A stretch of DNA of 32,347 nt, from positions 1 to 32,347 of the IMG/VR virus record IMGVR_UViG_3300047557_000737; one strand, 5' to 3'. This stretch comes from a virus. A program made the translations under genes and the position numbers. Positions 1-32,347 of this stretch are shown in pieces. The notes beneath the pieces are model-generated. The model did no database searches. It saw only the letters and a list, made by a program, of their open reading frames with translations, and had not been told where the DNA came from. Position 1 is the stretch's first letter. Every line of letters begins with the position of its first letter.

Positions 1-119
1 TTCGGGCAGTCCAACGCTTGGCTGGCAGGATAATGAGGACGAGGTTTTGAGCGACCAACTGCAAATCGCTCAGGACTTCATTTCAAGCCTTACAAACGAC
101 CCGACGCAAGAGTGGACCC
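1..119. repeat. Terminal direct repeat, left copy (contig overlap)
   Basis: Bases 1-119 are identical to 32229-32347. The repeat lies inside one open reading frame that continues in frame across the junction, so the contig closes into a circle of about 32,228 bp. An exact 119-bp overlap equals a k-mer size used by common metagenome assemblers, so it is probably an assembly overlap and not a physical terminal repeat. Confidence 0.93.
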
Positions 120-241
120 TAAGTACCAGCGTGTCGCTTACGAGGTTTGTAGAGAGCCGTGACGACCGCACGGCAGGGTGGGTGGCAACGATGTCATTCC
201 AACTTCCGTATAGCCATAGCATTTGTGAAATTCCGACCTAA
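1..241 (+). CDS. Neck/tail-completion protein, 3' part (gene crosses the contig ends)
   Basis: This is the last 80 codons of a gene that begins at 31966. The codon phase starts at base 2 and ends at the TAA at 239-241. Joined across the circle the protein is 167 aa. The C-terminal half contains NEDEVLSDQLQIAQDFI, a conserved tryptophan, a FVESRDDRTAGW segment and a final Pro-Tyr/Cys motif. This resembles small tail-completion or tail-terminator proteins that follow the portal and head-tail adaptor in Bacteroidetes phages. The position, two genes after the portal, supports a neck role. The specific function is inferred from context and pattern. Confidence 0.7.
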   Translation, partial: SGSPTLGWQDNEDEVLSDQLQIAQDFISSLTNDPTQEWTLSTSVSLTRFVESRDDRTAGWVATMSFQLPYSHSICEIPT

Positions 242-251
242 CCTACATTTA
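222..251 (+). promoter_or_regulatory. Bacteroidetes-type promoter for fibre operon
   Basis: TTTG at 222-225 is followed after 18 nt by TACATTTA at 244-251, a good match to the Bacteroidetes -33 TTTG / -7 TAnnTTTG pattern with A as the last base. The start codon of the next gene is at 267, so the predicted leader is only about 10 nt. The -33 part lies inside the end of the preceding gene. Confidence 0.55.
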
Positions 252-266
252 CCATAAAGCAGAAAT

Positions 267-542
267 ATGCCTACTCCAATTCTACAACAAATGCTCGGCC
301 AGGGCGGTTCCATGCGATTCGTGGACGCTGCGGTATCGGGCCAAAACTTTGACTTCATCGTGGTGAATGCCGCCGCAACCTTCACGACCCTCACGGGTAC
401 AGGTGGCGAAGACCTGCTCACCGCTTACGCATTGAGCGGCAAGTCCGTGTCCGCTGGGATAGTTATTTCAGGCAGGAACGGCGGCAAGATTACTGCCGTC
501 ACTCCATCGGCTGGTTCGGTCATCGGATACACCTTCCTCTAA
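267..542 (+). CDS. Small phage structural protein, unknown
   Basis: A 91-aa protein rich in Gly, Ala, Ser and Thr, beta-like in pattern, with no cysteine, no signal peptide and no membrane segment. The centre carries a FDFIVVNAAATFTTLTGTGG stretch and the C-terminus a GSVIGYTF ending. It sits between the neck/tail-completion gene and the receptor-binding fibre, behind its own predicted promoter (222-251). Composition and position suggest a small virion or fibre-associated protein. I do not recognise the family with certainty. The ATG at 267 follows the promoter box closely and is the only sensible start. Confidence 0.7.
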   Translation: MPTPILQQMLGQGGSMRFVDAAVSGQNFDFIVVNAAATFTTLTGTGGEDLLTAYALSGKSVSAGIVISGRNGGKITAVTPSAGSVIGYTFL

Positions 543-544
543 CC

Positions 545-715
545 ATGCTGATAGGCTACGGCTACGGCTATCCGACTAATATGCTGCAAGGCGGCCTTGC
601 TGCGGCGGCATGGGCGGCGTTCAACGCTCGTGCTACGACCGACGGGGCAGCAGCGGCAGAAGCCGCCGTCAGCGGTTGCCTGCAAGCCCGATTCGCCGTA
701 ATATTCAATTTCTAA
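545..715 (+). CDS. 56-aa protein with FNxRATxDGA motif
   Basis: The ATG at 545 lies 2 nt after the stop of the 267-542 gene, and the TAA at 713-715 ends 1 nt before the next ATG at 717. This tight spacing supports a real gene. The N-terminus is Gly/Tyr-rich (MLIGYGYGYP). The rest contains WAAFNARATTDGAAAAEAA followed by CLQARF. The same pattern, FNTRATADGADAVEAA then CLYLRF, occurs near the N-terminus of the 788-aa tail protein at 20263-22629. The two probably share a small helical virion domain. Function unknown; adjacent to the receptor-binding fibre. Confidence 0.7.
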   Translation: MLIGYGYGYPTNMLQGGLAAAAWAAFNARATTDGAAAAEAAVSGCLQARFAVIFNF

Positions 716-716
716 T

Positions 717-2012
717 ATGCCCACGCCTTCCTTATTGATAGTCCCCGCCCGATTCAAGACGGGCAAGTTGTATTCGCAAATACCAACCAGCGGTGCGGGG
801 GACTTCACCGTTACCCGCAACACCGAGGCACGGCGGTTCGGTCCTGACGGGCTAATTGCGTCCGTAGCATCAGGCATACCGAGGTTGGACTACTACACCA
901 GCGGCGGCGTGACGGGGTGTCCTGCGCTACTCGTAGAACCTGCGGCGACCAACTTAGCACCCAACGCCAACTTGATGAATATCCTTGACACTCCAACGGT
1001 GTCGGGCGGGGTTACATTTACGACTGGCAGTACTGATTTTCTCGCACCCGACGGAACGAGCGCAACCATCAACAAATATGTCGGCGGTGCAGCAAGTGGA
1101 GCAACGCAATCAAGTAGGTATAGCACGACCGCAATAACGGCAACGGCTTCGGGCGTTCACACATTTAGCATTTTTGTGAGGCGTGGCGCAACCAATCCTC
1201 TTGATTTTTGTGTAATTACACCCGTTAGTTTTACAGGCATAAGCCCGAGTCCAGGTCGCTCGTTTTTCAACCTTGCAAGTGGGACCGCAATAACATCGGG
1301 CGCAAGGATTGAGAACTACGGGAATGGATGGTATCGGTTGATTTCTCAACCTCTTACATTGGCTGCTGGCGACCTCACTGGTGGAATGTATTTTGAAATG
1401 GCGAGTACCAGCGGAAGCGTGTCCTTTGCCACATCAGGCGCATTGAACCTCACCGCCTACACTTGGGGAGCACAGTTTGAAGCAGGCAGCGTCGCAACCT
1501 CCTATATCCCCACCACCACAGGCACGGGAAGCCGTTCAGCCGATGTCATCTCGGTCAGCGGAGCGGTCAGCGGGTCCATTGGGCAGACGGAGGGGACGAT
1601 TTATGCGGAGGTGAATTTGAATAATATATCAGGCCTTAAAGCAATTATTCAATTAGATAATGGAACGGGCGATAATCGCTTGCTGATTCAGTTATCAAGT
1701 CCAAACACGTTGACTTTTTTTACTACAAATGCAGGGATTGTTTCTACAATAGCATCAGGAACTATAACGACAGGAACTCACAAAATAGCCGCATCATATT
1801 CGTCTGGAAATGTTCAAATTTATATGGACGGATTATTTTTAGCAAGTGGAACTATGGCAAATTATCCTTCTTTGGCATTAAGCAATGTATCAATCGGAAG
1901 TAGGATTTTTAGCGGAGTTCAAGGCAATTTTCTAAACGACCGCATCCGTGCCTTGGCCCTCTACACCACCCGCCTAAGCAACGCAGAACTCGCAGCCCTA
2001 ACAACCCCGTAA
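717..2012 (+). CDS. Tail fibre / receptor-binding protein with LamG-like C-terminus
   Basis: A 431-aa protein likely to bind the host surface glycan. Residues about 1-90 form an N-terminal region containing LLVEPAATNL, a common phage fibre pattern. Residues about 90-275 look like a carbohydrate-binding beta-sandwich, ending in YTWGAQFEAG then SYIPTT. Residues about 285-431 look like a concanavalin A/LamG-type domain (EGTIYAEVNL, IYMDGLF, NDRIRALALYTTRLSNAEL). DNA at 1621-1920 is AT-rich (my hand count is 107 G+C in 300, about 36%), while flanking DNA is about 55%, so the LamG part looks exchanged. The stop overlaps the next start (TAATG at 2010). Confidence 0.8.
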   Translation: MPTPSLLIVPARFKTGKLYSQIPTSGAGDFTVTRNTEARRFGPDGLIASVASGIPRLDYYTSGGVTGCPALLVEPAATNLAPNANLMNILDTPTVSGGVTFTTGSTDFLAPDGTSATINKYVGGAASGATQSSRYSTTAITATASGVHTFSIFVRRGATNPLDFCVITPVSFTGISPSPGRSFFNLASGTAITSGARIENYGNGWYRLISQPLTLAAGDLTGGMYFEMASTSGSVSFATSGALNLTAYTWGAQFEAGSVATSYIPTTTGTGSRSADVISVSGAVSGSIGQTEGTIYAEVNLNNISGLKAIIQLDNGTGDNRLLIQLSSPNTLTFFTTNAGIVSTIASGTITTGTHKIAASYSSGNVQIYMDGLFLASGTMANYPSLALSNVSIGSRIFSGVQGNFLNDRIRALALYTTRLSNAELAALTTP

Positions 2013-2314
2013 TGCCTACATTCCGCAAGTTCGCATTCCCATCGCAGAAGGTTGCAGACCAGTTGCTCGCATCCCTGCAACCGCTGGACTTCGCCGTGCC
2101 GCTCGGACACCTCTGCGCCGCTACGGATGCGGAAGGGAACTGCATCAAGACCCGCCCTGAATTTGCGGTGGACATCCTATTCCACGACACCTGCCCCGAA
2201 GAACTCGCCGCATTTGTGGTGTGGCCCACGCCGTGCGGGGTGCATTGTTTCAGCGGATGGGATGAACAATACGCCGCCGACTACCAAGAATTTGCAACAC
2301 CGCAAAGCAAATAA
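2012..2314 (+). CDS. Conserved phage protein downstream of fibre
   Basis: A 100-aa soluble protein beginning MPTFRKFAFPS with five cysteines and a C-terminal GVHCFSGWDEQYAADYQEF segment. I recognise this pattern (an FPS-start, a cytosolic acidic core, and a final G-x-H-x-F-x-G motif) from small proteins that follow tail genes in Bacteroidetes phages, but no function is known to me. The start overlaps the fibre stop by one base (TAATG), which suggests translational coupling and a role linked to the fibre, for example assembly or attachment. Confidence 0.7.
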   Translation: MPTFRKFAFPSQKVADQLLASLQPLDFAVPLGHLCAATDAEGNCIKTRPEFAVDILFHDTCPEELAAFVVWPTPCGVHCFSGWDEQYAADYQEFATPQSK

Positions 2315-2325
2315 CATTTCCAACC

Positions 2326-2556
2326 ATGGGACTATTTAACCGCCGAAACGCCAACCCCGACCAACCCAAATTACCACTTATGAAATCAGCCGTCATCGCT
2401 CTGCTCCGTCACCTACTCACCTTCATCGGTGGTACACTCGTCGCCAAAGGTATCATCGACACCGCTACCCTCACCGAAATCATTGGCTCGATATTGACTT
2501 TGTTGTCAGTTGGTTGGATGGCCTTGGATAAATCAAAGGGCGAACCCAACAAGTAG
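2326..2556 (+). CDS. Holin-like two-TM protein
   Basis: A 76-aa protein with a basic N-terminus (GLFNRRNANP), a hydrophobic segment about 24-44 (VIALLRHLLTFIGGTLVA), a short loop, a second hydrophobic segment about 49-66 (EIIGSILTLLSVGWMAL) and a charged tail (DKSKGEPNK). The RHLLTFIGG pattern is like small phage holins of the Pam3 gp28 type. A holin makes membrane lesions that release or activate the endolysin. It sits first in a group with a membrane-anchored coiled coil and faces the amidase gene 1.2 kb away. An internal methionine at residue 19 is an alternative start. The holin call is inferred from topology and position. Confidence 0.6.
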   Translation: MGLFNRRNANPDQPKLPLMKSAVIALLRHLLTFIGGTLVAKGIIDTATLTEIIGSILTLLSVGWMALDKSKGEPNK

Positions 2557-2831
2557 TGAACCTGCTGGAGACCACTATCATCGGCACGGTCAGCGCAATC
2601 GTTGGCGGTGCAGTTGCTTGGCTGACCAAAGGAAAGTTCACGGCAGATAGCCTCCAAGTCAAGCAAGCCCAAGCGGTGCTGGCTATGTGGCAGGCGACCG
2701 CCGAGGCCCAGAACAAAGAGTTAACAGAATTACGCAATGAGTTGTTAGTTTTGCGTCAACGGATTGAGTCATTGGAATCTACTATCCATATGCTTGAATC
2801 CGAAAACGCATCACTAAAAGCCATGCAATGA
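2556..2831 (+). CDS. Membrane-anchored coiled-coil protein (possible lysis accessory)
   Basis: A 91-aa protein starting with GTG that shares its G with the upstream TAG (TAGTG). One hydrophobic segment at about residues 5-23 (TTIIGTVSAIVGGAVAWL) is followed by a long charged coiled coil at about 38-90 with leucines at heptad spacing (LTELRNELLVLRQRIESLES). The topology, a single N-terminal anchor with an extended helix, resembles i-spanin-like proteins or holin-associated factors. It lies directly after the holin candidate and overlaps the phosphoesterase start (ATGA at 2828). No paired outer-membrane spanin lipoprotein is next to it. Confidence 0.6.
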   Translation: MNLLETTIIGTVSAIVGGAVAWLTKGKFTADSLQVKQAQAVLAMWQATAEAQNKELTELRNELLVLRQRIESLESTIHMLESENASLKAMQ

Positions 2832-3712
2832 TTCTACCACTAACCAAACATTCCCGAAACATCCACGAAGTCACCTGCCAATCGGGGCAGGAGTTTCTAC
2901 TTATTTCCGACCTGCATTGGGACAACCCCCATTGCGACAGGGGACTACTTACCAACCATCTCAAAGAGGCACAACGCAGGAACGCAGGAGTCATCGTCAA
3001 CGGTGACTTTTTTTGTTTAATGCAAGGCAAGGGCGACCCACGCAGGAGCAAGGAGGACATCCGAGAAGAACACAACAACGCCCGCTACTTGGATTCCATC
3101 GTCAACACGGCGGTGGAATGGTTTGCACCGTACGCCAAGAACCTGCTGCTGGTTGGCTACGGGAACCACGAAACCTCCATCATCCATCACCAAGAAACCG
3201 ACATCCTGCAACGCTTTGCAAGCACGCTGAACTACGCCACAGGGTCAGCAGTTGAAGTTGGCGGATACGGAGGAACGATTGACATCCGTGTCCAGCACGA
3301 CCCCAATCGGGGGATGAACTTCGTGGTCCATTACTACCACGGTGCAGGTGGGGGTGGACCAGTTACAAAGGGGGTCATCCAAGACCAACGCCTACTCGCA
3401 GCCACCGAAGGCTACGACCTCACATGGATGGGCCATGTTCACGAATTGTACTATCACCAAAACATGATTCACAAATATGACCGCCCCAAGAAGACCCTCA
3501 TTCAAAAGCCTGTTCACCAACTGCGTACTGCGACTTACAAGGAGGAATGGGACGGCGGATACATGGGCTTTCATACTGAACGAGGAAGAGGCCCGAAGCC
3601 TTTGGGAGGCTATTGGATGAAACTTGAAACCAGCAGGAACGCAAGCAAGGACAACAAAGGCACGGAACTGCAACTGCACGCCACCTTCACGCCTGCGGAC
3701 CGCTTATATTGA
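2828..3712 (+). CDS. Calcineurin-like metallophosphoesterase
   Basis: A 294-aa protein with the full set of metallophosphoesterase motifs: D28-x-H30-W-D32 (SDLHWD), G-D60 (NGDFF), GNHE at 112-115, H168/H171 in the HYYHGAGGG stretch, and GHVH at 202-205. The fold binds two metal ions and hydrolyses phosphomonoesters or phosphodiesters. Substrate is unknown; nucleic acid processing, cyclic-nucleotide removal and nucleotide hydrolysis are all possible. It overlaps the coiled-coil gene by 4 nt and is the last rightward gene before the convergent hairpins. Location in the late/lysis block and not in the replication block is notable. Confidence 0.85.
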   Translation: MILPLTKHSRNIHEVTCQSGQEFLLISDLHWDNPHCDRGLLTNHLKEAQRRNAGVIVNGDFFCLMQGKGDPRRSKEDIREEHNNARYLDSIVNTAVEWFAPYAKNLLLVGYGNHETSIIHHQETDILQRFASTLNYATGSAVEVGGYGGTIDIRVQHDPNRGMNFVVHYYHGAGGGGPVTKGVIQDQRLLAATEGYDLTWMGHVHELYYHQNMIHKYDRPKKTLIQKPVHQLRTATYKEEWDGGYMGFHTERGRGPKPLGGYWMKLETSRNASKDNKGTELQLHATFTPADRLY

Positions 3713-3715
3713 CCT

Positions 3716-3756
3716 GTACGAAGTAATCGTACGCCTAAAGTAGCGGAATCCGCTAC
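3716..3756. terminator. Tandem hairpins between convergent genes
   Basis: Two perfect hairpins lie in the 54-nt gap between the phosphoesterase and the leftward amidase: GTACGA (3716-3721), loop AGTAA, TCGTAC (3727-3732), and GTAGCGG (3740-3746), loop AAT, CCGCTAC (3750-3756). Neither is followed by a long T-run on either strand. Position between convergent genes suggests bidirectional termination or RNA end protection. Confidence 0.5.
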
Positions 3757-3766
3757 CTTGCGCAAA

Positions 3767-4192
3767 TTATCCCTCCTGCGTGTCGGAGGCGGTCAAGTAC
3801 AGGTAGCCGTACTCCTTCTCCGCATTGAACTGCGGGCAAGCCTTGGTCACACCTGGGAAGTCACGATGGCCGCAGATGCGGGCCTTGGGATATTTCTGCA
3901 ACCACGATAGCAGCACCCCTGCGATGGCTTGGCGTTGCTGGATGGTGCGGTCGTCCGAATCCTTACCCCCGATGTACGACACATGCAGGCTCGTAGCGTT
4001 GTGTCCTGCAACCCCGTTGGTCACTTTGTCATCCGTAGCAAGGGTCGTGATGTTCCCATTGGCCTCAATGATTTTGTGGTAGCCCACCGACTTCCAACCA
4101 AGCCCCTCCTTCCAATGGCGGCGGATGGATGCGATGGTGGTGTTCTTGGGGGTAGCCGTGCAATGGACGACAAGGTGGGTGATGTTTCTCAT
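3767..4192 (-). CDS. N-acetylmuramoyl-L-alanine amidase (endolysin)
   Basis: A 141-aa Amidase_2/T7 lysozyme-type enzyme that cleaves the bond between MurNAc and L-alanine in peptidoglycan. Visible residues: zinc ligands H10 (HLVVHCTAT), H109 (GHRDFPG) and C119 (KACPQF), with Y38 (GYHK) and K117 as likely catalytic partners. HVSYIGG at 70-76 is the usual core strand. The frame stays open 48 codons upstream, but the ATG at 4192 is chosen because the domain starts there and the ATG overlaps the upstream stop in an ATGA. No signal peptide is seen, so export needs the holin. It and the upstream 83-aa gene are the only leftward genes. Confidence 0.9.
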   Translation of the reverse strand: MRNITHLVVHCTATPKNTTIASIRRHWKEGLGWKSVGYHKIIEANGNITTLATDDKVTNGVAGHNATSLHVSYIGGKDSDDRTIQQRQAIAGVLLSWLQKYPKARICGHRDFPGVTKACPQFNAEKEYGYLYLTASDTQEG

Positions 4193-4440
4193 TCTTCGGG
4201 GTTTAAAAGCGGATAGTAGCAGACGGTATGCTCTTCGTCCTTGGGTAACTGGGATGCAGACACCTCGTGAATCCCTGACCATTGGGCTTTGGCTGGATCG
4301 TAGCCGAGCAACTCGCAGGCCCTGCGGTACTCGCACAGGAGGGCGTGGTTCTGCTCAAGGTCAGCGGGGGATATCGCAATCATAAGCCGCTCCAAGGCAT
4401 TCGTGAGGGCTTTTGCAGGTCGGGTGGAGTGGTAGGTCAT
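4189..4440 (-). CDS. 83-aa protein, first gene of leftward operon
   Basis: A soluble, mostly helical protein (MTYHSTRPAKALTNALERLM, then CEYRRACELLGYDPAKAQW) with no recognisable family. The stop overlaps the amidase ATG (ATGA), so the two are probably translated together. A TAAATTTG box on the minus strand at 4452-4445 ends 4 nt before the ATG at 4440, predicting a leaderless transcript. The conserved pairing with the endolysin suggests a lysis-related or regulatory role, but nothing in the sequence proves it. Confidence 0.7.
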   Translation of the reverse strand: MTYHSTRPAKALTNALERLMIAISPADLEQNHALLCEYRRACELLGYDPAKAQWSGIHEVSASQLPKDEEHTVCYYPLLNPEE

Positions 4441-4444
4441 ACCG

Positions 4445-4452
4445 CAAATTTA
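4445..4452 (-). promoter_or_regulatory. -7 box of leftward lysis operon
   Basis: Minus-strand TAAATTTG matches TAnnTTTG exactly. Four bases separate it from the ATG at 4440, so transcription should start at or within a base or two of the start codon. I see no clear TTG -33 element. Confidence 0.5.
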
Positions 4453-4509
4453 TACGCTATCGGGTGCATTTATGGCGAAAAATAGGAATTTATACCGCTT
4501 CGGGTATAA
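4450..4509 (+). repeat. Operator-like paired repeats in divergent control region
   Basis: TTATACGCTATCGGGT (4450-4465) and TTATACCGCTTCGGGT (4490-4505) match at 12 of 16 positions and are exactly 40 bp apart. The second copy is also a hairpin or dyad: TTATACC, loop GCTTCG, GGTATAA (4490-4509). The first copy overlaps the leftward -7 box. The arrangement fits two operator sites for a regulator acting on the divergent lysis and early promoters. The rest of 4441-4590 holds no gene. Confidence 0.5.
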
Positions 4510-4561
4510 TGCCCTGAAAAAAAAAATTGACACGAGCGGTCGCAAATGGATAGAGCCGTTG

Positions 4562-4569
4562 TAACTTTG
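4562..4569 (+). promoter_or_regulatory. -7 box of rightward early operon
   Basis: TAACTTTG is an exact TAnnTTTG match, 21 nt upstream of the ATG at 4591, the first rightward gene of the early block. No convincing -33 TTG sits at the usual distance. The TTGACA at 4527-4532 is not paired with a TATAAT-like box. Confidence 0.55.
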
Positions 4570-4590
4570 TCGGACACTAAACCCAAACCC

Positions 4591-4710
4591 ATGAACCAAG
4601 AAACCAAAACCAAACTCAAAGCCGCCCTTGCGACTGGCTACATCGTGCTGACCGCCTGCCTCGGCATCGCATTTTTCGGTAGATTCATCCTTGCAATTAT
4701 CACCCACTAA
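4591..4710 (+). CDS. 39-aa single-TM micro-protein
   Basis: Begins MNQETKTKLKAALATG, then one hydrophobic segment at about residues 15-37 (IVLTACLGIAFFGRFILAII). It is the first gene after the early promoter (TAACTTTG at 4562) and has a coding-like composition. Small membrane proteins at this position in phages can affect host membranes or superinfection, but this one has no recognisable family. The stop at 4708-4710 is 10 nt before the next GTG. Confidence 0.6.
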   Translation: MNQETKTKLKAALATGYIVLTACLGIAFFGRFILAIITH

Positions 4711-4720
4711 ACGCTAAGCC

Positions 4721-4864
4721 GTGAAAAAGAAACAGTACAAAATCACTTGGGGCGAAGGTTACGCCCAAATTTGCTCAAGCAAGTTAGAAGTAGCGACCAT
4801 CCTCTTTGACTTACTTTCCGACCATCAATCCGTTAAAGTTGAATTAATCCAAAATCCATCCTAA
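4721..4864 (+). CDS. 47-aa early protein, unknown
   Basis: A GTG start at 4721 and a TAA at 4862-4864, 3 nt before the next ATG. The product begins MKKKQYKITWGEGYAQ and ends with a helical segment and SVKVELIQNPS. It is predicted soluble, alpha/beta, with no family I recognise. Tight packing between neighbours and balanced codon use support it. Confidence 0.6.
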   Translation: MKKKQYKITWGEGYAQICSSKLEVATILFDLLSDHQSVKVELIQNPS

Positions 4865-4867
4865 ACC

Positions 4868-5428
4868 ATGCACAAATTCAAAACCACCAACATCAAAGGG
4901 AAGGACTATGTTGAGGTCAACCAACGCCTCCTGTACTTCCGCAACGAGCCAACCTTTGCAGGCTGGTCCATCGAATCCGACCTCGTTGACCTGCAACCCG
5001 ACCGCTGCTGCATAAAGGCCATCATCCGTGATGCCGATGGCCGCATCCGGGCAACAGGCCACGCCCATGAGGATCGCACCAGTTCCATGATAAACAAGAC
5101 ATCCTATGTAGAAAACTGCGAAACCTCTGCCTTTGGTCGTGCCTTGGCCGCCCTTGGTATCGGTATTGAAACGAGCATCGCATCCGCCAACGAGGTGCAG
5201 ATGGCCATCGCCAAGCAAGAGCAGTTCAACGACTTGAGCGACAAACTTGGATTGGTTCCTTCGTACGATGACTTGACCGTTGCGACCCTCAAGAGCGACT
5301 TCCTAAAGTTGGTCAAGAAACTCCCCGCTGACCAGCAGGAGCGGTTCCTTAAAGACATTGACCAAATGACCCCCGCCCGTTTTGAAAAGGGCATCGCGTT
5401 CATACAAAACCAACTCTCTAAAAAATAA
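4868..5428 (+). CDS. ERF/Rad52-like single-strand annealing candidate
   Basis: A 186-aa protein. Residues 1-115 have the pattern of phage recombination-associated proteins: YVEVNQRLLYFRNE, IRATGHAHEDR and a conserved SYVENCETSAFGRALAALGIG block, which resembles the core of ERF/Rad52-like annealing proteins and their Bacteroidetes-phage relatives. Residues about 125-186 are a separate charged helical tail. If correct, it anneals single strands during recombination-dependent replication. It sits in the early block near an SSB-like gene and upstream of the primase, helicase and VRR-NUC nuclease, which fits. The family call is by eye and could be wrong; the gene itself is secure. Confidence 0.6.
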   Translation: MHKFKTTNIKGKDYVEVNQRLLYFRNEPTFAGWSIESDLVDLQPDRCCIKAIIRDADGRIRATGHAHEDRTSSMINKTSYVENCETSAFGRALAALGIGIETSIASANEVQMAIAKQEQFNDLSDKLGLVPSYDDLTVATLKSDFLKLVKKLPADQQERFLKDIDQMTPARFEKGIAFIQNQLSKK

Positions 5429-5431
5429 GCC

Positions 5432-5671
5432 ATGGCTAACCTACTATCCCGCCTCAACGCTGACGCATTCGTTGCCTTAATGAACGAGCGTGACCAGTAT
5501 TCCAACACCATCAACGAGTTGCTACAAACGATGCAACAAAAGGACTGGTTCCAAGACCTCACTCAAAAAGAGTTGTGGAACTTGTCCATGCACCTTCCCA
5601 AAGATATTTGGGATGGGAATATCCGAACGCTTGTTAACCTGTTTCAAACCCGCCCAATCACCAACCCATGA
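5432..5671 (+). CDS. 79-aa early protein, unknown
   Basis: A helical soluble protein (LNADAFVALMNERDQYSNTI, then DLTQKELWNLSMHLPKDIW). It starts 3 nt after the preceding stop and overlaps the next gene by 4 nt (ATGA at 5668), so it belongs to the early operon. No motif or family is recognised. Confidence 0.65.
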   Translation: MANLLSRLNADAFVALMNERDQYSNTINELLQTMQQKDWFQDLTQKELWNLSMHLPKDIWDGNIRTLVNLFQTRPITNP

Positions 5672-6117
5672 ACCACCTCGTAACCATTCCCAAGTCGGAC
5701 ATATCCAAGCAGGACATCGCCGACATCGCCGCTGGCCTCATCCTCCGCATTGAGGAAGGAGAGGTCAACCCCATCGCCGCCCATGTGCGCCTCAAAGCCG
5801 TTGTCAAAGCCTTGGAGCAAGTCCTCAAATCCACCGAGGACATCGTGCGGGACGAAGCCGAAAAGCACGGCAAGACATTCTCTGCATTTGGTGCAGAAAT
5901 CCAAGTCAAGGAGGGTGCGCTTACTCCGGATTACACGCACGATCAGGTTTGGAGTGACTTGCAGGCATCCATGAAAGCCCGTGAAGAACTGCTCAAGATG
6001 GCCTTCCGCAACGCTGGGAAAGCCACGGTGTACGACGAAGCGACGGGCGAAGCGGTACCTGTGTGTCCGGCAAAAGGGACAAAACCATCCATTGCAGTAA
6101 CTTTTAAGACCACTTAA
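5668..6117 (+). CDS. 149-aa conserved early phage protein, unknown
   Basis: Residues about 15-75 are strongly helical (ADIAAGLILRIEEGEVN, AHVRLKAVVKALEQVLKST) and probably coiled coil. Residues 75-149 are mixed alpha/beta, with a C-terminal KGTKPSIAVTF strand. I have seen similar proteins next to recombination genes in phages, without an assigned activity. It overlaps the upstream gene in an ATGA and lies 2 nt upstream of the next start. A role as an accessory factor for the annealing or SSB-like protein is only a guess from context. Confidence 0.65.
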   Translation: MNHLVTIPKSDISKQDIADIAAGLILRIEEGEVNPIAAHVRLKAVVKALEQVLKSTEDIVRDEAEKHGKTFSAFGAEIQVKEGALTPDYTHDQVWSDLQASMKAREELLKMAFRNAGKATVYDEATGEAVPVCPAKGTKPSIAVTFKTT

Positions 6118-6119
6118 CC

Positions 6120-6428
6120 ATGAAAGACGGACAAAAAATCGGCCAATGGCTAAAGTGGGATTTTGAGAAGAATGGGAATTTGAAAATCAATGACTGGAAT
6201 GGTAATAATATCTACTTTGAGGCTTCAAATGGATTTTGGGAAAAGCGTGAATGGGATTCTCAAGGCAGATTAATTTACACAGAGGATTGCTCTGGATTTT
6301 GGGAAAAGTTTGAATACGATGACGAAAACAATTGTATATTCTATGAAAATAGAAATGGTGTAATCATAGACGAAAGATTCCCCACAGTCATCCTACACAA
6401 CGGACGCAAATACCAACTAATCCCCTAA
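6120..6428 (+). CDS. GFWEK-repeat protein, AT-rich, likely acquired
   Basis: A 102-aa protein with two clear tandem units of 21 residues starting GFWEKREWDSQG (residue 38) and GFWEKFEYDDEN (59), plus a weaker first unit GQWLKWDFEKNG (8). The Trp/Tyr/Asp/Asn-rich repeats look like short beta-hairpin repeats of the YD/MORN type seen in many phage and bacterial proteins. The DNA carries the same 15-mer GGATTTTGGGAAAAG at 6231 and 6294. Local G+C is about 34% (hand count, 6181-6360), far below the neighbours. Function unknown; binding to a partner protein or surface is plausible. Confidence 0.7.
   Translation: MKDGQKIGQWLKWDFEKNGNLKINDWNGNNIYFEASNGFWEKREWDSQGRLIYTEDCSGFWEKFEYDDENNCIFYENRNGVIIDERFPTVILHNGRKYQLIP
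6231..6308 (+). repeat. In-frame 63-nt tandem repeat
   Basis: GGATTTTGGGAAAAG occurs at 6231-6245 and 6294-6308, spaced 63 nt, matching the 21-residue protein repeat. It shows that the repeat gene grew by duplication of a coding unit. Confidence 0.75.
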
Positions 6429-6430
6429 CC

Positions 6431-6658
6431 ATGCCCAAGCCAAAAGGAAAAGAAATCCAACGAAGGGTCGCCACCATCTACGCCGTGTCGTACCTCGCAC
6501 AACGCCCATACAGGGCCGTAGAACTCGCCGAAGTGCTTGGGTTGAACCTTCGTACCACCTATCGAATTTTAAGCGATTTGCGGGCCTCAAATTGGCTCAT
6601 CAAAGAAAACCTCACTTACTCAATTCAACCTAACCAAACCCCAACCCAAAACCCATGA
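6431..6658 (+). CDS. Winged-helix DNA-binding regulator
   Basis: A 75-aa basic protein with a helix-turn-helix at about residues 27-56: RAVELAEVLGLNLRTTYRIL then SDLRASNWLI, followed by a short wing (LTYSIQ). It looks like the DNA-binding half of IclR/MarR-type winged-helix proteins without an effector domain. It is 2 nt after the repeat gene and overlaps the SSB-like gene (ATGA at 6655). It is the best internal candidate to bind the paired repeats in the divergent control region (4450-4505), which is an inference. Confidence 0.7.
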   Translation: MPKPKGKEIQRRVATIYAVSYLAQRPYRAVELAEVLGLNLRTTYRILSDLRASNWLIKENLTYSIQPNQTPTQNP

Positions 6659-6900
6659 GCGATTACACTCCACAACCCAACACCTTCACCTTGTTTGCCA
6701 ACGACAAAGGTGACAACCCGAAGCGGCCTGATTACAGGGGCGACATTGTTCTGCCCGACGGAACCAAGATGCGCTTGTCCGCATGGATTCGCGAATCAAG
6801 AAACGGCGAGAGAAAGTTCTTAAGCGGCAAAGTGGAACCGTTCCAGCAGCAGACCAGCGGCGGGAATTTTGCGCCGCAAGATGGTGATATGCCTTTTTAG
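6655..6900 (+). CDS. SSB-like protein (DUF736-like) with acidic tail
   Basis: An 81-aa protein with the pattern TFTLFANDKGDNPKRPDYRG, GTKMRLSAWIRE, NGERKFLSGKV, like the DUF736/OB-like small proteins. The C-terminus is DGDMPF, the acidic Asp/Pro-Phe tip typical of single-stranded DNA-binding proteins that recruit replication partners. It is the last gene before the promoter-terminator segment and the primase-helicase, which fits a role coating single-stranded DNA. The fold call is by pattern; the tail is directly visible. Confidence 0.65.
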   Translation: MSDYTPQPNTFTLFANDKGDNPKRPDYRGDIVLPDGTKMRLSAWIRESRNGERKFLSGKVEPFQQQTSGGNFAPQDGDMPF

Positions 6901-6902
6901 TG

Positions 6903-6910
6903 TAACTTTG
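6903..6910 (+). promoter_or_regulatory. -7 box upstream of primase leader
   Basis: TAACTTTG, an exact TAnnTTTG match, starts 2 nt after the stop of the SSB-like gene. A second weaker box TACATTTA is at 6920-6927. Either would make a short RNA ending at the terminator at 7022-7029, or a leader for the primase gene. Confidence 0.5.
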
Positions 6911-6941
6911 TGACCTAATTACATTTACCAATAACCACCCC

Positions 6942-6989
6942 ATGATTGCGGCCATGCGGTGTTTAGATAAAGGGTTCATTACATCGTAA
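6942..6989 (+). CDS. Possible 15-aa leader peptide
   Basis: The ATG at 6942 opens MIAAMRCLDKGFITS and stops at 6987-6989, 5 nt before the terminator stem. It is the only reading frame in the promoter-to-terminator segment and ends where an attenuator leader would. Such a short frame can occur by chance, and I see no residue run that would suggest amino acid sensing. Confidence 0.25.
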   Translation: MIAAMRCLDKGFITS

Positions 6990-6994
6990 CCCCT

Positions 6995-7029
6995 CGCCCT
7001 GGCTGCCGCAACAGTCAGGGCGTTTTTTT
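6995..7029 (+). terminator. Rho-independent terminator before primase
   Basis: CGCCCTGGCTG (6995-7005), loop CCGCAA, CAGTCAGGGCG (7012-7022) form an 11-bp stem with one G-U pair, followed by seven T (7023-7029). It lies 10 nt upstream of the primase ATG, so primase transcription must read through it or start after it. Confidence 0.85.
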
Positions 7030-7038
7030 CTTAATGCT

Positions 7039-9276
7039 ATGGCAGAAATATCAATCTTCAAAGCCTCCACGGGAAGCGGTGTGCGAAACAACGTCCCGGA
7101 GAGCCACATGCAGTTCGTCCAGTACATTCAGGACATCAAGGACGGCATCTTTTACACCGAGGTCATGGCCTACCGTAAGGCCAAAACCGAGGAAACCAAA
7201 CGAAGGCTCACCGCCGTAACTCCGAGCGGCAAGTTCAAGAAGCAGGGCAAAGACGGCCTTGAAACGCATTCGGGCATTCTATGCATCGACATTGATGCCA
7301 AGGACAACGAAGGCGTTGACGTGCTGGCAATCCGTGATGACGAATACCTCTACGCTCTGCACAAATCAACGGGAGGCGAAGGCTATGCGGCCTACTATCG
7401 TATCGAGCCGGACCGCCACCTGGAAGCGTTCTACGCTTTGGAGAAACGACTTGCGGACAAGTTCCACATCATCGTGGACCCTGCATGCAAAGACGTAAGC
7501 CGTTTGCGGTTCGTCAGTTTTGACCCCGACGCATTCATCACCGCCAAAAACGTGCAGGTGTTCAAGACCTACCTGCCCAAGGTCAAGGCCGCACCGGTCC
7601 CCAAGTTCTATCCCCACGGCGAACACGATGTCGAACACATCCTCCAACAACTGGAGGCCAAGCGCATTGACCTTACGGATTCTTATGCGGATTGGGTGAA
7701 GATTGGATTTGCCATTGCGGCGAAGTACCATGAGCCGGGGGCCGACCTGTTCCATCGGGTGTCAGCGATATCCCCGAAGTACAACCCCGAAGCATGCGAC
7801 CGCAAGTACAAGCAACTCTGCCAGTCCAAGCAGAACCAGGTGTCCTTCGCCTCCTTCATGTGGCTCGCCAAGAACGCAGGGGTCGAAATCCAAACCAAGC
7901 AAACCAAGCACATTGTATCAACCGCCAAGTCCCACCGCATGCGGGTGGGTACCAATGGAGGACCCAAGGACATCAACGCCGCTACCGAAACGGCGGTTCG
8001 CATCCTTCGGGAGATTGACCAAATAAACGTGGAACAGTTGGAGGAAATCGTCGCCAACACCATGGCCCTTGATACTACGGAATTGAAATCCGCTGATACC
8101 GAGGACACTCCGCTAAAGCAAATCAAGGCTTACTTAAGGTCTTTTGACCTGAAGCGCAATGAAGTTACCCGTTGCATTGAACTCAAAGGGGAACCAATTA
8201 CCGACGTTGACATCAACGACCTATACACCGATTGCTTGGAGCAGTTTGGAAGGAAGGAGGTCACCATGCAGTTAATCAACTCAATTATTGATTCAAGCCA
8301 TACCCCGACATACAACCCGTTCATGCAGTTCTTCGCCAAGAACGCCCACCGGACCCCGACTGGCTGCATCAAAGCCCTGACCGATACCATCGTGGCCACA
8401 AATGTCGAACACGCATTCATGCAACTCTGCATCTACAAGTGGCTCTGCTCGGTGGTTGCAAGCATGCACGGTGAATATTCGTTGTCCATCTTGGTCTTAT
8501 GCGGTGACCAGGGTATCGGCAAGACGAACTTCTTCCGAAACCTGCTGCCAACGGAACTGCGGTCCTACTACGGAGAATCCAAACTGGATGCCGGCAAGGA
8601 TGACGAAATTCTTATGTGCAAAAAAATTATCCTCTGCGATGACGAGTTTGGTGGCAAATCCAAGCAGGAGGCCAAGAAACTGAAGGAACTGTCCTCCAAG
8701 CAGACCTTCAGCATCCGCAAGCCCTACGGACGGGTCCACGAAGAACTGACCAGGTATGCGGTGCTTTGCGGCACATCGAACGACGAGGAAGTCATCAACG
8801 ACCTTACGGGGAACCGTAGGATTCTGCCCATCGTTGTGGGCCACATTGATTGGGATGCCTATGCCGCTATCGATAAGACGGACCTATTCATTGAAGCCTA
8901 TCACGCCTATAAGACCCAAGGAGCAGATGCCTGGCAACTGTCCAAGGCCGAAATCACCATGCTGAACGAAAAGACCATGAACAACGTCCAGCCAGCGGTC
9001 GAGAAAGAATTGCTTTTTAACTATTTTGAGATGCCAAACGAAAAGAACAAAGGCATCGGAGCGGAGTGGCTGACCAACTCGGAAATCAAAAACATCCTTG
9101 AATCCTACACCGAGCAAAAAATCAACCCGAACAAACTTGGGGCAGTTCTTAAGTCCATCGGCTGCAAAAAAGTGAGCAGGCACGACCGAAACAACCGAGG
9201 ATGCTATTACCTAGTCACTAAAACGAATAGTAGTAACTATGCGCAAGGCGGTGATAATAAGCGATATCCGTACTAA
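7039..9276 (+). CDS. Primase-helicase (BT4734-type primase + PriCT-2 + VirE helicase)
   Basis: A 745-aa replication protein. Residues about 40-170 match the BT4734/VirE N-terminal primase-like domain, with the acidic pair D84-x-D86 (LCIDIDAKD) as likely metal ligands and a STGGEG loop. Residues about 215-290 look like PriCT-2 (YADWVKIGFAIA). Residues about 470-640 are a VirE-type P-loop helicase: Walker A GDQGIGKT at 489-496, Walker B ILCDDEFGG with D534/D535, and GNRRILPI as a sensor. It should prime and unwind at the phage origin. The candidate origin repeats begin within its last codons and continue downstream. There is no separate DNA polymerase gene, so host Pol III is presumably used. 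Confidence 0.9.
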   Translation: MAEISIFKASTGSGVRNNVPESHMQFVQYIQDIKDGIFYTEVMAYRKAKTEETKRRLTAVTPSGKFKKQGKDGLETHSGILCIDIDAKDNEGVDVLAIRDDEYLYALHKSTGGEGYAAYYRIEPDRHLEAFYALEKRLADKFHIIVDPACKDVSRLRFVSFDPDAFITAKNVQVFKTYLPKVKAAPVPKFYPHGEHDVEHILQQLEAKRIDLTDSYADWVKIGFAIAAKYHEPGADLFHRVSAISPKYNPEACDRKYKQLCQSKQNQVSFASFMWLAKNAGVEIQTKQTKHIVSTAKSHRMRVGTNGGPKDINAATETAVRILREIDQINVEQLEEIVANTMALDTTELKSADTEDTPLKQIKAYLRSFDLKRNEVTRCIELKGEPITDVDINDLYTDCLEQFGRKEVTMQLINSIIDSSHTPTYNPFMQFFAKNAHRTPTGCIKALTDTIVATNVEHAFMQLCIYKWLCSVVASMHGEYSLSILVLCGDQGIGKTNFFRNLLPTELRSYYGESKLDAGKDDEILMCKKIILCDDEFGGKSKQEAKKLKELSSKQTFSIRKPYGRVHEELTRYAVLCGTSNDEEVINDLTGNRRILPIVVGHIDWDAYAAIDKTDLFIEAYHAYKTQGADAWQLSKAEITMLNEKTMNNVQPAVEKELLFNYFEMPNEKNKGIGAEWLTNSEIKNILESYTEQKINPNKLGAVLKSIGCKKVSRHDRNNRGCYYLVTKTNSSNYAQGGDNKRYPY

Positions 9277-9480
9277 CATAGTGACATAGTCACTAAAAAT
9301 GCGATTTTTCTTTAAGCAATATATATGCGTGTGCGTGTGTGCGTGTATGTATATATATATATTCTCTATAGAAAAGTAGTGAATGTAGTGACTATGTGAC
9401 TATAAGTGGCCCTCACGCTATCAAAAACGCAGATTTTTATAGTCACTACTCAATTTTTGCAGTAACTATCAGTAACTATG
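9212..9480 (+). other. Candidate replication origin with iterons and unwinding tract
   Basis: This stretch is non-coding from 9277 to 9477. TAGTCACTA occurs at 9212, 9287 and 9440, with its reverse complement TAGTGACTA at 9386. AGTAACTAT occurs at 9232, 9461 and 9471, and GTGACTATA at 9396. The copy at 9287 forms a perfect dyad TAGTGAC, ATA, GTCACTA (9279-9295). Between them, 9319-9362 is a 44-bp unbroken alternating purine-pyrimidine tract (TA and TG/CG steps), likely easy to melt or flip to Z-form. Repeated binding sites plus an unwinding element between primase and helicase genes fit an origin; a multi-site operator for the helicase gene is the alternative. Confidence 0.6.
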
Positions 9481-10905
9481 TTAAGACCCTACCAAACCAA
9501 AGCCATTGACATGATGCGGTTGAGCCTTGCCGATGGCAAGAAACGCTTGATACTCTGCTCCCCGACGGGAAGCGGGAAGACCGTCATGTTTACCTACATG
9601 GTCGCAAGAGCCTTGGAGAAAGGCAAACAGGCCATCATCTTTACGGACCGAGTGGAACTGCTGAAGCAATCCAACGGAGCCTTGGACCTATTCGGAATCA
9701 AGCCGACCTTAATTGAGGCCAGCAAGACCCGGCTCGATGTTTCGGGGAATTGTTTCATCGCCATGGCCCAAACGTTCAGCCGTAGAAAGGACGCAGTCGA
9801 ATACACGGACCTCCTTAACCGAATGGACCTGGTCATCATTGACGAGGCCCACAAGCAGACCTTCAACCCATTGCTGCCTTACATCAACCCCAAGGCCGTG
9901 GTCATCGGGGCCACCGCAACGCCGCTGCGTCGTGGTAACCAAGAGTGCCTATCCAAGTTCTACGAGGTTTTGCATGTTCCAGTTCAGGTGCAGGAATTAA
10001 TTGACCAAGGGTTCCTCGCCAACCCCGTGACCTATGGTGCCAATCAAGACCTTTCAGGAATCCGCATGAAGGGCAACGATTACGACACCGAGCAGATGGC
10101 AACGGTCTATTCCAAGCGGAGGGTATTTGATGGAGTGGTCCAAAACTACGGGAGGCATTGCAGGGGCAAGAAGGCCATTGTGTTTGCCAGCAACATCGCA
10201 TCAAGCAAAGAGGTTTGTGCCGCCTTGCAGGTTGCAGGCCATAACGCCCGCCATGTGGATGGGACGATGAACAAGCAGGACCGTGCCGATGTGCTGGCTT
10301 GGTTCAAGCACACGCCCGACGCTATCCTTTGCAACTGCGATCTTATGACCACAGGGTTCGACGAGCCAACCATTGAGGTCGTGATCCTATACCGTGCGAC
10401 CGCAAGCCTGCCGCTATTCATGCAGATGGTGGGCCGTGGCTCCAGGGTGACACCAACCAAGAAGGATTTCACCATCCTTGACTTCGGGAACAACGTGCAG
10501 ACCCATGGCTTTTGGGAGAACCGGCAGCAATGGTCCCTCAAAAAGAAACGCAAGAAGAAATCCGATGGCGTTGGCGGTGCGAAGAACTGCAAGGGCTGCG
10601 AGGCGATTATTCCCGTTGGGGCGATGAAGTGCAAGCATTGCGGCTACGAGTACCAGCGCAAACCCCAAGAGCATGGCGAGATGGTGGACCTTCACCTGAT
10701 GACCAAGGCACAGGGCATGCAGTTGGCCACGACCAGCAACATGTACCTAAAGGCACAACTGGCCAAGGCCAAGGTAATTTCACCGTTTTGGGTGTTGCAC
10801 AACCAATGCAAGAGCAAAGCCGAAGCCTTGGAGTTCATCCGATATATGGGATGGAAGCCAGGCTGGGCATTCCACAATAAAGACCGTTTCCCAATCCTTA
10901 AGTAA
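9478..10905 (+). CDS. SF2 DEAH-box helicase with C-terminal zinc ribbon
   Basis: A 475-aa superfamily 2 helicase. Motifs in order: SPTGSGKT at 28-35, IIDEAH with DEAH at 122-125, GATATP at 144-149, TTGFD at 291-295 and QMVGRGSR at 316-323. A basic KKKRKKK stretch leads to a four-cysteine ribbon (C371, C374, C385, C388). It should use ATP to move on DNA in replication, recombination or repair, like the UvsW/RadD-type helicases of phages and bacteria. The ATG at 9478 lies inside the last AGTAACTAT repeat of the candidate origin, so a protein bound there would also control this gene. The VRR-NUC nuclease follows after 4 nt. Confidence 0.9.
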   Translation: MLRPYQTKAIDMMRLSLADGKKRLILCSPTGSGKTVMFTYMVARALEKGKQAIIFTDRVELLKQSNGALDLFGIKPTLIEASKTRLDVSGNCFIAMAQTFSRRKDAVEYTDLLNRMDLVIIDEAHKQTFNPLLPYINPKAVVIGATATPLRRGNQECLSKFYEVLHVPVQVQELIDQGFLANPVTYGANQDLSGIRMKGNDYDTEQMATVYSKRRVFDGVVQNYGRHCRGKKAIVFASNIASSKEVCAALQVAGHNARHVDGTMNKQDRADVLAWFKHTPDAILCNCDLMTTGFDEPTIEVVILYRATASLPLFMQMVGRGSRVTPTKKDFTILDFGNNVQTHGFWENRQQWSLKKKRKKKSDGVGGAKNCKGCEAIIPVGAMKCKHCGYEYQRKPQEHGEMVDLHLMTKAQGMQLATTSNMYLKAQLAKAKVISPFWVLHNQCKSKAEALEFIRYMGWKPGWAFHNKDRFPILK

Positions 10906-10909
10906 TTCC

Positions 10910-11236
10910 ATGCAAGAGTTCAAGATTCAAGCCGAGTGTTTCCAATGGCATTGGAACACCTTTCCCGACCAGCGGGGCCGATTGTTTACTGTAAACAACA
11001 ATGCCCCGTCTGCCTATGCGGGAAGCGTGATGAAGGCTATGGGGGTGGTGGCGGGGGTCAGTGATATGGTGTATTTGTCCAACGCTGGGGCCGTGTTCTT
11101 GGAGTTCAAGGACCCCAAAGGCAAGCAGTCCCTGTCGCAGAAATGGTGGCAGGGGGTCGTTCAGGAGGCGGGGTATAGGTACGAGGTCATCCGAAGCGTG
11201 GAAGATTTCCAACGGGTGTTGGCTGAATGTGGGTGA
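10910..11236 (+). CDS. VRR-NUC domain nuclease
   Basis: A 108-aa single-domain VRR-NUC protein. The family pattern is visible: Q-x-x-C-F-Q-W-H-W near the N-terminus, RLFTVNNNAPS at 24-34, GVVAGVSDMVYL with the catalytic aspartate at about 52, then FLEFKDPKGKQSLSQ with E-x-K at about 65-67, and YRYEVIRSVEDF at the end. Such nucleases are structure-specific or resolve branched DNA. It follows the DEAH helicase after 4 nt, so the two probably act together on branched replication intermediates before packaging. Confidence 0.85.
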   Translation: MQEFKIQAECFQWHWNTFPDQRGRLFTVNNNAPSAYAGSVMKAMGVVAGVSDMVYLSNAGAVFLEFKDPKGKQSLSQKWWQGVVQEAGYRYEVIRSVEDFQRVLAECG

Positions 11237-11244
11237 ATTGTGAA

Positions 11245-11252
11245 TATCTTTG
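11245..11252 (+). promoter_or_regulatory. -7 box for lipoprotein operon (leaderless)
   Basis: TATCTTTG, an exact TAnnTTTG match, ends 4 nt before the ATG at 11257. It lies in the 20-nt gap after the nuclease gene, so it starts a new transcription unit whose RNA should begin at the start codon. Confidence 0.6.
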
Positions 11253-11256
11253 ACCC

Positions 11257-11448
11257 ATGCACCGCATACTGCTCCTTCTACTCCTGACCGCCTGCACCAA
11301 CGACCGCCCGTGGCGGGTGATTGAGGTGAGGCCCAAGGGTAACGCCTGCGAGTATGTGCTATCCCGCTCCAACGGATTCGGGCCGCAGTTAAAAAACATA
11401 ACCGCACCATGCGGGAAGTATCAACTTTTCCAAACCATAAACCCCTAA
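11257..11448 (+). CDS. Small predicted lipoprotein
   Basis: A 63-aa protein with a very short signal: MHR, a run of leucines and LTAC lipobox, so lipidated Cys would be residue 13. The mature part (TNDRPWRVIEVRPKGNACEY) holds two more cysteines at about 30 and 52 that could form a disulfide. Phage lipoproteins often sit in the host envelope and block receptors or DNA entry of rival phages (superinfection exclusion); others serve as o-spanins. It has its own promoter box, is far from the lysis genes and is surrounded by accessory genes, which favours an exclusion-type role. This is inference. Confidence 0.65.
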   Translation: MHRILLLLLLTACTNDRPWRVIEVRPKGNACEYVLSRSNGFGPQLKNITAPCGKYQLFQTINP

Positions 11449-11452
11449 ACCA

Positions 11453-11605
11453 ATGAAACCAACACCCACCGATTTCCGCCGCTGGCAGATTCACATCCGC
11501 AAGGAGTGCGTGAATTGCAGCCGCCCCGACCGCTCCGAAACCATCAAGGCTTGGTCCGTTAACTGGACCCTGCTCGGTCGCATCCTCCAAGCCAAAAACG
11601 CCTGA
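11453..11605 (+). CDS. 50-aa protein with CxxC, unknown
   Basis: The ATG at 11453 follows the lipoprotein stop by 4 nt and the TGA ends 2 nt before the next ATG. The product is basic, with FRRWQIHIRKECVNCSRPDR containing one C-x-x-C pair and a Trp-rich helical end. One CxxC could bind zinc as a dimer. Family not recognised. Confidence 0.6.
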   Translation: MKPTPTDFRRWQIHIRKECVNCSRPDRSETIKAWSVNWTLLGRILQAKNA

Positions 11606-11607
11606 TC

Positions 11608-11790
11608 ATGCCCTGGATACGACCCCAAGACCAAATGCCCAAGGAGGGCGAACCTGTGCTGATAACCGATGTGGAAGGACTGCAAATCGTTGCTTGGTTT
11701 AATTACGAATATGATAAGTGGTACTGCGAGGAACACTCTTGGTTTACCCACGAAGTCGCCTACTGGATGCCCATCCCCGAAGTCGTTTAA
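11608..11790 (+). CDS. DUF551-like protein
   Basis: A 60-aa protein with the DUF551 pattern: PWIRPQDQMPKEGEPVLITD at the start, a central VAWFNYEYDKWY and a final VAYWMPIPEV. This small beta domain is widespread in phages; its biochemical role is not known to me. It lies in a packed run of accessory genes (2 nt after one, 3 nt before the next). Confidence 0.75.
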   Translation: MPWIRPQDQMPKEGEPVLITDVEGLQIVAWFNYEYDKWYCEEHSWFTHEVAYWMPIPEVV

Positions 11791-11793
11791 GCC

Positions 11794-12000
11794 ATGAAAA
11801 CTGCAGACCAAATACTCGCAGAACACGAGGATGCCAACGAGATGCACTTGCACCAGGTTGACCGAGAATGGGTCATCAAAGCGATGGAGGAGTATGCAAG
11901 TCAATCATTTCAAAACCATAATCACAATTATGTCCTCACATCCTTTGAAGGACACCGAGTTCTTAAATGTACCCTTTGCCCATCGATAGCAGCCATATGA
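11794..12000 (+). CDS. 68-aa phage protein, unknown
   Basis: The N-terminal 45 residues are helical (KTADQILAEHEDANE, then DREWVIKAMEEYAS), a pattern shared by many small phage proteins. The C-terminus has HRVLKCTLCPS with one C-x-x-C. No assigned function. The stop overlaps the DnaA-like start (ATGA at 11997). Confidence 0.6.
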   Translation: MKTADQILAEHEDANEMHLHQVDREWVIKAMEEYASQSFQNHNHNYVLTSFEGHRVLKCTLCPSIAAI

Positions 12001-12347
12001 CCCCCGCCCTCATCCACCACCTCGTTGACACCACCGCCGCTATATTCGGCATCACGCCCGACCAGGTGCGCTCCGCATCAAGGGAACGGCCATGCGTTAT
12101 CGCTCGGAACATCGTCGCCGACATCGCCTACAACGAATACCTGTTCACATTCATGGCCATCGGGAAGGAGTTGAACCGCCACTACTCCACGATAATCATC
12201 AACCTTGAATCCTTCCACAACGATTGCAAGGCCAAGCCTCAACTGAGGTACCTACGGAGGCAAGTTTTCAACAACGCCCAAGAGTACTTGCAGACCGCCG
12301 AAGGGGCGTACATAACTGACACTCTGCAACTTCCGAAGCAAGAGTAG
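11997..12347 (+). CDS. DnaA domain IV-like DNA-binding protein
   Basis: A 116-aa protein whose residues about 8-75 match the C-terminal DNA-binding domain of the replication initiator DnaA: FGITPDQVRSASRERPCVIA, then IAYNEYLFTFMAIGKELN and RHYSTIIINLESF, which parallels the RDHSTV signature. The AAA+ ATPase part of DnaA is absent. It could bind the phage origin repeats or compete with host DnaA for its boxes. The ATG at 11997 is chosen because it overlaps the upstream stop and the domain starts there; the frame is open 10 codons further upstream. It lies just before a terminator. Confidence 0.75.
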   Translation: MTPALIHHLVDTTAAIFGITPDQVRSASRERPCVIARNIVADIAYNEYLFTFMAIGKELNRHYSTIIINLESFHNDCKAKPQLRYLRRQVFNNAQEYLQTAEGAYITDTLQLPKQE

Positions 12348-12370
12348 GGCCAAACCGCCTGCCTACCTTG

Positions 12371-12402
12371 GGGGGGTGCTTAACTGCATCCCCCTTTTTT
12401 TT
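12371..12402 (+). terminator. Rho-independent terminator before sigma-like gene
   Basis: GGGGGGTGC (12371-12379), loop TTAACT, GCATCCCCC (12386-12394) form a 9-bp stem with one G-U pair, followed by eight T (12395-12402). It ends the accessory unit 11257-12347 and insulates the sigma-like gene. Confidence 0.88.
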
Positions 12403-12404
12403 GC

Positions 12405-12412
12405 AATCTTTG
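12405..12412 (+). promoter_or_regulatory. -7-like box of sigma-like gene (leaderless)
   Basis: AATCTTTG, one mismatch to TAnnTTTG, begins 3 nt after the terminator T-run and ends 3 nt before the ATG at 12416. The gene therefore seems to have its own promoter and an RNA that starts at the coding sequence. Confidence 0.5.
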
Positions 12413-12415
12413 TGC

Positions 12416-12967
12416 ATGCAGTCAGCCGACCAAGTCATCCTTGACCTCTATCGCACGGGCGAAATCCGAAAGGCGTGCCTTACAATAACAGGCGGCGACC
12501 CGCTTTGGCGTGACTTGGAGCAGGAGTGCGTCCTAATCCTGCTGGAAAAGGACCCCGCCAAAATCCTGCAAATACAGGCGCAGGGCTACTTCAAGTTCTA
12601 TGTGGTTCGGTTGCTGCTGAACCTCTACCGGGGCAAGAACAACCAGTTCGCCCAAAAGTACCGACACCACGATTTGCTGGAGGAACTGAACCCCGATGCC
12701 CCCATATCGCAGGCCGAGTACGATTCGCTGATGGACGACCTTTGGGCCATCGCAGAAGCGGAGATGGACACTTGGGCCAAGGACGGGGCGTTCCCGTACG
12801 ACAAGGAGTTACTCCGTCTGCACCTGCGCACGGGGAATATGAAGAAACTTTCAAGGGACACGGGCATACCGTATCGCTCCATCATTTATTCCATTGACCA
12901 AGCCAAGGCTAAAATCAAGGCCGCAATACAAGCCCATGGACACGCTGATATTTCCCCTGCTGATTAG
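12416..12967 (+). CDS. Sigma-70-family-like regulator
   Basis: A 183-aa protein. Residues about 1-85 resemble sigma region 2: WRDLEQECVLILLEKDPAKI, then GYFKFYVVRLLLNLYRGKNN. Residues about 125-172 resemble region 4 with a helix-turn-helix (TGNMKKLSRDTGIPYRSIIY). It may direct host RNA polymerase to late phage promoters, since packaging and virion genes follow directly. The frame is open to a TTG at 12368 inside the terminator; the ATG at 12416 is chosen because it follows the promoter box and starts the domain. The region 2 match is weak by eye, so a non-sigma transcription factor is the alternative. Confidence 0.65.
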   Translation: MQSADQVILDLYRTGEIRKACLTITGGDPLWRDLEQECVLILLEKDPAKILQIQAQGYFKFYVVRLLLNLYRGKNNQFAQKYRHHDLLEELNPDAPISQAEYDSLMDDLWAIAEAEMDTWAKDGAFPYDKELLRLHLRTGNMKKLSRDTGIPYRSIIYSIDQAKAKIKAAIQAHGHADISPAD

Positions 12968-13187
12968 TTCGCTCACGGCCCTCGCCATTGCGGAGTATCA
13001 TGTCCTCCCACAGGCTTGGTACCGGACTTGGTTTGCCCGGCACAAGCCGTTCAGTTGCGTTACCTGCCTGACCTTTTGGGTGGCGGTGGCCCTGACGCTG
13101 CCTACTTGCGGATGGGTCCTCGCCCCTGTTTACGGCCTCGCCTCGGCAGGGCTGACCGTTGTCATCCTTCAAGTCACCAACCGATGA
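12936..13187 (+). CDS. Small membrane protein (DUF1360-like)
   Basis: An 83-aa protein with about two or three hydrophobic segments: residues 3-20 (TLIFPLLISSLTALAIAEY), 41-58 (TFWVAVALTLPTCGWVLA) and 60-80. The loop between carries KPFSCVTCLTFW, a C-x-x-C-x-x-F-W motif like that of DUF1360 membrane proteins. It overlaps the sigma-like gene by 32 nt; the ATG at 12936 is preferred because the hydrophobic segment starts there. Role unknown. Confidence 0.6.
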   Translation: MDTLIFPLLISSLTALAIAEYHVLPQAWYRTWFARHKPFSCVTCLTFWVAVALTLPTCGWVLAPVYGLASAGLTVVILQVTNR

Positions 13188-13459
13188 CCCAAGACGAATA
13201 CTTACTTGCGGCCAAGCACCGCCATTACTGGGACCAGTATCAAGCGGCCCTGTTCATGAGGTTATCCCCGGAAGCCGTCCACGATTTGCAGACCATCCTT
13301 GTCGCACACGGACGACCCAACACGAATTGGTGGTGTGCGGACTGCGTAAAATCGGCGCTCTCCTACATTTACCAAGAGGCGGACCAATTCGCCCAAGCCA
13401 ATCAGCAGACCGTTACTCATGCCCTTACCAACACCGAAACCCCAAGAGCCGAAGGATGA
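13184..13459 (+). CDS. 91-aa protein, unknown
   Basis: The ATG at 13184 overlaps the upstream stop (ATGA). The protein is helical and soluble, with LLAAKHRHYWDQYQAALFMR and later WWCADCVKSALSYIYQ containing one C-x-x-C. No family recognised. It overlaps the next gene by 41 nt, so its end and the next start are in different frames. Confidence 0.6.
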   Translation: MTQDEYLLAAKHRHYWDQYQAALFMRLSPEAVHDLQTILVAHGRPNTNWWCADCVKSALSYIYQEADQFAQANQQTVTHALTNTETPRAEG

Positions 13460-13880
13460 ATTCCTGCAACGCTGCATGGGTGATGCAAAGACCAATTCCG
13501 AGTTCCCCGATGCTGGGCAACGGATGGCCGTCTGCGCCCACCTGTACGCTAACGACAAGCGGCAGGAGTTCCAAACCTACGCCGACTACGGCGAAGGTGT
13601 CCGCAACAACGCCAAGCGGGGGATTGAACTCAACGAGCGTAACGGCAATAAGTGCGCAACCCAAACAGGCAAGGTCAGGGCGCAGCAACTCGCCAATGGT
13701 GAAGGGGTATCCCTTGCAACCATCAAGCGGATGCACTCCTACCTTAGCCGGGCAGAAACCTACTACGACAACGCTGACAGTACCAGCGACTGCGGTTACA
13801 TCAGTTACCTGCTTTGGGGTGGCAAAGCGGCCCTTGGGTGGTCAAGGAATAAACTCCGAGAACTTGGCGAACTCGACTAA
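13419..13880 (+). CDS. Conserved phage protein preceding terminase
   Basis: A 153-aa protein with two recognisable conserved blocks. Residues 12-40: KDEFLQRCMGDAK, then EFPDAGQRMAVCAHLY, a pattern found at the start of several phage head proteins. Residues 55-150: GVRNNAKRGIELNERNGNKC, ATQTGKVRAQQLANGE, SYLSRAETYYDNAD and YLLWGGKAALGW. In other phages these blocks occur in or near head protease and portal-associated proteins. Here they form a stand-alone gene just before the terminase. Function not established; a packaging or head role is suggested by position. Confidence 0.7.
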   Translation: MPLPTPKPQEPKDEFLQRCMGDAKTNSEFPDAGQRMAVCAHLYANDKRQEFQTYADYGEGVRNNAKRGIELNERNGNKCATQTGKVRAQQLANGEGVSLATIKRMHSYLSRAETYYDNADSTSDCGYISYLLWGGKAALGWSRNKLRELGELD

Positions 13881-14055
13881 AGCGTCCAACGATGAAGCGC
13901 AGGTCCAAGCCCGCATGGATTCGCTGATGATGGTCATTACGACCCTCTGCGACTGCATTGGAGCGGTGGATGATTCCAACTCACCCAACGCCTTTGCGGT
14001 CAAGATGAAAATCGTGGACAAGATTGACGAACTGATTGACAAAATAGAATACTGA
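13864..14055 (+). CDS. Small helical protein before terminase (start uncertain)
   Basis: The frame ends at the TGA 14053-14055, which overlaps the small terminase start (TGATG). The core MDSLMMVITTLCDCIGAVDD, then FAVKMKIVDKIDELIDKIEY is helical and probably coiled coil. The start could be the TTG at 13864 (63 aa, overlapping the previous gene by 17 nt) or the ATG at 13915 (46 aa, leaving a 34-nt gap). I favour the TTG because the extra residues look coding and gaps are rare here. No family recognised. Confidence 0.55.
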   Translation: MANSTKASNDEAQVQARMDSLMMVITTLCDCIGAVDDSNSPNAFAVKMKIVDKIDELIDKIEY

Positions 14056-14471
14056 TGGGAGCAGGAAGGCCAAGGATATTTGAAACCCCCGAAGACCTTG
14101 GGAAAGCATGGGCCGCATTCAAGGAGGATGTCAAAGCCCAAGGCGAACAATGGAAGCGGGTGCAGTATGTCGGGAAGGATGGGTTAAAGAAGGAAGACCC
14201 CGCCAAAGTGCCGCTAACCTTGGAAGGGTTTAAGCGGTTTTGCCGCAATAATTACGGAGAGGTCCAGCACTATTTTGACAACACGGATAAAGCATACGAA
14301 GAATTCTGTGTCATCTGCCGTGCGATTCGGGAGGAAATCCGAGAGGACCAAATCATCGGTGGGATGCTTTCGTTCTACAACCCCTCCATCACGCAGCGGT
14401 TGAACGGTCTTGTAGAGAAGCAGGAAACGAGCATCACCATCGAGCAGCCGTTGTTCGGCGATGGAGTTTAA
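14055..14471 (+). CDS. terS: Terminase small subunit
   Basis: A 138-aa protein with the DNA-packaging small subunit pattern: GAGRPRIFETPEDLGKAWAA at the N-terminus, VPLTLEGFKRFC in the middle, CVICRAIREEIREDQIIGGM and a C-terminal NPSITQRLNGLVEKQ block. It should recognise phage DNA, oligomerise and regulate the large subunit. It overlaps the small helical gene by one base and the large terminase by 11 nt, the usual coupling of these two genes. Confidence 0.85.
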   Translation: MGAGRPRIFETPEDLGKAWAAFKEDVKAQGEQWKRVQYVGKDGLKKEDPAKVPLTLEGFKRFCRNNYGEVQHYFDNTDKAYEEFCVICRAIREEIREDQIIGGMLSFYNPSITQRLNGLVEKQETSITIEQPLFGDGV

Positions 14472-15639
14472 GTACACCACCGCCATCAAGAAAATTCGGG
14501 CGATGAAGGCCCGAAAGAAAGTCATACAGGGCGGGACATCTGCATCCAAAACCTTCGGCATCCTTGCGGTCTTGATTGACCACGCCGCTCGCCATCCAAA
14601 GTCCGAGATTTCGGTCGTATCCGAATCCGTGCCTCACCTTCGCAGGGGTGCGATTAAGGACTTTGCGAAGATTATGCAATGGACCCACCGATGGGTTCCT
14701 GACAGGTGGAACAAGACCCTGCTGCAATACAACTTCGCCAACGGTTCCACGATTGAGTTCTTCTCGGCTGATTCCGAGGCAAGGCTTCGAGGTGCAAGGC
14801 GGCAGATACTCTACATCAACGAGGCCAATAACATCGACTTCGATTCCTATTACCAGTTGGCCATCCGTACAAGTCAGGAGATATACATCGACTTCAACCC
14901 GACGCATGAGTTCTGGGCGCACACGGAAGTCCTTCCAGAAACGGATGCGGAGTTCCTCATCCTCACATACCAAGACAACGAGGCACTTCCCGATACTATC
15001 CGGAACGACATCGAACTGAACCGAACCAAAGCCGAAACGAGTGCCTATTGGGCCAACTGGTGGAAGGTGTACGGCCTCGGTCAAGTCGGAACGCTCCAAG
15101 GTGCGATATACGGCGATTACACGGTGATTGAGGGTATTGACCCATCCACGATGAAATTCGTCGCCTACGGCCTTGACTGGGGTTTCAGCAACGACCCTAC
15201 GGCATTGGTCGCAGTTTATCGCAGGGGCGACGACTTGTTTGTCCACGAACTGCTTTACCATCGGGGGCTTACCAACTCGGACATCGCCACCCGCTTGAAG
15301 GAGTTCGGTATTACAAGGGCTTGGGAGATTGTCGCCGATTCGGCAGAACCGAAGTCCATCGAGGAAATCTACCGGATGGGGTTCAATATCAAGCCCGCAT
15401 CCAAGGGACCCGATTCGGTGAGGCAGGGGATTGACATCGTGAAGCGGTTTAACCTTCATGTGACCAAGGATAGCACCAACCTGATCAAGGAACTCCGCTC
15501 GTACACTTGGGCCACGGACAAGGACGGCAAGGATACGGGAGTGCCGATTGACTCATTCAACCACGCCTGCGATGCGATGCGATATGTGGCCCTCAACAAA
15601 TTAGCGGTCAGTAATTCGGGGAAGTACTTGGTGGTGTAA
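14461..15639 (+). CDS. terL: Terminase large subunit
   Basis: A 392-aa packaging motor of the PBSX/Terminase_3 type. The N-terminal ATPase has a Walker A-like GGTSASKT at 24-31 and a Walker B-like LYINEAN at 117-123. The C-terminal RNase H-like nuclease shows D239 (YGLDWGFSNDPTAL), D293 (VADSAEP) and D371 (FNHACDAMRY), the expected metal-binding acids. It cuts concatemeric DNA and drives it into the prohead. The length is normal to slightly short. The stop TAA overlaps a promoter box for the following cassette. Confidence 0.95.
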   Translation: MEFKYTTAIKKIRAMKARKKVIQGGTSASKTFGILAVLIDHAARHPKSEISVVSESVPHLRRGAIKDFAKIMQWTHRWVPDRWNKTLLQYNFANGSTIEFFSADSEARLRGARRQILYINEANNIDFDSYYQLAIRTSQEIYIDFNPTHEFWAHTEVLPETDAEFLILTYQDNEALPDTIRNDIELNRTKAETSAYWANWWKVYGLGQVGTLQGAIYGDYTVIEGIDPSTMKFVAYGLDWGFSNDPTALVAVYRRGDDLFVHELLYHRGLTNSDIATRLKEFGITRAWEIVADSAEPKSIEEIYRMGFNIKPASKGPDSVRQGIDIVKRFNLHVTKDSTNLIKELRSYTWATDKDGKDTGVPIDSFNHACDAMRYVALNKLAVSNSGKYLVV

Positions 15640-15644
15640 CTTTA
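15637..15644 (+). promoter_or_regulatory. -7-like box after terminase (leaderless)
   Basis: TAACTTTA begins on the terminase stop codon and ends 5 nt before the ATG at 15650. It differs from TAnnTTTG only in the last base. It would start the glycosyltransferase/methyltransferase cassette. Confidence 0.45.
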
Positions 15645-15649
15645 CCCCC

Positions 15650-15751
15650 ATGAACCTCGAATCCCTCCTTGACCTTGCCCTTGCCATCGGTCGGGTCGTG
15701 CTTGCCTTGGTGTTTATCGGCTGCATCCTAACCCTCCTACTGACCCAATGA
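15650..15751 (+). CDS. 33-aa single-TM micro-protein
   Basis: Begins MNLESLLDLALAIGRV; residues about 10-32 form one membrane helix (VVLALVFIGCILTLLL). The stop overlaps the next ATG (ATGA at 15748), and a -7-like box lies 5 nt upstream of the start. The tight coupling to the glycosyltransferase suggests it is translated and may tether or regulate that enzyme at the membrane; this is speculative. Confidence 0.5.
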   Translation: MNLESLLDLALAIGRVVLALVFIGCILTLLLTQ

Positions 15752-16407
15752 AACTCGTACACTACTACCACATTTATTGCGGCGGCGGCGGCCAATGGCA
15801 GTTAATCATGCACCAACACATGATGGCCCTGTGCAACTACGGGCTGATTGAGCAGTTGGACGAGATTCGGGTGGGCATCGTCGGTCCTCCCGACCAGCGG
15901 AAGGCGGTCAAGGAAATCTTGGACAACTCGCTTGTGGCGGCAAAGGTCAAGGTCGTGGTCACCCGCACCAACGCTTGGGAGCAAGCGACCCTCACCGAGA
16001 TGTATCGGGCAAGCCAAACCGAAGATGCCGCCTACCTGTACGCTCACACCAAGGGCAGTTCCGACCCATCCCTCATCAACCAACTTTGGTGCAGGTCCAT
16101 GATATTCTTTAACATCGTCGCTTGGGAGCGAGCCATCGCAGAACTTGAAAAGGTGGATGCCGTCGGAGCCTACTGGTTGACCAAAGAGGAGTTCCCCCAA
16201 ATTGCTGACCACAACAACCCCGACGGCTACCCCTACTTTGCGGGTACCTTTTGGTGGGCCAAGTCCTCCCACATTCGGGAACTCGGAGAACCCGTAAGGG
16301 AACACCGCTGGCAAGCCGAGCATTGGATTGGGAAGCGGGAAGGCATGACGGTCTATAACTCCTGCAAGGGATGGCCTGCACCTGATAAGTTCGTGATTAC
16401 CTTTTAA
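15748..16407 (+). CDS. Glycosyltransferase-like protein
   Basis: A 219-aa protein with the pattern of a compact GT-A-like family common in phages and large viruses: a short N-terminal strand (KLVHYYHIYCGGGG), YLYAHTKGSSDPS at 97-107, VGAYWLTKEEFP at 139-150, YFAGTFWWAKSSHIREL at 163-179 and a final WQAEHWIGK. These positions correspond to nucleotide-sugar and acceptor binding in relatives. No DxD is obvious, so catalysis is not proven. It heads a run with a methyltransferase and a GT2-like enzyme, which points to building or decorating a glycan on the virion, DNA or host surface. Confidence 0.7.
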   Translation: MKLVHYYHIYCGGGGQWQLIMHQHMMALCNYGLIEQLDEIRVGIVGPPDQRKAVKEILDNSLVAAKVKVVVTRTNAWEQATLTEMYRASQTEDAAYLYAHTKGSSDPSLINQLWCRSMIFFNIVAWERAIAELEKVDAVGAYWLTKEEFPQIADHNNPDGYPYFAGTFWWAKSSHIRELGEPVREHRWQAEHWIGKREGMTVYNSCKGWPAPDKFVITF

Positions 16408-16409
16408 CC

Positions 16410-16994
16410 ATGCAAGACAAAGAACTGATTGACATCCTCAACGAGTTAGACCTCAACGGTGCTGACTACGCTGGAGGCACGGACAAAGCCAACGGCCACA
16501 ACTACACCAGCACCTATGCTCGGTTCCTCCAAGAGATGCGGGTGGACCCCATCAACTTCGTGGAGATAGGCGTTTGGCACGGCGGGTCCATGGCGATGTG
16601 GTGCAAGTATCTACCCAAGGCTAAGTTCCTGTTTTTTGACATTGCCAACCAAGTCAAGCCAAAAGCCGACCAGCACATTGATTGGAATCGCTCACACCTT
16701 CAAATCGCATCGGCCTACACTCCCGAAGCCGTGCAATACGCCAAGGACTATTTTAAGAACGGCATTGACTTCCTCTTGGACGATGGTCCTCACACGCTTG
16801 ATTCTATGATTGACTGCGTTAAGTTGTACGCTCCCTTGATGAACCAAGGAGGCGTCCTGATGATTGAGGATGTGCAGTCCAAGGACTGGTTCACGCAGTT
16901 GTCAGCAGTCGCACCCAGCGGGGTTTTGTTTGAGGCCATTGACTTGACCGCATCGGGACGATACGACGACCTTATTGCAGTTTATCAATTTTAG
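16410..16994 (+). CDS. Class I SAM-dependent methyltransferase
   Basis: A 194-aa protein of the CmcI/Methyltransf_24 type. Motif I is FVEIGVWHGGSM at 50-61, with E52 and the Gly loop binding S-adenosylmethionine. FFDIANQV at 75-82 holds the acidic residue for the ribose. FLLDDGPHTLDS at 121-132 and GGVLMIEDV at 147-155 are typical of sugar O-methyltransferases. It lies 2 nt after a glycosyltransferase-like gene and 2 nt before another, so a methylated glycan is the natural product. There is no DNA-methylase target-recognition domain or NPPY motif. Confidence 0.82.
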   Translation: MQDKELIDILNELDLNGADYAGGTDKANGHNYTSTYARFLQEMRVDPINFVEIGVWHGGSMAMWCKYLPKAKFLFFDIANQVKPKADQHIDWNRSHLQIASAYTPEAVQYAKDYFKNGIDFLLDDGPHTLDSMIDCVKLYAPLMNQGGVLMIEDVQSKDWFTQLSAVAPSGVLFEAIDLTASGRYDDLIAVYQF

Positions 16995-16996
16995 CC

Positions 16997-17647
16997 ATGA
17001 AAGTTCCCGTCATCATCAACAACCGCAACCTGCTGACATGGCCCAAGGCGATGGTCAGGGACTTGAGCAAGTGGGAGGGCATTGAGGACATCTACATCGT
17101 GGACAACGGTTCAACCTACGAACCGCTTTTGGAATGGTACGCAACGAAGCCGTGCGAGATTATTTCGCTTGGCGTGAATGCAGGCCATCAAGCCCCGTGG
17201 CTTTGTGGCTTGGTGCAGAAACTTGGTGCGCCTTACTACGCTGTAACTGACCCCGACCTGGACCTTTCGGCAACGAGCAGGCAGACGATTGTCAAGTGCG
17301 TGGATTGGTTGAAAGTGTACCCCTACGCTCACAAGGTCGGTCTATCCCTTCGGTGGGATGATGTGCCTCCAAGGTCGTCGTATTACACCCATGTCAACAC
17401 CTACGAAGCCCAAAGGCAAAAGCGGTCCACCATTATCTCTGCTGCTATGGTGGATGTGGCGATTGACACGACCTTCGCCGTTTACAACAAGCCCGAATAC
17501 TTTATCGGGGGCGTGTCTTTGCTGGAATGGGCGAGGCATATTCCTTGGTACTATTCCGAGAAAGAGCGCAAGGCTGACAAGGAGTTCAGCCAGTACCTTG
17601 CGACGGCATCGGCTGCATCTTCCTACAAGACCTTCCTGAACCTATGA
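16997..17647 (+). CDS. Glycosyltransferase family 2-like protein
   Basis: A 216-aa GT-A-type protein. VPVIINNRNLLTWPKAMV starts the Rossmann-like half, IYIVDNGSTYEPLLEWY at 32-48 is the nucleotide-sugar strand, and VTDPDLDLS at 83-91 gives the DxD metal-binding motif. The C-terminal half is shorter than in full GT2 enzymes. It overlaps the tail chaperone start by 4 nt (ATGA at 17644), so it is translated together with virion genes. Confidence 0.78.
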   Translation: MKVPVIINNRNLLTWPKAMVRDLSKWEGIEDIYIVDNGSTYEPLLEWYATKPCEIISLGVNAGHQAPWLCGLVQKLGAPYYAVTDPDLDLSATSRQTIVKCVDWLKVYPYAHKVGLSLRWDDVPPRSSYYTHVNTYEAQRQKRSTIISAAMVDVAIDTTFAVYNKPEYFIGGVSLLEWARHIPWYYSEKERKADKEFSQYLATASAASSYKTFLNL

Positions 17648-18210
17648 AACTCCAAGACCTGACCATTGACCAATTCCAACGCATCGCTGCGCTGGAGTTC
17701 AGCCCTGTGCTGACCGACTACGATAAGCGTGCAGGGGTCGTTGCGATTGTTGAGGGGGTGGATATATCACTCGTCCGAGAAATGCCCGCCAAGGGGCTGA
17801 CAAAGCGTTACAAGACCATCATAGCCGAGTGGAACGAACTGCCTGCCCTTGGGTACAAGCGGCGGTTCAAAGCAGGGGGCAAATGGTGGATTCCGACGGT
17901 GTTCACGGATGAACTCACGGCTGGCCAACTGATTGACCTGATGGACACCGACACCACGGACGAGAAGAAGTTGGTCCAAAACCTGCACCGCATCATGGCG
18001 ACTCTTTGCAGGGAGGGCGGGTTTCTCGGTTACTTCCCGAAGAAGTACGACGGGGCTTCGCACCAAGAGCGGGCCGAACTGTTCAAATCCCACGCCAAAA
18101 TCGGGGATGTTTGGGGGGTGGTTAGTTTTTTTTTGCTAAGTTCAGAATCCTACTTGAAAGTTTTGAGCGACTATTCCAAGCACCTGACGAAGGGGATGCA
18201 GGCCCAGTAA
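17644..18210 (+). CDS. Tail assembly chaperone, short form (gpG-like)
   Basis: A 188-aa protein with a start LQDLTIDQFQRIAAL, a central KWWIPTVFTDELTAGQL and a charged helical end. Its position before the tail genes and its frameshift signal identify it as the tail assembly chaperone that shields the tape measure protein during tail assembly. A run of nine T (18126-18134) lies in codons AGT TTT TTT TTG near residues 161-164. A -1 shift there enters the frame ending at 18389. Confidence 0.75.
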   Translation: MKLQDLTIDQFQRIAALEFSPVLTDYDKRAGVVAIVEGVDISLVREMPAKGLTKRYKTIIAEWNELPALGYKRRFKAGGKWWIPTVFTDELTAGQLIDLMDTDTTDEKKLVQNLHRIMATLCREGGFLGYFPKKYDGASHQERAELFKSHAKIGDVWGVVSFFLLSSESYLKVLSDYSKHLTKGMQAQ

Positions 18211-18389
18211 CCAACCCCCTCGCTGGCTATGGTTGGCTGATGGTGGTGTGGAGGATGGCCAACAAGGATGTGCTGAAATTTGATGCCATCTTCGCAATGA
18301 AAGCGGTGGAGTTCCTGAACTATGCGCTCTTGATACACGACATCTTGGAGGCTGAACGGCAAGAGGCAGAGCGGATGCGGAGGCGGTAG
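18126..18389 (+). CDS. Tail chaperone -1 frameshift extension (gpGT-like)
   Basis: The -1 frame is closed by TAG at 18123-18125 and is open from the T9 tract to the TAG at 18387-18389, 87 codons. The slippery heptamer is T TTT TTT (18126-18132) or T TTT TTG (18129-18135). The shift would fuse about 163 residues of the chaperone to about 85 more, giving about 248 aa. The extension is well formed: PVTNPLAGYGWLMVVWRM, then AMKAVEFLNYALLIHDILEA and a basic end. An independent start at the ATG 18240 (49 aa) is the alternative. Without it, the 211 nt before the next gene would be unusually empty. Confidence 0.72.
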   Translation, partial: FFFAKFRILLESFERLFQAPDEGDAGPVTNPLAGYGWLMVVWRMANKDVLKFDAIFAMKAVEFLNYALLIHDILEAERQEAERMRRR

Positions 18390-18408
18390 GACACTTTGTT
18401 TGCGGGCC

Positions 18409-18416
18409 TACATTTA
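18409..18416 (+). promoter_or_regulatory. -7-like box of tail operon (leaderless)
   Basis: TACATTTA ends 5 nt before the ATG at 18422. The longer string CCTACATTTACCA is identical to the fibre promoter at 242-254, which supports a functional element. Confidence 0.5.
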
Positions 18417-18421
18417 CCAGC

Positions 18422-19090
18422 ATGGAAACCAAAGTTCTCGCCAAGTTCGGAAGCGGTAGCATGAAGGAGGTAAACCTTGCAGACCTCCAAGCCATTGGTG
18501 TAACCGTAGGCCCGAAGGGTAAAGGCGTTGACCCACGGCAGCAGGTGCTGATTGATTGGCTCAAGAACATCATCGCCCTCGCACAAAAGAACCTGCTCAC
18601 GGGTCGGGAGGACGGTAAGGATGTAAACGCCAATGGGACGCTATCCGCAAGCCTTGATTTTGATCCTATCCCATTGACTGCCGAAAAGATTGCAGTCAAC
18701 CTTCTCGCCAACCCTTACTGGAAATTTGTGGACCAAGGTGTGCGGGGAACCGTCAGTTCAACTCGTGCGCCAAACTCACCATTCTCGTTCAAGAAGAAGG
18801 GTGGAGGAAAGAGCGACCAAGTTGGCCCGATGACCCAAGCCATTGCGGACTGGATTACCGACAAAGGGATTTTGGTCACCCCGACCTATTCCCGTGAGAA
18901 GAAAGCCAAGCGGACGGTGGAGGAGCAGAAACTCGTAGATGCAAGGTCTATCACCTACTTTGTCCGCACCCGTGGCCTTTACGCCACCAAGTTCCTTACC
19001 AATGCCCTAACCAACGAACAAATAGATTTGCTCGTCAATACTATTTCGGAAACCTTGGGCAAGCAGGTCAGCCTTTCAACATCACTATAA
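18422..19090 (+). CDS. HK97 gp10-like / tail completion protein
   Basis: A 222-aa protein with the pattern NGTLSASLDFDP, then ANPYWKFVDQGVRGTV near residue 100 and a later TYFVRTRGLYATKFL. The YxxFVxxGxRG block is typical of HK97 gp10-type proteins that join head and tail or complete the tail. Residues about 115-130 are a flexible KKKGGGKS stretch. It follows its own -7-like box and lies 3 nt before the next tail gene. The exact neck or tail function is inferred. Confidence 0.65.
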   Translation: METKVLAKFGSGSMKEVNLADLQAIGVTVGPKGKGVDPRQQVLIDWLKNIIALAQKNLLTGREDGKDVNANGTLSASLDFDPIPLTAEKIAVNLLANPYWKFVDQGVRGTVSSTRAPNSPFSFKKKGGGKSDQVGPMTQAIADWITDKGILVTPTYSREKKAKRTVEEQKLVDARSITYFVRTRGLYATKFLTNALTNEQIDLLVNTISETLGKQVSLSTSL

Positions 19091-19093
19091 CCC

Positions 19094-20266
19094 ATGTCCA
19101 TAACCGTCCTTTCGGGTTCGCCCCTTGTGGCCACGCCCGTTTACAACAAAATGCTTTACAAGGTCAGTGGCTCGCTGATTGCACAACCGAACTTCCGCTA
19201 TGTCTGCGATGTGAAGAACCCCGCAGGGACGACGCTGGCACGGCTGAAATGCGACAAATTGCCGACCACCAACTTCGGATTCTTTGATGTGCAGAAGGTC
19301 GTGGAAACTCTGGTAAGCCCGACCAAGCCGTCCTTGACGCAGACGGGATTCGTGGACCATTCGGGATTTTATTCCGGATATCGATTGGACTTTACCCAAG
19401 AGTACGGCAACACGCCCGTCGTGACAGGAGCGACCACAACGGTCAGCGGGGTGATGGCGTTTGCGGGGAACTTGGAGCAGTTGGAACTTGCGGATTGGAG
19501 TGGCGGCCTGTACTTCCCATCCTTTATAGCGGATGGAGTGAGCAGGGCTTTGACCACGCCTACAAGTCGCACGGTTTACGGCACGGATTACGGATTCCTT
19601 TGCATGGGTCAGTCGGGTACACCTTTTGACAGGGTGCAGGTGACTTATCCAACGAGGACTTTTACCGTTGACCTTCCTGCATCCGTTAGCGGGTCAATCG
19701 CTCGCTTTGGTGCTGGACCGATGAATCTAAAGGCGTTGACTTCAGCGCAATGCTCGGACGGCTCTGCTGGCTCGGTCAACTTTCCCACCGCTGAAGGGTC
19801 TTCCTACACGCTTGCCTTTGAGGATTCGGGTTCAGGTGATTTTTCGGTCGCTTACACCTACATCATCGGCCCATGCCAGCGGTTCAACTCCATCCCCGTC
19901 CATTTCGTCAACAAGTACGGCGGGATTGATTCGTACACCTTTACCATGAAGAACAGGAAGCGGGCGAACATTGAGCGAGAGGTGTTTGGTTACAACTCGG
20001 ATGTGTACGCAACCACCACCTACAACAAGGTTTGGGCGGGGTCGTTCGACTATGTGTACGCACTCAACTCCGATTGGCTGACCGATGCCGAATCCGAGTG
20101 GCTGATTGAGATGGTACGGAGCGGGTATGTGTGGCTCGAACTCAACGGAACCCTTGTGGAAGCGGTGGTCAACGCCAACCAGTATCAATTTGTAACCAGA
20201 CGGAACGACCGCTTGACCCAACTGCAAATCGAGATTGCGGTAGCCTACGATAACAACATCCTATGA
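19094..20266 (+). CDS. Tail/baseplate protein
   Basis: A 390-aa beta-rich protein with a conserved second half: CQRFNSIPVHFVNKYGGIDS, TFTMKNRKR, then ALNSDWLTDAESEWLIEM and a terminal beta segment QIEIAVAYDN. I recognise this layout from tail-tip or baseplate proteins of Bacteroidetes phages, placed just before the large hub-like protein. It overlaps the next gene by 4 nt (ATGA at 20263). No enzymatic motif is visible. It may build the distal tail ring. Confidence 0.65.
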   Translation: MSITVLSGSPLVATPVYNKMLYKVSGSLIAQPNFRYVCDVKNPAGTTLARLKCDKLPTTNFGFFDVQKVVETLVSPTKPSLTQTGFVDHSGFYSGYRLDFTQEYGNTPVVTGATTTVSGVMAFAGNLEQLELADWSGGLYFPSFIADGVSRALTTPTSRTVYGTDYGFLCMGQSGTPFDRVQVTYPTRTFTVDLPASVSGSIARFGAGPMNLKALTSAQCSDGSAGSVNFPTAEGSSYTLAFEDSGSGDFSVAYTYIIGPCQRFNSIPVHFVNKYGGIDSYTFTMKNRKRANIEREVFGYNSDVYATTTYNKVWAGSFDYVYALNSDWLTDAESEWLIEMVRSGYVWLELNGTLVEAVVNANQYQFVTRRNDRLTQLQIEIAVAYDNNIL

Positions 20267-22629
20267 GCGTAACCCTCATAGCCTACCCAACCGCCAACTT
20301 CATTGACGATTTAACGGCGTGGAATAACTTCAACACCCGTGCGACTGCCGATGGAGCGGATGCGGTTGAAGCAGCCTGCTTTGACTGCCTGTACCTGCGC
20401 TTTGCGGGGCTGAATGCCATGCCCGAACTTGCCTATGTGCTGGACACGATGGGCGGGACTGACATCGCCGTCACCTATTCCATTGGCGACATTGAAGATG
20501 TGACCAAGCAGCGGGGCAGTTTCAGCAAAACCATCACCCTGCCCAACACCCCGACGAATCGGGCCTGCTTTGCCTACGCATACAACATCCAATCCTTCGT
20601 GGGTGGATTCCAACCGAACAAGCGGATTCGTGCCGCAATGTGGGAGGATGGGGTGCAGGTGTTTTCGGGGGTGCTGCAACTGCTCTCCATGTCCAAGACC
20701 AAGGGAACGGTCACCTACGAGGTGGGCTTGTTTACGGACAATGTGTCCCTGTTCAAAGCCATTGAGGGCAATATGCTCGTCAACACCGCAGGAGTTACAG
20801 GAATGAACCACACACCCACCAGCGGCCATGTGTCGGGTACCTGGACTGCAAGCGGTGCAGCAAGCAGCGGGTATGTTTACGGGGTTGTGGATGCGGTCGG
20901 ATTTAGCGACTTGACCCAAGGGAACCTGGTCGCAGGGTGGTGGCAGTTGGGGCCAAGCATCTATGTCAAAAAGATGGTGGACCTCATCTTCACCCAAGCG
21001 GGATTCAGGTACTCATCCAACTTCTTCAACTCGTCCCTATTCAACAAGTTGGTCATCCCATACGCAGCAGGGACCATGCCCGTCAACTTGTCGGGGTCCA
21101 ACATCTTCGCCCAAGCCACTGGGAACACGGCGAACTTTATCAAGGGCGCAAACCAAACGCTCGCATTCCCGAAAGACACGCCTGCACCGTTCTACGACAA
21201 CCCAGGGTATTGGGTTGCATCATCCAGCACCTTCGTCGCTCCTGCACTCCCGACCCGTTGGAATGTGGATGTGACCTTGAATGTCAGCGGCTCAATTTCA
21301 TTTAGCGGGAGTATTCGTTGCAATATGTCAATCCGAAACATCACCAATTCAACGGATGTGTCGGTAATCAGCAACATCACCGCAAGAACTCAAAACCAGT
21401 TCACAGTCCGCTTTGAAAACATAACCATCCCCGCAAACATTAACGCAAATGTGGGGTTTGTCATTACCGCTGATACCGTTGTTGCAACCCAAAACTTTAG
21501 CGTCCTTTCGGGGGCAACGATTCAATGGACTTGCTTGGAGAATCCGTTGGGCATCGGTGTGTTGGATATGCGGACGGCCTTGCCTGCCGATGTCAAGCAA
21601 TCGGACCTCCTGCAAGATTTGCAGAAGATGTTCAACCTGCAATTCATGCCCGACCCCCAAGACCCAAGGCTGATTTACATCGAACCTTGGAAGGACTTCT
21701 ACTCGTCGGGCGTGGTGGATTGGTCGCAGAAATCGGATGAGAATGCGGAGCAGGTGCTGACAAACGGCGACCCGAATGCCTACACCAACATCGTGTTCAA
21801 GTACAAGGACATGGGGGACTATTTAAGCAAAACTTACAAGCAGTCCTACCCCTTGGCCCGTGAAGGTTATGGAGGCCGAATCTTTAACACCTCCAACTTT
21901 TATGGCAAAGGCGATAAGGTCGTGGAAACCCTATGCGGTACACTCATCCCCGCATCGTTTGCCTCGGATAAGATTCTTGGCCGCACTTGGGATTTGGAGG
22001 GAACTCGGTTGAGCGGAAGCATCAAACCATTGCAAACGGGCTACCGCATTGCCCAATACAACCGCATCACGGGGCAATCCCCTTGGCTTTATTGGTTTGG
22101 TCTTGAAGAGGACGGGTTTGCTGCAACAACCCCGATAACCGCCCTCCCCTTCGTGTCCCACATTGACAACCCATACAACCCCAGCGTGGACTTGGCCTTC
22201 GGTCAGCCTCGCTTGGTGTACTACAACGCCGTGAACGCAAGCGGCAACCCGTACACCTACACCAACAACAACTTGTACAACACCTACTGGCTCAATTACA
22301 TCAACGAAACGGTATCGCAGGAAGCCTTGCAGTTGGAACTCACGATGCTGCTATCATCGGTGGACATCTACCAACTTGACTTCCGCAAGCCCATCTACTA
22401 CGGTGGCATCCGTTGGCGGTTGCTTGAAATTCGTGACTACCTGGTCGGGCAGATGAAGCCGTGCCGTGTAACCTTGCGCAGAATCTTGAACCTGTCCGAG
22501 TTTGTCGCTACCACGACCCCACCCGTTGCAAATGACCCATCGGCCCTGTTCAACGGTCCGATTGACCCCGACCCTGTTGACCCAGGGTATGAACCACCCG
22601 TAAACCCCGAACTACCCTCCGAAGGATAA
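20263..22629 (+). CDS. Large tail-tip/baseplate hub-like protein
   Basis: A 788-aa virion protein. Residues about 18-50 hold WNNFNTRATADGADAVEAA then CLYLRF, a motif shared with the 56-aa protein at 545-715. Residues 70-180 (IEDVTKQRGSFSKTITLP, VFSGVLQLL) look like a hub start. Residues about 325-440 are a Ser/Thr/Asn-rich beta domain. Residues about 445-700 include LLQDLQKMFNLQFMPDPQDP and YIEPWKDFY. The C-terminus is proline and acid rich (DPDPVDPGYEPPVNPELP). The length and position, directly upstream of the tape measure gene, suit a tail-tip protein. Precise role is inferred. Confidence 0.65.
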   Translation: MSVTLIAYPTANFIDDLTAWNNFNTRATADGADAVEAACFDCLYLRFAGLNAMPELAYVLDTMGGTDIAVTYSIGDIEDVTKQRGSFSKTITLPNTPTNRACFAYAYNIQSFVGGFQPNKRIRAAMWEDGVQVFSGVLQLLSMSKTKGTVTYEVGLFTDNVSLFKAIEGNMLVNTAGVTGMNHTPTSGHVSGTWTASGAASSGYVYGVVDAVGFSDLTQGNLVAGWWQLGPSIYVKKMVDLIFTQAGFRYSSNFFNSSLFNKLVIPYAAGTMPVNLSGSNIFAQATGNTANFIKGANQTLAFPKDTPAPFYDNPGYWVASSSTFVAPALPTRWNVDVTLNVSGSISFSGSIRCNMSIRNITNSTDVSVISNITARTQNQFTVRFENITIPANINANVGFVITADTVVATQNFSVLSGATIQWTCLENPLGIGVLDMRTALPADVKQSDLLQDLQKMFNLQFMPDPQDPRLIYIEPWKDFYSSGVVDWSQKSDENAEQVLTNGDPNAYTNIVFKYKDMGDYLSKTYKQSYPLAREGYGGRIFNTSNFYGKGDKVVETLCGTLIPASFASDKILGRTWDLEGTRLSGSIKPLQTGYRIAQYNRITGQSPWLYWFGLEEDGFAATTPITALPFVSHIDNPYNPSVDLAFGQPRLVYYNAVNASGNPYTYTNNNLYNTYWLNYINETVSQEALQLELTMLLSSVDIYQLDFRKPIYYGGIRWRLLEIRDYLVGQMKPCRVTLRRILNLSEFVATTTPPVANDPSALFNGPIDPDPVDPGYEPPVNPELPSEG

Positions 22630-22632
22630 GAT

Positions 22633-24141
22633 ATGGCAGATGTAACCAAAGAAATTGTACTTGAGGTTGGCCTCAAGGATTCCACCGCCGCTGGCACGAC
22701 CAGCGCAAAGACCCGCTTGCGGGAATTGCAGAAGACCCTTGCGGACATGGCCCTCGCAGGCCAAGATGGGACCAAAGCATTCCGTGAAATGGAGAAAGAG
22801 GCGGGAAGGCTGAAGGACCAAATCGGGGACACGCAGCAAAGAATTAAGCAACTCGCATCCGATACCCGAACCATTGATACCTTCGTGAGTGCGGTCCAAG
22901 GTATCACGGCGGGATTCCAAATAGCCCAAGGAGCGGCGGCACTATTCGGAGCGGAGGAAGAAGAACTGCAGAAGTCCCTTGTCAAGGTCCAAGCGGCGAT
23001 GGCCCTCGCCAACGGGGTGCAACAGGTGGCCAACCTGCTGAACAAGGATTCAATCTTGATAACCCAAGGCCAAGCAGCGGCGCAGGCGCTTTACGCCGTA
23101 GCGGTGGGAACAAGTACAGGAGCGATGAAGGCTTTCCGCATCGCACTCCTTGCGACGGGTATCGGCGCAGCAGTCGCAGCCGTTGGTCTGCTTGTGGCCA
23201 AGTGGGACGAACTGACCGCAGCGGTTCGTCGGTTCCTGAACTTGCCCGACCCCAAGCAACGGGCAGCGGAGCAAGCCATAGCCCTGCAACGAGAGGAAGC
23301 GCAACTGGAGCAGTACCGCCAAGCGTACGATAGGCATACCGATTCACTCATCGCTGCTGACAACAAGCGGAAGGCTCAACAGGAGCAACGCCGCAAGGAG
23401 CAGGAGGAAGCCACCAAGCAACGCCTGCTGAAACTACAAGAGGAAAATAACGCCATCATCAAGTTTGTGGAGGATTTGAACTTGACCCTCTACGAGATGA
23501 AATTGGACGCTCAAGCGGCAGAGGACCAAGCCGTCATTGATGGGATGCGCAAACAGGGCCAAGCCCGTGCATCAGCGGCGGCAAGGGATATCGAGATTGA
23601 GAAAAAGAAACTGGAGGACCAAAAGATAATTGAGCAACAAAAGGTCGAACTCGCAAGCAGCGGGTTTGCAACGATTGGTCAACTTGCGAATGCCTTTGCG
23701 GGACAAAGCGAACAATCTCAAAGGAAGGCGTTTAATGTCAACAAGGCGGCAGGCATGGCCCAAGCCATCATTGATACCTACGCAGCGGCACAGGGAGCCT
23801 ATAAGTCGCAGATGACTATTCCCGACCCATCGGCCCCCGTCCGTGCCGCCGTTGCTGCTGGTATTGCAATCGCTCAAGGTCTTGCAAGAGTTGCTGCAAT
23901 ATCCAAGACGCAGTTCTCAAGCACCTCATCCACAACTCCACCGCCATCGGGAGGGGCGACATCAACAACTCCACCAGCGACTTTCTCCAACCCCCAAACC
24001 ACGATGCTCGGAACGGATGGGGCTGCAATGAACGGCCAAGGCCAAGGGATGCAACCCATGCGGGCCTATGTCGTGGAGCGTGACATCCAGCAGACGACCA
24101 GCAGGGTGCGCCGCTTGTCCGAATTTGCAACATTGGGCTAA
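22633..24141 (+). CDS. Tail tape measure protein
   Basis: A 502-aa protein. Residues 1-80 are a helical coiled coil (RLRELQKTLADMALAGQDGT). Residues about 90-215 hold hydrophobic helices (FRIALLATGIGAAVAAVGLL) typical of tape measure proteins that may insert into the host membrane. Residues about 215-345 are a long Lys/Glu/Gln coiled coil, followed by an Ala-rich helical part and a low-complexity Ser/Thr/Pro stretch at about 435-460. The tail length scales with this protein, so about 500 aa implies a fairly short siphovirus-like tail of roughly 75 nm (inference from a general ratio). Confidence 0.85.
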   Translation: MADVTKEIVLEVGLKDSTAAGTTSAKTRLRELQKTLADMALAGQDGTKAFREMEKEAGRLKDQIGDTQQRIKQLASDTRTIDTFVSAVQGITAGFQIAQGAAALFGAEEEELQKSLVKVQAAMALANGVQQVANLLNKDSILITQGQAAAQALYAVAVGTSTGAMKAFRIALLATGIGAAVAAVGLLVAKWDELTAAVRRFLNLPDPKQRAAEQAIALQREEAQLEQYRQAYDRHTDSLIAADNKRKAQQEQRRKEQEEATKQRLLKLQEENNAIIKFVEDLNLTLYEMKLDAQAAEDQAVIDGMRKQGQARASAAARDIEIEKKKLEDQKIIEQQKVELASSGFATIGQLANAFAGQSEQSQRKAFNVNKAAGMAQAIIDTYAAAQGAYKSQMTIPDPSAPVRAAVAAGIAIAQGLARVAAISKTQFSSTSSTTPPPSGGATSTTPPATFSNPQTTMLGTDGAAMNGQGQGMQPMRAYVVERDIQQTTSRVRRLSEFATLG

Positions 24142-24158
24142 CTGCTACATATCCCCAC

Positions 24159-24752
24159 ATGGAACTACCCGTATATCGGATGACTGTGGACGAAGTGGAC
24201 GAAGGCGTGCAGTTTGTCGCCCTCGTTGATATGCCTGCGATTGAAAAACCCTTCCAAGCCTTCGCCAAGACCCCGCAGCGGTTCGCTGAAACAGGAGAAC
24301 GCAGGGTGCTGACTGGACCGCTGATGCTTGCCGATACGCCAATCTTCCGCAAGGACGACACCTATGGCGAGTACTATGTCGTTTTTGACAAGGCGACCAT
24401 CCGCAAGATTGTCCAAAAGTACTTCAAGCAAGGGAACCAGCACAATGTCAACGCTTACCACAACGCCGAACTGGATGGGGTGTTCATGTTTGAATCCTAC
24501 ATCACCGACGCAGAGCGGGGCATCCTTGCACCCAAGGGCTACGAGGACACTCCCGACGGGTCTTGGTTCGGTTCCTTCAAGGTAGAGAACGACGAGGTGT
24601 GGGAGAATCGCCACGCCTTCAAAGGTTTCTCCGTTGAGGGGCTATTCGGAATGAAGAACACAGGCACGGAACTTGAGGTCGCACTTGCTGGCCTTGCAGA
24701 CGACTTAACCGCTTTTTTGCAACATATCCAACCAACCTACAAATCCCAATAA
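24159..24752 (+). CDS. XkdF-like prohead serine protease
   Basis: A 197-aa protein of the Peptidase_S78_2/XkdF type. Conserved blocks: RRVLTGPLMLADTPIFRKD at 48-66, GEYYVVFDKATIRKI at 70-84, NVNAYHNAELDGVFMFES at 96-113 with likely catalytic H101, and HAFKGFSVEGLF at 152-163 with likely nucleophile S158. It should cleave scaffold and capsid proteins during head maturation. It is directly upstream of the scaffold and major capsid genes, the usual order. Confidence 0.85.
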   Translation: MELPVYRMTVDEVDEGVQFVALVDMPAIEKPFQAFAKTPQRFAETGERRVLTGPLMLADTPIFRKDDTYGEYYVVFDKATIRKIVQKYFKQGNQHNVNAYHNAELDGVFMFESYITDAERGILAPKGYEDTPDGSWFGSFKVENDEVWENRHAFKGFSVEGLFGMKNTGTELEVALAGLADDLTAFLQHIQPTYKSQ

Positions 24753-24753
24753 C

Positions 24754-25386
24754 ATGAACCTGAAATCAGCCATTGAAACCCTGCGGACCGAACTCCGCAA
24801 GTTCACAACCCAAAAGCAATCCTTCGCCGACTACAAGTTGGTAGATGGTACTGTTGTCCGAGTGGACGGCGACCTCGTTGCAGGTACCGCCGTGTATGTC
24901 ATCACCGAGGACGAAACCCTCCCCGCTCCCGATGGCGAACATCAAGTCGAAGGCGTTGGCGTAGTCAAAACCGAAGGCGGCAAGATTACGGAAGTCGTCG
25001 TAGCCGAAGCCCCTGCCGCTACTGAAGAAGTAGAGGTTGCCGCTGAGATAACCCCCGAAGTTGCAGGCGAAGTGGTGAGTGAAATCGCCGAAGGCTATCC
25101 ATTGGTGGACCCCGCCATGGTTGAAGAAATCGTCAAGAAGCACTTGGTCAGCATCATGGAGGAATTGAAGGCCGCCTATACCGAGATGGGTAAGATGAAG
25201 GACAAGATGGCCGCATTTGCAAGCCAAATGGAAACCATGACCGACATCGTTGAGAAGGTCGCCGAACTTCCATCCGAAGCCCCCAAGCCAACCGCCTCCG
25301 CTATCGTGGAGCAACGGAGGGCCGCAACGCAGCAGAACTTCAACGCACTCGCACAAGCAATCCAAAACCTAAAAAAATCTAACTAA
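24754..25386 (+). CDS. Capsid scaffold protein
   Basis: A 210-aa acidic protein between protease and capsid. Residues 1-40 are helical, residues about 25-85 form a beta region (FADYKLVDGTVVRVDGDLVA), and residues about 85-110 are very Glu/Val/Ala-rich. Residues about 125-175 are a coiled coil (VEEIVKKHLVSIMEELKAAY), with a final basic helix (NFNALAQAIQNLKKS) that could bind the capsid. The layout matches scaffolds that guide shell assembly and are then cleaved. It starts 1 nt after the protease stop. Confidence 0.8.
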   Translation: MNLKSAIETLRTELRKFTTQKQSFADYKLVDGTVVRVDGDLVAGTAVYVITEDETLPAPDGEHQVEGVGVVKTEGGKITEVVVAEAPAATEEVEVAAEITPEVAGEVVSEIAEGYPLVDPAMVEEIVKKHLVSIMEELKAAYTEMGKMKDKMAAFASQMETMTDIVEKVAELPSEAPKPTASAIVEQRRAATQQNFNALAQAIQNLKKSN

Positions 25387-25410
25387 CCTTAACCCCCCAA
25401 AAACAAAGCC

Positions 25411-26349
25411 ATGAGTTATTCATTTGTTGCACCGCTGACTACCTATACCGAGCAGCAGCGTTTGCCCCTCATCACCAAAGCCGTGTTCTCGGCTCGTTCG
25501 GCATCCTTGTTCACCAAGCAAGTTGGTATCAAGTCAGCCGCCGCTCTCAACCTGATGGACACCGATGCCGCTATTGCGAGCGGTGATTCTTGCGGATGGA
25601 CTTCTTCAGGAACCACAACCTTCACGCAGCGCAACATCACCGTTGGTCGCATGAAGATTCAAGAAGAACTTTGCCCTCGCTCTTTGGAACAGTACTGGAT
25701 GCAGTCACAGTTGACCGCAGGTTCCTCTTACGACGGTGTTCCATTTGAACAAGCATTCTCCGAGCAGAAAGCCCTCCGCATCGCCGAGGCTTTGGAGAAC
25801 GCCATTTGGCAGGGCAACGCTTACTTCAGCGGTATCAACCAGTTGCTGAATGCTGCATCGGGTTCAACTGTTCTTGCCAACGCTTCATCTACCACTTGGA
25901 ACCCAGTATCGGCTTCCGTTGGTATCACCACAAGCAATGTCATCAGCATCTTTGACAAAGTTTACAATGATATCCCACAGGCCATCTTGACCAAGACCGA
26001 CCTCGTAATCTTCTGCGGATGGAATAACTTCCGCACCTTGATTGGAGCCATGAAGTCGCAGACTGGTGTTATGTACAACCAGGTTGACCTTCAAGGTTTG
26101 GCCGATGGTGATATCATCTACCCTGGCACGAATGTTCGCATCGTTGCAGTCCCAGGTTTGACCAACACCAACCGCATCGTCTGCACCTACCTCGGTAACT
26201 TGTTCTACGGAACCGACTTGTTGAGCGACGAGGAGCAGTTCTCGATATGGCTGTCACGCGACAACGACTCTATCCGTTATCAGGCTGCTTTTAAGGCAGG
26301 AGTGAATTTTGCGTATCCAGACTTGATGGTTGACTTCCGCTTGGCCTAA
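25411..26349 (+). CDS. Major capsid protein
   Basis: A 312-aa protein in the standard slot after protease and scaffold. The N-terminal arm (LITKAVFSARSASLFTKQVG), a central GRMKIQEELCPRSLEQYWMQ, the EALENAIWQGN helix region and the final IRYQAAFKAGVNFAYPDLMV are typical of HK97-fold coat proteins of Bacteroidetes phages. Codon usage shows many TTC/GGT/ATC/GCT codons, as in strongly expressed genes. A strong terminator follows directly, so the coat transcript ends here. Confidence 0.87.
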   Translation: MSYSFVAPLTTYTEQQRLPLITKAVFSARSASLFTKQVGIKSAAALNLMDTDAAIASGDSCGWTSSGTTTFTQRNITVGRMKIQEELCPRSLEQYWMQSQLTAGSSYDGVPFEQAFSEQKALRIAEALENAIWQGNAYFSGINQLLNAASGSTVLANASSTTWNPVSASVGITTSNVISIFDKVYNDIPQAILTKTDLVIFCGWNNFRTLIGAMKSQTGVMYNQVDLQGLADGDIIYPGTNVRIVAVPGLTNTNRIVCTYLGNLFYGTDLLSDEEQFSIWLSRDNDSIRYQAAFKAGVNFAYPDLMVDFRLA

Positions 26350-26355
26350 GTGTAA

Positions 26356-26385
26356 GGGGGGAGGGAAACTTCCCCCCGCTTTTTT
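26356..26385 (+). terminator. Rho-independent terminator after major capsid gene
   Basis: GGGGGGAG (26356-26363), loop GGAAAC, TTCCCCCC (26370-26377) then GC and six T (26380-26385). It begins 7 nt after the capsid stop and would define the 3' end of a very abundant transcript. Confidence 0.9.
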
Positions 26386-26416
26386 ATTCTTGCAACTCAC
26401 AAAATAAATATACACT

Positions 26417-26944
26417 ATGTCCTGCTCCCTAACTACGGGCTACGCCCTCGGATGCCGAGATTCAGTCGGCGGCATCAAAACTGTCTTTGTACAAGCCTTC
26501 AACCCAACGGGTTCCGTGAACACCAACGGAAGCGGAACGGTCACAGGCTTCACGGGTTTCTCATCGGGATTCTACGAGTACGACTTGACCAAGGCCACTT
26601 CGTCCATGACGGAAACCTTGAACGCAAGCACCGAGAACGGAACCTTGTTCTACACGCCCGAAGTCACCTTCACCATCAACAAGTTGCAGACCGCCGTGCG
26701 GAATGAACTGCGCCTCTTGGCTCGGAATCGCTTGCTGGTCATCGTCCAAGACAACAACAACCGCTACTGGGTGTTGGGTGCTGCGAATGGCTTGGAAGCC
26801 TCGGCAGGAACTGCTGGAACGGGTACTGCATTCGGTGACCGTAGTGGCTACGAGATGACGCTCACGGGAATGGAACCAGACCCGATGCTGAACATCTTGC
26901 CAGCAACATTCTCTGCGCTGACCGCACAAATCAGCGGGTCGTAG
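26417..26944 (+). CDS. Major tail tube protein
   Basis: A 175-aa protein beginning SCSLTTGYALGCRDSVGGIK, a start I associate with the tail tube proteins of Bacteroidetes siphoviruses. The middle TPEVTFTINKLQTAVRNELR and RNRLLVIVQDNNNRYWVLG and the Gly/Thr-rich loop before YEMTLTGMEPDP fit the tube fold. It stacks in rings to form the DNA channel of the tail. It is bracketed by terminators, so it can be expressed separately and at high level. It is placed away from the other tail genes, next to the capsid. Confidence 0.75.
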   Translation: MSCSLTTGYALGCRDSVGGIKTVFVQAFNPTGSVNTNGSGTVTGFTGFSSGFYEYDLTKATSSMTETLNASTENGTLFYTPEVTFTINKLQTAVRNELRLLARNRLLVIVQDNNNRYWVLGAANGLEASAGTAGTGTAFGDRSGYEMTLTGMEPDPMLNILPATFSALTAQISGS

Positions 26945-26946
26945 CG

Positions 26947-26954
26947 TATCTTTG
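26947..26954 (+). promoter_or_regulatory. -7 box between tail tube gene and terminator
   Basis: TATCTTTG, an exact TAnnTTTG match, 2 nt after the tail tube stop and followed by ACC as in the lipoprotein promoter. The only thing downstream before the terminator is about 70 nt without a gene, so it would make a short RNA. Chance is possible. Confidence 0.35.
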
Positions 26955-27023
26955 ACCTGCGGGCCTCATACCCCGCATGGTTTAGTGGTCTGGGCCATCT
27001 CGCAAGGGGTGGCCCTTTTTTTT
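26955..27023 (+). ncRNA. Possible short non-coding RNA
   Basis: From the box at 26947 to the terminator T-run is about 69 nt. It can form a first hairpin from GCGGG and CCCGC around 26960-26977 and the terminator stem at 26992-27015. No reading frame of useful size is present. It may equally be just the 3' untranslated region of the tail tube message. Confidence 0.25.
26992..27023 (+). terminator. Rho-independent terminator with GCAA loop
   Basis: GGGCCATCTC (26992-27001), loop GCAA (a stable GNRA loop), GGGGTGGCCC (27006-27015) give a 10-bp stem with two G-U pairs, then eight T (27016-27023). It ends the tail tube transcript. Confidence 0.9.
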
Positions 27024-27024
27024 G

Positions 27025-27032
27025 TACCTTTA
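27025..27032 (+). promoter_or_regulatory. -7-like box of glycosyltransferase gene (leaderless)
   Basis: TACCTTTA starts 2 nt after the terminator T-run and ends 3 nt before the ATG at 27036. It differs from TAnnTTTG only in the last base. Confidence 0.5.
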
Positions 27033-27035
27033 GGC

Positions 27036-28112
27036 ATGAGAATTTGCATCGTTTACAACGCCCACCCAACGGGGTGTTCCTTCTACCGCTTGGAGATGCC
27101 GAACGCTTACCTTGGCGACAACTACACCGAGTTTGACTATGTGTGCGTTGACAACATCGCCAATGTCAAGGATGAGGACCTAAAGACGGTTGATATATGG
27201 CTATTTAATCGCTTGTGGTGTCAAGGTACCTTGGACCAAATTCGTAATGTCTATAAGGCTTTGACGGCCTTTGGAGCGAAGGTTATCTTGGACCTTGACG
27301 ACTACTGGGTGCTGGAGAGCGGCCACATCATGTACCGCCACTACCTGTCCACGAAATTGGATGAGCAGATACGGGAGCATATCCGTCTTGCGGATCATGT
27401 GACTACGACCACGGAACACCTTGCGCAGAAGATACGCCTGCTCAACAAGAAGGTCACCATCCTTCCCAACGAGCCTTACGAAGCCTACCAGCAGTATATC
27501 CCCGACACGACGACAGAACCCGAACCGCACCTGTTTAAAATCGGGTGGTTCGGCGGGGCGCAACACCAAGAGGACATCGCCTTGGTGGAGCATTCCTTTG
27601 GACTGCTGGCCCACGACCATTCCCTTGACGGCCGATACAAAATCTACCTTGGCGGATGGAACGACAACAACCCCGTTTACGACGATTACGAGCGGATGCT
27701 ATCGTGCAGGGGACTGAATAAGAACTACGGCAGAATCCAAGCCGCTGACATCTACTCCTATGTCGGCGGGTACAACTTCATCAACGCCACCATCGCACCG
27801 CTCCGGGATACCAAGTTTAACCGCCTTAAATCCGAATTGAAGGTGGTGGAAGCAGGCTGGATGGGCAAGGCTATCATCGCCTCGGAAACCATTCCGTACA
27901 CGGACATATTAGTCCATGGCCACAACGGTCTGCTGATACCTTATGGGAAGAAAGACGCTTGGTACAAGGCGGTCAGAAAATTCGTAAACGAACCCGACTA
28001 CGCTCGCTCCCTTGCCGTGCAGTTGTCCAAGGATGTTCGTGAGAGGTTTGATATTACCAAGACCGCCGAGCGCAGGGCTGAACTCTACCGAAGTATTGGG
28101 CGCAAATTGTGA
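27036..28112 (+). CDS. Glycosyltransferase (GT-B, family 4-like)
   Basis: A 358-aa protein. The N-terminal half has RICIVYNAHPTGCSFYRLEM and VILDLDDYWVL, the C-terminal half KIGWFGGAQHQEDIALVEHS, NFINATIAPLRDTKFNRLKS, ELKVVEAGWMGKAIIASE and VHGHNGLLIPYG, all typical of GT4 enzymes; E850-type and K/R donor-site residues map to the LRDTKFNRLKSELKVVE region. It should transfer a sugar from a nucleotide-sugar donor. The frame is open further upstream through the terminator; the ATG at 27036 is chosen because the fold and promoter box fit. It sits alone between the tail tube gene and small virion genes, so a virion protein may be its target. Confidence 0.82.
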   Translation: MRICIVYNAHPTGCSFYRLEMPNAYLGDNYTEFDYVCVDNIANVKDEDLKTVDIWLFNRLWCQGTLDQIRNVYKALTAFGAKVILDLDDYWVLESGHIMYRHYLSTKLDEQIREHIRLADHVTTTTEHLAQKIRLLNKKVTILPNEPYEAYQQYIPDTTTEPEPHLFKIGWFGGAQHQEDIALVEHSFGLLAHDHSLDGRYKIYLGGWNDNNPVYDDYERMLSCRGLNKNYGRIQAADIYSYVGGYNFINATIAPLRDTKFNRLKSELKVVEAGWMGKAIIASETIPYTDILVHGHNGLLIPYGKKDAWYKAVRKFVNEPDYARSLAVQLSKDVRERFDITKTAERRAELYRSIGRKL

Positions 28113-28135
28113 AATTCGGGCGCAAAGTACATTTA
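28107..28135 (+). promoter_or_regulatory. Promoter of portal operon
   Basis: TTG (28107-28109), 18-nt gap, TACATTTA (28128-28135), the same spacing as in the fibre promoter at 222-251. The ATG of the next gene follows at 28144. The -33 part lies in the last codons of the glycosyltransferase gene. Confidence 0.5.
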
Positions 28136-28143
28136 GGGTTAGG

Positions 28144-28542
28144 ATGATATACCTATCCCCCAACACCACCAACACGATTGTCGTCACTTGGACGCAGCGG
28201 GCCTCATCGGGCGACCGCTTTATCTTACGGCTCACCAACATCGCCAAGAACGTCAGCACCGACTTCACGCTGCTGAAATCGGCCAACCTTTCCAACTACA
28301 CCGAACGCTATGACAAATTTTCGCTTGCCGTGGGGTCGCTTGAAACAGGCTCGTATAAGTATGAAGTTTACGATACCAGTAGCACGGTTGGTGCAGCCGT
28401 TGCGGTGGTTGAAACGGGCTTGGCGTATGTACAGGTAGTATCGCTGACCTTCAACACCTTCGCAAATTCCATCCAGTACACTGTCTTCGGTTCATCCGAC
28501 GAGGGTGTCTTTGACCAAACCTTTGACCAATCCTTCGCATGA
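28144..28542 (+). CDS. Small virion protein, unknown
   Basis: A 132-aa beta-rich protein, MIYLSPNTTNTIVVTWTQRA, then SGDRFILRLTNIAKNVS and GSYKYEVYDTSS, looking like a fibronectin- or Ig-like beta-sandwich that ends with GSSDEGVFDQTFDQSFA. I recognise this design (a sandwich starting MIYL) from Bacteroidetes phage structural operons, but not its role. The frame is open upstream across the previous gene; the ATG at 28144 is chosen because the preceding gene ends at 28112 and the promoter box lies between. It overlaps the next gene by 4 nt. Confidence 0.65.
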   Translation: MIYLSPNTTNTIVVTWTQRASSGDRFILRLTNIAKNVSTDFTLLKSANLSNYTERYDKFSLAVGSLETGSYKYEVYDTSSTVGAAVAVVETGLAYVQVVSLTFNTFANSIQYTVFGSSDEGVFDQTFDQSFA

Positions 28543-29093
28543 GCGTACAAACGAGAACCCAGTTGCAGACGAGTGCTGCTACCATCACCAACGAAACCGC
28601 CGCAGGAGCGAACACCGCCGCCCGTGTGGGTGGCCTATTCGACGACCTTGCCGACACCGCCACCCTTGACCGAGAGCGGGGTGTGGCGAACCTTTACCTT
28701 GATTCCGATACCAACTTTACACCCACCCAAGGGAGCGCAGTAAAACTGAACTCTACGATGAAGTCGGGATTGCTGACTACCTACAACTTCACACGGACCA
28801 CAAATTCTATCACCTACACAGGCACGACTAATGCGGCTTTGCGGGTGTCCGTCAGCATGGTGTTGTCGCAGAACAATAACACGCAATTAAAGGTGTATAT
28901 CGCCAAGAATGGTAATGCCATCAACCAGTCCATGACCGACTTGACAACCACCCACACTAACGGCCATGCGGTGTTCACGGAAACCGTTCTACAAGGTACT
29001 GCAAACGATGAATTTACCATCCTAATCAACGCCATTGATTCGGGTATCCCCATCACGATTTCGGCCCTATCATTCACCGTACACACGCTATGA
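28539..29093 (+). CDS. Virion protein with helical N-terminus and jelly-roll-like C-terminus
   Basis: A 184-aa protein. Residues about 1-45 carry TRTQLQTSAATITNETAAGA, NTAARVGGLFDDLADT, a conserved trimerising or attachment helix in Bacteroidetes phage structural proteins. Residues about 60-184 are a beta domain (LRVSVSMVLSQNNNTQLKVY, HAVFTETVLQGTANDEFTIL) resembling TNF/C1q-like jelly rolls. A decoration or fibre-type function is plausible. It overlaps the portal start by 4 nt (ATGA at 29090). Confidence 0.65.
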   Translation: MSVQTRTQLQTSAATITNETAAGANTAARVGGLFDDLADTATLDRERGVANLYLDSDTNFTPTQGSAVKLNSTMKSGLLTTYNFTRTTNSITYTGTTNAALRVSVSMVLSQNNNTQLKVYIAKNGNAINQSMTDLTTTHTNGHAVFTETVLQGTANDEFTILINAIDSGIPITISALSFTVHTL

Positions 29094-31342
29094 GTATAAA
29101 GCAATCATTCACCCAATGGCTGGGCATTGAACACAAGGTCCCCGTGATGCTTGAAAACAAAGCGGGCAAATACATCACCTACGGGGCGTTCAATGAATAC
29201 CCCTACTACCTGTTGGACAACTATCGCCGCAGTTCCAAGCACAACGCTATCGTCAACGGCAAAGTGAACTACATCGTGGGCGGTGGATGGCAACCTGGGG
29301 AGAAGATGACCGTTGAGCAGCAGGCCCGCTACGCCAAGTTTTTTGATGGTTTGTCTGAGCATGACGACTTGAACGACATCACCGAAAAACTTGTTTTGGA
29401 CTTGGAGATTTTCAACGGGTTTGCCGTTGCCGTCACTTGGAACAAGATGGGAACCATCGCCAAGATGGAACACATCCCCTTTGAAAAAATCCGAGTGGAC
29501 AAAGACGAGCGGATGTTTCAGGTGGCAGAATGGTACAACGACGACATGGTGCAACTATATCCCAAAATCGGCGATGTAGAGAAAATCCCCGCCTTTGATG
29601 CTGACAACCGAATCGGCAAGCAACTATTCTACTATCGGGTCTATGCAGCGGGTGTCAAGTCCTATCCCCTGCCCGAATACATGGGAGGGTTGGCTTGGAT
29701 AGAAGCGGATGTGCAGGTAGCCAACTTTCACAACAACAACCTGCGGAATAACTTTTGGGGCGGCTATCTCATCAACTTCAACAACGGTATCCCTACACCC
29801 GAAGAACAGGGCGACATTGAACGCCAAATCAAGCGCAAGTTCAGCGGCACGGACAACGCTGGCCGATTCGTTGTAACCTTCAATGACGATGTGTCAAAGG
29901 CTCCGACGCTTGAACCGCTCACACCGTCCGACATGGACAAGCAGTTTGAAATCTTGAACAAGGCCATCCAGCAGGAAATCTTTATCTCGCACCGTGTGGT
30001 CAACCCGATGCTATTCGGGGTCAAGACCGAAGGGCAACTTGGCGGCAGGCAGGAATTGGTGGAGGCTTATGAGTTATTTAAGGCGACCTATGTGAACGAC
30101 CGAGTTCGCAAGGTGGAGCGGATGATTAACTATTTGGGTTCGTTCAATGGCGTGGAGGGGATGGAATTGATGCCTGTGGAACCAATCACCGAACAGTTGA
30201 GCGAAACGGCAATGATTCAAGCAATGACCCCAGCAGAACTTCGTGAGAAGGCTGGCTTGCCTCCGATTGAAATCAAGACCGAGAGCAGCGTGCAGGATGT
30301 CATCACAGCCATAAATAGCCTCTCTCCGCTCGTTGCAAACAAGGTGCTGGAGTCAATGTCACCCAATGAAATTCGTGCGCTTGTATCGCTTCCTGCGAAG
30401 CCTGAAGGACAAGGTCTTGCGCCTGATACGGCAACCGAAGTAAGCCCCGAACCAACTGCACCGCAAGGCTTGGCCTCCAACGACAACATCAAGAAACTGT
30501 CGGGCAGGGAATACCAGAACCTTATGCGTATCGTTCGGCATTATGCCCAAGAAAAAATCACCTTGGAGATGGCTCGCACGATGCTATCCGCTGGTTTCGG
30601 GTTGACCCCCGAAGAAGTGAACACCCTGCTCGGAGTGCAAGAGCAGGCGTTCTCCGAGCCTACATGGGGCGAAGAAGATACCGAGGACTATGGATGGGGG
30701 GACGAGGAATTCAAGGTCTTGGAGGTGGTTGCCAGTAAGTTTGGAAGCAACGCCGACGAGTATGTTGTCATGCACTCCAAGCCAATGCGGTTTGATGCCG
30801 ATTTAGACGACCAGGTGCGTCAAGCGTTTGCGGAACTTGGGGAAGAAGAAAAAGAACTGGACAAAAAAATTGAAGCATATCGCAAGAAGAACCGAGATGC
30901 CTCCGTGGAAGAAATGGCCAAGGAGTTCGGGGTCAGCAAGGCCAAGGTCGCCAAGCGGGTCGCCTACTTGATTACCAAGGACCGTTACCCCATCGCCCGG
31001 GCCGTGGATCAAATTGCAGAGCAGAACCTGCCCAAGAACATCAAGGAGGTCGCAGAACCCGTGCTGGAAGTCCGCTACAAATACGCTTGGGCCGCTGGTT
31101 TCAGCAACAAGGACAAACGCAGCAGCCGTGAGTTCTGCAAGGTAATGCTGGACTTGGCTGACCAGGGCAAGGTTTACACCCGTGACGACATCAACGGTAT
31201 TTCCAACATCATGGGCTACTCGGTTTGGAATCGCAGAGGCGGTTGGTACCATACCGCCAGCGGAGTGAACCGTCCACAATGCCGCCATGTATGGGAGCAG
31301 CAAATCGTCATCCGCAAGGGCAATAAAATCACAAAAGCATGA
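29090..31342 (+). CDS. Portal protein with long C-terminal extension
   Basis: A 750-aa protein, well above the usual 400-550 aa of portals. Residues about 1-400 have portal features: YLLDNYRRSSKHNAIVNGKV, YIVGGGW, FEKIRVDKDERMFQVAEWYN, NFNNGIPTPEEQGDIERQIK, FISHRVVNPMLFGVK. It forms the DNA gate at one capsid vertex. Residues about 440-750 add a second part: SGREYQNLMRIVRHYAQEKI, a helix-turn-helix-like EMAKEFGVSKAKVAKRVAYL near 605-628 and a conserved end with SREFCKVMLDLADQGKVYTR, NRRGGWYHT and CRHVW at 731-735. That end resembles the MuF-type head proteins, so portal and minor head functions may be fused. Confidence 0.82.
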   Translation: MSIKQSFTQWLGIEHKVPVMLENKAGKYITYGAFNEYPYYLLDNYRRSSKHNAIVNGKVNYIVGGGWQPGEKMTVEQQARYAKFFDGLSEHDDLNDITEKLVLDLEIFNGFAVAVTWNKMGTIAKMEHIPFEKIRVDKDERMFQVAEWYNDDMVQLYPKIGDVEKIPAFDADNRIGKQLFYYRVYAAGVKSYPLPEYMGGLAWIEADVQVANFHNNNLRNNFWGGYLINFNNGIPTPEEQGDIERQIKRKFSGTDNAGRFVVTFNDDVSKAPTLEPLTPSDMDKQFEILNKAIQQEIFISHRVVNPMLFGVKTEGQLGGRQELVEAYELFKATYVNDRVRKVERMINYLGSFNGVEGMELMPVEPITEQLSETAMIQAMTPAELREKAGLPPIEIKTESSVQDVITAINSLSPLVANKVLESMSPNEIRALVSLPAKPEGQGLAPDTATEVSPEPTAPQGLASNDNIKKLSGREYQNLMRIVRHYAQEKITLEMARTMLSAGFGLTPEEVNTLLGVQEQAFSEPTWGEEDTEDYGWGDEEFKVLEVVASKFGSNADEYVVMHSKPMRFDADLDDQVRQAFAELGEEEKELDKKIEAYRKKNRDASVEEMAKEFGVSKAKVAKRVAYLITKDRYPIARAVDQIAEQNLPKNIKEVAEPVLEVRYKYAWAAGFSNKDKRSSREFCKVMLDLADQGKVYTRDDINGISNIMGYSVWNRRGGWYHTASGVNRPQCRHVWEQQIVIRKGNKITKA

Positions 31343-31920
31343 AGGCACTTTTCATAAGCGAACAAACCCTGCTGGACAACTCGGTCATAAACGAGAATGT
31401 ATCGTTTACACAAATACGGCCAACGATTGTCAAGGTGCAGGAGATGCGGATTCAGCCTATCGTTGGGTCGGCCTTGTACTCGGAAATGGTGACGCAGGTT
31501 GTGAGCGGCACGACTACTGCCTTGAACACGACGCTCTTGGAGGACTACATCCAACCCGCTATGGTGCAATGGCTCTATTACGAGTTGCCGATGGTGCTTG
31601 CCTTCAAATACATGAACAAGGGCATGGTCCGCAGAACCAGCGAGGAATCCTCCCAAATGAGCATGGACGAAATCACCCGCTTGACGGACAAAGTGAAGAA
31701 CGATGCCGAGTGGTACTCCGAGAGGATTACCCGGTACTTGATGGAGAACCGCACCGATTACCCGCTCTTCAACTCCCCGCCATCGGCCTTGGACACCATC
31801 TACCCGAACGGTACGAATTACAACACGGGGATGGCCTTGGATGCAAGAACTCTGCGCCGTGGTGCTGGCTTGGATAGACCTTGGCATTACGGATATGACC
31901 CTTACTGCTCCAACTGCTGA
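31339..31920 (+). CDS. Head-tail adaptor (DUF6712-like)
   Basis: A 193-aa protein following the portal with a 4-nt overlap (ATGA). MKALFISEQTLLDNSVINEN, VSFTQIRPTIVKVQEMRIQP and LEDYIQPAMVQWLYYELPMV form a helical core seen in gp6/Ad1-like connectors of Bacteroidetes phages. The C-terminal TIYPNGTNYNTGMAL region is flexible, ending CSNC. It should sit under the portal and seal the head-to-tail channel. The DUF name is from memory. Confidence 0.7.
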   Translation: MKALFISEQTLLDNSVINENVSFTQIRPTIVKVQEMRIQPIVGSALYSEMVTQVVSGTTTALNTTLLEDYIQPAMVQWLYYELPMVLAFKYMNKGMVRRTSEESSQMSMDEITRLTDKVKNDAEWYSERITRYLMENRTDYPLFNSPPSALDTIYPNGTNYNTGMALDARTLRRGAGLDRPWHYGYDPYCSNC

Positions 31921-31965
31921 AATCTATGGGCGCACACGCAAAAAACATCTTGAAATTACAGGCTT

Positions 31966-32347
31966 ATGTCATGGATAAAAATCAAGCAAGCACTCCTTGC
32001 GCTTGCAAATGCCCACCCGCAAGTAAACTCCTTCGGAACGGGAGACCCGCTTGCAATCGGGACCGACAACACGATAAACCTTCGCACCCCAAGCCGTGAG
32101 CGAATCGTCTATCCGTTGGTGTTTGCGGATGTGCAGTCAGCGACTACGGATGCTGGCACTTTGGCTCTTGTGGTCGGTGTCTATTTTAGCGACCGAGTGG
32201 AATCCATTGCCACGATGGGAGGCGTGGTTTCGGGCAGTCCAACGCTTGGCTGGCAGGATAATGAGGACGAGGTTTTGAGCGACCAACTGCAAATCGCTCA
32301 GGACTTCATTTCAAGCCTTACAAACGACCCGACGCAAGAGTGGACCC
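31966..32347 (+). CDS. Neck/tail-completion protein, 5' part (continues at base 1)
   Basis: Starts MSWIKIKQALLALANAHPQV, then FGTGDPLAIGTDNTINL and RIVYPLVFADVQ, and runs off the window end in frame with 1-241. The first ATG after the in-frame stop at 31951-31953 is at 31966, 45 nt after the adaptor gene. The complete protein is 167 aa. Conserved nEdEvLSDqlqia-DFI and AGW motifs lie in the part at the window start. It probably caps or completes the tail at the neck. Confidence 0.7.
   Translation, partial: MSWIKIKQALLALANAHPQVNSFGTGDPLAIGTDNTINLRTPSRERIVYPLVFADVQSATTDAGTLALVVGVYFSDRVESIATMGGVVSGSPTLGWQDNEDEVLSDQLQIAQDFISSLTNDPTQEWT
32229..32347. repeat. Terminal direct repeat, right copy (contig overlap)
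   Basis: Exact copy of 1-119. Counting it once gives a circular genome of 32,228 bp. Confidence 0.93.

Follow-up and report, generated by a model that had tools for sequence, protein, structure and literature searches.

A stand-alone DnaA domain IV protein with two alleles in a freshwater phage family: a candidate regulator at an operon junction

Introduction

The full DnaA initiator carries an AAA+ domain with Walker motifs besides its C-terminal domain IV (PF08299), which has been solved bound to DNA for Escherichia coli (1j1v) and Mycobacterium tuberculosis (3pvp). In E. coli DnaA, bases are contacted by positions 399, 423, 432-435 and 438-439, according to the contact description in PMC5043019.

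Flavobacterium phages are already known to have annotated stand-alone DnaA domain IV proteins. The tailed Flavobacterium phage tooticki (Muminvirus) encodes one, gp026 (QHB41019.1), which its depositors annotated with PF08299, labelled 'bacterial helix-turn-helix protein' and provided with the note 'bacterial DnaA helix-turn-helix'. Two further proteins, that of PJN03 (UXN81013.1) and a Riemerella relative, share the domain at their N-terminus and differ by a fused region, which in PJN03 matches phrog_503 and is weakly restriction-nuclease-like. Other phage proteins likewise touch the host initiation apparatus, namely YfdR of an E. coli cryptic prophage and ORF104 of phage 77, but these bind the DnaA or the DnaI protein and are not described as DnaA domain IV in the abstracts on them (PMC4776307, PMC4887207). 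A literature search of open-licence PMC papers gave no recognised account of the function of a stand-alone or phage DnaA domain IV.

Here, a protein of this kind is described from a virus record of 32,347 bases, which was analysed over its whole length and is called the window.

Results

A protein of 116 amino acids is encoded on the plus strand of the window at 11997-12347, and the start of its gene overlaps by four nucleotides (ATGA) with a small upstream ORF of 68 amino acids (11794-12000, plus strand) that is optional in relatives. Given that the gene carries 145 synonymous versus 27 non-synonymous variants in 80 related loci, it is a real gene under purifying selection. The product matches PF08299 (Bac_DnaA_C) over residues 8-68 with 35.2 bits, above the gathering cut-off of 31.5 (E 1.3e-8). 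Three NCBIfam DnaA models align with it by their C-terminal end alone, and no AAA+ domain was matched by the Pfam and NCBIfam models. A profile built from 19 phage proteins alone finds the DnaA chains in the PDB (E 5.7e-7). The AlphaFold2 model, obtained with 19 phage proteins as input, has a pLDDT of 87.5 and a pTM of 0.84 and was compared with known structures by VIA. It matches 3pvp with Z 15.2 (rmsd 1.4, 96 residues aligned) and 1j1v with Z 14.5 (rmsd 1.5, 93 residues aligned), while the best non-DnaA chain reaches only Z 5.3. The family match, the restriction of the DnaA models to their domain IV end and the predicted structure thus confirm the original prediction that this is a DnaA domain IV that stands alone, with domains I-III, and with them the ATPase, absent. 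With such a fold, the protein should bind DNA specifically.

The features of the locus from the primase/helicase to the next gene lie on the plus strand. Upstream of the gene are a primase/helicase (7039-9276; BT4734-like_N, PriCT_2 and VapE-like), a candidate origin with TAGTNACTA repeats (9212-9480), an SF2 (DEAD/ResIII) helicase recognised by domain and family matches (9478-10905), and a VRR-NUC-type nuclease (10910-11236) that matches phrog_824/phrog_93 and stays just under the Pfam cut-off. The DnaA domain IV gene closes its unit: it is followed by an intrinsic terminator, beyond which the next unit begins. The terminator consists of a hairpin (12370-12395) and a T run (12395-12402), both retained across relatives despite sequence change. 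A conserved T-run/GCAATCTTTG element precedes the next gene: just 5' of its start codon stands TTTTTTTTGCAATCTTTG (12395-12412), which is nearly or fully invariant in an alignment of 81 sequences and is possibly a promoter or a leader.

The next gene (12416-12967) encodes a conserved slot partner of 183 amino acids. Its product has no Pfam or PHROG match and gives a low-confidence model (pLDDT 57.9), and for these reasons no claim is made that it is a sigma factor. Its conservation is very high, and the last ten codons are free of synonymous variation because they overlap with another ORF (12948-13187).

Further downstream come the terminase genes, the small subunit lying about 1.7 kb and several genes away from the DnaA domain IV gene in the window. 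In a more distant locus (L159), no other sizeable ORF stands between the DnaA domain IV gene and that of the terminase small subunit, the gap being 335 nt. Across the window (14055-14471) and its relatives the small subunit falls into discrete classes (about 39, 50 and 90% identity), while the large subunit is near-identical. Firmicutes phages encode small DNA-binding late regulators of the RinA/ArpU type shortly before their terminase genes; these may be positional analogues of the window protein, whose host would belong to a different phylum.

In this freshwater phage family, the DnaA domain IV gene occupies one fixed place. The slot holds either the protein found in the window (type I) or a type II protein of 149 amino acids (144 in three loci), which has an N-terminal extension and is 44% identical to type I. 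Two censuses of the slot were made. In one, loci were picked by the neighbouring gene only, and among the most similar 80 of 468 relatives, 73 had at least 400 nt of upstream DNA and 7 were too short; the slot held type I in 60 of the 73, type II in 12 and a disrupted type I in one. The other relied on a scan with a DNA pattern, for which 80 loci are listed of 119 reported; among the 75 testable, 61 carry type I, 14 carry type II and none has an empty slot. The two censuses overlap, and the combined 148 loci amount to 82 haplotypes (70 type I, 12 type II). In one contig (L211:1765-2041) a type I copy is missing the helix-turn-helix stretch and its frame is broken, which is either a real deletion or an assembly error.

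Both alleles occur with both nuclease alleles (the 62% and the 95% class) and with all three classes of the terminase small subunit, and the neighbouring gene differs between the types (0.123) about as much as within them (0.118 and 0.111). The cassette thus reassorts with the modules tested. After either allele the same kind of terminator is found, followed by TTTTTTTTGCAATCTTTG before the next gene. The pattern of two discrete alleles in one slot, independent of the modules tested, is new in this analysis.

The part of the protein expected to read bases was placed by alignment with 1j1v (chain 374-467), with the numbering counted by hand. Fold and length agree with DnaA domain IV, but the window protein has one residue fewer ahead of the reading helix. 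The arginine of the minor-groove loop, R399 in E. coli, is retained as R29 (12081-12083) and is invariant in 19 aligned phage proteins. The base-reading helix, codons 61-68 (R-H-Y-S-T-I-I-I; 12177-12200), is aligned with positions 432-439 of E. coli DnaA, the contact positions being those of PMC5043019, and R432 is retained as R61. Four other members of the canonical DnaA-box residue set are replaced (D433 by H62, H434 by Y63, T435 by S64 and H439 by I68), and P423 and L438 are substituted by M53 and I67. The RHYSTI motif, which had been read as a DnaA signature, therefore deviates from that signature (RDHTTV in E. coli) and is no example of it. Residue 63 is a histidine in two relatives (L015 and L182).

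In the wider phage alignment, type II reads R-D-H-A-T-I-x-H and most of the distant homologues read K-D-H-[AS]-T-I-I-H; tooticki gp026, which is 21-28% identical to the window protein, keeps K-D-H-A-T-I-I-H. Of 11 DnaA sequences fetched from the Flavobacteria family, nine were readable, with R-D-H-A-T-V-L-H in six and K-D-H-S-T-V-M-Y in three. From these comparisons, the type II head looks like that of cellular DnaA, while the type I head looks re-written. The altered type I head was dropped as proof of altered specificity, given that R-H-Y-S-T-I-I likewise occurs in a full-length DnaA encoded on a faecal contig (L084). Four faecal contigs deposited as 'Bacteriophage sp.' (L083, L084, L086 and L087) carry full-length bacterial DnaA genes and are probably host DNA.

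A noncoding element of 57 nt is found in type II loci (L164-L178, L186, L191, L193 and L239), downstream of the stop codon and ahead of the terminator. Among 14 type II haplotypes, one of its 57 columns is variable versus 46 of 177 in the flanks, that is, 41 of 150 columns immediately before it and 5 of 27 columns of the hairpin that follows; the binomial value for this difference is 7e-7, a figure that ignores shared ancestry. The element shows no difference among 13 haplotypes, in which the four-fold sites of the type II gene diverge by an average of 22% and by up to 45%. A DnaA box is not found within the element, the best match having three mismatches. On its own it folds no better than shuffles (z 0.41) and Rfam holds no family for it, so it is likelier to act as DNA than as RNA; the Rfam search gave one sub-threshold miRNA match, in a simple-repeat stretch of the window. 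Together with the terminator it folds somewhat better than shuffles (z -2.03), so that the two combined may act as RNA. Judged by its conservation and position, the element is the best candidate for the binding site of the type II protein.

The 57-nt element is absent from the window, and its counterpart in type I loci is a short variable spacer between stop codon and terminator. A binding site hidden within the type I gene was considered and rejected, since synonymous diversity is nowhere reduced along the gene (permutation p 0.89).

The candidate origin holds, within 9212-9448, four exact copies of TAGTSACTA and one copy with a single mismatch, clustered between primase and helicase. It had been noted that this origin has no DnaA box, which holds for the whole window: TTATCCACA has no exact occurrence there and one copy with one mismatch. 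The existence and clustering of the repeats are in favour of the proposal that the DnaA domain IV protein binds the TAGTCACTA repeats instead, as an adaptor that recruits host factors to the phage origin. This was examined by mapping the genes of the window onto 80 related loci, in which the upstream DNA was long enough in 44 and too short in 36. The window's helicase is present in 26 of the 44 and absent from the other 18, and among these 18 a DnaB-type module is found in L039 and L053 (by Pfam) and in L004 (99% identity to the L039 DnaB). The DnaA domain IV protein is 95-100% identical throughout the mapped loci, whichever replication module adjoins, and in L002 and L004 it is identical to that of the window although the window's primase and helicase are both absent.

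The repeats themselves behave differently. Among the 39 loci searched, several of which end near the repeat region so that their negative result is weaker, TAGTNACTA is found in eight, exactly those whose primase/origin DNA is about 90% or more identical. In the seven loci with a diverged primase that were examined, the repeats become GTAGTCACT-type units. Five of the diverged primases, 75% identical overall, show 49% identity in their last 95 residues and 74-82% in the rest, while the DnaA domain IV protein in such loci stays 95-98% identical. Since the repeats change with the C-terminus of the primase and not with the DnaA domain IV protein, they are assigned to the primase allele and most likely follow its C-terminal part. 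Between the window (8989-9480) and five loci (L076, L034, L056, L064 and L011) the 95-residue primase tail and the repeats co-vary, which suggests that the tail reads the origin. The DnaA domain IV protein shows neither the co-occurrence nor the co-variation with the repeats expected of an iteron-binding initiator. Binding to these repeats is thus contradicted by the comparison, and a role as origin adaptor has become very improbable.

Other stand-alone DnaA domain IV proteins are encoded by Muminvirus (gp026) and by a series of contigs (L155-L163), and five of the eight distant homologues tested score above the Pfam cut-off. No gene of the window was found beside gp026. Of 10 other phage loci tested, 6 have a VRR-NUC gene immediately 5' of the DnaA domain IV gene, and a phrog_62 helicase lies upstream in five of six loci tested, the sixth (L159) having a primase/helicase match. 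In several contigs (L155-L158 and L162) a similar ORF of about 60 amino acids seems to come after the DnaA domain IV gene, and its product is a possible partner. The region fused to the domain in PJN03 (L085/L154) and in a Riemerella genome (L329) has weak similarity to a restriction-type nuclease. A second PHROG scan, with the distant homologues, gave no functional name, and a further search found no new distant relatives among the matches listed (80 loci).

When compared with the GTDB species genomes, the alignment of the two alleles had no match and the wider alignment had one, in Riemerella anatipestifer. A second, short-frame PF08299 match (102-214 amino acids) occurs in 8 of 120 genomes of the Riemerella family, above the cut-off in three of the eight. 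From the relatives of the DnaA domain IV protein, the host of the window phage is inferred to be of Bacteroidota type.

Discussion

The explanation that we tentatively prefer is that the DnaA domain IV protein is a local DNA-binding regulator at an operon junction, which we consider plausible but not established. It rests mainly on the pairing of a protein that has a DNA-binding fold with a constrained noncoding stretch. The protein would bind DNA near the 3' end of its own gene and would thereby affect either termination or the onset of the transcription unit that follows, which probably continues towards the terminase genes. The two alleles in the slot would probably differ in specificity. 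Type II, with its DnaA-like head, would have the 57-nt element as its best candidate site; type I, with its changed head and a short variable spacer, would not read the TAGTCACTA repeats. Several observations weigh against this explanation. The binding site of type I was not found, its spacer being variable and its gene devoid of a conserved hidden stretch, and both allele classes share one promoter-like element despite their differing heads. It is also possible that the 57-nt element has been homogenised by recombination. The L211 copy without the helix-turn-helix may mean that the gene is dispensable, or the contig may be wrong.

The protein could instead act on the host, as a decoy without ATPase that occupies the DnaA boxes of the host oriC and of DnaA-regulated promoters, thereby halting host replication or redirecting it. 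This is an unlikely explanation that nonetheless deserves attention, given that the protein is a complete domain IV fold without AAA+, that phage and prophage proteins which inhibit initiation are known (YfdR and ORF104 of phage 77; PMC4776307, PMC4887207), and that free reassortment fits a protein directed at the host. The type II head is close to the R-D-H-A-T-V-L-H found in six of the nine Flavobacteria-family DnaA proteins, and exact TTATNCACA is absent from the window and from the eight type II loci examined, so that the sites for a reader of DnaA boxes would lie on the host. The decoy nevertheless fits type II better than type I, the allele of the window and of the majority, in which four base-reading positions are altered, and the near-invariant element that adjoins type II speaks for a site on the phage. 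An avoidance of DnaA boxes by the phage was treated as a weak sign. The window has one near-match versus 6.4 expected from dinucleotide shuffles, but Markov shuffles of order 2-4 place this depletion at 2-6% and a set of 1,680 letter permutations places it at 10%. A count over 11 related records gave 32 near-matches versus 56 for a reversed control pattern, these records being related to one another and perhaps fragments.

That the protein directs the VRR-NUC nuclease and the SF2 helicase to particular sites, so that the genome is processed or host DNA broken down, is improbable. The gene order in the window (helicase, nuclease, DnaA domain IV), the VRR-NUC gene directly upstream in the majority of the other phage loci and the PJN03 fusion would fit such a partnership. 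However, the nuclease allele is unlinked to the DnaA domain IV allele, several small ORFs intervene in the window, and the nuclease-like region fused in PJN03 is not a VRR-NUC; helicase and VRR-NUC neighbours are, moreover, often found in phage replication modules. About equally doubtful is a repressor or immunity-type regulator whose target would be an early promoter in another part of the genome, in which case the alleles would represent two immunity specificities; two discrete alleles exchanged at gene boundaries in one slot are what such a regulator would show.

Going back to the regulator at the operon junction, a fuller version of it can be proposed, which is speculative and in its entirety rather unlikely: a phage family would have adopted the reading head of DnaA, stripped of its motor, to serve as a switch where two operons meet, in two interchangeable alleles of different specificity. 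Of these, type II would read in the manner of host DnaA and be accompanied by a near-invariant 57-nt site of its own, while type I would have a re-written helix and a different site.

The co-variation of primase and repeats provides a testable pair for origin recognition in this family. The fixed slot, together with a candidate site that is paired with one allele, allows the function of the DnaA domain IV protein to be addressed directly by gel-shift and reporter assays. Proteins of this kind are found in diverse phages, several of them tied to Flavobacteria-type hosts. If the proposal is true, it would follow that a protein essential for replication has a reading head that is detachable and re-usable.
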